A stretch of 44,052 nt of DNA from assembly GCF_001476815.1 (NCBI RefSeq), contig NZ_LDSL01000066.1:1-44052 (forward strand). The letters run 5' to 3'. Below, in pieces: positions 1 to 44,052 of this stretch. Numbering within the stretch: the first letter of the stretch is position 1; each line of letters starts with the position of its first letter. Position numbers and translations under genes: made by a program. The stretch is from Pseudacidovorax intermedius. GTDB taxonomy: Bacteria > Pseudomonadota > Gammaproteobacteria > Burkholderiales > Burkholderiaceae_C. Below the pieces are notes generated by a model. The model made no database searches. It had not been told where the DNA came from and saw only the letters and a program-made list of their open reading frames with translations.

Positions 1-2
1 GC

Positions 3-56
3 GTGGCGCGGGCGGGCTGGGTGGACGTACCTTTCCGGTTCGTCTTGCCGCCTTGA
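3..56 (+). CDS. C-terminal end of an unidentified protein (partial, cut by window start)
   Basis: Reading from base 3, an open frame of 17 codons runs to a TGA at 54-56 and ends in the residues VDVPFRFVLPP. The hydrophobic beta-strand-like ending resembles the last strand of TonB-type C-terminal domains, but 17 residues are too few to assign a family. The next gene begins about 100 bases downstream on the same strand. Reported only because the window cuts into this frame; it could be chance coding. Confidence 0.3.
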   Translation: MARAGWVDVPFRFVLPP

Positions 57-156
57 CCCGGAGGTGGCGGCCATGCACGTCGGCAACGTTGGCAGGCGGA
101 TACATTGGCCCCGAAGCCACCGACGTCGAAGCATGTCCCGCCCATCTTCCTGCACG

Positions 157-588
157 ATGAACGACATCACCCTGGCCGCCGCCACCCCCGAAGAGATCCG
201 TTCCGGCGAGCTCGGCCGTCGACTGCGTGAGTACAACTACGGCTTCGTCGGCGAATATCCCGATCAGCAGTACATCCGACTCAACGCACGGGACAGCCGG
301 GGCCGCTTGCTCGGTGGGCTGCGCAGCCTCGTCTTCCTTCACTGGCTCACCATCGACGTGCTGTTCGTCGAAGCCGATGCGCGCGGCGCCGGGCTGGGGA
401 GCCGCCTGCTGGCCGAGGCCGAGCGGCAGGCCGTCGCGCTGGGCGCCCGGCATGCCAAGCTGGAGACCTTCGAATGGCAGGCGCCGGCGTTCTACCGCAA
501 GCATGGCTACGAGGAATACGCGCGCATCGATGACTATGCGCCGGGCTTCCATCTTTGCTGCATGAAGAAGGCGCTGCACGCAGGGTGA
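157..588 (+). CDS. GNAT family N-acetyltransferase
   Basis: The 143-residue protein fits a single GNAT domain. The acetyl-CoA pyrophosphate loop is visible as VEADARGAGLGSRLL around residues 78-92 (Q/RxxGxG/A motif), followed by the amphipathic helix LAEAERQAVALGARHAKLET and the terminal YRKHGYEEYAR strand-turn typical of the fold. The start at 157 (MNDITLAAATPEE) is preferred over an upstream in-frame ATG at 64, because the extra 31 residues are arginine-rich and unlike the family. The family transfers acetyl from acetyl-CoA to an amine. The substrate cannot be read from sequence, and no operon partner is evident. Confidence 0.85.
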   Translation: MNDITLAAATPEEIRSGELGRRLREYNYGFVGEYPDQQYIRLNARDSRGRLLGGLRSLVFLHWLTIDVLFVEADARGAGLGSRLLAEAERQAVALGARHAKLETFEWQAPAFYRKHGYEEYARIDDYAPGFHLCCMKKALHAG

Positions 589-628
589 GCCGCAGCGGAC
601 TACCAATGGAGCGCCGGGAGGGTGAAGC

Positions 629-1741
629 TCAGGGTGATCCGATCGTCCACGGCACCCGCTTCTTCCGTGCCGGACCCATCCAGGGTGAGCAGCGCGTCCC
701 ATTCGGCATCATGGTGCCGCTTCCATGGCTCGCGCTGGAATAGCGCGATGGTCTGTCTGCGCCTGGGCAGGGGTCTTCAAAGCGTTCGCACTGTGCGCCG
801 TAGCCCCAGGCCCAGAACACCGGGCGACCGGCCAGGCTGCCCGAGAACCAGAGGTAGCCGTAGTCCGTCGTCTGCATGGGCCCGGCGCGCCATGTCGCGG
901 GCACCCGGGGCCGCGTGCTGGCCGCGACCCATGCGGCCGGCACCACCTGGCGACCTTGCCACCGACCTTCGTCGGCCATCGTCCAGGCGATCTTGGCGAG
1001 GTCCCTCGCGCGCAGGCGCAGGCCCTGGTAGCTCATGATGTGGCCCGCCTTGTCGCGGACCGCCGCGACGCGCTCGATGCCCAGCGGCCCGAACAGGTCG
1101 CGCTGGGCGAGCTGGTCGACGGGCATGCCCTGCGCCTGCGCGAGGATGGGCGACAGCAAGGAGACCGCAGCGTCGTTGTAGACCCACCGCCCGACCTGCG
1201 CTGGGTCGAAGGGCAGCCCCAGCACGTACGCGACCGGGTCGTCCGCCGATGCCAGGGCGCGCATCCCCGTCTGATAGTCGTAGACCAGTCCGGAGGTGCC
1301 GGTCAGGATCTGTTCCAGCGTGATGCCCAGTGCGGGCGAGCCGGGCATCCGGGCCGCCGCCGAGGGCAAGAGCCGGCCGACCGTCTCCGACAGGCTGTCG
1401 ATCCTGCCCTGTTCGATCGCCATGCCCACCAGCATCGACGCGACGCTCTTGGTCACGGAGTTCACGCTCTGCAGTGCGGAGGCGCTCGCGCCGCCGTAGT
1501 ACCGCTCGGCGACCAGTTCCCCGTTCCTGACCACGAGGATGCTCCTGAGCGCCGCCACCGAGCCGGCGTCGTCCAGCACCCGCCGGATGGCGGCGGCTTC
1601 CGCGCCGGCGTCTGTCCTGGGCTCGGCCCAGTCGTCCTGGCCTTCGGCGGCCTGCGCAGCGAAGGGGTGGCGTAGCGGCGCGGCCGCCAGCGCCAGTCCG
1701 CTGGCGATGAGCTGTCGGCGAGATGGCATCCGGGTCGGCAT
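629..1741 (-). CDS. Serine hydrolase, class C beta-lactamase family, exported; apparent frameshift near the 3' end
   Basis: The N-terminus has a twin-arginine-like signal (RRQLIASGLALAAA) with a likely cleavage after AAQA. The catalytic SxxK is SVTK near residue 96 and the YxN-like motif is YND near residue 188. A GYGAQ segment near residue 318 matches the conserved GxGGQ-type loop. After it the frame becomes proline/serine-rich and unlike the family. A different minus-strand frame, from about 757 down to a TAG at 600-602, encodes a convincing end (TIALFQREPWKRHHDAEWD...LTLSFTL-like). This suggests a frameshift between about 735 and 780, and the original gene probably spanned 600-1741. Members hydrolyse esters, amides or peptides; the substrate is unknown. 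Either a sequencing error or a recent mutation would explain the break. Confidence 0.75.
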   Translation of the reverse strand: MPTRMPSRRQLIASGLALAAAPLRHPFAAQAAEGQDDWAEPRTDAGAEAAAIRRVLDDAGSVAALRSILVVRNGELVAERYYGGASASALQSVNSVTKSVASMLVGMAIEQGRIDSLSETVGRLLPSAAARMPGSPALGITLEQILTGTSGLVYDYQTGMRALASADDPVAYVLGLPFDPAQVGRWVYNDAAVSLLSPILAQAQGMPVDQLAQRDLFGPLGIERVAAVRDKAGHIMSYQGLRLRARDLAKIAWTMADEGRWQGRQVVPAAWVAASTRPRVPATWRAGPMQTTDYGYLWFSGSLAGRPVFWAWGYGAQCERFEDPCPGADRPSRYSSASHGSGTMMPNGTRCSPWMGPARKKRVPWTIGSP

Positions 1742-1942
1742 GCTCGGCTCCTTTCGGTGCGCCGCATCATCCGGGAATGCGGCGGTACGGGCAATCGCTC
1801 GGCGCCACTGACGGCATCACGGTGCCTGAAGCGGCAGATGTTCGCCGCTGAAGGAACGCGGCTTGCACGCTCGTTCTTGTGCGCGGCTCGCTTGCGCCGC
1901 CGGTTGTGTCGAACCGCGTCTCCCGCGAGAAAGAGGGCGCGT

Positions 1943-2234
1943 TCAGCCCCGCGCGGCCTTCACGCCGTCCGCAGGCGCCTGCGCCGGCGGCGTCGTCAGC
2001 GCACGCACATAGGCCTCGCCCGAGCCCTGGACATGGGCCACGGTCAGGGCTTCGAAGGCGGCGAAGTCGCCGCGGATGAAGCTGCGCAGCAACTCGCGGT
2101 GCTGCCGAACGAGCCGGGCGCTTGACGTCCAGCGGGGCGCTCAGGTTGGTGCGCAGGGCGGCGATCTTGCCGGCGGCGAGCTTGTAGGCGTCCTGCAGAT
2201 AGGCATTGCCGCAGTGGTTCAGCCAGGTGTCGCG
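1943..2234 (-). pseudogene. Remnant of a GntR/FadR-type regulator (FCD domain C-terminus)
   Basis: On the minus strand, codons from about 2234 give DTWLNHCGNAYLQDAYKLAA followed by KIAALRTNLSAPLDVKR. After a frame change near 2117 they give RLVRQHRELLRSFIRGDFAA and EALTVAHVQGSGEAYVRAL, ending at a TGA (1943-1945). This is the last part of an FCD ligand-binding domain. The winged-helix DNA-binding half is absent and the frame is broken, so it is not functional. It is divergent from the broken FAH and UxaA fragments and was presumably their regulator. Confidence 0.75.
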
Positions 2235-2344
2235 ACCCCGAGGTCGTGTTCAGCATGCAGATGCGGGCCGACCCCGAGGGGTGGGCGCATGCCCTGTAGC
2301 GCCGTCCCGACGGCACCGCCGACTATGCGGCCCGCCGGCCGGGG

Positions 2345-2888
2345 CAGGCACCCGCCACCGTGCGCTGGCTGTACCGCACCGCCGACAGCGTGGGCATCCA
2401 CCCCAAGTCGCACTGGAACAACCCCGAGCCCGAGGTGGTGCTGGCCGTCAACAGCCGCGGCGCCGTACTCGGCGCCACCCTGGGCAACGACGTCAACCTG
2501 CGCGACGTCTAGGGACGCAGCGCGCTGCTGCTGTTCAAGGCCAAGAACAACAATTCCTCCTGCGCCATCGGCCCCTTCGTGCGCCTGTTCGACGGCCACT
2601 TCGGCATGGACGACGTGCGCGCCTGCGAGGTGGCGCTGGCGGTCGAGGGCCCCGACGGCTTCACGATGCGCGGCCACAGCGCCCTGTCGCGCATCAGCCG
2701 CGATCCGCTGGACATCGTGATGCAGGTCGTCAATGCCGAGCATGCCTATCCCGACGGCTTCATGCTCTTCCTCGGCACCATGTTCGCGCCCACGCAGGAC
2801 CGGCACGGCCCCGGCCAGGGCTTCACCCACGTGGTCGGCGACGTGGTGCGCATCGGCACGCCGCGGCTGGGCGAACTGGCCAACCGTC
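2345..2888 (+). pseudogene. Remnant of a fumarylacetoacetate-hydrolase (FAH) family enzyme, AraD1-like
   Basis: One frame reads SVGIHPKSHWNNPEPEVVLA, then GNDVNLRDV-stop-GRSALLL, then CAIGPFVRLFDGHFGMDDVR, YPDGFMLFLGTMFAPTQDRH and RIGTPRLGELANR. These are the core and metal-site region of the FAH fold as found in AraD1-type 2-keto-3-deoxy sugar acid enzymes. The N-terminal third is missing. An in-frame TAG at 2510-2512 interrupts the motif where intact members have an acidic residue. The last roughly 45 residues of the family are gone, and the frame runs straight into UxaA-like sequence. Another in-frame TAG lies just upstream at 2297-2299. Non-functional. Confidence 0.8.
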
Positions 2889-3497
2889 GGCCCGGAGATC
2901 TACGGCGCCGAGCACCAGCTGACCCGGCGTGCCCGCTCGGCGGAGGTCGGCGAGAAGCTGCTTGCCCGCATCCGCTGGTGGGAGGCCCACTGCGCGCGCC
3001 ACGGCGCCGCGATGGACAACAACCCCTCCGCCGGCAACAAGGCGGGCGGTCTGACGACGGTGCTCGAAAAGTCGCTGGGCGGCATCGCCAAGGCCGGCTC
3101 GATCGCCCTGGTGGAGGTATACGAATACGCCCAGCCCGTGCAGGCGCGGGGCCTGGTCCTCATGGACACGCCGGGCTACGAACCGGTGTCGGCCACCGGC
3201 CAGGTGGCCGGCGGCGCCAACCTGATCTGCTTCACGACGGGCCGCGGCTCGGCTTACGGCTGCGCGCCCTCGCTCTCGCTGAAGCTGGCGACTGACACGG
3301 CCCTGTGGCAGCGGCAGGCCGACGACATGGACTTCAACTGCGGCCCGGTGGTCGAGGGCGAACGCAGCGTGGACGAACTGGGGCAGGCCTTCTTGGAGCT
3401 GATGCTGCGCACCGCCTCCGGCGAGCGCTCTCGCAGCGAGATGCACGGCTACGGCCAGCAGAAGTTCGTGCCGTGGCCGCTGGGGGCCGTGACCTGA
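2889..3497 (+). pseudogene. C-terminal fragment of an UxaA/GarD-type sugar-acid dehydratase
   Basis: From the codon around 2889 the frame reads GPEIYGAEHQLTRRARSAEV, then DNNPSAGNKAGGLTTVLEKS, PGYEPVSATGQVAGGANLIC and FTTGRGSAYGC, and ends ASGERSRSEMHGYGQQKF before a TGA at 3495-3497. This is the C-terminal domain of altronate/galactarate dehydratases (UxaA family). Family members of this type are about 500 residues; only about 200 are left, with no start of its own. The fragment abuts the FAH remnant in another frame, indicating a deletion that removed the end of one gene and most of the next. Confidence 0.8.
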
Positions 3498-3531
3498 GGG
3501 CCGAGCCTGGCTCCCGCACGGCCCCGCCGCC

Positions 3532-3652
3532 TCACCGCCCACCGCGCAGCACGATCGGGATCGAGCCGCCGCGCGATGTCGATCAGCGCGCGCCGTGTTG
3601 CCGCTTCGCCGGGTGCACGGCCGGCAAAGGTGCCGGGTTGGTGATCGCAGGC
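3532..3652 (-). pseudogene. Decayed 3' end of a DapA-family gene, paralogous to the intact gene at 8874-9800
   Basis: The minus strand encodes ATRRALIDIARRLDP and then, after one extra base, IVLRGGR and a stop at 3532-3534. The intact gene ends ATRRELIDIARRLDP, LVLRWGR and stop at 8874-8876. At the DNA level, 23 consecutive bases are identical between 3564-3586 and 8905-8927, within roughly 120 bases of gapped similarity. Left and right copies have the same orientation and enclose the polysaccharide operon. No upstream coding part is left here. Confidence 0.75.
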
Positions 3653-3660
3653 CAGACGCC

Positions 3661-3688
3661 TTCTGACGCGATGCCGGCTGTCTAGAAT
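3661..3688 (+). promoter_or_regulatory. Candidate sigma-70 promoter for the polysaccharide operon
   Basis: TTCTGA (3661-3666), a 16-base spacer and TAGAAT (3683-3688) make a moderate -35/-10 pair about 35 bases before the epimerase start at 3723. It sits just outside the decayed DapA-family remnant. Based on motif matching alone. Confidence 0.35.
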
Positions 3689-3722
3689 GCCCGGCTCCAC
3701 GAGCAACCCGTCTACACCCCCG

Positions 3723-4691
3723 ATGAAATATCAACGTTGCCTTGTGCTTGGTGGAAGAGGCTTCATCGGCTCCCACGTGGTCGACGCGTTGCTCAGTGCA
3801 GGCGTCGCGGTTCGTGTTCTGGATCGACCTCTGCCGGGCGGGGTCCGGGAATTGCCGCCGGCGGCCAATCCGCATCTCCTGGAGATGATCGACGGCGACT
3901 TCGGCAACGAGAAGGATCTGGACGAAGCCCTCGAAGGCTGCGACTGCTGCGTTCACCTCATCACGAGTACGCTGCCCCAGACGTCGAACGACGACATGAC
4001 GTTCGACATTTCTACCAATCTGATCGGCAGTTTGAGCCTTTTCGAGGCGCTGGTAAGACACCGGATCAGGAAGTTCATCTTCATGTCCTCGGGTGGCACC
4101 GTCTACGGCAGGCCCATTCAGGACAGGATCGACGAAACCCATCCTACCAATCCGCTGTCATCCTATGGGGTGACCAAGCTGGCGGCCGAAAAGTACCTTG
4201 CCATCTACAAGAACCTGCACGGCCTGAATTCCGTGTCGCTCCGGTTGTCCAATCCCTACGGGGAGAGACAGAGGATCACGGGCAAGCAAGGTGCGATTGC
4301 CGTGTTTCTCGGTGCCGCGCTGCGTGGCCAAGAAATAGAGGTGTGGGGCGATGGGTCCGTGGTCCGCGACTATGTCTATATCGGAGATGCGGTCGATGCC
4401 ATCGTCAAGGCGATCGAGTACGACGGCGACGAAGCCATCTTCAACATCGGATCCGGGAAGGGTTCCAGCCTCATCGAGATCATCAGCGGCATCGAGACGG
4501 CGCTTCAGCGGCCTGTTCCCGTGAGGTTTCGCCCCGCGCGTGCGGTCGACGTTCCCAGAAACGTCCTCAACGTGGATCGTGCAGCAAAGCACCTTGGCTG
4601 GCATCCGACAACGTCCCTGGCCGATGGAATTGCCAGGACTATCCGTTGGCTCGAGGCGGAAATCCAGCAGGGCTTGTCTCTCCATTCCTAG
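3723..4691 (+). CDS. NAD-dependent epimerase/dehydratase (extended SDR), nucleotide-sugar type
   Basis: The protein of 322 residues has the extended-SDR signature: GGRGFIGSHVVDALL (GxxGxxG, residues 8-22) for NAD binding, SSGGTVYG, and the catalytic YGVTK (Tyr/Lys) near residue 146. The SNPYGERQR segment that follows is typical of UDP-glucose 4-epimerase-like enzymes. It probably interconverts a nucleotide-diphosphate sugar for the downstream glycosyltransferases; the exact sugar cannot be told. Start MKYQRC at 3723 is chosen because the nucleotide-binding loop then begins at the usual distance; an ATG at 3687 would add 12 unrelated residues. It is the first gene of a four-gene same-strand cluster with lower GC than its surroundings. 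Confidence 0.88.
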   Translation: MKYQRCLVLGGRGFIGSHVVDALLSAGVAVRVLDRPLPGGVRELPPAANPHLLEMIDGDFGNEKDLDEALEGCDCCVHLITSTLPQTSNDDMTFDISTNLIGSLSLFEALVRHRIRKFIFMSSGGTVYGRPIQDRIDETHPTNPLSSYGVTKLAAEKYLAIYKNLHGLNSVSLRLSNPYGERQRITGKQGAIAVFLGAALRGQEIEVWGDGSVVRDYVYIGDAVDAIVKAIEYDGDEAIFNIGSGKGSSLIEIISGIETALQRPVPVRFRPARAVDVPRNVLNVDRAAKHLGWHPTTSLADGIARTIRWLEAEIQQGLSLHS

Positions 4692-4744
4692 TCTGTTTCG
4701 CACAGCCCTTGGACGCCCTCTTTGACGGAGCAACGAGCGCAGAG

Positions 4745-5944
4745 ATGAAGATCACTCCCGACCGACTCGCCACGCAAGAGTTTCGCTACCGAAACCCGCT
4801 GACCTATCCCCGCATCGAATTGTCCGAACTCGCTGGACACGTTTCGAACGCGATCCATGTCATTCGAGAAGCCGGACCCTACCCAGAGGTGACGAACCGC
4901 GCGGCCTTCCATGATCGCGCCGAGCGTCCCGTCTGTCCGGACCTTGACGTGCCTCTGCCGAGTCCGCGCCCAGCCGTCTTCGTGATGGTGCGCAACGACG
5001 TCGCCCTGTCTGGGTATCGCACCCTCATCGGGGCGGATGGCGAGTACAACCTGGACGAAGCATTCACGTCGAAGGAAATCGAGGCCATCGAGATCGGCCG
5101 GCTCGGCCATCCCGAGCAATTCCGAAACGAGCTGATCGGCTTTCGCGACACGTCCGAGCCCGGTGTCTACCGGTTAGACGCGAGTGCCAAGAAATTCGTG
5201 ACGATCGATGAAACCGTGATCTGCCTGTCATCGAACGAGGCACCGAACTACGGTGCCTTCCTGTTTCGCATCTTTCCGAAGATCATCGAGATTGCGCGGC
5301 TTCAGGTCAACCTGCGGATCCTGGTGCCGATGTACTTTCCTACCCTTCGGCAGTACCTGCTGATGGCCGGCATCAGCGAGCATCGGCTGATTCCCCAATA
5401 CCTTGACCACGTCTACCTGATCAAGCGCGCACTTGTTCCAAGCATTCGGAATCGGGATGTCTGGCTCGACGACGAGACGCTCGCCTTCTACGACCAATTG
5501 CGGCTGCGCCACGGTTCTGCGCAGCGCGACAGAAAAATCTATCTCTCGCGACGCGATTTCGCCAAAGGGCCAGGCGCCAACGGCCGCGTCATGGTCAACG
5601 AGGGCGACCTTCTGCCCCGGCTGGCAGAACGCGAGTTCGAAGTAGTCGAGCCGCAGCACTTCAATGCTTTCGAGCAGATCCGCCTGTTCTCTTCGGCATC
5701 GGTCTTGCTATCGGCGTCAGGCTCCGCTTTCTTCAATGTCGTGTTCTGCTACCCGGGCACGAAGATGGTCGACATCGAAAGCGAACCTCACTGGGTACAT
5801 GGGCATGCACGGCTCTTCAGTTCGCGCGGTCTGGAGTACGGCTTCTTCGAAGGCGTCCCATCCTCGTACGAGTTCAGCAAGCATCACGTTCCCTTCACCG
5901 TCGATGTGGACGCGCTCATGCGCCGCCTCGACAGCTTCCTCTGA
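4745..5944 (+). CDS. Glycosyltransferase family 61 (DUF563) protein
   Basis: This 399-residue protein carries the GT61 C-terminal features. IYLSRRDFAKG near residue 265 is followed by NEGDLLPRLAEREFEVVEPQ, FNAFEQIRLFSSASVLLSAS and then GSAFFNVVFCYPG near residues 325-340 (the hGs..xN motif). Earlier, SSNEAPNYGAFLFRIFPKI matches the NYGHWLxxxLP-type segment of the family. GT61 enzymes transfer xylose, GlcNAc or similar sugars, and in bacteria often act in capsule or LPS synthesis. It starts 53 bases after the epimerase and stops 8 bases before the next gene, consistent with one operon. The start at 4745 is preceded by a purine-rich GCGCAGAG. Donor and acceptor are unknown. Confidence 0.82.
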   Translation: MKITPDRLATQEFRYRNPLTYPRIELSELAGHVSNAIHVIREAGPYPEVTNRAAFHDRAERPVCPDLDVPLPSPRPAVFVMVRNDVALSGYRTLIGADGEYNLDEAFTSKEIEAIEIGRLGHPEQFRNELIGFRDTSEPGVYRLDASAKKFVTIDETVICLSSNEAPNYGAFLFRIFPKIIEIARLQVNLRILVPMYFPTLRQYLLMAGISEHRLIPQYLDHVYLIKRALVPSIRNRDVWLDDETLAFYDQLRLRHGSAQRDRKIYLSRRDFAKGPGANGRVMVNEGDLLPRLAEREFEVVEPQHFNAFEQIRLFSSASVLLSASGSAFFNVVFCYPGTKMVDIESEPHWVHGHARLFSSRGLEYGFFEGVPSSYEFSKHHVPFTVDVDALMRRLDSFL

Positions 5945-5952
5945 AACACCAA

Positions 5953-7773
5953 ATGATTGACGGACTCAAAAGAAGGCTCTCGGACGCATTGCGGCGATAC
6001 AGGCATCGCGAGGAGATCCAGCAAATTCGGACCAGTCCTCTGTTTGTTGCCGAAGAGTACAGAGCCCGCCTCGGAGGCCTGCGGGGGGATCCCGCAGCCC
6101 ATTACTTCCTTCACGGGGAGGCCGCCAATGTTCCGCCCTCCGAAGGCTTCGATCCGGGGTACTACCGCGCATCCAACCCCGATGTCGCGGCGTCGTGCGT
6201 GAGCCTTCTTCTCCACTTCCAACAGCATGGACGGGCCGAGGGGCGCGCCGGGACCGGGCCAGTGGCAGCGTCACAGCTGGCCTCAGGTCCGTCGGTCGTC
6301 CCTGCGGAGGCAATTGAACTGATCGCATCAGCGCCGGACTTCGACGTCGACGCCTACAGCCGGCTGACGGGAAAGACGTTCAACGCTTCGGAGGCGGCCC
6401 TTCACTATCTCACCGAAGGCGAGGCGGCAGACCTCGCACCCAGCGCGCAGTTCCAGCCCAGGTACTACCGTGCCCGTTACCCCGACGTCGCCGCGACGGG
6501 CGTCAATCTTTACCTTCACTTCATCAAGCATGGGCGAGAAGAAGGACGCTCCGGCGTTCCGATGAGCGCGCTCCAGGACCGTGCCCTGGAGAAGTTGAAC
6601 CCGGACCGTGAAACCGTCATCCTCGTCGTCCATGAAACCTCCCGCACGGGCGCGCCCATCCTCGGGCTGAACCTCCTGATGAAGCTGAAGAGCCAGTGGG
6701 GCTTAAACGTGATCGTGATTTCCTGGCGAGGTGGCGGAGACATCGAGCAGGCTTTCGTCGAAGAATCCGATCTGTTCATCAGTCCTCCCAGCAAGGACGT
6801 CTTGTCCCGATTCGACATGGACCTGATCGCCACCCGCCTGGTGCAGGTCGCGAAACCCCGCTATTGCATTGCCAACAGCGCGGTGGCCCATGACGTCGCC
6901 CTCTCGCTGACGGTACACGGCGTTCCCACTGTCGGTCTGGTGCACGAGTTCGCCACACTTTTCCACGCCACAACGGCGCTGCGCGACTATTTCAAACACA
7001 TTGGGGCCGTCGTTTTCCCGACCGAGATCGTTCGCGAGTCCGCGGTCCGCGTCTATCCTTTCCTCGAGGATCGGCCGACCTACATCCTTCCGCAAGGCAA
7101 GTGCACGTTGCCCGCGCAGCACAGCGGAGGTGTCCGGGCATCCGTCGCTTCCGGGCCCGCAGACCTCATGAAGTGGGGCGAAACAGATCGGACTTTCACC
7201 GTCGCGGGGCTGGGCACGGTGGAGTGGCGAAAGGGTGTCGACCTTTTTCTGTCGTCGGCTGCATCCTTCCGCGCGCGCTTCCCTGACGTTCCGTGCCGGT
7301 TCGTCTGGATTGGCGATCCCGGAGGGCACTCCGACGAGATGCTGATGTATCTGGGCGAGCAGAAGCTGCGTTCGGACCTTGCGGGTTCCGTGCTCATGCT
7401 TCCTGCAACGGCGGACCTTGAGGGCGTCTACCAGTCGATCGATGTGCTTTACGTGAGTTCGCGACTTGATCCGCTGCCCAACGTTGCCATCGACGCCATG
7501 TCTGCCGGCATCCCCGTTGTGAGCTTTGACAAGGCGACCGGCGTCGCAGATGCCCTGCGGACCGAGCCGGAGTTGGCATTCCTCATCGCCCCCTATGCCG
7601 ACGCGCACACCGCGGCCGGGATCATTCATCAGCTGGCATCGGATCCGGCAAAGGCCGAACGTACCCAGTTCCTTCTGCGCGACCTCGCGGCGCGCATGTT
7701 CGACATGGACTCTTACGTGACCAGAATCGACAAGATTGCGCGTGACCTCGCCCCCTCGGGAGTCGCGCCATGA
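5953..7773 (+). CDS. Glycosyltransferase family 4 protein with duplicated N-terminal PDVA modules
   Basis: Of its 606 residues, about 200 at the N-terminus form two copies of a module containing YYRA..PDVAA..V.L.LHF..HGR.EGR (residues 50-100 and 151-201). The rest is a GT-B glycosyltransferase: ETSRTGAPILGLNLLMKL near residue 228, AGLGTVEWRKGVDLFL near residue 417, and SSRLDPLPNVAIDAMSAGIP near residue 500. The last is the GT4 EX7E region, here with Asp replacing both Glu. The family uses nucleotide-sugar donors with retention of configuration. The stop codon overlaps the start of the methyltransferase by four bases (ATGA), implying translational coupling. It likely adds a sugar to a surface glycan; the N-terminal modules may anchor it or bind the acceptor. 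Confidence 0.85.
   Translation: MIDGLKRRLSDALRRYRHREEIQQIRTSPLFVAEEYRARLGGLRGDPAAHYFLHGEAANVPPSEGFDPGYYRASNPDVAASCVSLLLHFQQHGRAEGRAGTGPVAASQLASGPSVVPAEAIELIASAPDFDVDAYSRLTGKTFNASEAALHYLTEGEAADLAPSAQFQPRYYRARYPDVAATGVNLYLHFIKHGREEGRSGVPMSALQDRALEKLNPDRETVILVVHETSRTGAPILGLNLLMKLKSQWGLNVIVISWRGGGDIEQAFVEESDLFISPPSKDVLSRFDMDLIATRLVQVAKPRYCIANSAVAHDVALSLTVHGVPTVGLVHEFATLFHATTALRDYFKHIGAVVFPTEIVRESAVRVYPFLEDRPTYILPQGKCTLPAQHSGGVRASVASGPADLMKWGETDRTFTVAGLGTVEWRKGVDLFLSSAASFRARFPDVPCRFVWIGDPGGHSDEMLMYLGEQKLRSDLAGSVLMLPATADLEGVYQSIDVLYVSSRLDPLPNVAIDAMSAGIPVVSFDKATGVADALRTEPELAFLIAPYADAHTAAGIIHQLASDPAKAERTQFLLRDLAARMFDMDSYVTRIDKIARDLAPSGVAP
6100..6555 (+). repeat. Tandem protein module: two 51-residue copies (6100-6252 and 6403-6555)
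   Basis: Copy 1 starts HYFLHGEAAN and ends HGRAEGRAG; copy 2 starts HYLTEGEAAD and ends HGREEGRSG. They align without gaps over 51 residues with 31 identities by hand count, separated by 50 residues that also show weaker similarity. The motif resembles the FDxxYYLxxNPDVAxAG..HY..HG..EGR repeat common in bacterial surface-glycan proteins. A copy duplicated within one glycosyltransferase gene is visible here. Confidence 0.8.
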
Positions 7774-8861
7774 CGCAAGCCATGAACGCTTCGGCAACGA
7801 GCATTGCGCAGTTGTACAGGTCCGGCGAAGGCAAGGTCTCCGACAAGTGGGAACTCTACCTGCGCGAGTATGAGCGGCTGCTTTCGCCATACCGTCAGCA
7901 TGCCGTCTGCCTGCTCGAGGTCGGCGTCCAGAATGGCGGTTCTCTCGAGCGTTGGGGCCAATACTTTCCCAATGCAGTGAGCCTCGTCGGCTGCGACATC
8001 AACGAGGATTGCAGGAAGCTCCGCTACGACGATCCGCGCATCACGGTCGTGGTTGGCGATGCGAATGCGCCTGACGTCGCGGCCCGCATCCTCGAATGCG
8101 CGCCCGCTTTCGACATCGTCATTGACGACGGCTCCCACCGCTCGGGTGACATCGTCAAATCCTTCGCCCGGTTCTTTCCGTCGCTCAAAAGCGGTGGCGT
8201 CTTCATCGCCGAAGACCTGCATTGCAGCTATTGGAAGGGCTACGAGGGTGGCCTTTCCTATCCCCTCTCGGCGATCGCCTTCTTCAAGCGGCTGGCTGAC
8301 ATCGTGTCTCACGAACACTGGGGCGTTCCGCTCGCGAGAAAAGACGTGCTCGGCGCGTTCGTGGAGGAATACGGTTACGCGTTCGACGAAGACGACCTGG
8401 CCACCATTCACTCGGTCGAGTTCGTGAACTCCATCTGCGTCGTCACCAAGCGCCACGTTGGAGAAAACACGCTCGGAAGACGCATCGTCTCCGGTCATGA
8501 GGACCTGGTGTGGGCGGGAGCCAAAGCGCTCCGCATGCAGCCCCACGTTCCGGTGATCGAAACGGGCAATCCCTGGAATGAGATCGGCCGTCTGCCAGAG
8601 CGGGAGCGCGCGCAACTTCAAGCATCGGTTGCGGCGTTGCAGGCCGAACGGGATGGACTGGCTGCCGAATTGGCCGATGCCAGGGCAGACGCCGCCGCGG
8701 TGATGCAGCGCGAATCGGAGCTGCAAGGCTCGTTGGCGGCCGAGCGCGACGCACACAGGCGCACCGAGCAGGCGCTCACCGCCGAAGTGGCCGCGCTGCG
8801 CCAATCGACCAGTTGGCGCATCACCGCGCCGCTTAGGCGCCTGCGGTCCTTGTTCAAATAG
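7770..8861 (+). CDS. Class I SAM-dependent methyltransferase with C-terminal coiled coil
   Basis: The 363-residue protein begins with a Rossmann methyltransferase domain. CLLEVGVQNGGSLERW near residue 46 is SAM motif I, VGCDINEDC is the acidic strand-2 end, and DIVIDDGSHRSGDIVKSF near residue 114 with GGVFIAEDLHCSYW near residue 148 resemble TylF/macrocin O-methyltransferase and cephalosporin-hydroxylase-like families. Residues 277-340 are a heptad-rich Ala/Glu/Arg helix (coiled coil), and the last residues are STSWRITAPLRRL. That ending is known from many surface-glycan glycosyltransferases and methyltransferases. It overlaps the glycosyltransferase gene by four bases. It probably caps or decorates a glycan chain by O-methylation, with the coiled coil serving assembly or length control; this last point is inference. 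Confidence 0.82.
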   Translation: MTQAMNASATSIAQLYRSGEGKVSDKWELYLREYERLLSPYRQHAVCLLEVGVQNGGSLERWGQYFPNAVSLVGCDINEDCRKLRYDDPRITVVVGDANAPDVAARILECAPAFDIVIDDGSHRSGDIVKSFARFFPSLKSGGVFIAEDLHCSYWKGYEGGLSYPLSAIAFFKRLADIVSHEHWGVPLARKDVLGAFVEEYGYAFDEDDLATIHSVEFVNSICVVTKRHVGENTLGRRIVSGHEDLVWAGAKALRMQPHVPVIETGNPWNEIGRLPERERAQLQASVAALQAERDGLAAELADARADAAAVMQRESELQGSLAAERDAHRRTEQALTAEVAALRQSTSWRITAPLRRLRSLFK

Positions 8862-8873
8862 CAGCGCGCGTCG

Positions 8874-9800
8874 TCACCGCCCCCAGCGCAGCACCAGCGG
8901 ATCCAGCCGCCGCGCGATGTCGATCAGCTCGCGCCGCGTCGCCGGGTGCATGGGCGGCAGCGGGTGCCGCGGCGCCTCGCAGGCGATCACGCCGCCTTCC
9001 TTCATCAGCGCCTTGGCCGCCAGCATGCCGGCCTGGCGGTTCTCGTGGTTGATGAGCGGCAGCCAGCGCTGGTAGTGCGCGAAGGCGCCGTCCATGTCGC
9101 CGCGCCGGTGCGCCTCCAGGATGGGGCGGATGCCGTCCGGAAAGCCGCCACCCGTCATCGCGCCGGTGGCGCCCGCGTTTAGGTCGGCCAGCAGGGTGAT
9201 GGCCTCCTCGCCGTCCCACGGGCCTTCGATGGCATCGCCGCCCAGCTGGATCAGCTCGCGCAGCTTGTTGGCGGCGCCGGCGGTTTCCATCTTGAAGTAG
9301 GACAGGTGTTCGATCTCGCGCGCCATGCGGGCCAGGAAGGCGGGGCTCAGCACCGTGCCGCTGGCCGGCGCGTCCTGGACCATGATGGGGATGTCGATGG
9401 CGTCGGACACCTCCTGGTAGAAGGCCTGGATCTGCGCCTCGGGCACGCGGAAGGTGGCGCCGTGGTAGGGCGGCATCACCATCACCATGGCGGCACCCAT
9501 GTCCTGCGCGCGGCGGCTGCGCTGGGCGCAGATGCGCGTGGCGTAGTGCGAGGTGGTGACTATCACCGGCACGCGGCCGGCGACGTGCTCCAGCGCCGTG
9601 CGGGTGAGCACCTCGCGTTCCTCGTCGGACAGGGAGAACTGCTCCGAGAAGTTGGCCAGGATGGCCAGGCCGTCCACGCCGGCGTCGATCATGAAATCCA
9701 GGGCGCGCTTCTGGCTGGGCAGGTCGAGCTCGCCGCTGTCGGTGAAGGTGGTGGGCACCACCGGAAAGATGCCGCGGTACGGGGTGGCGGGATGGGCCAT
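8874..9800 (-). CDS. DapA-family lyase, probable L-2-keto-3-deoxyarabonate dehydratase
   Basis: This is a 308-residue (beta/alpha)8 protein of the dihydrodipicolinate synthase/KDG aldolase superfamily. The Schiff-base lysine is Lys170 in YFKMET, and the carboxylate-binding region is ANFSEQFSLSDEE near residue 49. The segment VQDAPASGT, instead of the YN(V/I)P of true DapA, is what I recall of L-2-keto-3-deoxyarabonate dehydratases (to alpha-ketoglutarate semialdehyde). It is the last gene of the sugar operon, 43 bases after the IlvD/Edd dehydratase that would supply its substrate. Other DapA-family activities (KDG or 5-keto-4-deoxyglucarate) are possible. Its 3' end is duplicated in decayed form at 3532-3652. 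Confidence 0.8.
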   Translation of the reverse strand: MAHPATPYRGIFPVVPTTFTDSGELDLPSQKRALDFMIDAGVDGLAILANFSEQFSLSDEEREVLTRTALEHVAGRVPVIVTTSHYATRICAQRSRRAQDMGAAMVMVMPPYHGATFRVPEAQIQAFYQEVSDAIDIPIMVQDAPASGTVLSPAFLARMAREIEHLSYFKMETAGAANKLRELIQLGGDAIEGPWDGEEAITLLADLNAGATGAMTGGGFPDGIRPILEAHRRGDMDGAFAHYQRWLPLINHENRQAGMLAAKALMKEGGVIACEAPRHPLPPMHPATRRELIDIARRLDPLVLRWGR

Positions 9801-9843
9801 GGGCAGTTGCGTCTCGGCGTGTCGGAAGGAAGGCGGACAGGGC

Positions 9844-11583
9844 TCAGTGCGAGTGGCGAGGCACCGCAGCGCCGCGGCAACCCACCAGGAAGTCGAGGTC
9901 GCAGCCCTCGTCGGCCTGCAGCACGTGCTCGACGTACAGCTTGCGGTAGCCGCCGCCGGGGGGCGTCAGGCTCTTCTGCACGTCGGCCATGCGGCTCGCG
10001 TATTCCTCGTCGGAGATGTCCAGGTGCAGCCGGCCGGCGTCGCTGTCCAGCTCGATCCAGTCGCCGTCGCGCACCATGGCCAGCGGGCCGCCGGCCGCCG
10101 CCTCGGGCGCCACGTGCAGCACCACGGTGCCGTAAGCGGTGCCGCTCATGCGTGCATCCGAGATGCGCACCATGTCCTTGATGCCCTGGCGCAGCAGCTT
10201 CGGCGGCAGGCCCATGTTGCCCACCTCGGCCATGCCCGGATAGCCGCGTGGACCGCAGTTCTTGAGCACCAGCACCGAGTCGGCGTCGACGTCGAGCGCT
10301 TCGTCGACGATGCGCTCCTTGTAGTGCTCCAGGTTCTCGAACACCACGGCCCGGCCGCGGTGCTTGAGCAGGGCCGGCGTGGCGGCCGAGGGCTTGAGCA
10401 CGGCGCCGCGCGGCGACAGGTTGCCGCGCAGCACGCGGATGCTGCCGTCGTCGATGAGCGGCTTGTCCAGCGGGCGGATGACCTCGGGGTCATGGATCGG
10501 CGCCTCGCGCACGTTGTCCCACAGGCTCTGGCCGTTGGCCGTGAGCGCGTCGGGGTGCGGCAGCAGGCCGGCCTCGCCCATGCGGCGCAGCACGCCCGGC
10601 AGGCCGCCGGCGTAATAGAACTCCTCCATCAGGAAGCGGCCCGAGGGCATCAGGTCCACCAGCGTGGGCATGCCCTGGCCGACGCGCGTCCAGTCCTCCA
10701 GCGCCAGGTCCACGCCGATGCGCCCGGCGATGGCCTTGAGGTGGATCACTGCATTGGTGGAGCCGCCGATGGCCGCGTTGGTGCGGATGGCGTTCTCGAA
10801 GGCCTGGCGGGTGAGCAGCTTCGACAGCTTGAGGTCGTCCCGGGCCATCTGAACGATGCGCTGGCCCGACAGGTGCGCCAGCACGTAGCGGCGTGCGTCC
10901 ACCGCCGGAATGGCGGCGTTGTGCGGCAGCGTGACGCCCAGCGCCTCGGCCATGCAGGCCATGGTCGAGGCCGTGCCCATGGTGTTGCAGGTGCCGGCGG
11001 AGCGCGACATGCCGCCTTCGGCCGAGAGGAACTTGTGAAGGTCGATCTCGCCCGCCTTGAGCGACTCGTGCAGCTGCCACACCGAGGTGCCCGAGCCGAT
11101 GTTCTTGCCGTCGAGCTTGCCGTTGAGCATGGGCCCGCCCGACACCACGATGGCCGGCACGTCGCAGCTGGCCGCGCCCATCAGCAGCGCGGGCGTGGTC
11201 TTGTCGCAGCCGGCCAGCAGCACCACCGCATCGATGGGATTGCCGCGGATCGCCTCTTCCACGTCCATCGCCGCCAGATTGCGGGTGAGCATGGCCGTGG
11301 GCCGCAGGTTCGACTCGCCATTGGAGAACACCGGGAACTCCACCGGAAAGCCGCCCGCCTCGTACACGCCGCGGCGCACATGCTCGGCGATCTTGCGGAA
11401 GTGCGCGTTGCAGGGCGTCAGTTCCGACCAGGTGTTGCAGATGCCGATCACCGGCCGGCCGTCGAACTCATGGTCGGGGAAGCCCTGGTTCTTCATCCAG
11501 CTGCGGTACATGAAGCCGTTCTTGTCGTTGTGGCCGAACCATTCGGTGGAACGCAGCTTCTTCTTGGGGGTGTTGTCGGACAT
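9844..11583 (-). CDS. IlvD/Edd family sugar-acid dehydratase, probable L-arabonate dehydratase
   Basis: At 579 residues it has the normal length of the IlvD/Edd pentonate dehydratase branch. Three iron-sulfur ligand cysteines are at the expected places: Cys58 (ELTPCNAHF), Cys126 (AGCDKTTPALLMG, with Lys128 the Mg-site lysine) and Cys199 (SAGTCNTMGTAST). The N-terminal STEWFGHNDKNGFMYRSWM is typical of the L-arabonate/D-xylonate/D-gluconate dehydratase subgroup rather than dihydroxyacid dehydratase. It would remove water from L-arabonate to give L-2-keto-3-deoxyarabonate for the DapA-family enzyme next door. Substrate choice among aldonates cannot be settled from sequence. It lies 46 bases downstream of the yjfF-like permease gene. 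Confidence 0.85.
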   Translation of the reverse strand: MSDNTPKKKLRSTEWFGHNDKNGFMYRSWMKNQGFPDHEFDGRPVIGICNTWSELTPCNAHFRKIAEHVRRGVYEAGGFPVEFPVFSNGESNLRPTAMLTRNLAAMDVEEAIRGNPIDAVVLLAGCDKTTPALLMGAASCDVPAIVVSGGPMLNGKLDGKNIGSGTSVWQLHESLKAGEIDLHKFLSAEGGMSRSAGTCNTMGTASTMACMAEALGVTLPHNAAIPAVDARRYVLAHLSGQRIVQMARDDLKLSKLLTRQAFENAIRTNAAIGGSTNAVIHLKAIAGRIGVDLALEDWTRVGQGMPTLVDLMPSGRFLMEEFYYAGGLPGVLRRMGEAGLLPHPDALTANGQSLWDNVREAPIHDPEVIRPLDKPLIDDGSIRVLRGNLSPRGAVLKPSAATPALLKHRGRAVVFENLEHYKERIVDEALDVDADSVLVLKNCGPRGYPGMAEVGNMGLPPKLLRQGIKDMVRISDARMSGTAYGTVVLHVAPEAAAGGPLAMVRDGDWIELDSDAGRLHLDISDEEYASRMADVQKSLTPPGGGYRKLYVEHVLQADEGCDLDFLVGCRGAAVPRHSH

Positions 11584-11629
11584 GGTGGCTTTCAGGAGGA
11601 CGGAAGCGACGATGGGGAAATAGGAGGGT

Positions 11630-12679
11630 TCAGCGCCGCGCCGCGCGCATGGACACCACGCGCTGCAGCAGGCAGAAGGCGAAGAGCAGCAGGCCGACGA
11701 CGATGCGCGTCCACCAGGAGCTGAGGGTGCCGTCGAAGGCGATGAGGGTCTGGATCACGCCCAGCATCAGCACGCCGAACAGCGTGCCGGCCACATAGCC
11801 CACGCCGCCGCTGAGCAGCGTGCCGCCGATCACCACGGCGGCGATGGCGTCCAGCTCCAGGCCCACCGCATGCAGGCCGTAGCCCGAGAGCATGTAGAAG
11901 GTGAAGAGCACGCCGGCCAGCGCCGAGCACAGGCCCGACAGGGCATACACGCCGACCAGCGTGCGCCGCACCGGCAGGCCCATCAGGTGGGCCGAGTGCG
12001 CGTTGCCGCCGATGGCGTACACGGTGCGTCCGAAGGGCGTGCAGTGGCCCACGTACATGGCGACCAGCAGCACGGCCACGCCGATCACGGCGCCCAGCGA
12101 CAGCGAGGTGCCGGCAAGGAAGGGCAGGCGCAGTTGCGCCAGCTCGGTGTAGGCCTCGCTGGTGATGCTGATCGAGTCGATGCTGATCAGGTAGCACAGC
12201 CCGCGCGCCAGGAACATGCCCGCCAGCGTGACGATGAAGGGCTGCAGCCGGAAGCGCTCGATCAGCAGGCCCATGAAGCCGCCGAAGGCCGTGCCCATCA
12301 CCAACACCACGGCGATGGCGGGCGCGGGGCTCCAGCCGTGCTGCTCCACCAGCGTGGCCAGCACCATGGTCGAGAAGGCGATCACCGAGCCCACCGACAG
12401 GTCGATGCCCCCGGTGAGGATGACGAAGGTCATGCCCACCGCCACCACCAGCAGGAAGCTGTTGTCGATCAGCAGATTCAAAAAGACCTGCAGCGAGAAG
12501 AAGCCGTCGTAACGCAGCGAGCCGGCCAGCACGACGGCTGCGAAGAGCGAGATGGTGGCGGCCAGGGGCAGGTACTTGGGGTCGAGCCGGCGGCGCGGGC
12601 GCTGGACGGCGGTAGAAGCCGGGGCAGCAGCCTGCGTCATCGGGCCGATCCGGTTGTCTTGCGGCATGACGACACTCAT
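11630..12679 (-). CDS. yjfF: Sugar ABC transporter permease, YjfF-like
   Basis: The protein of 349 residues is a BPD_transp_2 permease of the ribose/galactofuranose class with about nine or ten hydrophobic segments. The EAA-like region [20 protein letters not shown] (residues 81-100) and [27 protein letters not shown] are hallmark stretches. The start MSVVMPQ at 12679 is chosen because an AGGAGG Shine-Dalgarno lies 7 bases upstream; an upstream extension would encode the REPIN region (APLPPLPGPLPQGERE), which is not permease sequence. It pairs with YtfT as the second membrane subunit of the Ytf transporter. A REPIN-like element separates it from ytfT. Confidence 0.85.
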   Translation of the reverse strand: MSVVMPQDNRIGPMTQAAAPASTAVQRPRRRLDPKYLPLAATISLFAAVVLAGSLRYDGFFSLQVFLNLLIDNSFLLVVAVGMTFVILTGGIDLSVGSVIAFSTMVLATLVEQHGWSPAPAIAVVLVMGTAFGGFMGLLIERFRLQPFIVTLAGMFLARGLCYLISIDSISITSEAYTELAQLRLPFLAGTSLSLGAVIGVAVLLVAMYVGHCTPFGRTVYAIGGNAHSAHLMGLPVRRTLVGVYALSGLCSALAGVLFTFYMLSGYGLHAVGLELDAIAAVVIGGTLLSGGVGYVAGTLFGVLMLGVIQTLIAFDGTLSSWWTRIVVGLLLFAFCLLQRVVSMRAARR

Positions 12680-12711
12680 CGGGCGCCTCCTGTGCGCAGG
12701 GCGCTCTTCCT

Positions 12712-12828
12712 CCCTCTCCCCCTGCGGGAGAGGGCCGGGGAGAGGGGGCAGCGGCGCTCCCATCGAGGAAGGGCCCGGCCAGGCCGCAGCCCCCTCTCCC
12801 CAACCCCTCTCCCGCAAGGGGAGAGGGG
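12712..12828. repeat. REPIN-like inverted pair of CCCTCTCCCC palindromic elements, copy 1
   Basis: Left arm 12712-12746 and right arm 12791-12828 are each a small hairpin (CCCTCTCCC...GGGAGAGGG), and the two arms are near reverse complements of each other, 44 bases apart. The whole unit fills the gap between the yjfF and ytfT genes. It matches copy 2 at 18228-18344: left arms differ at one base and right arms at one base, while the spacers are unrelated. Transcribed as RNA it could fold into nested hairpins. Confidence 0.85.
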
Positions 12829-12857
12829 CTCGCAGACGAGGCCTGTCGAAAGGCGGC

Positions 12858-13898
12858 TCATCGCAGCTGCTCCTTGTGCGCGGGCCGCACGGCCAGCGTG
12901 CGCAGCGTGGCGCGGAACTCGGCGGACTGCAGCAGCATCACGGCGAACACCACGGCGGCCTTGACCACCAGGTTGATCTCGGGCGGCACGCCCAGCGAGT
13001 AGATGGCATAGGTCAGCGTCTGGATGATCAGCGCGCCGATGGCGCTGCCCACCAGGCTGAAGCGCCCGCCGGTGAGCAGCGTGCCGCCCAGCGTCACGGC
13101 CAGGATGGCGTCCAGCTCCAGCAGCTGGCCGGCGTTGTTGCCGTCCGCGCTCTTGACGTTGGAGCTGATGAGCAGCCCCGCGATGCCGGCGCACAGGCCG
13201 CACACCACGTAGCAGCCGACGATGAGGCGCCGCGCCTTCACGCCCGCCACCCGCGCCGCCGTGGGGTTGATGCCCACCGCCTGGATGAACAGCCCCAGCG
13301 CCGTGCGGGTGCAGGCCAGGCCCAGCAACGCCAGCACCGCGGCCGCCACGTACACCGAGAAGGGCAGGCCGAAGAGGTAGCCGCCGCCGATGAAGAAGAA
13401 GGGCTTGTAGTAGATGGTGAGGATCTGCCCGTCGGTGATGAGCTGCGCCAGCCCGCGGCCGGCCACCATCAGGATCAGCGTCGCGATGATGGGCTGCATG
13501 CCGATGGCACCCACCAGCAGGCCGTTCCACAGCCCGCACAGCAGGGCCACGCCCAGCGCGCCGGCGATGGCCAGCGGCAGGCCGAAGCGGGCTGTCTGCC
13601 CGTCGACCGCGCCGCCGATCAGCCAGGCCGCCACCGCCGCGCAGATGGCGACCACCGCACCCACCGAGATGTCGATGCCGCGCGTGGCGATCACCAGCGT
13701 CATGCCCAACGACACCACCACCAGCGGCGCCGCGCGGTTGAGGATGTCGACCAGGCTGCCGTAGAGGTGGCCATCGCGCCACTCCAGGTGCAGGAAGCCG
13801 GGATTGAAGCCGGCGTTCACCGCCAGCAGCAGTGCCAGCGTGAGCAGCGGCCAGGCGAGCCGGTGCTGCATCAGCCGCGAGAAAAGAGAAGAGGGCAT
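12858..13898 (-). CDS. ytfT: Sugar ABC transporter permease, YtfT-like
   Basis: The 346-residue integral membrane protein is of the ribose-class permease family. VVVSLGMTLVIATRGIDISVGA near residue 60 and GLWNGLLVGAIGMQPIIATLILMVAGRGLAQ near residue 120 are the diagnostic segments. The latter is close to what I recall of YtfT, which with YjfF forms a heterodimeric channel for galactofuranose. Only one base separates its ATG from the stop of the ATPase gene upstream (TGA-C-ATG), so the two are translationally coupled. Substrate could be a furanose or an arabinose-like sugar; the operon favours the latter. Confidence 0.87.
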   Translation of the reverse strand: MPSSLFSRLMQHRLAWPLLTLALLLAVNAGFNPGFLHLEWRDGHLYGSLVDILNRAAPLVVVSLGMTLVIATRGIDISVGAVVAICAAVAAWLIGGAVDGQTARFGLPLAIAGALGVALLCGLWNGLLVGAIGMQPIIATLILMVAGRGLAQLITDGQILTIYYKPFFFIGGGYLFGLPFSVYVAAAVLALLGLACTRTALGLFIQAVGINPTAARVAGVKARRLIVGCYVVCGLCAGIAGLLISSNVKSADGNNAGQLLELDAILAVTLGGTLLTGGRFSLVGSAIGALIIQTLTYAIYSLGVPPEINLVVKAAVVFAVMLLQSAEFRATLRTLAVRPAHKEQLR

Positions 13899-13899
13899 G

Positions 13900-15438
<1,539 letters not shown>

Positions 15439-15444
15439 GGAATC

Positions 15445-16652
15445 TCAGCGGTTCTTGTGCCAGACGTCGATGAACACGGCTGCCAGCAGCACCAGGCCCT
15501 TGATCACCTGCTGGTAGTCGATGCCGATGCCCATGATCGACATGCCGTTGTTCATCACGCCCATGACGAAGGCGCCGATGACCGCGCCCGTCACCTTGCC
15601 CACGCCGCCGGAGGCCGAGGCGCCGCCGATGAAGCAGGCCGCGATCACGTCCAGCTCGAAGCCCAGGCCGGCCTTGGGCGTGGCCGTGTTGAGCCGCGCC
15701 GCGAACACCAGCCCGGCCAGCGCCGCCAGCACGCCCATGTTGACGAAGGCATAGAAGCTCAGGCGCCGGGTGTCGATGCCCGACAGGCGCGCCGCCTTCT
15801 CGTTGCCGCCCAGGGCATAGACCCGGCGGCCGAGCGTGGTGCGGCGGGTGACGAAGTCGAACAGAACGATCAGCACCGCCATCACCACCAGCACGTTGGG
15901 CAGGCCGCGGTAGGAGGCCAGCATCCACGAGAAGCCGATCAGGAGGCCCGCGAACACCAGCGTCTTGGCCGCGAAGAAGCCGGCAGGCTCGCCCGCGATG
16001 CCGTGGGCCTGCTGGCGCTGCCGTGCGCGCCAGCCGGCAACGGCGAAGGCGGCCGCCATGGCCACGCCCAGCAGCAGCGAAGTCAGGCGCAGGCCCTGGA
16101 TGCCGAAGCCGTCGGGGATGAAGCCCGAACTCAGGCGCTGGAAGGTGTCGGGGAAGGGGCCCACCGACTGGCCCTGCAGCAGTGCCAGCGCCAGGCCCTT
16201 GAACACCAGCATGCCGGCCAGCGTGACGATGAAGGAGGGGATGCGCGCATAGGCCACGAACCAGCCCTGCGCCGCACCGATGAGCGCGCCGCCCGCCAGG
16301 CAGGCCAGCGTGGCCGGGATCACCGGCCAGTCGTGGTTGACCATCAGCACCGCGGCCAGGGCGCCGACGAAGCCGCTGACCGAGCCCACCGACAGGTCGA
16401 TGTGCCCGGCCACGATCACCAGCAGCATGCCCAGCGCCATGATGACGATGTAGCTGTTCTGCAGCACCAGGTTGGTGAGGTTGAGCGGCTGCATCAGCGT
16501 GCCGTCGGTCAGCACCTGGAACAGCACCATGATCGCCACCAGGCAGACCAGCATGCCGTATTCGCGGAAGTTGTGGCGCAGGAAGCTGCCGGTGGACGGC
16601 ACCGGCGCTTCGGCGGCCACGGTGCGTGCGGCGAGGGGGACGGCGTTGTCGG

Positions 16653-16656
<4 letters not shown>
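15445..16656 (-). CDS. gguB: Multiple-monosaccharide ABC transporter permease GguB
   Basis: The 403-residue permease has a longer central loop than the Ytf permeases ([20 protein letters not shown]), typical of the XylH/GguB branch. [30 protein letters not shown] near residue 70 is the conserved core. The start at 16656 (MTDNAV) overlaps the gguA stop in ATGA; a longer in-frame extension would read through gguA and is rejected. It forms the membrane channel of the ChvE-GguAB system, which in Agrobacterium takes up galactose, arabinose, xylose and glucose. Confidence 0.88.
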
Positions 16657-18215
<1,559 letters not shown>

Positions 18216-18227
18216 GGCTGTTGCGCT

Positions 18228-18344
18228 CCCTCTCCCCTTGCGGGAGAGGGCCGGGGAGAGGGGGCCGCGCCGCTGGCGAGGTGAGAGATCGTTGCAATGG
18301 ACGCGCCCCCTCTCCCCAACCCCTCTCCCGAAAGGGGAGAGGGG
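18228..18344. repeat. REPIN-like inverted pair, copy 2
   Basis: Left arm 18228-18262 and right arm 18307-18344 have the same architecture as copy 1 at 12712-12828, with one mismatch in each arm. It occupies the gap between chvE and gguA. The spacer (ccgcgccgctgg...) differs from that of copy 1, so the conserved part is the hairpin pair, not the whole intergenic region. Confidence 0.85.
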
Positions 18345-18392
18345 CTTATTGGCGAACTTGCGATGAGGCGGTTCATGCGCGCCGGCCGGGCT

Positions 18393-19463
18393 TCACTTGA
18401 ACTGCGCGGCCTTGTAGTAGCCGCTGCCCACGAGCACCTGCTCCCAGTTGCTCTTGTCCACGCTCACCGGCTTGAGCAGGTACGCGGGCACCACCTTCAC
18501 GCCGTTGTTGTAGGTCTTGGTGTCGTTGACCTGCGGCTGCTTGCCCGAGAGCACGGCATCCACCATGTCGGCCGTGACCTTGGCGAGTTCGCGCGTGTCC
18601 TTGAACACGGTCGAGTACTGCTCGCCGCGGATGATCGACTTGACCGAGGGCACCTCGGCGTCCTGCCCGGTCACCACCGGACAGGGTTGCTGCGCGGTGC
18701 AGTAGCCCACGCCCTTGAGCGAGGACAGGATGCCGATGGACAGGCCGTCGTAGGGCGACAGCACGGCATCGACCCGCGCATTGCCGTAGAAGGCGGACAG
18801 CAGGTTGTCCATGCGGGCCTGCGCCACCGCGCCGTCCCAGCGCAGCGTGCCCACCTTGTCCATGCCCATCTGCTTGCTGCGCACCACCAGCTTGCCGCTG
18901 TCGATGTAGGGCTTGAGCACGCTCATGGCCCCGTCGTAGAAGAAGAAGGCGTTGTTGTCGTCGGGCGAGCCACCGAAGAGCTCGATGTTGAACGGCCCCT
19001 TGCCCTGCTTGAGGCCCAGCTTGTCGACGATGGAATTGGCCTGCAGCACGCCGACCTGGAAGTTGTCGAAGGTGGCGTAGTAGTCGACGTTCTTGGTGCC
19101 GCGGATCAGCCGGTCATAAGCGATGACCTTGATGCCGCGGTCTGCCGCGTTCTGCAGCGCCTTGGTGAGCGTGGTGCCGTCGATGGAGGCGATCACCAGC
19201 ACCTTGACGCCGCGCGTGACCATGTTCTCGATCTGCGCCAGCTGGTTCGGGATGTCGTCTTCGGCGTACTGCAGGTCGGTCTTGTAGCCGCGCTCCTTGA
19301 GCACCTTGACCATGTTGTCGCCATCGGCGATCCAGCGGGCCGAGGACTTGGTGGGCATGGCGATGCCGACCAGGCCCTTGTCCTGCGCGTGGGCAGCCAG
19401 CGGGCCGAAGGCCGTCAGCGCGGCCGCTGCGGCAAGAAGGTGACGGATGAAAAGGCGGCGCAT
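18393..19463 (-). CDS. chvE: Multiple-monosaccharide-binding periplasmic protein ChvE
   Basis: The 356-residue protein has an N-terminal signal ([20 protein letters not shown], cleavage after AHA). A mature type I periplasmic-binding fold follows: [19 protein letters not shown] near residue 33, [40 protein letters not shown] and [19 protein letters not shown]. These match ChvE, which binds galactose, arabinose, glucose and others, and in plant pathogens also signals through VirA. The start at 19463 is the ATG before the signal peptide; a longer frame (to 19622) lacks any signal. Located just after ytfQ in the same operon, with gguA-gguB next. Confidence 0.9.
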
Positions 19464-19537
19464 GGTTTGTCTCTCTTGGTGTGTTGTTGTGCGAACCGGG
19501 CAACGTGAGGGAGGCGTGGTGCTCGCAGCGCCTGCCA

Positions 19538-19609
19538 GGGCACCCGCGGATCTGGCTTTGCCAGGCCGCCGGGTGCGCCCCCTTCCCGCGAAGCGAGCGA
19601 CGGGGGCGC
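19538..19609 (-). terminator. Intercistronic hairpins between ytfQ and chvE
   Basis: Two stem-loops occupy the 168-base gap. One is an interrupted stem of GGGCGCACCC-type arms (19538-19580) with an inner CTGG/CCAG stem. The other is a perfect 8-base inverted repeat, GCGCCCCC at 19575-19582 with GGGGGCGC at 19602-19609. There is no T-run, so it is more likely an mRNA-stabilising or attenuating hairpin than a strong terminator. Confidence 0.4.
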
Positions 19610-19631
19610 CGCGAAGCGGCATGGGGGTTGC

Positions 19632-20600
19632 TCAGTACTTCCTCTTCGGGAACTCGGCGGCGGCGGTTTCCATGGGGAAGATGCCTTCCTCGGTCACGAT
19701 GCGCTTGGCCACCGGCTTGCCGGCCACGATGTCCTTCACGGCCGTCATCAACTGCGGGCCCAGCAGCGGCGAGCATTCGATGGACACGTTGAGCTTGCCG
19801 GCCATCATGGCCTCGAAGGCGCCCTTGACGGCGTCGATGGAGATGATGGTGATGTCCTTGGCCGGCTTCAGGCCCGCTTCTTCGATCGCCTGGATGGCGC
19901 CGATGGCCATGTCGTCGTTGTGCGCGTAGAGCACGTTGATGCCGTTCTTGCCCTCGGCCTTGAGGAAGGCTTCCATCACCTCCTTGCCCTTGGCACGGGT
20001 GAAGTCGCCGGTCTGCGAGCGCACGATCTTGAACTTGGGGTCGGCCTTGATGATTTCCTCGAAGCCCTTCTTGCGGTCGATGGCCGGGGCCGAGCCTACG
20101 GTGCCCTGCAGCTCGACGATGCGCACCTCGCCCTTCTGGTCCTTCATCTTGTCCACCAGCCAGCGGCCGGCCTTGCGGCCTTCCTCGACAAAGTCGGAGC
20201 CCATGAAGGTGACGTAGAGCGACGGGTCCTTGGTGTTGACGGCGCGGTCGGTCAGCACGACGGGAATCTTGGCGGCCTTGGCTTCGCGCAGCACGTTGTC
20301 CCAGCCGGTCTCGACCACCGGCGAGAAGGCGATCACGTCCACCTTCTGCGCGATGAAGGCGCGGATGGCCTTGATCTGGTTCTCCTGCTTCTGCTGCGCG
20401 TCGGAGAACTTGAGCTCGATGCCCGCGTCCTTGGCGGCGGACTTGATCGATTCCGTGTTGGCGGTGCGCCATTCGCTTTCCGCACCCACCTGGCTGAAGC
20501 CGAGCACGATCTTCTTCTGCGCCCAGGCGGCACCGGGCAGCGCCGTGGCGAGGGGCAGGCCGGCGGCCAGGGCGACGAGCTGACGACGGGAAAGGCGCAT
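19632..20600 (-). CDS. ytfQ: Sugar ABC transporter substrate-binding protein, YtfQ-like
   Basis: It is a 322-residue exported protein. The signal RRQLVALAAGLPLATALPGA has twin arginines and the cleavage site is probably AWA. The mature part starts KKIVLGFSQVGAESEWRTAN; this N-terminus, together with TGWDNVLREAKAAKIPVVLT and NVLYAHNDDMAIGAIQAIEEAG, is characteristic of the YtfQ galactofuranose-binding branch. The start at 20600 is the ATG that opens the signal peptide. It is the promoter-proximal gene of the sugar operon, divergent from the LysR gene with an inverted repeat between them. Its membrane partners are encoded 4 kb downstream, after the ChvE-GguAB genes. Confidence 0.88.
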   Translation of the reverse strand: MRLSRRQLVALAAGLPLATALPGAAWAQKKIVLGFSQVGAESEWRTANTESIKSAAKDAGIELKFSDAQQKQENQIKAIRAFIAQKVDVIAFSPVVETGWDNVLREAKAAKIPVVLTDRAVNTKDPSLYVTFMGSDFVEEGRKAGRWLVDKMKDQKGEVRIVELQGTVGSAPAIDRKKGFEEIIKADPKFKIVRSQTGDFTRAKGKEVMEAFLKAEGKNGINVLYAHNDDMAIGAIQAIEEAGLKPAKDITIISIDAVKGAFEAMMAGKLNVSIECSPLLGPQLMTAVKDIVAGKPVAKRIVTEEGIFPMETAAAEFPKRKY

Positions 20601-20692
20601 GGGTTGTCTCCTGAAGGAATCGATGGTGTTGTGGGCGCCGTGCGGCGCACCCGCACCGCATCGAACGTGGGGGCAGTGTATGGAGCAAAAAA

Positions 20693-20728
20693 ATATCCAT
20701 CCAATGGTTTTTTGAAGAGAATGGATAT
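20693..20728. promoter_or_regulatory. Inverted repeat ATATCCAT-N20-ATGGATAT in the ytfQ/gbpR divergent region
   Basis: ATATCCAT at 20693-20700 and its exact reverse complement ATGGATAT at 20721-20728 lie in an AT-rich patch within an otherwise GC-rich 184-base divergent intergenic region. The position, between a LysR regulator and the operon it probably controls, fits an operator for the GbpR-like protein. Binding is inferred. Confidence 0.55.
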
Positions 20729-20784
20729 CAATCGGCGCATTCGCAAAAACCCTTGGCGCCGGCCCGCCACGCCCTTCCCGTCCG

Positions 20785-21747
20785 ATGAGCCTCCCCGCCA
20801 ATTCCCATCCGCACTGGTTCCTGCGCGCCCGCCTCAAGACGCGGCAGCTGCTGCTGCTCACGGCCCTGGCCGACGAGGGCAACATCCACGCCGCCGCCCG
20901 CGCGCTCAACATTACGCAGCCGGCGGCCAGCAAGCTGCTCAAGGACCTGGAGGACGTGCTGGAGGTGCCGCTGTTCGAGCGCCTGCCCCGGGGCATGCGG
21001 CCCACTTGGTACGGCGAGACCATGATCCGCCACGCGCGCCAGGCGCTGGCCAGCCTCAACCAGGCGCACGAGGAGCTGATGTCGCTCAAGGCCGGGCGCT
21101 TCGGCCAGGTGGGCGTGGGGGCGATCACCTCACCGGGCCTGGCACTGCTGCCGCAGGCCGTGGCGGCGGTCAAGCGCGAGCAGCCCAGCCTGCGCGTGGT
21201 GCTGGAGATCGACACCAGCCCGGTGCTGGTCGACTACCTGCGCCAGGGCCGGCTGGACATCCTGGTGGCGCGCATCTTTGCCGACGACGACAAGTCGAAC
21301 CTGCGCTACGAGCCGCTGACCGGCGAGCCGGTGTGCGCTGTGGCGCGGCCGGGGCATCCGCTGTCGAGCGCGGCCGGGCTGACGCTGGCCGACGTCGCCA
21401 CCCGGCCGTGGATCGTGCCGCCGGCGGGCAGCGTGCTGCGGCACCGCTTCGACCTGATGTTCCAGGAGGCCGGCCTGGCCCCGCCCTTCGACGTCGTGGA
21501 GACGGCGGCCCTGCTCTTCGTCACCCGCATGCTGCAGCAGAGCGACATGCTGTGCGTCATGGCCACCGAAGTGGCGCGCTACTACGCCGGCCACGGCATC
21601 CTGAGCATCCTGCCGCTGGACATGCCCTGCCACATGGACGACTTCGGCCTCATCACCCGCACCGACCGGCAGCTGTCGCCCGGCGCCACGCTGCTGATGC
21701 AGGCGCTGCGCACCGCCTGCCGGCCGGTCTACGGCCTCAGCCCCTGA
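20785..21747 (+). CDS. gbpR: LysR-family regulator, GbpR-like
   Basis: This is a 320-residue LysR protein. The winged helix-turn-helix is at residues 20-75 (LLLLTALADEGNIHAAARAL, NITQPAASKLLKDLEDVLEV), and the periplasmic-binding-like effector domain begins near residue 110. The opening FLRARLKTRQLLLL and the linker LFERLPRGMRPTWYGE are typical of GbpR, which in Agrobacterium represses chvE without arabinose, fucose or galactose and activates it with them. Divergent from ytfQ-chvE, it very likely controls the whole sugar operon from the inverted repeat at 20693-20728. It is followed 6 bases later by the convergent SDR gene. Confidence 0.85.
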   Translation: MSLPANSHPHWFLRARLKTRQLLLLTALADEGNIHAAARALNITQPAASKLLKDLEDVLEVPLFERLPRGMRPTWYGETMIRHARQALASLNQAHEELMSLKAGRFGQVGVGAITSPGLALLPQAVAAVKREQPSLRVVLEIDTSPVLVDYLRQGRLDILVARIFADDDKSNLRYEPLTGEPVCAVARPGHPLSSAAGLTLADVATRPWIVPPAGSVLRHRFDLMFQEAGLAPPFDVVETAALLFVTRMLQQSDMLCVMATEVARYYAGHGILSILPLDMPCHMDDFGLITRTDRQLSPGATLLMQALRTACRPVYGLSP

Positions 21748-21753
21748 GAGGGG

Positions 21754-22548
21754 TCACACCCAGCCCGCGTCTACCGTGAACTCCTGCGCCGTGCACATGC
21801 GCCCCGCGTCGCTGGCCAGGAAGGCCACCATGTGCGCGATGTCCTGCGGCGCCAGCCGGTCGGGCAGGCACTGGTTGCGGGCCAGCTCCTTCTCGCCCTC
21901 GGCGTCCAGCCACAGCGTGATCTGCCGCTCGGTCATCACCCAGCCGGGCGAGACCGTGTTGATGCGGATGCGGTCCTGCCCCAGCGTGCGCGCCAGCCCG
22001 CGCGTCAGGCCGTTCACCGACGACTTGGCGATGGCATAGCAGGGATAGCCGCTGCCCTTGCCCTGCCAGCCGGTGGAGCCCAGGTTGACCACCGCGCCGC
22101 CGCCCAGCCGCCGCATGCCCGGCACCACGGACTGGATGGCGAAGAAGGCCGGCCGCTCGTTGATGGCCATGCGCTCGTCGTAGTACTGCGGCGTCACCGA
22201 TTCGAGGGTGTGCCGGTCGTCGCTGGCCACGTTGTTGACCAGCACGGCGAAGTCGCCCAGCTCCGCGGCCGCATCCGCGATGGCGGCCTGCAGCGCGGGC
22301 ACGTCGCGCACGTCGCAGCGCCGCCACCAGGGCGCGGGCAGGCCGGCGGCCGACAGCGCGTCCGCCAGCGCCCGGCTGGGGGCCTCGGCAATGTCGACGA
22401 AGGCGACCTGCATGCCCTGGCGGGCCAGCTCGCCCACGATGGCGGCACCGATGCCGCTGCCGCCGCCGGTGACGAAGGCGCGGCGGCCCTGCAGGCCTGG
22501 GTAAACGGCCAAATCGGCGCCGGGTGCGTTCAGTGATGAGATATTCAT
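21754..22548 (-). CDS. SDR family sugar 1-dehydrogenase (L-arabinose/D-galactose type)
   Basis: It is a classical SDR of 264 residues. TGGGSGIGAAIVGEL near residue 28 is the nucleotide loop, VLVNNVASDDRH carries the NNA motif, GSTGWQG carries the catalytic Ser region, and YAIAK near residue 171 the Tyr/Lys pair. The C-terminal MCTAQEFTVDAGWV is normal for the family. Its neighbours are an SMP-30 lactonase (divergent) and an aldose 1-epimerase. Oxidation of the C1 hydroxyl of L-arabinose or D-galactose to the lactone is therefore the likely step. The ATG at 22548 is preferred over a TTG at 22581, which would add eleven unconserved residues. Cofactor preference was not determined. Confidence 0.8.
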   Translation of the reverse strand: MNISSLNAPGADLAVYPGLQGRRAFVTGGGSGIGAAIVGELARQGMQVAFVDIAEAPSRALADALSAAGLPAPWWRRCDVRDVPALQAAIADAAAELGDFAVLVNNVASDDRHTLESVTPQYYDERMAINERPAFFAIQSVVPGMRRLGGGAVVNLGSTGWQGKGSGYPCYAIAKSSVNGLTRGLARTLGQDRIRINTVSPGWVMTERQITLWLDAEGEKELARNQCLPDRLAPQDIAHMVAFLASDAGRMCTAQEFTVDAGWV

Positions 22549-22671
22549 TTGTATATCGATGGAAGCCAATAATTTATGCAACGCTCATCAATATGCCCGG
22601 CTAGCATCGATGGCGTCAAGACGAGACAAACACGAGACCGCTGCGAGACAGCTCGCGGCAAGGCAAGCTGC

Positions 22672-23607
22672 ATGACTTCCTCCTCGATGGCCGTTCCCGA
22701 TGGCGCACCGCTTCATGCCGGCCCGGCGCAGTGCGTGCTCGATGCCCGTGCCCAGCTGGGCGAGGGCGCCCTGTGGTCGCTGCGCCACCAGGCGCTGTGG
22801 TGGGTGGACATCCTGTCGCACCGCCTCTTCCGCTGGCGCCCGGCCGACGGCGAAGCGCGGTGCTGGCAGTTCGAAGAAGAGGTGTCGGCCGTCGCCGAAC
22901 GGCGCGACGGCACCGGCCTGATGCTCGCGCTGCGGCGGGGCATGGCGCACTTCGATCCCGAGGCGCGGGGCTCGCAGCCGGTGTACCTGCACCGGCCGGC
23001 GGACGAGCCGGCCAGCAACCGCTTCAACGACGGCCGCTGCGACCAGCACGGCCGCTTCTGGGCCGGCAGCATGGACTTCGACGCCCGCCAGCCCACCGGC
23101 CACCTGTACTGCTACGACGAGGCGGGCCGCTGCGAGCGGCTGCTGCTGGGCCTGCGCGTCACCAACGGTCCCGCCTGGTCGCTGGACGGCCGGCGCATGT
23201 ACGTCAACGACACGGTGGGCCGGCATGTGCTGGCCTGCGAGGTCGACCCCACCAGCGGCCCGTGTGTGCCGCTTCGCCCCTGGCTGACCTTCGGTGCGGG
23301 CGATGGACATCCCGATGGCATGACGGTCGATGCGCAGGGGCGCCTGTGGATCGCGCACTGGGGCGGCGGCTGCGTCAGCGCCCACGACCCCGACACGGGC
23401 GAGGAACTGGACCGCATCCCCGTGCCCGCCAGCCAGGTCACGCACTGCGCCTTCGGCGGCGAGGACCTGCGCACGCTCTTCATCACCACCGCCCGCGTGG
23501 GCCTGGATGCCGATGCATTGCGCCGCGAGCCGCTGGCGGGTGGTGTGTTCGCCGTGCCGATGAACGTCGCCGGCCTGCCGGCCCATGCCTTTGGAGCTTC
23601 TGCATGA
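22672..23607 (+). CDS. SMP-30/gluconolactonase family sugar lactonase
   Basis: The 311-residue six-bladed beta-propeller has metal-ligand motifs visible: GEGALW (Glu, near residue 27), SNRFNDGRCDQHGRFWAGS (Asn and Asp, near residue 110), VTNGPAWSLDGRRMYVNDT (Asn, near residue 163) and GHPDGMTVDAQGRLWIAHW (Asp, near residue 210). The enzyme hydrolyses aldonolactones such as L-arabino-gamma-lactone. The start at 22672 is chosen because the propeller begins 15-20 residues later; an ATG at 22576 would add a Cys/Arg-rich stretch. It overlaps the aldose 1-epimerase by four bases. Confidence 0.88.
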   Translation: MTSSSMAVPDGAPLHAGPAQCVLDARAQLGEGALWSLRHQALWWVDILSHRLFRWRPADGEARCWQFEEEVSAVAERRDGTGLMLALRRGMAHFDPEARGSQPVYLHRPADEPASNRFNDGRCDQHGRFWAGSMDFDARQPTGHLYCYDEAGRCERLLLGLRVTNGPAWSLDGRRMYVNDTVGRHVLACEVDPTSGPCVPLRPWLTFGAGDGHPDGMTVDAQGRLWIAHWGGGCVSAHDPDTGEELDRIPVPASQVTHCAFGGEDLRTLFITTARVGLDADALRREPLAGGVFAVPMNVAGLPAHAFGASA

Positions 23608-24599
23608 CCCTCTCCGACATCGCCGGTTCGCCGGCCGCGCCCGACGATGCCATCCAGGACGCGGGCCACGACGCCGTTGCCAGCGCGCTCGCCACGGACG
23701 CCCTCGGCCGCCACTGGCTGGAACATGCCGGCCAGCGACTGGCGGTCGTCCCCTCTCGCGGTGGCGCCGTGGCCGCCTGGCAGTGGCTGCCGCCGCAGGG
23801 CGCGCCGCTGGACCTCTGGCGTCCCTGGGACGGCAGCGACGATCTTTACCGGCAGGCCTCCTTCGCCATGGTGCCGTGGTCCAACCGCATCGCGCAGGGC
23901 GGCTTCGAGGCGGCGGGCCGCTTCCATGCCATGCAGCCCAACCGGGCGGGCGAGCCCTATCCGATCCATGGCGACGGCTGGCTGCAGCCCTGGCAGCTGC
24001 GCCAGTCGGCGCCGGGCGAGTTGGAGATGACGCTGTGGTCCGACGGTTTCGGCGGCAGTCCCTACCGGTTCTTCGCACGGCAGGTGCTGCGCCTGCGCGC
24101 GCAGGGGCTCGACCAGTGGGTCGAGGTGCGCCACGAAGGCGACGGGCCGCTGCCTTACGGACTGGGCCTGCATCCCTGGTTCGTGCGCACGGCCGACACC
24201 CGCATCCAGGCCGCGGTGGCCGGGGTATGGCTGAGCGGCAGCGACCCGATTCCCACGGCGCGCAGCAGCACGCTGCCCGCCGACTGGTGCCTGCCCGAGG
24301 GCATGCCGGCCCATGGCAGCTTCATCGACAACGCCTTCTTCGGCTGGGACGGCCTGGCGCGGGTGCGCTGGCCCTCGCGCGGGCTGCAGGTGCAGTTGCG
24401 CCAGCTCGAGCCCGCGCTGCGCTTCGACGGCCACTGCCTCGTCTACCGTCCACCGCAGGGCGAGGCCTTCTGCCTGGAGCCGATCACCCATCCCATCGAC
24501 GCCTTCCACCTGCCGGGCCAGGAGGGCCTGCGGCTGCTGGCGCCCGGTGAATCGATGCGCCTGGCCGTGGCGTGGGACCTGCTGCCGGACCAGGCCTGA
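23604..24599 (+). CDS. Aldose 1-epimerase (mutarotase)
   Basis: The 331-residue protein is a galactose-mutarotase fold. MVPWSNRIAQGGFEAAGRFH near residue 90 contains the conserved WxNR substrate-binding segment, IHGDGW near residue 116 carries the first catalytic His, and YGLGLHPWFVR near residue 190 the second. Near the C-terminus FCLEPITHPIDAF supplies the catalytic Glu. It interconverts alpha and beta anomers so that the dehydrogenase can use both. Start ATG overlaps the lactonase stop (ATGA). The first 30 residues are Ala/Asp-rich and unconserved, so an internal start is possible. Confidence 0.85.
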   Translation: MTLSDIAGSPAAPDDAIQDAGHDAVASALATDALGRHWLEHAGQRLAVVPSRGGAVAAWQWLPPQGAPLDLWRPWDGSDDLYRQASFAMVPWSNRIAQGGFEAAGRFHAMQPNRAGEPYPIHGDGWLQPWQLRQSAPGELEMTLWSDGFGGSPYRFFARQVLRLRAQGLDQWVEVRHEGDGPLPYGLGLHPWFVRTADTRIQAAVAGVWLSGSDPIPTARSSTLPADWCLPEGMPAHGSFIDNAFFGWDGLARVRWPSRGLQVQLRQLEPALRFDGHCLVYRPPQGEAFCLEPITHPIDAFHLPGQEGLRLLAPGESMRLAVAWDLLPDQA

Positions 24600-24783
24600 A
24601 CGGAGGCAGGCCGGGGGCCGCTTCACCACGCGCGGCACGCCGGATCGTGCGGCGTTGGCGCTCCGGCATGGGTGCGGACGTGTTGTCGTCCGATGCGGGC
24701 GGTTGAACTTCGCCGACTTTGCCGCCGCGTGGCGCCACTACGCTGCGGGACGCAAGAAGTCGTCAACCCACGTCCGTCCGCCC

Positions 24784-25107
24784 ATGACCAGCACCACCCC
24801 GCGCCTGCTCGCCGGCCTTGCCGGCGCCCTGCTCCTCGCGCCCATGCTCGCCCTCGCGGATCCGCCGCACGGCCGCGGTCCCGGCAAGGGCCACGGCCCC
24901 GGCCACAAGGAGACCTACTGGGACGGCCCCTGCAAGATCGAACGCAAGTGGAAGAAGAACGGCGACTTCGACGAGAAGCGCAAGTGCCGGGACGGCCGCC
25001 CGGTGCACTACGGCCCGGCACCGGCACCGGTCTATGTGCCTGTGCCGGCCTACGCGCCGCAGCCCGCGCCGGGCGTGGTGATCCAGGGCACGGTGCGCCT
25101 GCCCTGA
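24784..25107 (+). CDS. Small exported protein, conserved hypothetical, His/Gly- then Pro-rich
   Basis: This 107-residue protein begins with a classical signal peptide (LLAGLAGALLLAPMLALA, cleavage before DPPHG). The mature part has a Gly/His/Lys segment (GRGPGKGHGPGHK), a short motif with two cysteines (DGPCKIERKWKKNGDFDEKR then KCRDG), and a Pro/Val/Tyr tail. The Cys pair could form a disulfide in the periplasm; the histidines could bind metal. I do not recognise a named family. It is 184 bases after the aldose epimerase and convergent with the nag genes. Nothing else is seen in 24600-24783. Confidence 0.65.
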   Translation: MTSTTPRLLAGLAGALLLAPMLALADPPHGRGPGKGHGPGHKETYWDGPCKIERKWKKNGDFDEKRKCRDGRPVHYGPAPAPVYVPVPAYAPQPAPGVVIQGTVRLP

Positions 25108-25133
25108 GCGACTTCGCCTGCCCGGGCGCTCAG
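25104..25133. terminator. Possible bidirectional terminator hairpin
   Basis: CTGAGCG at 25104-25110 and its reverse complement CGCTCAG at 25127-25133 flank a 16-base loop exactly between the convergent stops of the small exported protein and nagAb. There is no T-run on either side, so it would be a weak or factor-assisted terminator. Confidence 0.35.
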
Positions 25134-25456
25134 GCCGCCACGCTGAGCCAGACGCGGCCGTCCTGCACCTTGATCGCGTGCGTGCGCAGCGCCTCGGTCA
25201 CCGGCGCGCAGGTCGGCTTGCCGTCGCGCACGTCGAACTTGCCCTGGTGCAGCGGGCACTCGATCTCGTGCCCGTCCAGAAAGCCGTCGCACAGCCGCGC
25301 ATTGCCGTGCGTGCACAGGTTGTCGGTGGCGTAGACCGCGTCCCCCGCCGTATAGATGGCGATGTCGCGGCCGCCCACCACCAGGCCCACCACGTCGTCG
25401 CTGGGCAGCGCGTCGGCTGCCATGATGTCGATCCAGTTGTTGTTGTCGTCGCTCAT
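25130..25456 (-). CDS. nagAb: Rieske-type [2Fe-2S] ferredoxin of the salicylate hydroxylase system
   Basis: The 108-residue protein has one Rieske centre: Cys48-x-His50 (NLCTHGNARLCDG) and Cys67-x2-His70 (IECPLHQGKFDVRDG). It shuttles electrons from the NagAa reductase to the oxygenase. As last gene of the nagAa-G-H-Ab order, it matches the Ralstonia U2 nag cluster, where the same ferredoxin serves naphthalene and salicylate oxygenases. Here no naphthalene dioxygenase follows. The start (MSDDNNN) is 8 bases after the nagH stop. Confidence 0.87.
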   Translation of the reverse strand: MSDDNNNWIDIMAADALPSDDVVGLVVGGRDIAIYTAGDAVYATDNLCTHGNARLCDGFLDGHEIECPLHQGKFDVRDGKPTCAPVTEALRTHAIKVQDGRVWLSVAA

Positions 25457-25464
25457 GCCGCGCC

Positions 25465-25947
25465 TCAGATGGGGTAGATGATGGAGTTGGCGATCATTTC
25501 GCTGTCGTAGATGCATTCGCGCGCAGCGAACTTCAGCCCCTCGGGCGTGCGCACCACGTGGTCCAGGTAGCGGCCGACGTTGAACACGGTGGAGATCTGC
25601 GACAGCTTGGTGCGGAACACCGCGTAGTTGGCCTCGCAGCGCCAGCCGTCCTCCTCCACGGCGCGCACCACCGGTGCGCCCACCACGTGCCGCTGGTAGT
25701 AGGGGTCGTGGTAGAGCGTCTCGCGGATGCCGTAGACCCGGTCCTTGAGCATGCCCTTGCTGGTGAAGGACAGCGTGGCCAGCGGAAAGCCGCGCTCGTG
25801 GTTCTCGCGCGGCTGCAAGCGGTAGACGCACTGCTCGGTGAAGAACTCGGGCCACAGGTCCCAGTTGCCGGAATCCACGGCACTGGCGTAGTCGGCATAC
25901 AGCTGATTCAGGGCCAGCCAGTCCTCGAAGTCGATCGTCGCGGCCAT
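25465..25947 (-). CDS. nagH: Salicylate 5-hydroxylase small (beta) subunit
   Basis: At 160 residues with the NTF2-like/scytalone-dehydratase fold of ring-hydroxylating dioxygenase beta subunits, it shows [20 protein letters not shown] at the N-terminus. [20 protein letters not shown] near residue 74 and [12 protein letters not shown] near residue 122 follow. The family is structural, stabilising the alpha-subunit trimer. It lies 3 bases after nagG, so the two are surely co-translated. An aromatic-acid substrate other than salicylate (for example anthranilate) cannot be excluded from sequence. Confidence 0.85.
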
Positions 25948-25950
25948 CGC

Positions 25951-27210
25951 TCAGTCCTCCATCACGTCGCGCCAGTAGCGGTACATGCCGCGGATCAGCG
26001 TCTCGGTCACCATGTGCTCGGTGTCCTCCACGTCCTTGCCGCCAAGCTCGGCCACCGTGCGGTGGAAGGGCTTGCTCTCGAAGGCCTCCTGCGAGAACTC
26101 GATCACCTCGCCGTCGTCGGCCGACACGAAGCCGGCCGGGCCGAACAGGTTGGCCTGGCGCAGGCGGCGCTCGGTCATCTCGGGGGTGTCGTCCTCGAAG
26201 CCGAAGTGCGTCCACACGAAGTCGAAGGCGCCGTTGCCGCTGGGCTGGATGTGGCGGGTGGACACGCTGTTGACCTGCTGCTGCAGGATCACGCTCGGGA
26301 AGATGGTGGTCATCACGGCCGTGGGGCCGCCCCACCAGGGCTCGGGCACGATGTCCAGGAAGCCCGGGTCGTTCAGCTGCATGCTCTCCTTGAAGCTGGA
26401 GACCTGGGTCACCTGCTCGGCCTTGCCGGCCGTGCCGCGGGTGGAGATCATGGCCGCGTGGCGATGGCGCCCGTCCATGCGCAGCTGCGACTTGTTGTCG
26501 GCGCGCCAGAGGCCGAAGGTGACGAACCAGGTGTGCAGCAGGCCGGGGTGATAGGGGTCCTTGATGTTCTCCTGCATCAGCTTCCAGTTGCCCGGGATGC
26601 GCTGGCGGTTGTAGCCAAGGATCCTGAGCTGGCGGCCGTTGAACAGGCGGTCGAAGTACGACAGGATGGTCGGGCCCAGGTAGTCCTCCAGCGATTCGAC
26701 CTCATGGTCGAAGGACGCGAACACCACGCCCCCGCGCACCGCCACCTTGAGCTTCGTCAGGCCATGCTCGCGGGTGTCGAAGTCGGCCGGCATGCCGCCG
26801 TTGACCTTGCCGTCCTGCTTGACGCCGCGGCGGAAGGGCACGCCCTGCAGGTCGCCCTTGAGGGTGTAGCTCCACTGGTGGTAGGGGCAGACGAAGTCCT
26901 TGCGGTTGCCGTGGCGCTCGCGGCAGAAGCGCATGCCGCGGTGGGCGCAGACGTTCTCCACCACGTGGATGCTGCCGTCGGCATCGCGCACCATGATGAC
27001 CGAGCGCTCGCCGACCACCGTGCGCTTGAAGTCGCCGGGCTGGGGCACCTCGGCCTCCAGGCCGACGTAGCACCAGTGGCCCTTGTAGAAGAAGCGCTCC
27101 AGCTCGCGCTGGTAGATCTCGTCGCTGGTGTAGGCCAGGAAGGGGATGCGGTGGGTGCCGTCGCCGGGCCAGGCCGGTTCGGCGGGAAAGATGGCCGAGG
27201 GTTCGCTCAT
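25951..27210 (-). CDS. nagG: Salicylate 5-hydroxylase large (alpha) subunit, Rieske oxygenase
   Basis: This oxygenase alpha subunit has 419 residues. The Rieske ligands are Cys88/His90 (NVCAHRGMRF) and Cys108/His111 (DFVCPYHQWSY). The mononuclear iron site is His221/His226 in ENIKDPYHPGLLH, with Asp218 as bridging aspartate. The N-terminus (IPFLAYTSDEIYQRELERFF) and the catalytic domain resemble NagG, which hydroxylates salicylate at C5 to gentisate using O2 and NADH. The operon order nagAa-nagG-nagH-nagAb and the divergent NahR-type regulator support this assignment. Enzymes that cleave gentisate are not in the window. Confidence 0.87.
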   Translation of the reverse strand: MSEPSAIFPAEPAWPGDGTHRIPFLAYTSDEIYQRELERFFYKGHWCYVGLEAEVPQPGDFKRTVVGERSVIMVRDADGSIHVVENVCAHRGMRFCRERHGNRKDFVCPYHQWSYTLKGDLQGVPFRRGVKQDGKVNGGMPADFDTREHGLTKLKVAVRGGVVFASFDHEVESLEDYLGPTILSYFDRLFNGRQLRILGYNRQRIPGNWKLMQENIKDPYHPGLLHTWFVTFGLWRADNKSQLRMDGRHRHAAMISTRGTAGKAEQVTQVSSFKESMQLNDPGFLDIVPEPWWGGPTAVMTTIFPSVILQQQVNSVSTRHIQPSGNGAFDFVWTHFGFEDDTPEMTERRLRQANLFGPAGFVSADDGEVIEFSQEAFESKPFHRTVAELGGKDVEDTEHMVTETLIRGMYRYWRDVMED

Positions 27211-27252
27211 GGGGTGGCTCCTCTTTGCGGGAATGAAGACGGGGGTCGGCGC

Positions 27253-28239
27253 TCAGACGCCGGTGGGATAGAAGGCGTCGGCGTGGATGTGGTCGGTGCC
27301 GATGCCCAGCCGCCTGACCACGAAGGTCACGGCCTCGACCATCGCCGGCGCGCCGCACAGGTAGGCGCGCCAGCCGGCCAGGCCCGGCAGGTCCTCGGCA
27401 ATGGCATCGGTCACCAGGCCGGCGCGCAGCCCCGCCGGGACGGGGCCCGTGGCGACGACGATCGACAGCCTCAGTTGCGGATGGCGCTCGGCCAGCGCCT
27501 GCAGGCGCTCGCGGTCGTACAGGTCGCGCTCGCTGCGCACGCCGAAGTACAGGTGGATGGGGTTCGCCATGCCGCCTTCGAGCGCCCCGCGCACGATGGA
27601 CAGCACCGGCGCCAGCCCCGTGCCGCCGGCCACGCACAGCATCGGCCCCTCGTGCCTGCGGCGCAGGTAGGCGGTGCCCAGCGGCCCGCTCACACGCAGC
27701 GTGGCGCCGGGCTGCAGCTGCCCGAAGACGTAGTCGGTCACCCGGCCGTCGGGCACCTTGCGGATCTGGAACTCCCACACGTCCTCGCCCGGCAGCCCGG
27801 CCATCGAATAGGGACGGGCATGCTCGGGGCCGAACTGCAGCATGGCGTACTGGCCGGGGCTGAAGTCGATGGGCTTGGCCAGCTTGAGGCGCAGCCGGCG
27901 GATGTCGTGGGTCGCCGCTTCGATGTCGACCACGGTGGCCTTGACGATGCGCGCCGGATGCACCACCACCTCGTCCACCTCCGGCAGTTCGATGGTGCAG
28001 CTTTCGGCCAGCACGGTCTGGCAGGCAAGCACGTAGCCGTCGCCGGCGGTCTGCGGCCGTCCGGATTCGGGGCCGGCGTCCAGCACCCGGCCGCTCAGCA
28101 CGCGGCACCGGCAGGTGCCGCAGCGGCCGGCCATGCAGCTGTAGGAAATGGGCAGGCCGTGGGCGCGCAGCACGTCCAGCAGGTTGTTGCCGGGTTCGGC
28201 GCTCAGGCGGCGGTTCAGCGGCTCGATGGTGAGTTCCAT
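27253..28239 (-). CDS. nagAa: Ferredoxin reductase of the salicylate hydroxylase system
   Basis: The 328-residue flavo-iron-sulfur reductase has a plant-type [2Fe-2S] domain first (Cys35, Cys40, Cys43 in [12 protein letters not shown] and Cys73 in LACQT). An FAD domain with RPYSMAG near residue 142 and an NAD domain with [10 protein letters not shown] near residue 208 follow. It takes electrons from NAD(P)H to the Rieske ferredoxin. It is the promoter-proximal gene of the nag operon, with the NahR-type box about 90 bases upstream of its start. Confidence 0.87.
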
Positions 28240-28329
28240 GCGTCGTCCATCGCGGGTTGTCTCTTTGTGATGCAGGCGATTCTGGAGAGTGGGCGCATAT
28301 CAGTCCATAAATACACTCTGATAGAACGA

Positions 28330-28344
28330 ATCACTGTCGTGAAT
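28330..28344 (-). promoter_or_regulatory. NahR/NagR-type activator box
   Basis: Read on the minus strand the site is ATTCACGACAGTGAT. The NahR site conserved in nah/sal/nag promoters, as I recall it, is ATTCACGCTNNTGAT; eleven of thirteen defined positions match. It lies in the 118-base divergent region between nagAa and nagR and points toward nagAa, as expected of an activator site upstream of the operon promoter. The same site could serve autoregulation of nagR. Confidence 0.7.
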
Positions 28345-28357
28345 AGTGGGAGACGCC

Positions 28358-29302
28358 ATGAACCTGCGCAAACTGGACCTGAACCTGCTGGTCGTCTTCA
28401 ACCAGATGCTGCTGGACCGCAGTGTTTCCATGGCCGCCGAACGGCTGGGCCTAAGCCAGCCCGCGGTCAGCAATGCGCTCAAGCGCCTGCGGATCCTGCT
28501 GCAGGACGATCTTTTCCTGCGCACCTCGCGCGGCATGGAGCCCACGCCCTATGCGCTGCACCTGGCCGAGCCGGTGGTGTATGCGCTCAATGCGTTGCAG
28601 TCGGCCTTGTCGCACCGCGACGTGTTCGACCCGGAGACCAGCCGCCGCACCTTCAACCTCGCGCTGACCGACATCGGCGAGATCTACTTCATGCCGCTGC
28701 TGATGAACGCCCTGGCCCAGCGCGCGCCGCATGTGCAGATCAGCACCGTGCGCCCGCATGCCGGCAACCTGAAGGAGGACATGGAGGCCGGCACCGTCGA
28801 CCTGGCCGCCGGCCCGCTGCCCGACCTGCAGACCGGCTTCTTCCAGACGCGGTTGCTGCGCCACCGTTACGTGTGCATGTTCCGGCGCAACCACCCGGTG
28901 GCCCGCGCGCCCATGACGCTGGCGCAGTTCAGTGCCCTCGACCATGTGGGCGTGCATTCGGCCAACACTGGCCATGCCGACATCGACGCGCTGATGGACC
29001 GGGCCGGCGTCAGGCGGCGCATGCGGCTGCGCGTGCCGCACTTCGTCGCCGTGGGGCCCATCCTGCAGAGCACCGACCTCATCGCCACCGTGCCGGAGCG
29101 CTTCTCCGAGCGCATCGCCGACGCCTTCGGGCTGGTCAGCACGCCGCATCCGGTGCGGCTGCCCGACATCGCCATCAACCTGTTCTGGCATGCCAAGTTC
29201 AACCGCGACCCGGCCAACCTGTGGCTGCGGCAGTTGATGGTGGAGCTGTTCGTCGACGCGGCACCGCGCAAACGCGCGCGTGCGGCGGTGTCCTGCGGTT
29301 GA
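28358..29302 (+). CDS. nagR: LysR-family activator NagR/NahR (salicylate-responsive)
   Basis: Over its 314 residues it has an N-terminal DNA-binding domain (MNLRKLDLNLLVVFNQMLLD, then LSQPAVSNALKRLRILLQDD) and an effector domain. The latter has the NahR-like stretches FNLALTDIGEIYFMPLLMNA, GPLPDLQTGFFQTRLLRHRY and PDIAINLFWHAKFNRDPANL. NahR-type proteins sit on DNA constitutively and activate with salicylate. The ATG at 28358 is chosen because NahR proteins begin M-x-L-R-x-LDLNLL; a GTG at 28346 would add four residues. It is divergent from nagAa across the NahR box. Confidence 0.88.
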   Translation: MNLRKLDLNLLVVFNQMLLDRSVSMAAERLGLSQPAVSNALKRLRILLQDDLFLRTSRGMEPTPYALHLAEPVVYALNALQSALSHRDVFDPETSRRTFNLALTDIGEIYFMPLLMNALAQRAPHVQISTVRPHAGNLKEDMEAGTVDLAAGPLPDLQTGFFQTRLLRHRYVCMFRRNHPVARAPMTLAQFSALDHVGVHSANTGHADIDALMDRAGVRRRMRLRVPHFVAVGPILQSTDLIATVPERFSERIADAFGLVSTPHPVRLPDIAINLFWHAKFNRDPANLWLRQLMVELFVDAAPRKRARAAVSCG

Positions 29303-29383
29303 AAGCACTCGGCCAGAGGTCGTCGGCGCGAATGCGGGCAATTGGCCTCGAAGGCTGGGGAAACAGGGCAATCACCCCCTGTT

Positions 29384-29423
29384 ATTGGGGTAATGAAGAC
29401 TTAAAAATACCCCAATTTGGGTA
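29384..29423 (+). promoter_or_regulatory. Palindromic leader/operator region of the Fic gene
   Basis: ATTGGGGTA (29384-29392) and its perfect reverse complement TACCCCAAT (29408-29416) are 15 bases apart. The second arm also starts an overlapping near-palindrome, TACCCCAATTTGGGTA (29408-29423). The sequence is much more AT-rich than the flanks and sits 40-80 bases before the Fic start, so a repressor operator overlapping the promoter is likely. The Fic C-terminal winged helix is a candidate binder (inference). The rest of 29303-29461 shows no gene. Confidence 0.5.
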
Positions 29424-29461
29424 GCATTGCCCCATTTGTTCGCCAAACTGAATGCCGTCGC

Positions 29462-30538
29462 ATGCACTCCCTCTCGCCTGATTACCTGACCAAGCTCCGC
29501 TTCGACACGCGGCAACTTGCGTCGATGCGCGCCTTGGGGGAGTACCGCGGCAAGCAGCAGCTCTTCGTCGCGCAATCACCCGAGGTGCTGAGCGACCTGC
29601 GGCAGATTGCGGTCGTCGAGTCCACCGAGTCGTCGAACCGCCTGGAGGGCGTTGTCGTGCCGACCCACCGGCTCAAGTCGCTGGTGCTCAAAAACGCGAC
29701 GCCGCAAAGCCGGTCCGAGCAAGAGGTCGCGGGCTACCGCGATGCGTTGGGCTTGATCCACGAAAGCGGCGAGCAGATGCCGTTCTCGGAGGGCACGGTG
29801 CTTCAACTCCACGGCATGCTGTACCGCTACATGCCGCAGCCGGGCGGTCGATGGAAGGCAACGAACAACGACATCGTCGAGCGCTACCCGGATGGGAGAT
29901 CGCGCATTCGTTTTCGTCCTGTCGCCGCGCATCTCACCCCCATGGCGGTGACGGACCTGATGGCGCGCTATCGCTCGGCGCTGGATCAGCATCTGGCGGA
30001 CCCCCTGGTGCTGGTGCCGCTGGTCATCCTCGACTTCCTGTGCATTCACCCCTTCCCGGACGGCAACGGACGCATGGCACGCCTGCTCACCCTGCAGCTG
30101 CTCTATCACTTCGACTATGTGGTGGGGCGCTTCATCAGTCTGGAGCGCATCTTCGAGGAGTCGAAGGAAAGCTACTACGACACCTTGAAAGCCAGTTCCC
30201 AGGACTGGCACGAGGCGGCCCACACCACTGCGCCGTGGCTCGACTACTTCTGGGGTGCGGTGCTGCGCGCCTACAAGGAGTTCGAGGAGCGCGTCGGCAC
30301 CATCGAACGAGGTCGCGGTGCCAAGGGCGACCGGGTGCGCTCGGAGGTTCTCAAGCGGCAACGTCCCTTTTCCATCTCGGAGATCGAGGAATCCTGCCCC
30401 GGCGTCAGTCGCGACATGGTTCGGGTGATCTTGCGCGCCATGAAGGCCGAAGGCTCGATCGCGCCGACAGGCAAAGGCCGCGCTGCCAAATGGCAGCGCA
30501 CACAAGAAAGCGAGGCCGACCTCAAACCCGGCCGCTGA
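29462..30538 (+). CDS. Fic family protein with inhibitory helix and C-terminal winged helix (probable AMP-transferase)
   Basis: The protein is 358 residues long. The Fic active loop IHPFPDGNGRMAR near residue 193 keeps every catalytic residue (His, Asp, Gly, Asn, Gly, Arg, Arg). Near residue 56 is SSNRLEG, the S/TxxxE(G/N) inhibitory motif, placed before the Fic core as in class II Fic proteins; its Glu blocks ATP binding in the resting state. The C-terminal 70 residues (VRSEVLKRQRPFSISEIEES then VSRDMVRVILRAMKAEG) form a winged helix, so it may autoregulate. The target is unknown. It ends 17 bases inside the convergent SDR gene. The AT-rich leader differs from its surroundings and hints at horizontal gain. 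Confidence 0.87.
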   Translation: MHSLSPDYLTKLRFDTRQLASMRALGEYRGKQQLFVAQSPEVLSDLRQIAVVESTESSNRLEGVVVPTHRLKSLVLKNATPQSRSEQEVAGYRDALGLIHESGEQMPFSEGTVLQLHGMLYRYMPQPGGRWKATNNDIVERYPDGRSRIRFRPVAAHLTPMAVTDLMARYRSALDQHLADPLVLVPLVILDFLCIHPFPDGNGRMARLLTLQLLYHFDYVVGRFISLERIFEESKESYYDTLKASSQDWHEAAHTTAPWLDYFWGAVLRAYKEFEERVGTIERGRGAKGDRVRSEVLKRQRPFSISEIEESCPGVSRDMVRVILRAMKAEGSIAPTGKGRAAKWQRTQESEADLKPGR

Positions 30539-31223
30539 CCGGAATCGCCGCGCCGTGGATGGCGCGCGCGGCATCGGACGCCAGAAAGGCGATCACGTCC
30601 GCCAGCGCCTGCGGCGCCACCCAGCGGCCGAAGTCGGCGTCGGGCATGGACTGGCGGTTGTCCGGCGTGTCGATGATGGAAGGGAGCACGCAGTTGACGC
30701 GGATGCCCTGGTCTTTCAGTTCCGCCGACATCGACTCGGTCAGGCGGATCAACGCGCTCTTGGCCGCGCTGTAGGCGCCCATCTGCGCACCGCCGCGCGC
30801 GGCAGCGCCCGCGCCCACGGTCACGATCTGGCCACCGCCCTGCTTCAGCAGCAGCGGCACCGTGGCCGCGGCCACATGCAGCAGTGAGCGGGCGTTCAGG
30901 TCCATCAGGAAGTCCCACGTCGCCGCACTGGTCTCGTGCACCGCCTCGCCCATGCGGAAGCCGCCGGCGATGTGGCAGACGGTGTGCAGGCCGCCCATGC
31001 GCGCCACGGCTTCGCCGATGCGTTGCACGACCTGTTCCCGGTCGGCCAGGTCGACCATCACGTTGAGCACCCGCTCGCCGTCGGCCAGGGCGCCGGCCTG
31101 ACGGTCGAGCAGGATGAGCCGGGCACCCTGGTCCTGGAAGGTGTGGGCCACGGCGCGGCCCAGCTGGCCGGAGGCGCCGGTGATCAGCATCACCTTCTGC
31201 TTCGCTTGCGGTTGCGCGTTCAT
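30522..31223 (-). CDS. SDR resembling quinonoid dihydropteridine reductase, in the phenylalanine hydroxylase operon
   Basis: The SDR has 233 residues: TGASGQLGRAV (residues 15-25) is the nucleotide loop and Tyr151/Lys155 (AYSAAK) the catalytic pair. The usual catalytic serine is missing (IVTVGAGAAARGG). Animal dihydropteridine reductase (QDPR) also lacks it. Residues 84-90 (HIAGGFR) parallel its VAGGW. Residues 185-201 (DTPDNRQSMPDADFGRW) are nearly the same as the DTPMNRKSMPEADFSSW I recall from human QDPR. The gene is 10 bases after phhA. Together these suggest it regenerates tetrahydropterin from the quinonoid dihydro form after PhhB dehydration. Related SDRs occur without phhA, so function is inferred. 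Confidence 0.8.
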   Translation of the reverse strand: MNAQPQAKQKVMLITGASGQLGRAVAHTFQDQGARLILLDRQAGALADGERVLNVMVDLADREQVVQRIGEAVARMGGLHTVCHIAGGFRMGEAVHETSAATWDFLMDLNARSLLHVAAATVPLLLKQGGGQIVTVGAGAAARGGAQMGAYSAAKSALIRLTESMSAELKDQGIRVNCVLPSIIDTPDNRQSMPDADFGRWVAPQALADVIAFLASDAARAIHGAAIPVSGRV

Positions 31224-31233
31224 GTCCGCTCCT

Positions 31234-32136
31234 TCACGCCTTGGCGGCCGCACGCCGCGCCGTGTGGTAACGGCCCGTGCCGCGGGTGAGCACCGTGTCG
31301 GTGGCCAACAGGTCGCCGGGCTCGTGCTCGGGCGCACCCGCCAGGCGCTGGTAGAGCGGCGCGAAGTCGATGCGCGCCAGTTCCAGCAGTTCGTCGAGGT
31401 GGCCCAGCACGAAATACGTTTCCTGGAAATCGTCGATGCGGTAGTGCGTCTGCGTCACGCGCGCCAGCTCGAAGCGCACGCGGTTGGGCGAGTCGTCCTC
31501 GACGGCGAAGCGCGTTTCGCTGAAGGATGAGGCGATGCCCGCGCCATAGATGCGCAGGCCGTCGCGCTGCTGGACCAGGCCGAACTCCACCGTGTACCAG
31601 TACACCCGCGCCAGCTTCTCCAGCATGCCCAGGCGGTTGGCCTTGAGGCCGCCTTCGCCATAGGCCTGGATGTAGTCGGCGATGACGGGGTTCATCAGCA
31701 TGGGCACGTGGCCGAACACGTCGTGGAAGACGTCGGGCTCTTCCAGGTAGTCCAGCTCGTGCGGCTTGCGGATGAACTGGCCGGCCGGAAAGCGGCGGTT
31801 GGCCAGGTGCTCGAAGAACACGTCGTCGGGCACCAGGCCGGGCACGGCCACCACCTCCCAACCCGTGCGTGCGCGCAGCACCTTGGACATCTGCTCGAAG
31901 TCGGGGATCTGCTCCGGGCCGATGGGCAGGTCCTGCATGCCGCGGATGAATTCGTCGCATGCGCGGCCGGGCAAGAGGCGGCTCTGGCGCTCGAAGAGCG
32001 TGCGCCACACGCCATGTTCCTCGGCGCTGTAGCGGCCCCAGTCCTGGTCGATGGTCCAGTCGGGGCGGGCCGGGGCGTGGTCCGTCCCCGCCGCCAGGCC
32101 ATGCTTGGCCGGCGCGGTGTCGGTGGTCTGCAGCAT
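31234..32136 (-). CDS. phhA: Phenylalanine 4-monooxygenase
   Basis: The 300-residue pterin-dependent aromatic amino acid hydroxylase matches the short bacterial form without a regulatory ACT domain. Iron ligands by count are His138 and His143 (PDVFHDVFGHVP) and Glu184 (YWYTVEFGL), the same numbering as I recall for the Chromobacterium enzyme. It converts L-phenylalanine to tyrosine with O2 and tetrahydropterin. It lies between phhB (9 bases upstream) and the QDPR-like SDR, and after hppD, which degrades tyrosine-derived 4-hydroxyphenylpyruvate. A tyrosine aminotransferase is not in the window. Confidence 0.93.
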   Translation of the reverse strand: MLQTTDTAPAKHGLAAGTDHAPARPDWTIDQDWGRYSAEEHGVWRTLFERQSRLLPGRACDEFIRGMQDLPIGPEQIPDFEQMSKVLRARTGWEVVAVPGLVPDDVFFEHLANRRFPAGQFIRKPHELDYLEEPDVFHDVFGHVPMLMNPVIADYIQAYGEGGLKANRLGMLEKLARVYWYTVEFGLVQQRDGLRIYGAGIASSFSETRFAVEDDSPNRVRFELARVTQTHYRIDDFQETYFVLGHLDELLELARIDFAPLYQRLAGAPEHEPGDLLATDTVLTRGTGRYHTARRAAAKA

Positions 32137-32145
32137 GGGGGGCTC

Positions 32146-32481
32146 CTAGGTGGAGGAGGCGGCGGCGCGGGCGCCCAGGGCGGTGGCCAGCCGGTCCATC
32201 AGGCCGGCCATCTCGATGTCCTTGGCCGACAGGCCGTGGGCATCGTGCGTGGTCAGGGTGACCTGCACGCGGTTGTAGACGTTGAACCACTCGGGATGGT
32301 GGTTCATGCGCTCCGCATGCAGGGCCACCTGGGCCATGAAGCCGAAGGCGGCCACGAAGTCGGCGAAGACGAATTCGCGCACGATCAGGCCACCGCGCTC
32401 CGGCGCATGGCGCCACTGCGGCAGCGCGGCGAGGTGCGCCGCGAGCGCGTCGCCGTCGAGGCGGACGGGCGCTGCGCTCAC
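32146..32481 (-). CDS. phhB: Pterin-4a-carbinolamine dehydratase (GTG start)
   Basis: The 111-residue protein contains [20 protein letters not shown] and [18 protein letters not shown], the PCD motif with two catalytic histidines. It dehydrates 4a-hydroxy-tetrahydropterin released by PhhA to the quinonoid dihydropterin. The start is the GTG at 32481, which overlaps the hppD stop (GTGA), giving coupling; there is no upstream ATG in a sensible place. The longer frame upstream is a shadow of hppD. Confidence 0.9.
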
Positions 32482-33587
32482 GCGGCTTCCTTCTCGGTGG
32501 TCTTGTCGTCCACCTTCAGCACGCCGCGGTTGATCTGGTCGCGCTCCAGCGATTCGAACAGGGCCTTGAAGTTGCCCTCGCCGAAGCCTTCGCGGTAGTC
32601 GCCCTTGCGCTCGATGAATTCGAAGAACACCGGGCCCAGCGTGGGCTCCGAGAAGATCTGCAGCAGCAGGCGCGGCTGGCCGTTTTCGGTCGTGCCGTCC
32701 AGCAGGATGCCGCGGGCCTGCAGCTCGCCCACCGGCTGGCCGTGGCCGGGCAGGCGCTTGTCCAGGTTCTGGTAGTAGATGTCGTTGGGCGCCGTGAGCA
32801 GCGGCACGCCAGCCATCTGCAGCCGGTCGATGGATTCGAGCAGGTTGTCCGTCAGCAGGGCGATGTGCTGGATGCCCTCGCCGTTGAACTGCATCAGGAA
32901 TTCCTCGATCTGGCCGCCGCCCTGGCGAGACTCTTCGTTCAGCGGAATGCGCACCAGGCCGTCCGGTGCGGTCATGGCCTTGGAGGTCAGGCCGGTGTAC
33001 TCGCCGCTGATGTCGAAGTAGCGGATCTCGCGGAAGTTGAAGAGCTTGCTGTAGAAGTCGGCCCAGTAGCTCATGCGGCCGCGGTAGACGTTGTGCGTCA
33101 GGTGGTCCACCACCTGGAAGCCATGGCCCTTGGGATGGCGCTCGACGCCGGGCAGGAATTCGAAGTCGATGTCGTAGATGGACTTGCCGTCCTCGAAGCG
33201 GTCGATCAGGTACAGCGGCGCGCCGCCGATGCCCTTGATGGCCGGCAGGCGCAGTTCCATCGGGCCGGTGGCGATCTCGATGGGCTGGGCGCCCAGCTCC
33301 AGGGCGCGCTTGTAGGCCTGGTGCGAGTCCTTCACGCGGAAGGCGAGGCCGCAGGCCGAGGGGCCGTGCTCGGCAGCGAAGTACCCGGCCTCGCTGCGCG
33401 GCTCGCGGTTGACGATGAAGTTGATGCCGCCCTGGCGATACAGCAGCACGTCCTTGGAGCGGTGCTTCGCCACCAGCGTGAAGCCCATCTTCTCGAACAG
33501 CGGCTCCAGCACGTTGGCCGTCGGCGAGGCGAATTCGACGAATTCGAAGCCGCACAGGCCCATGGGGTTGTCGAAGAGGTCGGACAT
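32478..33587 (-). CDS. hppD: 4-hydroxyphenylpyruvate dioxygenase
   Basis: The 369-residue vicinal-oxygen-chelate protein has iron ligands His162 (VDHLTHNV), His240 (IQHIALLT) and Glu322 ([10 protein letters not shown]), essentially the positions of the Pseudomonas enzyme. It turns 4-hydroxyphenylpyruvate into homogentisate. The start MSDLFDNP at 33587 has GGAG about 8 bases upstream; an ATG 20 codons earlier lacks family similarity. It is the first gene of the hppD-phhB-phhA-SDR operon. Homogentisate dioxygenase and later enzymes are absent from the window. In 33588-33781 I see only the upstream region, with no gene. Confidence 0.93.
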
Positions 33588-33781
33588 CGTTGGCTCCAGA
33601 TTCGTGGGTGGACGGAAAGGCTCTACTGTAGGCAGAGCGTCGCGCACTTATCCTGCAATTTCCGGATCGATTCCGACTGGGATCAATGATTTTCTGCGAG
33701 TTTTGAGGCGGGAGAGCTTCTCTGGAGCGTGATCGGCCGATGATGTGCAGGGAAAGCGCTCAGCCGGGTCGGCACTCGCGC

Positions 33782-34513
33782 TCAGCCCGGGCCCGGCGTG
33801 CCATCGTCTGAACGGCGCGAGGGACGCAGGCCGGGCGCGTCCTGGCCGGCATCCAGCAGCGCCTCGTAGTTGCGACGGAGGATGAGGCCAGCGTAGTAGA
33901 CATGCTCGCGCATCAGCTGCTCGGCGCGGGCAGCATCGCCGCTCACCACCGCTTCCACGATGCGGTGATGGTCGCCATGCGAGCGCAGGATGATCGGATG
34001 GTCGTCCCACAGGATGATCCGGTCCGACGCAAACGGGATGTTCTGCGCCTGCTCCGCGAAGCGGCAGACCCAGTCGTTGCCCGAGGCCTCCAGCAGCGTG
34101 TCGTGGATCTCGACATTCATCCGCTGGTACGGCTCGTGGTCCGACGGCTCCAGCCTGCCCTTGGCCAGGATGGCGTCGCCGATGGCGAGGTTCTCGCGCA
34201 GGCGCTGGACCTGCGCCTTGTCCAGTCCGCGCTGGGCGGCATTGCGGCAGGCCAGGCCTTCCAGCACCGAGCGCACCTCGTACGCCGCGGCGATCGCATT
34301 CAGGTCGAAGCCGCGCACCACATAGCCGCGCTTGGGCTGGTGGTCGATCAGGCCTTCGCTGGCGAGCGTGGCCAGCGCCGCGCGCACGGGCGTGCGCGAG
34401 ACCTGCAGCTGCTGCGCGAGGGGCAACTCCTCCAGCCGCGTCAGGGGCTTGAACTGGCCATGGAGGATCCAGTCGCGGAGCGTGTCCGTGACGTTCTGCG
34501 CCAGCGTCTTCAT
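33782..34513 (-). CDS. GntR family regulator, FCD (FadR-type) subfamily
   Basis: Its 243 residues begin with a winged helix (LRDWILHGQFKPLTRLEELP, then VSRTPVRAALATLASEGLID near residue 40). An all-helical FCD effector domain follows; metal-binding residues are plausible in EIHDTLLEASGN (Asp, His region) and HGDHHRIVEAV, and REHVYYAGLILRR is the last helix. The start at 34513 (MKTLAQN) has AGAGGG 7-8 bases upstream; an ATG at 34552 lies inside the putative operator. It is divergent from the SDR-liv-SDR-FAD-GST operon, so likely its repressor, induced by an organic acid-like ligand. Confidence 0.87.
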   Translation of the reverse strand: MKTLAQNVTDTLRDWILHGQFKPLTRLEELPLAQQLQVSRTPVRAALATLASEGLIDHQPKRGYVVRGFDLNAIAAAYEVRSVLEGLACRNAAQRGLDKAQVQRLRENLAIGDAILAKGRLEPSDHEPYQRMNVEIHDTLLEASGNDWVCRFAEQAQNIPFASDRIILWDDHPIILRSHGDHHRIVEAVVSGDAARAEQLMREHVYYAGLILRRNYEALLDAGQDAPGLRPSRRSDDGTPGPG

Positions 34514-34544
34514 CGGAATACCCTCTGTTTCTAGTCGGCATTGA

Positions 34545-34615
34545 GTATACATGTGAGCCCTAAAACGTCGATTTAACGGGTTAACCCGGGCGTTATATTC
34601 GTGTCAGGTATACAT
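34545..34615. promoter_or_regulatory. Operator region: two GTATACAT sites 63 bases apart flanking a 12-base palindrome
   Basis: GTATACAT occurs at 34545-34552 and again at 34608-34615, exactly 63 bases apart (six helical turns). Between them CGGGTTAACCCG (34577-34588) is a perfect palindrome. The region is AT-rich and lies between the divergent gntR and SDR starts. FCD-type GntR proteins bind TNGTNNNACNA-like sites, and GTATAC fits the core. Confidence 0.6.
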
Positions 34616-34650
34616 AATCCGCCGCCTGTGATGATCCGACGGAGACAACG

Positions 34651-35502
34651 TTGAACGATTTCCCGGCCACTGCGCCGCATTGGCTCGGCCTGAACGACCG
34701 CGTCTGCGTGGTCACCGGCGCCGCGGGTGGCATCGGCACCGAGGTGGCGCGACAGCTGCTGGGCGCCGGCGCGCGCGTGGCATTGCTCGACCTCGACGGT
34801 GCCCAGGCGGCGCGCGCGCTGGACACGCTGGGTGCCCCGCCCGAGCGCGCCATCGCGCTGGGCTGCGACGTGAGCAGCGAAGCCAGCGTGCAGGCAGCCG
34901 CCGAGGCTGTGCGCCGCCAGCTGGGCCCGGCCCAGGTGCTGGTCAACAACGCCGGTGCGCTGTACGCGGGCGCGTTGCTCGAACTGCCCATCGAACGGTG
35001 GAACCAGCTGCTGGCGGTCAACCTGGGCGGCTATCTGCTGTGCGCCCAGCAGTTCGGCCGCCAGATGCGCGAGCAGGGTGGCGGGTCGATGGTGCATGTG
35101 GGCTCCGTCTCCGGCAGCGTGCCGCAACCCTTCAGCGGCGCCTACAGCGTCAGCAAGGCTGGCGTGGCCATGCTGTCGCGGCTGTTGGCGGTGGAGCTGG
35201 CGGAAAGCCGCATCCGCAGCAACCTCGTCAGCCCCGCCATGATCCGTACCCCCATGAGCGAGGGCATCTATGCCCAGGACGCCGTGCGCACGCTGCGCGA
35301 GCGCATCGTGCCGGCCGGTCGCATCGGCACGCCGGCCGACATCGCGCAGGCGGTGCTGTTCCTGGCGAGCGACCAGGCCGCCTATGTCAATGGCCAGGAG
35401 ATCCTGGTCGACGGCGGCCTCACCCAGACCTGGCTGGGGCTGATCCCCCGGCCCGGTTTCCAGAAAGAGGACGCCGCAGCCCCCGCCGCCGTGCAGGCCT
35501 GA
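34651..35502 (+). CDS. SDR family oxidoreductase (first gene of the liv-type catabolic operon)
   Basis: The protein of 283 residues is a classical SDR: VVTGAAGGIGTEVAR near residue 22, VLVNNAGALYAG near residue 97, HVGSVSGS with the catalytic Ser, and YSVSK near residue 166. The C-terminus is extended by about 25 residues (GLIPRPGFQKEDAAAPAAVQ) beyond the usual VDGG end. The start is a TTG at 34651 with GGAG six bases before it; the nearest ATG (34631) is out of frame. It is divergent from gntR and 40 bases upstream of the binding-protein gene. It probably oxidises a hydroxyl of the imported compound; the substrate is unknown. Confidence 0.82.
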   Translation: MNDFPATAPHWLGLNDRVCVVTGAAGGIGTEVARQLLGAGARVALLDLDGAQAARALDTLGAPPERAIALGCDVSSEASVQAAAEAVRRQLGPAQVLVNNAGALYAGALLELPIERWNQLLAVNLGGYLLCAQQFGRQMREQGGGSMVHVGSVSGSVPQPFSGAYSVSKAGVAMLSRLLAVELAESRIRSNLVSPAMIRTPMSEGIYAQDAVRTLRERIVPAGRIGTPADIAQAVLFLASDQAAYVNGQEILVDGGLTQTWLGLIPRPGFQKEDAAAPAAVQA

Positions 35503-35542
35503 CGCCGCGTTCCGCACCCCATCCATCCTCAAGGAGACACGC

Positions 35543-36751
35543 ATGACCCCCCTGTTCAAGAGACTGCTTGCCGCCGCGCTCACGGCCGCGGCCTTCGGCG
35601 CCCAGGCGCAGGCCGAACCCGGCCTGACCGACAAGACCATCCGCATCGGCATGTTCGGCCCGCTCTCGGGCAACTCGATGGCCTACGGCTTCGACGTGAT
35701 CAACGCCGCCAAGATGTACTACGACAAGGTCAACAAGGAAGGCGGCATCCACGGCCGGCAGATCGAGCTGGTGGTCGAGGACGACCGCTGCAATGCCAAC
35801 GACCTGCTGGCCGCGGTCAAGAAGCTGACCGAACAGGACAAGGTCTTCCTGCTCAATGGCGGCTCATGCTCGGGTCCGGTGGTCGGCGCGCGCGAGTACG
35901 TGGAGCGCTCGCAGATCCCGATGGTGATGCTCAACGCCTCGGGCGATGGTGCGCTGTATCCGCCCTCCAAGTACATCTACGGCGCCTTCTCGATCTCCCA
36001 GCGTGCGGTGGGCGGTTCCATGGTGCAGTTCGCGGCCGAGCACCTCAAGGCCAAGAAGATCGGCTACCTCAACCACGACGATGCCTACGGCGGCTGGAAT
36101 CTGGAGGCCGCCGAATTCCAGGCCAAGAAGGTGGGCGCCACGCTGCAGGTGCAGTCCATCAATCCCAACATCACCGACGTGACGGCGCCGATGCTCAAGA
36201 TCCGCGCTGCCAACCCTGACGTGCTGCTGGTCACCACCTATGCCCGCCCCGTGAGCCTGCTGGTCAAGAAGGCGCAGGAGCTGGGCTGGAACAAGCCCAT
36301 CGTGATCGCCGTCAACGGCACGGCCGACCTCAAGCAGCTGGTCGAGAACGTGGGCAGCAAGGAGGCCTTCAAGAACGTCTACCTGCAGGAGGTGATGCTG
36401 GATGTGGCCGGGGGCGACAAGCTGAAGTGGGTGTACGACATGTACAAGCAGTACTACCCCGAGCTGGCCGCCAAGCCCGGCTATCCGCAAACCTACATGC
36501 CCTACGGCATCCCGTCGGCGATGGCGGTGGTCAATGCGCTGAAGGCCGCCGGCCCCCAGCCCACGCGCGAGAAGTTCCTGGACGCCATGTCGAAGACCAA
36601 CTTCGACTCCAAGGTGATGGCCGGCCCCATCGTCTTCACGCCGGCCGACCATGCGGCGCAGAAGTCCGCCATCTACCTGAAGTTCGACGGCGAGAACAAG
36701 ACGGTGGTGCCCGGCAGCTATGCCAGCGCCTGGACTTACCAGCCCAAGTGA
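35543..36751 (+). CDS. ABC transporter substrate-binding protein, branched-chain amino acid (LivJ) type
   Basis: The 402-residue exported protein has a signal peptide FKRLLAAALTAAAFGAQAQA; the mature domain begins EPGLTDKTIRIGMFGPLSG. The Peripla_BP_6 fold is shown by GGIHGRQIELVVEDDRCN, VFLLNGGSCSGPVVGAREYV and KIGYLNHDDAYGGWN. In Burkholderiales this class binds many aromatic, aliphatic-acid and terpenoid compounds, so the operon rather than the family tells the ligand. It is followed by a hairpin (36775-36790) that may keep its mRNA more abundant than that of the permeases. Confidence 0.88.
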   Translation: MTPLFKRLLAAALTAAAFGAQAQAEPGLTDKTIRIGMFGPLSGNSMAYGFDVINAAKMYYDKVNKEGGIHGRQIELVVEDDRCNANDLLAAVKKLTEQDKVFLLNGGSCSGPVVGAREYVERSQIPMVMLNASGDGALYPPSKYIYGAFSISQRAVGGSMVQFAAEHLKAKKIGYLNHDDAYGGWNLEAAEFQAKKVGATLQVQSINPNITDVTAPMLKIRAANPDVLLVTTYARPVSLLVKKAQELGWNKPIVIAVNGTADLKQLVENVGSKEAFKNVYLQEVMLDVAGGDKLKWVYDMYKQYYPELAAKPGYPQTYMPYGIPSAMAVVNALKAAGPQPTREKFLDAMSKTNFDSKVMAGPIVFTPADHAAQKSAIYLKFDGENKTVVPGSYASAWTYQPK

Positions 36752-36774
36752 GTGCACCGCATCGCCACCCACGG

Positions 36775-36790
36775 CCGCCCCGCGGGGCGG
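36775..36790 (+). terminator. Intercistronic hairpin (16-base perfect palindrome CCGCCCCGCGGGGCGG)
   Basis: It is a GC-only perfect palindrome in the 70-base gap between the binding-protein gene and livH, without a T-run. An intercistronic hairpin after the binding-protein gene is a common way to keep SBP levels above membrane-subunit levels. It does not look like a full terminator. Confidence 0.5.
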
Positions 36791-36821
36791 TCCCCTTGCC
36801 ACCGACGAACAGGGTCCGTGC

Positions 36822-37724
36822 ATGAGCCTCGATGAAGTCTGGCTGTTCCTCCAGCAGGGTCTGCTGTCGGGCCTGGTGACGGGCAGCGTGTACGCGCTGC
36901 TCGCGCTGGCCATCGTTGCCATCTTCAAGACCACCGACGTGCCCAACTTCGCGCAGGGCGAGATGCTGATGATGGCGGGCTATGTCGCGCTCAGCCTGCT
37001 GCTGCTGGTCAAGCTGCCCTATGCCGCGGTGATCCCGATCACGCTCGTCGCCATGGCGGTCGGCGGGGCGCTGTTCCAGCGCGTGGTGATGGAGCGCGTC
37101 ACCCGCTCGCGCGGCGTGGGCGTGCAACTGGTCATCGCGACGCTGGGGCTGGCCTACCTGCTCAAGGGCCTGGTGCGGCAGACCGGCCTGGGGGACACGC
37201 CCCGGTCGCTGCCGGCCCTGGTCTCCAACGACACGGTGATGATCGGCGACGCCGCGCTCACGCACCTGGACATCGCCATCTTCGGCGTGGCCGTGGTGGT
37301 GATGCTGCTGATCTACTTCATGTTCACGCACACCCGCATCGGCAAGGCCATGCGCGCGGTGGGCATGAATCCCAAGGCGGCGCAGATCGTGGGCATCCGG
37401 CTGTCCAGCATCCGCATGATGGTGTGGGCGCTCGCGGGCCTGATCGCCGGCATTGCCGCGCTGCTGATCACGCCGAAGGTGCTGGTCACGCCCGACATCG
37501 CGCACATCGCCATCCTGGCCTATGCGGCGGCCATCGTGGGCGGCTTCACCAGCCTGCCGGGTGCCGTACTGGGCGGACTGCTGATCGGCGTGGTCGAGAA
37601 CATGGTGGGGCTGTTCATCTCGACGAACGCCATCGTGGTCGCGCCCTTCCTGGCGATCCTCGTGACGCTGATCGTGCGGCCCCAGGGCCTGCTCGGCGGC
37701 AAGGTGCAGGTGAAGAAAGTATGA
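36822..37724 (+). CDS. livH: Branched-chain-type ABC transporter permease LivH
   Basis: The 300-residue inner-membrane protein has about eight hydrophobic segments. The LivH core GLVTGSVYALLALAIVAIFK, then DVPNFAQGEMLMMAGY (the conserved NFAxGxxxMxG stretch), is near residues 15-52. GKAMRAVGMNPKAAQIVGI near residue 175 is the EAA loop contacting the ATPase, and GGFTSLPGAVLGGLLIGVVE is near the end. The start at 36822 is the only ATG giving the normal family N-terminus. It overlaps livM by four bases. Confidence 0.9.
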   Translation: MSLDEVWLFLQQGLLSGLVTGSVYALLALAIVAIFKTTDVPNFAQGEMLMMAGYVALSLLLLVKLPYAAVIPITLVAMAVGGALFQRVVMERVTRSRGVGVQLVIATLGLAYLLKGLVRQTGLGDTPRSLPALVSNDTVMIGDAALTHLDIAIFGVAVVVMLLIYFMFTHTRIGKAMRAVGMNPKAAQIVGIRLSSIRMMVWALAGLIAGIAALLITPKVLVTPDIAHIAILAYAAAIVGGFTSLPGAVLGGLLIGVVENMVGLFISTNAIVVAPFLAILVTLIVRPQGLLGGKVQVKKV

Positions 37725-38713
37725 CGACCCCCACCCGACGTTTGCCCCTCGACGCCTGGGCGCTGGCCGTGCTGGCCGTCGTGCTCTGTGCGATTCCCTT
37801 CTTTGCCAGCGGCTACGTGCTGTACGTGGTGAACCTGCTGATGGTCTTCGTGATCCTGGCGCTGGGCATGCACGTGGTGATCGGCGAGGCCGGACAGTTC
37901 GCCCTCTCGCACACGGCCTTCTACGGCATCGGCATCTATGTCGCCGGGCTCATCAACACGCACTGGCATCCGCCCTTCGTGCTGTCGATCCTGGCGGGCG
38001 GCCTGGTCTCGGCGGCCCTGGGCTATGTGATCGGTCTGTTGGCGCTGCGCATGCGCGACATCTACCTCGCGCTGGCCACCTTCGCCTTCGGCGAGGCCAT
38101 GCAGTGGGTGTTCCTCAACTGGGAGTCGGTGACGGGCGGCTCCAACGGCATGCGCATGCAGCCGGCACAGATGCTGGGCCTCACGCTCACCAACGACCTG
38201 CAGGCCTACCCCTTCGTGGTGGGCATCGCGGCCTTGATGCTGGGCGTGACGGTGTGGCTGTCGCGCTCGCAGTTCGGCTCGGCCCTGCGCGCGGTGCGTG
38301 AGAGTGACGTGGCTGCGATGGCCATGGGCATCGATGCGCGGGCGATGAAGCAGTCGGCCTTTGCGGTGTCGGCCGCCTTCGCCGGCATCGCGGGCGGCAC
38401 CTACACGCTGTTCATTTCCTTCATCCACCCGGAAAGCCTGGGCTTCCAGACCACGATCCTCATCCTCACGATGGTGGTGGTCGGCGGCATCGGCTCGGTG
38501 CGCGGCGCGGTGGCCGGCGCACTGGCCTTTGGCATCATCTCGGAGATGCTGCGCCAGGCGCTGTCGATCCAGGAGATCCTGTACGGCGCCATCCTGCTGG
38601 GCTTCATGATGTTCAAGCCGCGCGGGCTCTTCGCCGATGCGAAGAAGCGCATTGCCCGTCCGCATGGGCAGGCGGCCGCCGGCGCTGCCGCACTGAAAGG
38701 CCGTGCCGCATGA
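37721..38713 (+). CDS. livM: Branched-chain-type ABC transporter permease LivM
   Basis: The 330-residue permease shows the LivM hallmarks VIGEAGQFALSHTAFYGIG near residue 53, LRMRDIYLALATFAFGE near residue 109, RAVRESDVAAMAMGIDARAM (EAA loop) near residue 194 and GGIGSVRGAVAGAL near residue 262. It forms the second half of the channel with LivH. ATG overlaps the livH stop, and its own stop overlaps the livG start. The Ala/Lys-rich tail (RPHGQAAAGAAALKGRAA) is unremarkable. Confidence 0.9.
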   Translation: MTTPTRRLPLDAWALAVLAVVLCAIPFFASGYVLYVVNLLMVFVILALGMHVVIGEAGQFALSHTAFYGIGIYVAGLINTHWHPPFVLSILAGGLVSAALGYVIGLLALRMRDIYLALATFAFGEAMQWVFLNWESVTGGSNGMRMQPAQMLGLTLTNDLQAYPFVVGIAALMLGVTVWLSRSQFGSALRAVRESDVAAMAMGIDARAMKQSAFAVSAAFAGIAGGTYTLFISFIHPESLGFQTTILILTMVVVGGIGSVRGAVAGALAFGIISEMLRQALSIQEILYGAILLGFMMFKPRGLFADAKKRIARPHGQAAAGAAALKGRAA

Positions 38714-39535
38714 ACGCCCTCGTCATTGACGCCGAGCTGCAGGCCCAAGCCCCCACTCGGTCCGCTGGCGCGCAGCGGGCGGCGGCGACGCCCTTCCTCG
38801 ACGTGCGCGGCATCACCGTGCGCTTCGGTGGACTGACGGCGGTGAACAACCTGTCGTTCCAGGTGGCGCAGGGCACGGTGCATGCGCTGATCGGTCCCAA
38901 CGGCGCCGGCAAGTCGACCACCTTCAACTGCATCTCGCGCTACTACCAGCCCACCGAGGGTGCCATCGTGCTCGATGGCGTGGACGTGAGCCGGGCGCGG
39001 CCGCACCAGATGGCCGGCATGGGCGTGGCCCGCACCTTCCAGAACCTGGAGCTGTTCGGCGAGCTGAGCGTGTACGAGAACGTGCTGCTGGGCTGCCATT
39101 CGCACAGTGCCCGCGGTCCGCGTGCGCTGCTGCGCCGCCCCACGGGCGAGACGCGCGACCTGGTCGACAGCCTGATCGAGCGCGTGGGCCTGACGCACGA
39201 CCGCGATACCGTGGCGCGCGAACTCGACTTCGGTCACCAGAAGCTGCTGGAGCTGGCCCGCGCGCTGGCGCTCAAGCCGCGCCTGCTGCTGCTGGACGAG
39301 CCGGCCGCCGGCCTGCGCAACCGCGACATCGAAAGCCTGGACCATCTGCTGTCCGACCTGGCGCGCCGTGATGGCATCACGGTGCTGCTGGTGGAGCATG
39401 TGATGCAGCTGGTGATGTCGATCTCCGATCGCATCACCGTCATGTCCTTCGGCGAGAAGATCGCCGAAGGCACGCCGGCCGAGATCGGCCGCAACGAGCG
39501 CGTGATCGAGGCGTATCTCGGCAAGGGGGCGGCGA

Positions 39536-39543
<8 letters not shown>
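38710..39543 (+). CDS. livG: Branched-chain-type ABC transporter ATP-binding protein LivG
   Basis: The ATPase has 277 residues: Walker A GPNGAGKST near residue 64, Q-loop VARTFQNLELFGELSV, the LivG-type degenerate signature DFGHQKLLELARALA near residue 177, and Walker B LLLLDEPAAGLRNRD with H-loop LLVEHVM. An unusual AGLRNRDIE replaces the common AGLNPxE after Walker B. About 25 N-terminal residues precede the ABC domain (QAQAPTRSAGAQRAAAT). The stop overlaps the livF start by eight bases. Confidence 0.9.
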
Positions 39544-40255
<712 letters not shown>

Positions 40256-40291
40256 GCGCCCGAGCGTCCTTCCTCCAACAACGACAACGAC

Positions 40292-41044
40292 ATGGACCTT
40301 CTCGACGACAAGCTCGCCCTCATCACGGGCGGCGGGGGCGGCCTGGGCCGCGCCATGGCCCTGGGCTTTGCGCGCCACGGCGCCCGCGTGGTGGTGGCCG
40401 ACCTCGACCTGCCGCGCGCCGAGGCCGTGGCGGCGGAGATCCGCGCCGCCGGCGGTACGGCCTGGGCCGAGGCCATCGACGTGACCGACCGGGCCGCCGC
40501 CGCCGCGTTGGCGCAGAGCCTGGAGGCCCGCATCGGCGCCATCGACGTGCTGGTCAACAACGCCGGCATCTCCGGCCGGGCGCGCATCGACGATCCCCAG
40601 GCCGCCGACGTGTGGGACCGGCTCATCGACGTCAACCTGCAGGGCCTGTTCAACGTCACGCATGCCTTCGTGCCGGCGCTTAAGAAGACCCGCGGCTGCA
40701 TCGTCAACCTGTCGTCCATCGTGGCTTTCGTGAGCGGCATCTCCTCTGCGGGCTACATCGCGTCCAAGGGCGCGGTGCGCTCGTTCACCCAGGCGCTGGC
40801 GCGCGACCTGGCGCCGCACGGCGTACGCGCCAATGCCGTGGCGCCAGGCCTGATGCTGACCGACATGGTGCGGCCCCAGCTGGAGGTGCCGGGCGGCACC
40901 GACTGGTACATGGACCGCGTCCCCATGAAGCGCGGCGGCGAGCCGGAGGAGATCGTGGGTCCGGTGGTCTTCCTGGCCTCCTCCATGGCCAGCTATGTCA
41001 ATGGCGCCGTGCTGCCGGTGGACGGCGGCTTTCTTTCGGCATGA
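40292..41044 (+). CDS. SDR family oxidoreductase
   Basis: The 250-residue classical SDR shows ALITGGGGGLGRAMALGF near residue 9, VLVNNAGISGRA near residue 87, IVNLSSIVAFVS with the catalytic Ser, and YIASK near residue 153. The C-terminal SYVNGAVLPVDGGFLS is normal for the family. An Asp after strand 2 (VVVADLDLPRA) suggests NAD(H). Its role is probably a dehydrogenation in the pathway encoded downstream of the transporter. The stop overlaps an ATG in another frame, but the next gene more likely begins at 41059. Confidence 0.85.
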   Translation: MDLLDDKLALITGGGGGLGRAMALGFARHGARVVVADLDLPRAEAVAAEIRAAGGTAWAEAIDVTDRAAAAALAQSLEARIGAIDVLVNNAGISGRARIDDPQAADVWDRLIDVNLQGLFNVTHAFVPALKKTRGCIVNLSSIVAFVSGISSAGYIASKGAVRSFTQALARDLAPHGVRANAVAPGLMLTDMVRPQLEVPGGTDWYMDRVPMKRGGEPEEIVGPVVFLASSMASYVNGAVLPVDGGFLSA

Positions 41045-41058
41045 GCAGGAGTGCATCG

Positions 41059-41796
41059 ATGAGCGACGACCGACTTCCCCTGGCCCTGGTCACCGGCGGT
41101 GCCAGCGGGATGGGCCTGGCCACCGTGGAGCGGCTGGCCCGGGACTGCTTCCGGGTGGTGATGGTGGACCGCGCGGCCGAGCTGGTGGCGCAGGAGGCGG
41201 GCCGTCTGGCCGCCGAGGGACTGGCCGTGGAGGGCCGGGTGCTGGACCTGACCGACGAGCCGGCCGTGCGTGCGCTGGTGCAGTCGCTGGGGCCGATCAC
41301 GGCGCTGGTCAACAACGCGGGCGTGTTCGACGAGCGCAAGTTTGCCGAGGTGAGCAGTGCCGACTTCCGTCGTGCCTACGAGGTGAACCTGATCGCGGCT
41401 GCCACGCTCACGCAGGAGGTGGCACGCACCATGCCCGAGGGGGGCCGCATCGTGAACATCGCGTCGCGCGCCTACCTGGGCGCGCGCAACCATCCGCACT
41501 ACGTCGCGTCCAAGGCCGCCATCGTGGGCTACACCCGGGCCAGCGCCATGGAGCTGGCGCCGCGCGGCATCCTGGTCAATGCCATCGCGCCGGGGCTGAT
41601 CGACACGCCCATCCTGCGGGCACTCACGCCCGAGCGGCTGGCCGCTCAACTGGCGCTGCAGCCTACCGGCAAGGCCGGCCGGCCGGAGGACATCGCCCAG
41701 GCCGTGTCCTTCCTCGTCTCGCCGCAGACCGGCTTCATCACCGGCCAGGTGCTGTTCGTCGACGGTGGCAAGTCGCTCGGAGGGTCCGGCGCATGA
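41059..41796 (+). CDS. SDR family oxidoreductase
   Basis: The protein is a classical SDR of 245 residues: LVTGGASGMGLATVERL near residue 10, ITALVNNAGVFDERKF, NIASRAYLGARNHPHYVASK with Ser and Tyr/Lys near residue 153, and ITGQVLFVDGGKSLGG at the end. ATG 41059 has AGGAG eight bases upstream; ATG 41041, overlapping the previous stop, would add six residues and is possible. It is the third SDR of the operon; three dehydrogenases suggest a substrate with several hydroxyl or keto positions or successive ring-carbonyl steps. ATGA overlap with the FAD enzyme. Confidence 0.85.
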   Translation: MSDDRLPLALVTGGASGMGLATVERLARDCFRVVMVDRAAELVAQEAGRLAAEGLAVEGRVLDLTDEPAVRALVQSLGPITALVNNAGVFDERKFAEVSSADFRRAYEVNLIAAATLTQEVARTMPEGGRIVNIASRAYLGARNHPHYVASKAAIVGYTRASAMELAPRGILVNAIAPGLIDTPILRALTPERLAAQLALQPTGKAGRPEDIAQAVSFLVSPQTGFITGQVLFVDGGKSLGGSGA

Positions 41797-43520
41797 GCGG
41801 CGTCACTGCACCGACGTGGGACGAAGAGGTCGACGTGCTGGTCATCGGCAGCGGCGCCGCGGGCATGAGTGCGGCGCTCGGCGCCAGCGTGGGCGGCTGC
41901 CGCGTGCTGCTGGTCGAGAAGACCGACCGGATCGGCGGCTCCACCGCGGTGTCGGGCGGGGCCGTGTGGGCGCCGCTCAACAGCCAGAGCGCGGGCGCCG
42001 GCCATCCTGACGACTTCGACAAGGTGTGGACGTACATGCGCCACACGGTGGGCGACGCCGCGCCGCAAGACATGCAGCAGGCCTTCCTGCGTGCGGCCGG
42101 CCCGGTGATGGACGCGCTGGCGCAGCACACGCAGGTCCGGCTGGTGGCGCGCACCCATTCGCCCGACTACTACCCTGACCGGCCCGGCGCGGCGATGGGC
42201 GGACGCTCCCTCGATCCGCTGATGTTCGACGGCCGCACCCTCGGCGCCCACTTCAAGGAGCTGCGCGATCCGCTGCCCGAGTTCATGGTGCTGGGCGGCA
42301 TGATGGTGACGATGACCGACGTGAAGCACCTGCTGGCCGTCACCCGCTCGTTCACGGCCTGGAAGGAGGGCGTCAAGCTCGTCCTGCGCTACGTCGGCGA
42401 CCGGCTGCGCGGCTACCACCGCGGCACGCGGCTGGTGCTGGGCAATGCGCTGGCCGGCCGGCTCTTCCGCTCGCTGCTCGACCGCGGCATTCCCTACTGG
42501 CTGCGCGCGCCGTTGGTCTCGTTGCATGTGGAGGAAGGCCGCGTGGTGGGGGCCTGCATCGAGCGCGACGGGCGGCCCACCTGGGTGCGGGCGCACCGCG
42601 GCGTCGTGGTGGCCACGGGCGGCTTCCCCTGGAATGCGGCGCTGCGCGAGCGGCTGTATCCCTCGCCGACCGGGCCCTGGTCCATGGCACCGGCGGGCAA
42701 TGCCGGCGATGGCATCACGCTGGCCCAGGCGGCCGGTGCCGCCATGGGGACGGGGCACTTCAGCCCCGCCTTCTGGGCGCCGGTGTCGATCCTCACCCGG
42801 CCCGACGGCACGCAGGTGCGCTATCCCCACCTGGTGTGGGACCGGGCCAAGCCCGGGCTCATGGCGGTGAATGCCGCGGGCCGGCGCTTCGTCAACGAAT
42901 CGACCTCGTATCACGAGTTCGTGCTGGCCATGTATCGCTCGCACGCAGACGTGCCGAGCCTGCCCGCCTACCTGGTCTGCGACAGTGACTTCATGGAGCG
43001 CTGGGGCCTGGGCCTGGCGTTGCCGGGCGGGCGACCGCGTGACCACCTCGTCCGCGCGGGCTACCTGGCCAAGGCCGACACGCTGGAGGCACTGGCCGCG
43101 CAGATCAAGGTCGACCCCGCCGCGTTGCGCTCCTCGGCCGAGGCCTTCGACCAGGCCGGTGTGAATGGCGTGGATCCGGAATTCGGCAAGGGCAGCACCG
43201 CCTACAACCGCTACCTGGGCGACGCGGAGCACCAGCCCAATCCTTGCCTGGGCCGGCTGCGCCAGGCGCCGTTCTACGCCGTGGCCGTGGTCGCCGGCGA
43301 CATCGGCACAGCCTGCGGCATCCGCTGCGATGCCAACGCACAGGCCCTGTCGGCCGACGGCACGCCGGTGCCGGGCCTGCACGTGGTCGGCAACGACATG
43401 CACTCGGTGATGGGTGGGCAGTATCCTGCGCCCGGCATCACCCTCGGCCCGGCGCTGACCTTCGGCTGGCTGGCCGGCCAGCACCTGGCCCTTACCCCAT
43501 CCGCGGAGTCCCATCCATGA
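41793..43520 (+). CDS. FAD-dependent oxidoreductase, 3-ketosteroid-delta1-dehydrogenase/fumarate-reductase-like
   Basis: The 575-residue flavoprotein has an N-terminal FAD-binding motif VLVIGSGAAGMSAALGAS with the ribose-binding acidic residue in LLVEKTDRIGGSTAVSGG (residues 15-54). The C-terminal FAD segment is PGLHVVGNDMHSVMGGQYPA, and PFYAV near residue 490 corresponds to the KstD catalytic Tyr region. Members desaturate next to a ring ketone (steroids, 4-oxocyclohexanecarboxylate) or reduce C=C bonds. With three SDRs upstream, oxidation of a ring alcohol to ketone and then dehydrogenation is a plausible order. It overlaps both neighbours by four bases. The substrate is unknown. Confidence 0.85.
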   Translation: MSGVTAPTWDEEVDVLVIGSGAAGMSAALGASVGGCRVLLVEKTDRIGGSTAVSGGAVWAPLNSQSAGAGHPDDFDKVWTYMRHTVGDAAPQDMQQAFLRAAGPVMDALAQHTQVRLVARTHSPDYYPDRPGAAMGGRSLDPLMFDGRTLGAHFKELRDPLPEFMVLGGMMVTMTDVKHLLAVTRSFTAWKEGVKLVLRYVGDRLRGYHRGTRLVLGNALAGRLFRSLLDRGIPYWLRAPLVSLHVEEGRVVGACIERDGRPTWVRAHRGVVVATGGFPWNAALRERLYPSPTGPWSMAPAGNAGDGITLAQAAGAAMGTGHFSPAFWAPVSILTRPDGTQVRYPHLVWDRAKPGLMAVNAAGRRFVNESTSYHEFVLAMYRSHADVPSLPAYLVCDSDFMERWGLGLALPGGRPRDHLVRAGYLAKADTLEALAAQIKVDPAALRSSAEAFDQAGVNGVDPEFGKGSTAYNRYLGDAEHQPNPCLGRLRQAPFYAVAVVAGDIGTACGIRCDANAQALSADGTPVPGLHVVGNDMHSVMGGQYPAPGITLGPALTFGWLAGQHLALTPSAESHP

Positions 43521-44052
43521 AGATCCTGTTCTCGCCCTTCTCCCCCTATGTGCGCAAGTGCCTGGTCACCGCGCACGAGCTCGGCCTGGATGGGCAGATC
43601 CAGTTGCTGCCTTCCAACGCGCATCCGGTCCAGCGCGACCAGGCCATCATCGGCCACAACCCGCTGGGCAAGGTGCCCACCTTTTTTGCGGACGACGGTC
43701 AGGTGCTCTACGACAGCCGGGTGATCTGCGAATACCTGGATGTGCAGGCAGGTGGTCGCCTGATCCCTGCCTCGGGCGCGGCGCGCTGGACCACGCTGAC
43801 CTTGCAGTCATTGGGTGACGGCATGCTGGATGCGGCACTGCTCGCGCGCTATGAAGACGTGGCGCGGCCCGAATCGATCCGCTGGCCGGAATGGCGAGCC
43901 GCACAGCTCGACAAAATCGAGACCTCACTGGCCCACCTTGATGCCCATCCGGACCTGCTCGCCGGCCGCGTGGACCTGGGTGCACTCACCATCGGCTGTG
44001 CGCTGTGGTACCTGGACCTGCGCTTTCCGGACCTCGGCTGGCGCGCGCGCCA
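43517..44052 (+). CDS. Glutathione S-transferase family protein (partial, cut by window end)
   Basis: 178 codons are present before the window ends. The thioredoxin-like domain starts ILFSPFSPYVRKCLVTAHEL, with a Ser-Pro-x-x-Pro active loop, LGKVPTF (cis-Pro) near residue 54, and YDSRVICEYLD (glutathione gamma-glutamyl binding) near residue 70. The helical C-terminal domain follows. ATG overlaps the FAD enzyme stop. A GST as last enzyme of a catabolic operon can mean ether cleavage, isomerisation (maleylpyruvate type) or removal of a reactive intermediate. Which one cannot be told here. Confidence 0.85.
   Translation, partial: MKILFSPFSPYVRKCLVTAHELGLDGQIQLLPSNAHPVQRDQAIIGHNPLGKVPTFFADDGQVLYDSRVICEYLDVQAGGRLIPASGAARWTTLTLQSLGDGMLDAALLARYEDVARPESIRWPEWRAAQLDKIETSLAHLDAHPDLLAGRVDLGALTIGCALWYLDLRFPDLGWRAR

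Follow-up and report, generated by a model that had tools for sequence, protein, structure and literature searches.

A candidate quinonoid-dihydropterin reductase of the SDR family encoded behind phhB and phhA in Pseudacidovorax intermedius

To our knowledge, it is not settled how the pterin cofactor of phenylalanine hydroxylase (PAH) is regenerated in most bacteria. One form of hyperphenylalaninaemia involves the loss of animal quinonoid dihydropteridine reductase (QDPR, or DHPR), and the quinonoid pteridine reductases of E. coli are flavoproteins from families other than the short-chain dehydrogenases (SDRs). According to the available text of PMC1971073, which cites Vasudevan 1988, these E. 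coli enzymes are a DHPR and Hmp; together with the accessible part of PMC4029321, this is consistent, for E. coli, with the statement in a preliminary description of the present locus that bacteria generally recycle quinonoid dihydropterin by unrelated flavoprotein reductases or side activities. In E. coli, recycling of quinonoid dihydromonapterin for a bacterial PAH has reportedly been achieved with human pterin-4a-carbinolamine dehydratase (PCD) and DHPR (PMC10354952, available text). The literature covered, mainly open-access and partly in excerpt, yielded no report of a bacterial phh operon with an SDR-type pterin reductase, a scope that does not establish absence from print.

Here we analysed a window of 44,052 nucleotides from Pseudacidovorax intermedius (contig NZ_LDSL01000066.1), in which hppD, phhB and phhA are followed by a gene encoding an SDR (Table 1). 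This SDR is probably an NADH-dependent quinonoid-dihydropterin reductase, which would be the third enzyme closing a bacterial PAH cycle. Given its QDPR signature and its tight spacing to phhA, it is a concrete and easily assayed candidate.

Operon layout and residues of the SDR

The order hppD-phhB-phhA-SDR was found with intergenic distances of -4, 9 and 10 bases (hppD/phhB, phhB/phhA and phhA/SDR, respectively), the GTG start of phhB sitting within the stop of hppD (GTGA, a 4-base overlap); the preliminary description had given gaps of about 10 bases or overlaps. From this tight spacing we infer that the four genes constitute one transcriptional unit. phhB matches what we take to be the PCD active-site pattern, and phhA keeps the HxxxxH motif and the Glu region that presumably mark the hydroxylase. 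A consensus scan for sigma-70-like sites gave a single one in 30300-34700 (position 34571; 0.3 expected) and none immediately upstream of hppD. A weak terminator-like site is present on the minus strand at the end of the SDR gene, the region having 5 such sites against 2.0 expected.

Table 1. Features of the hppD-phhB-phhA-SDR locus
Feature	Coordinates	Strand	Remarks
hppD, 4-hydroxyphenylpyruvate dioxygenase	33587..32478	-	ATG..TGA; TIGR01263 374.8 bits, cut-off 277
phhB, pterin-4a-carbinolamine dehydratase, 111 aa	32481..32146	-	Pfam Pterin_4a PF01329 108.6 bits, cut-off 26
phhA, phenylalanine 4-monooxygenase, 300 aa	32136..31234	-	TIGR01267 350 bits, cut-off 264.75; PF00351
Ser-less SDR (P0001), candidate NADH-dependent quinonoid dihydropterin reductase, 233 aa	31223..30522	-	ATG..TGA
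Codons of signature DTPDNRQSMPDADFGRW (SDR residues 185-201), common to eukaryotic QDPR	30621..30671	-	
Codons of YSAAK, catalytic Tyr151 and Lys155 of SDR	30759..30773	-	
GntR/FCD-type regulator, possible regulator, upstream of operon	33782..34552	-	PF00392 and PF07729

The claim that the SDR lacks the catalytic Ser and keeps Tyr151 and Lys155 was borne out, since the Ser position is occupied by Ala138. In column 138, Ala was found in all 84 close rows (window SDR included) and in 3/3 QDPR, whereas 29 of 30 ordinary SDRs have Ser there, and the Y-x3-K pair is present in 84/84 close rows and 3/3 QDPR. Gly88, Asn189, Arg190, Met193 and Trp201 also separate the close rows and QDPR from ordinary SDRs, and column 40 has Asp, which we take to be the usual NAD(H) mark, in 74/84 close rows and 3/3 QDPR. 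The residue table dropped three QDPR-like rows, namely a duplicate of the window SDR and two signature-less rows on long branches, so its QDPR-like column is flattered.

The block DTPDNRQSMPDADFGRW of the SDR is indeed a near-repeat of DTPMNRKSMPEADFSSW in human QDPR, a comparison verified against the solved chains 1hdr and 9dtw, and fits the pattern DTPxNRxxMPxADxxxW; the DTPxNRxxMP block was found in 0/30 ordinary SDRs of the source genome. The shared AGG turn likewise holds, as AGGF at residues 86-89 and AGGW in QDPR, the residue after AGG being Phe in every aligned bacterial row of the group and Trp in 3/3 QDPR. In the motif survey, from which rows shorter than 180 residues were omitted and in which the window SDR itself and two proteins that also appear in other sets are among the 26 QDPR-like rows, Ser loss, AGG and the signature block mark a wide bacterial SDR group that extends beyond the phh operon. 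The signature alone was therefore rejected as proof of a link to phh operons, being present in non-adjacent and distant relatives.

These residues also bear on whether the SDR is instead a FolM/PTR1-like reductase, whose substrate on the way to tetrahydropterin would be 7,8-dihydropterin and not the quinonoid form. The operon logic would be the same, and FolM is described in the available text of PMC13259868 as producing tetrahydromonapterin, which serves PAH and similar hydroxylases as cofactor; however, the FolM/PTR1 mark TGX3RXG (PMC1971073 and PMC13259868, accessible portions) is absent from the SDR, which has TGASGQLG and bears the QDPR signature instead, and we regard this assignment as quite improbable.

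Relationship to eukaryotic QDPR and to ordinary SDRs

The source genome gave 68 matches to the SDR family model, including two pieces of one gene and one match below the cut-off, and 30 of them served as ordinary SDR rows (22 in the quick tree and, with two long-branch rows excluded, 20 in the main trees). A profile of three QDPRs scored the window SDR at 77.4 bits and these 30 ordinary SDRs at no more than 25.9. When human QDPR was compared with the source genome, the window SDR, with an E-value of 2e-13 and 24-26% identity, was the sole match at E<=1e-6 once 9 of the 25 first-look candidates had been scored. The tree separates 34 bacterial group rows and 3 QDPR from the 20 ordinary SDRs with 100/100 support, a split that persists without the signature, AGG and Ser columns. 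A phylogeny placing the SDR far from QDPR had been named beforehand as evidence against the proposal; the SDR groups with QDPR against the 20 ordinary SDRs, and an arrangement with QDPR as sister to the bacterial group is compatible with the data alongside one with QDPR nested in it (AU p 0.40, from an unrooted tree with an ordinary set from one genome and a long QDPR branch).

Whole-length comparisons point elsewhere. QDPR was absent both among the 60 best solved sequences matched by the window SDR, the nearest being FabG-like and other classical SDRs, and among the 50 best folds of a Foldseek comparison (pdb, viral), in which classical SDRs were again nearest, whereas the reverse search starting from QDPR favours the window SDR. 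The whole-length sequence and fold of the SDR are thus closer to classical SDRs than to QDPR. Of the complete, animal-like PAH cycle claimed at first, the kinship to QDPR as against ordinary SDRs and the recurrent tight place behind phhA or phhB stood, while the whole-length resemblance to classical SDRs speaks against it. The SDR may represent a bacterial sister lineage of QDPR and is a candidate rather than an established member.

Gene neighbourhood and co-occurrence with phhA

From 523 SDR relatives the best 80 loci were kept, and in 37 of these phhA is directly upstream on the same strand; 29 of these 37 clusters also contain phhB. A start codon was assignable in 34 of the 37, and the phhA-SDR gap is 15 bases or less in 33 of the 34, with 17 overlaps of 4 bases, although small gaps are favoured since the script, where several starts were possible, took whichever came closest to a gap of 5. 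In three more loci (L077, L097 and L123) phhB is directly upstream of the SDR and phhA is elsewhere in the genome, and in four the SDR is directly upstream of hppD. An apparent phhA-SDR fusion in L054, L064 and L071 was discarded, given that the BLAST ends overlapped and the SDR frame is a separate gene. The phhA adjacency and the QDPR-likeness of the SDR exceed chance.

The survey of phhA/SDR adjacency proposed earlier was positive only in part. Adjacent phhA is missing from 43 of the best 80 loci, or 36 once phhB and hppD neighbours are also removed, and a PF00351 match is missing from 12 of 77 SDR-bearing genomes (a check that covered the 43 non-adjacent loci and 7 of the adjacent ones, 50 of 80 altogether), so that the outcome named at the start as adverse, close homologues mostly outside phh operons, is nearly reached. 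A PCD gene is present in 11 of the 12 phhA-less genomes, and also in 7 of 14 control genomes. QDPR-profile scores of phhA-adjacent and other close copies have medians of 60.5 and 60.8 bits, respectively, so that adjacency to phhA brings no greater likeness to QDPR.

Across the phylum sample, 34 genomes have a QDPR-like match (some weak or signature-less), and phhA was found in 25 of them versus 57 of the 265 others, counts that ignore phylogeny and genome size. At E<=1e-30, 30 of 299 genomes match the window SDR; only in 2 of them (G000 and G088) does it adjoin phhA, and 8 are without phhA. The looser E<=1e-25 gives 41 genomes, 24 with phhA.

A catabolic dehydrogenase acting on an aromatic or CoA-linked metabolite, with an ancestral QDPR signature and no pterin activity, was also considered. 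QDPR-like or close SDRs do occur in phhA-less genomes (9/33 and 8/30), some relatives adjoin fatty-acid, transport and repair genes, and the overall sequence is classical. The Ser of carbonyl chemistry is, however, lost in 84/84 close rows, and the SDR pairs with phhB even where the locus is without phhA, which makes a catabolic role unlikely in our judgement. Scans of 30 neighbour proteins of the relatives, in three sets of 10, detected no pterin family; these proteins came from a rough ORF caller and may include spurious genes.

On a Halioglobus plasmid, an SDR of the group type lies next to an aromatic amino acid hydroxylase of the long form. Among 369 genomes searched, three have this hydroxylase, and its 1.5-kb flanks there did not show the pairing. 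In plasmid records (30 of 56 matches listed), group proteins, where named, are called only 'SDR family' oxidoreductase or 'fabG'.

The family sample contains the SDR in 20 of 120 genomes and phhA in 68 of 120; no SDR match was found near eight phhA loci (L018-L020 and L024-L028), and in G104 the SDR is at the contig end, so that its neighbour cannot be judged. That many phhA genomes are without the SDR would suit a general quinone or electrophile reductase encoded near aromatic pathways, with pterin recycled by other reductases, as in E. coli, to which two quinonoid pteridine reductases of different types are attributed (PMC1971073 and PMC4029321, available text). This explanation is very improbable, because it leaves both the tight phhA spacing and the specific QDPR signature unexplained.

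Proposed role and comparison with known systems

In the favoured reading, a quinonoid-dihydropterin reductase, PhhA would hydroxylate phenylalanine and release 4a-hydroxy-tetrahydropterin, the bacterial pterin being probably tetrahydromonapterin; PhhB would dehydrate this to quinonoid dihydropterin, and the SDR would convert it to tetrahydropterin with NADH, using Tyr151/Lys155 in the manner of QDPR. The tyrosine product, after transamination, would be handled onward by HppD. In ordinary SDRs the Ser orients the carbonyl; because the proposed substrate is a quinonoid ring and not a ketone, the SDR would not need this residue. The locus suggests that some bacteria may run the whole pterin cofactor cycle from one operon. 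Much more tentatively, all Ser-less bacterial SDRs with AGGF and DTxxNRxxMPxAxxxxW could form a quinonoid-dihydropterin reductase family, filed at present as FabG/SDR oxidoreductases, with eukaryotic QDPR as a fast-evolving offshoot and the hydroxylase-PCD-reductase animal PAH cycle already assembled in one bacterial operon; we consider this broader view rather doubtful. The SDR suggests a possible origin for animal QDPR, and it may offer a bacterial part for strains that produce tyrosine and DOPA; one such strain relies on the human enzyme (PMC10354952, available text).

Among described proteins, eukaryotic QDPR/DHPR (1hdr, 1dhr, 1ooe, 3orf and 8b5t) shares with the SDR the Y-x3-K pair, the replacement of Ser by Ala, the AGG turn, GxxGxLG, Asp at the NAD(H) position and DTPxNRxxMPxADxxxW, and groups with it against ordinary SDRs; it differs by the Trp after AGG, where the bacterial SDR has Phe, and by the more classical overall sequence of the latter. 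FabG-like classical SDRs (4fn4, 3uxy and 7djs) are alike in fold and overall sequence, with at most 33% identity among the 50 best folds, and the FabG model NF004204 of NCBIfam (PRK05653.2-5) is the best for the SDR, yet it gives 203.9 bits against a cut-off of 352; unlike FabG, the window SDR has Ala138 in place of the catalytic Ser and a signature missing in 30 ordinary SDRs. FolM, PruA and PTR1 are likewise SDRs acting on pterins, FolM for the hydroxylase cofactor as far as the available sources describe it, but the substrate form is different and TGX3RXG is missing in the window SDR. The E. coli quinonoid pteridine reductases would share the proposed reaction, in unrelated protein families. 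Finally, the phhAB(C) operons of Pseudomonas and Aeromonas also combine phhA with phhB (PMC3458870 and PMC4368426, accessible text); there phhC is an aminotransferase gene, whereas the extra gene in the P. intermedius operon encodes a QDPR-like SDR.

Organization of the hppD-phhB-phhA-SDR unit

As the preliminary description had proposed, hppD, phhB, phhA and the gene for the Ser-less short-chain dehydrogenase (SDR) form a tight unit, all on the minus strand: hppD and phhB overlap, the phhB GTG start lying within the hppD stop codon (GTGA, 32481-32478); phhB is 9 bases from phhA, and phhA 10 bases from the SDR gene. The case for co-transcription comes from spacing, since a consensus scan detected no sigma-70-like site directly before hppD and, at the end of the SDR gene, a weak site resembling a terminator. 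The 3' end of the SDR gene is overlapped over 17 bases by a convergent Fic/DOC-family gene.

Coordinates of the operon and flanking genes in the window
Feature	Coordinates	Strand	Remarks
hppD	33587..32478	minus	confirmed by NCBIfam/Pfam
phhB	32481..32146	minus	GTG start; confirmed by NCBIfam/Pfam
phhA	32136..31234	minus	confirmed by NCBIfam/Pfam
SDR gene	31223..30522	minus	behind phhA
GntR/FCD regulator gene	33782..34552		upstream of hppD-phhB-phhA-SDR
Fic/DOC-family gene	29417-30538	plus	PF02661, 50.9 bits
Rieske-type oxygenase, its ferredoxin reductase, divergent LysR-type regulator	25951-28239 (minus) and 28346-29302 (plus)		judged by eye from translations

The nearest named relatives of the SDR are Pseudacidovorax loci (88-93% identity, identical gene order), which makes this genus the probable source of the window. 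No NCBIfam model among the best 25 of 224 reached the cut-off for a curated name, the top one being a FabG subfamily (203.9 bits vs a cut-off of 352), and in the 30 plasmid records listed, those relatives that bear a name go under 'fabG' or 'SDR family' oxidoreductase. In the portion of the open-access literature covered, no description of an SDR-type gene of this kind in a phh operon was found.

Kinship with quinonoid dihydropteridine reductase

The signature of the eukaryotic quinonoid dihydropteridine reductase (QDPR) in this SDR is real. In its C-terminal part, quinonoid dihydropteridine reductases were among the best solved chains, aligned via the block DTPxNRxxMPxADxxxW, which confirms the match to human QDPR (the sequence used is identical to chain 1hdr) pointed out in the preliminary description. 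Columns invariant among the SDR, ten relatives and human QDPR are G16, G19, L21, G22, A86, G87, G88, A141, M148, Y151, K155, P181, D185, T186, N189, R190, M193, A196, W201 and G224. By strict pattern the block is present in the window protein, in 37 of 40 phhA-adjacent and 39 of 43 non-adjacent rows, in 23 of 26 QDPR-like rows (a set that contains the window protein itself and shares two members with other sets), in 10/10 farther rows and 3/3 QDPRs, and in none of the 30 aligned SDRs from elsewhere in the same genome (ordinary SDRs). The absence of the catalytic Ser, with Tyr151 and Lys155 kept, also holds: column 138 is Ser in 29 of the 30 ordinary SDRs, and Ala in all 84 close rows (window included), all three QDPRs, 22 of 23 QDPR-like phylum proteins and 8 of 10 farther family members.

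Whereas the SDR family model has 68 matches in the genome, human QDPR retrieved this SDR as the only match at E<=1e-6 (2e-13; nine of 25 first-look candidates scored). Against a profile of three eukaryotic QDPRs the window protein reached 77.4 bits, vs a maximum of 25.9 and a median of 8.1 for the ordinary SDRs. A 57-protein tree split 34 bacterial group rows plus the three QDPRs from 20 ordinary SDRs, all of one genome, with support of 100/100, which was retained without the signature, AGG and Ser columns. QDPR as sister to vs nested within the bacterial group gave an AU p of 0.40, in an unrooted tree with a long QDPR branch. The tree and profile support kinship with QDPR as against ordinary SDRs. 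In the reverse direction the SDR resembles classical SDRs: its best sequence and fold matches were FabG-like and other SDRs, QDPR being absent from the best 60 sequence and best 50 fold matches listed. The AlphaFold2 model, although confident (pLDDT 92.9), is not discriminating.

Genomic context of the SDR relatives

A genome_contigs scan (84,980 species) with nine close SDRs as queries identified 523 relatives, the best 80 loci of which were kept (77 genomes, three with two loci each, judging by record names). In 37 of these 80 the SDR follows phhA immediately and on the same strand; 29 of the 37 also have phhB in the cluster, and 15 have hppD no more than 2.6 kb away. The phhA-SDR gap is at most 15 bases in 33 of the 34 loci where a start could be placed, 17 having a 4-base overlap, although choosing the start nearest a gap of 5 favours small gaps. 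In three loci (L077, L097, L123) the SDR comes immediately after phhB and phhA is at another place in the genome, so that both recycling enzymes are paired and the hydroxylase is apart. In four others (L083, L088, L090, L092; around 8001-8680), from Pseudorhodoferax and Variovorax, the SDR is directly upstream of hppD, and the gene divergent from it was identified as class II DAHP synthase in L029, apparently the same locus as L092; by record name, three of these genomes have a second SDR copy behind phhBA (L068, L074, L076).

Therefore, 44 of the 80 loci adjoin phhA, phhB or hppD. In 43 loci phhA is not adjacent, being elsewhere in the genome for 31 and absent for 12. The dehydratase (PCD) gene is kept in 11 of these 12 genomes, and in 7 of 14 control genomes. 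Adjacency to phhA is scattered across the close SDR tree (16 changes). Close copies are equally QDPR-like whether they adjoin phhA (60.5 bits) or not (60.8 bits), which counts against a special refinement of the SDR in the operon.

In the family sample of 120 genomes, the SDR (E<=1e-30) was found in 20 and phhA (E<=1e-20) in 68, the two being adjacent in four (G000, G052, G086, G088); G071, of the same genus as the window, has phhA, but its SDR is just 47% identical and lies on a different contig. Among 299 phylum genomes, 82 had phhA, 34 a QDPR-like match (E<=1e-6; a few weak or without the signature) and 25 both, a co-occurrence (Fisher odds ratio 10.1, p 2.9e-9) that ignores phylogeny and genome size. 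The window SDR, used as query, matched 41 phylum genomes at E<=1e-25, of which 24 have phhA; at E<=1e-30 the matching genomes were 30, of which 22 have it. Only two of these 30 (G000, G088) have the SDR beside phhA. The coupling was thus observed chiefly at Burkholderiales loci and at a few from elsewhere (Skermanella L105, Crenobacter L087), whereas the SDR group itself is broader. In part, the group must have another role or serve a different pterin enzyme. A QDPR-like SDR clade whose members come from a single family of the phylum with large genomes (L161-L167; G327, G203, G279, G453, G451, G384, G368) had no phhA match in six of seven genomes.

On an 11.4-kb Halioglobus japonicus plasmid (L191, NZ_CP019453.1), a long-form aromatic amino acid hydroxylase (NF010657, 659 bits) is immediately followed by an SDR of the window type. 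The pair is in an inverted duplication with the SDR frame broken in both copies, reflecting either true decay or a fault in assembly or sequencing, and did not recur in the three further genomes carrying this hydroxylase.

A candidate reductase for the phenylalanine hydroxylase cycle

Phenylalanine hydroxylase (PAH) releases a 4a-hydroxy-tetrahydropterin, which PCD dehydrates to quinonoid dihydropterin; the cycle is completed by a reductase. The SDR would be the missing reductase of the operon, with the kept residues of QDPR and without the Ser, absent from QDPR too. An Asp at position 40 points to NADH as the cofactor, and the FolM/PTR1 motif TGX3RXG is absent from the sequence. The SDR is probably an NADH-dependent quinonoid-dihydropterin reductase closing a bacterial PAH cycle.

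Tetrahydromonapterin is reported as the cofactor of some bacterial PAHs, and human PCD and QDPR (DHPR) as recycling it for a bacterial PAH in E. coli (PMC10354952); two quinonoid pteridine reductases are credited to E. coli itself (PMC1971073). The AGG turn said to be common to the SDR and QDPR is shared in its three residues, but is followed by Trp in QDPR and by Phe in the bacterial rows of the group. Because AGGW and whole-length closeness to QDPR are lacking, the SDR is not assigned to QDPR proper; it would rather work like QDPR and, on present evidence, is best named a bacterial sister lineage or variant of it.
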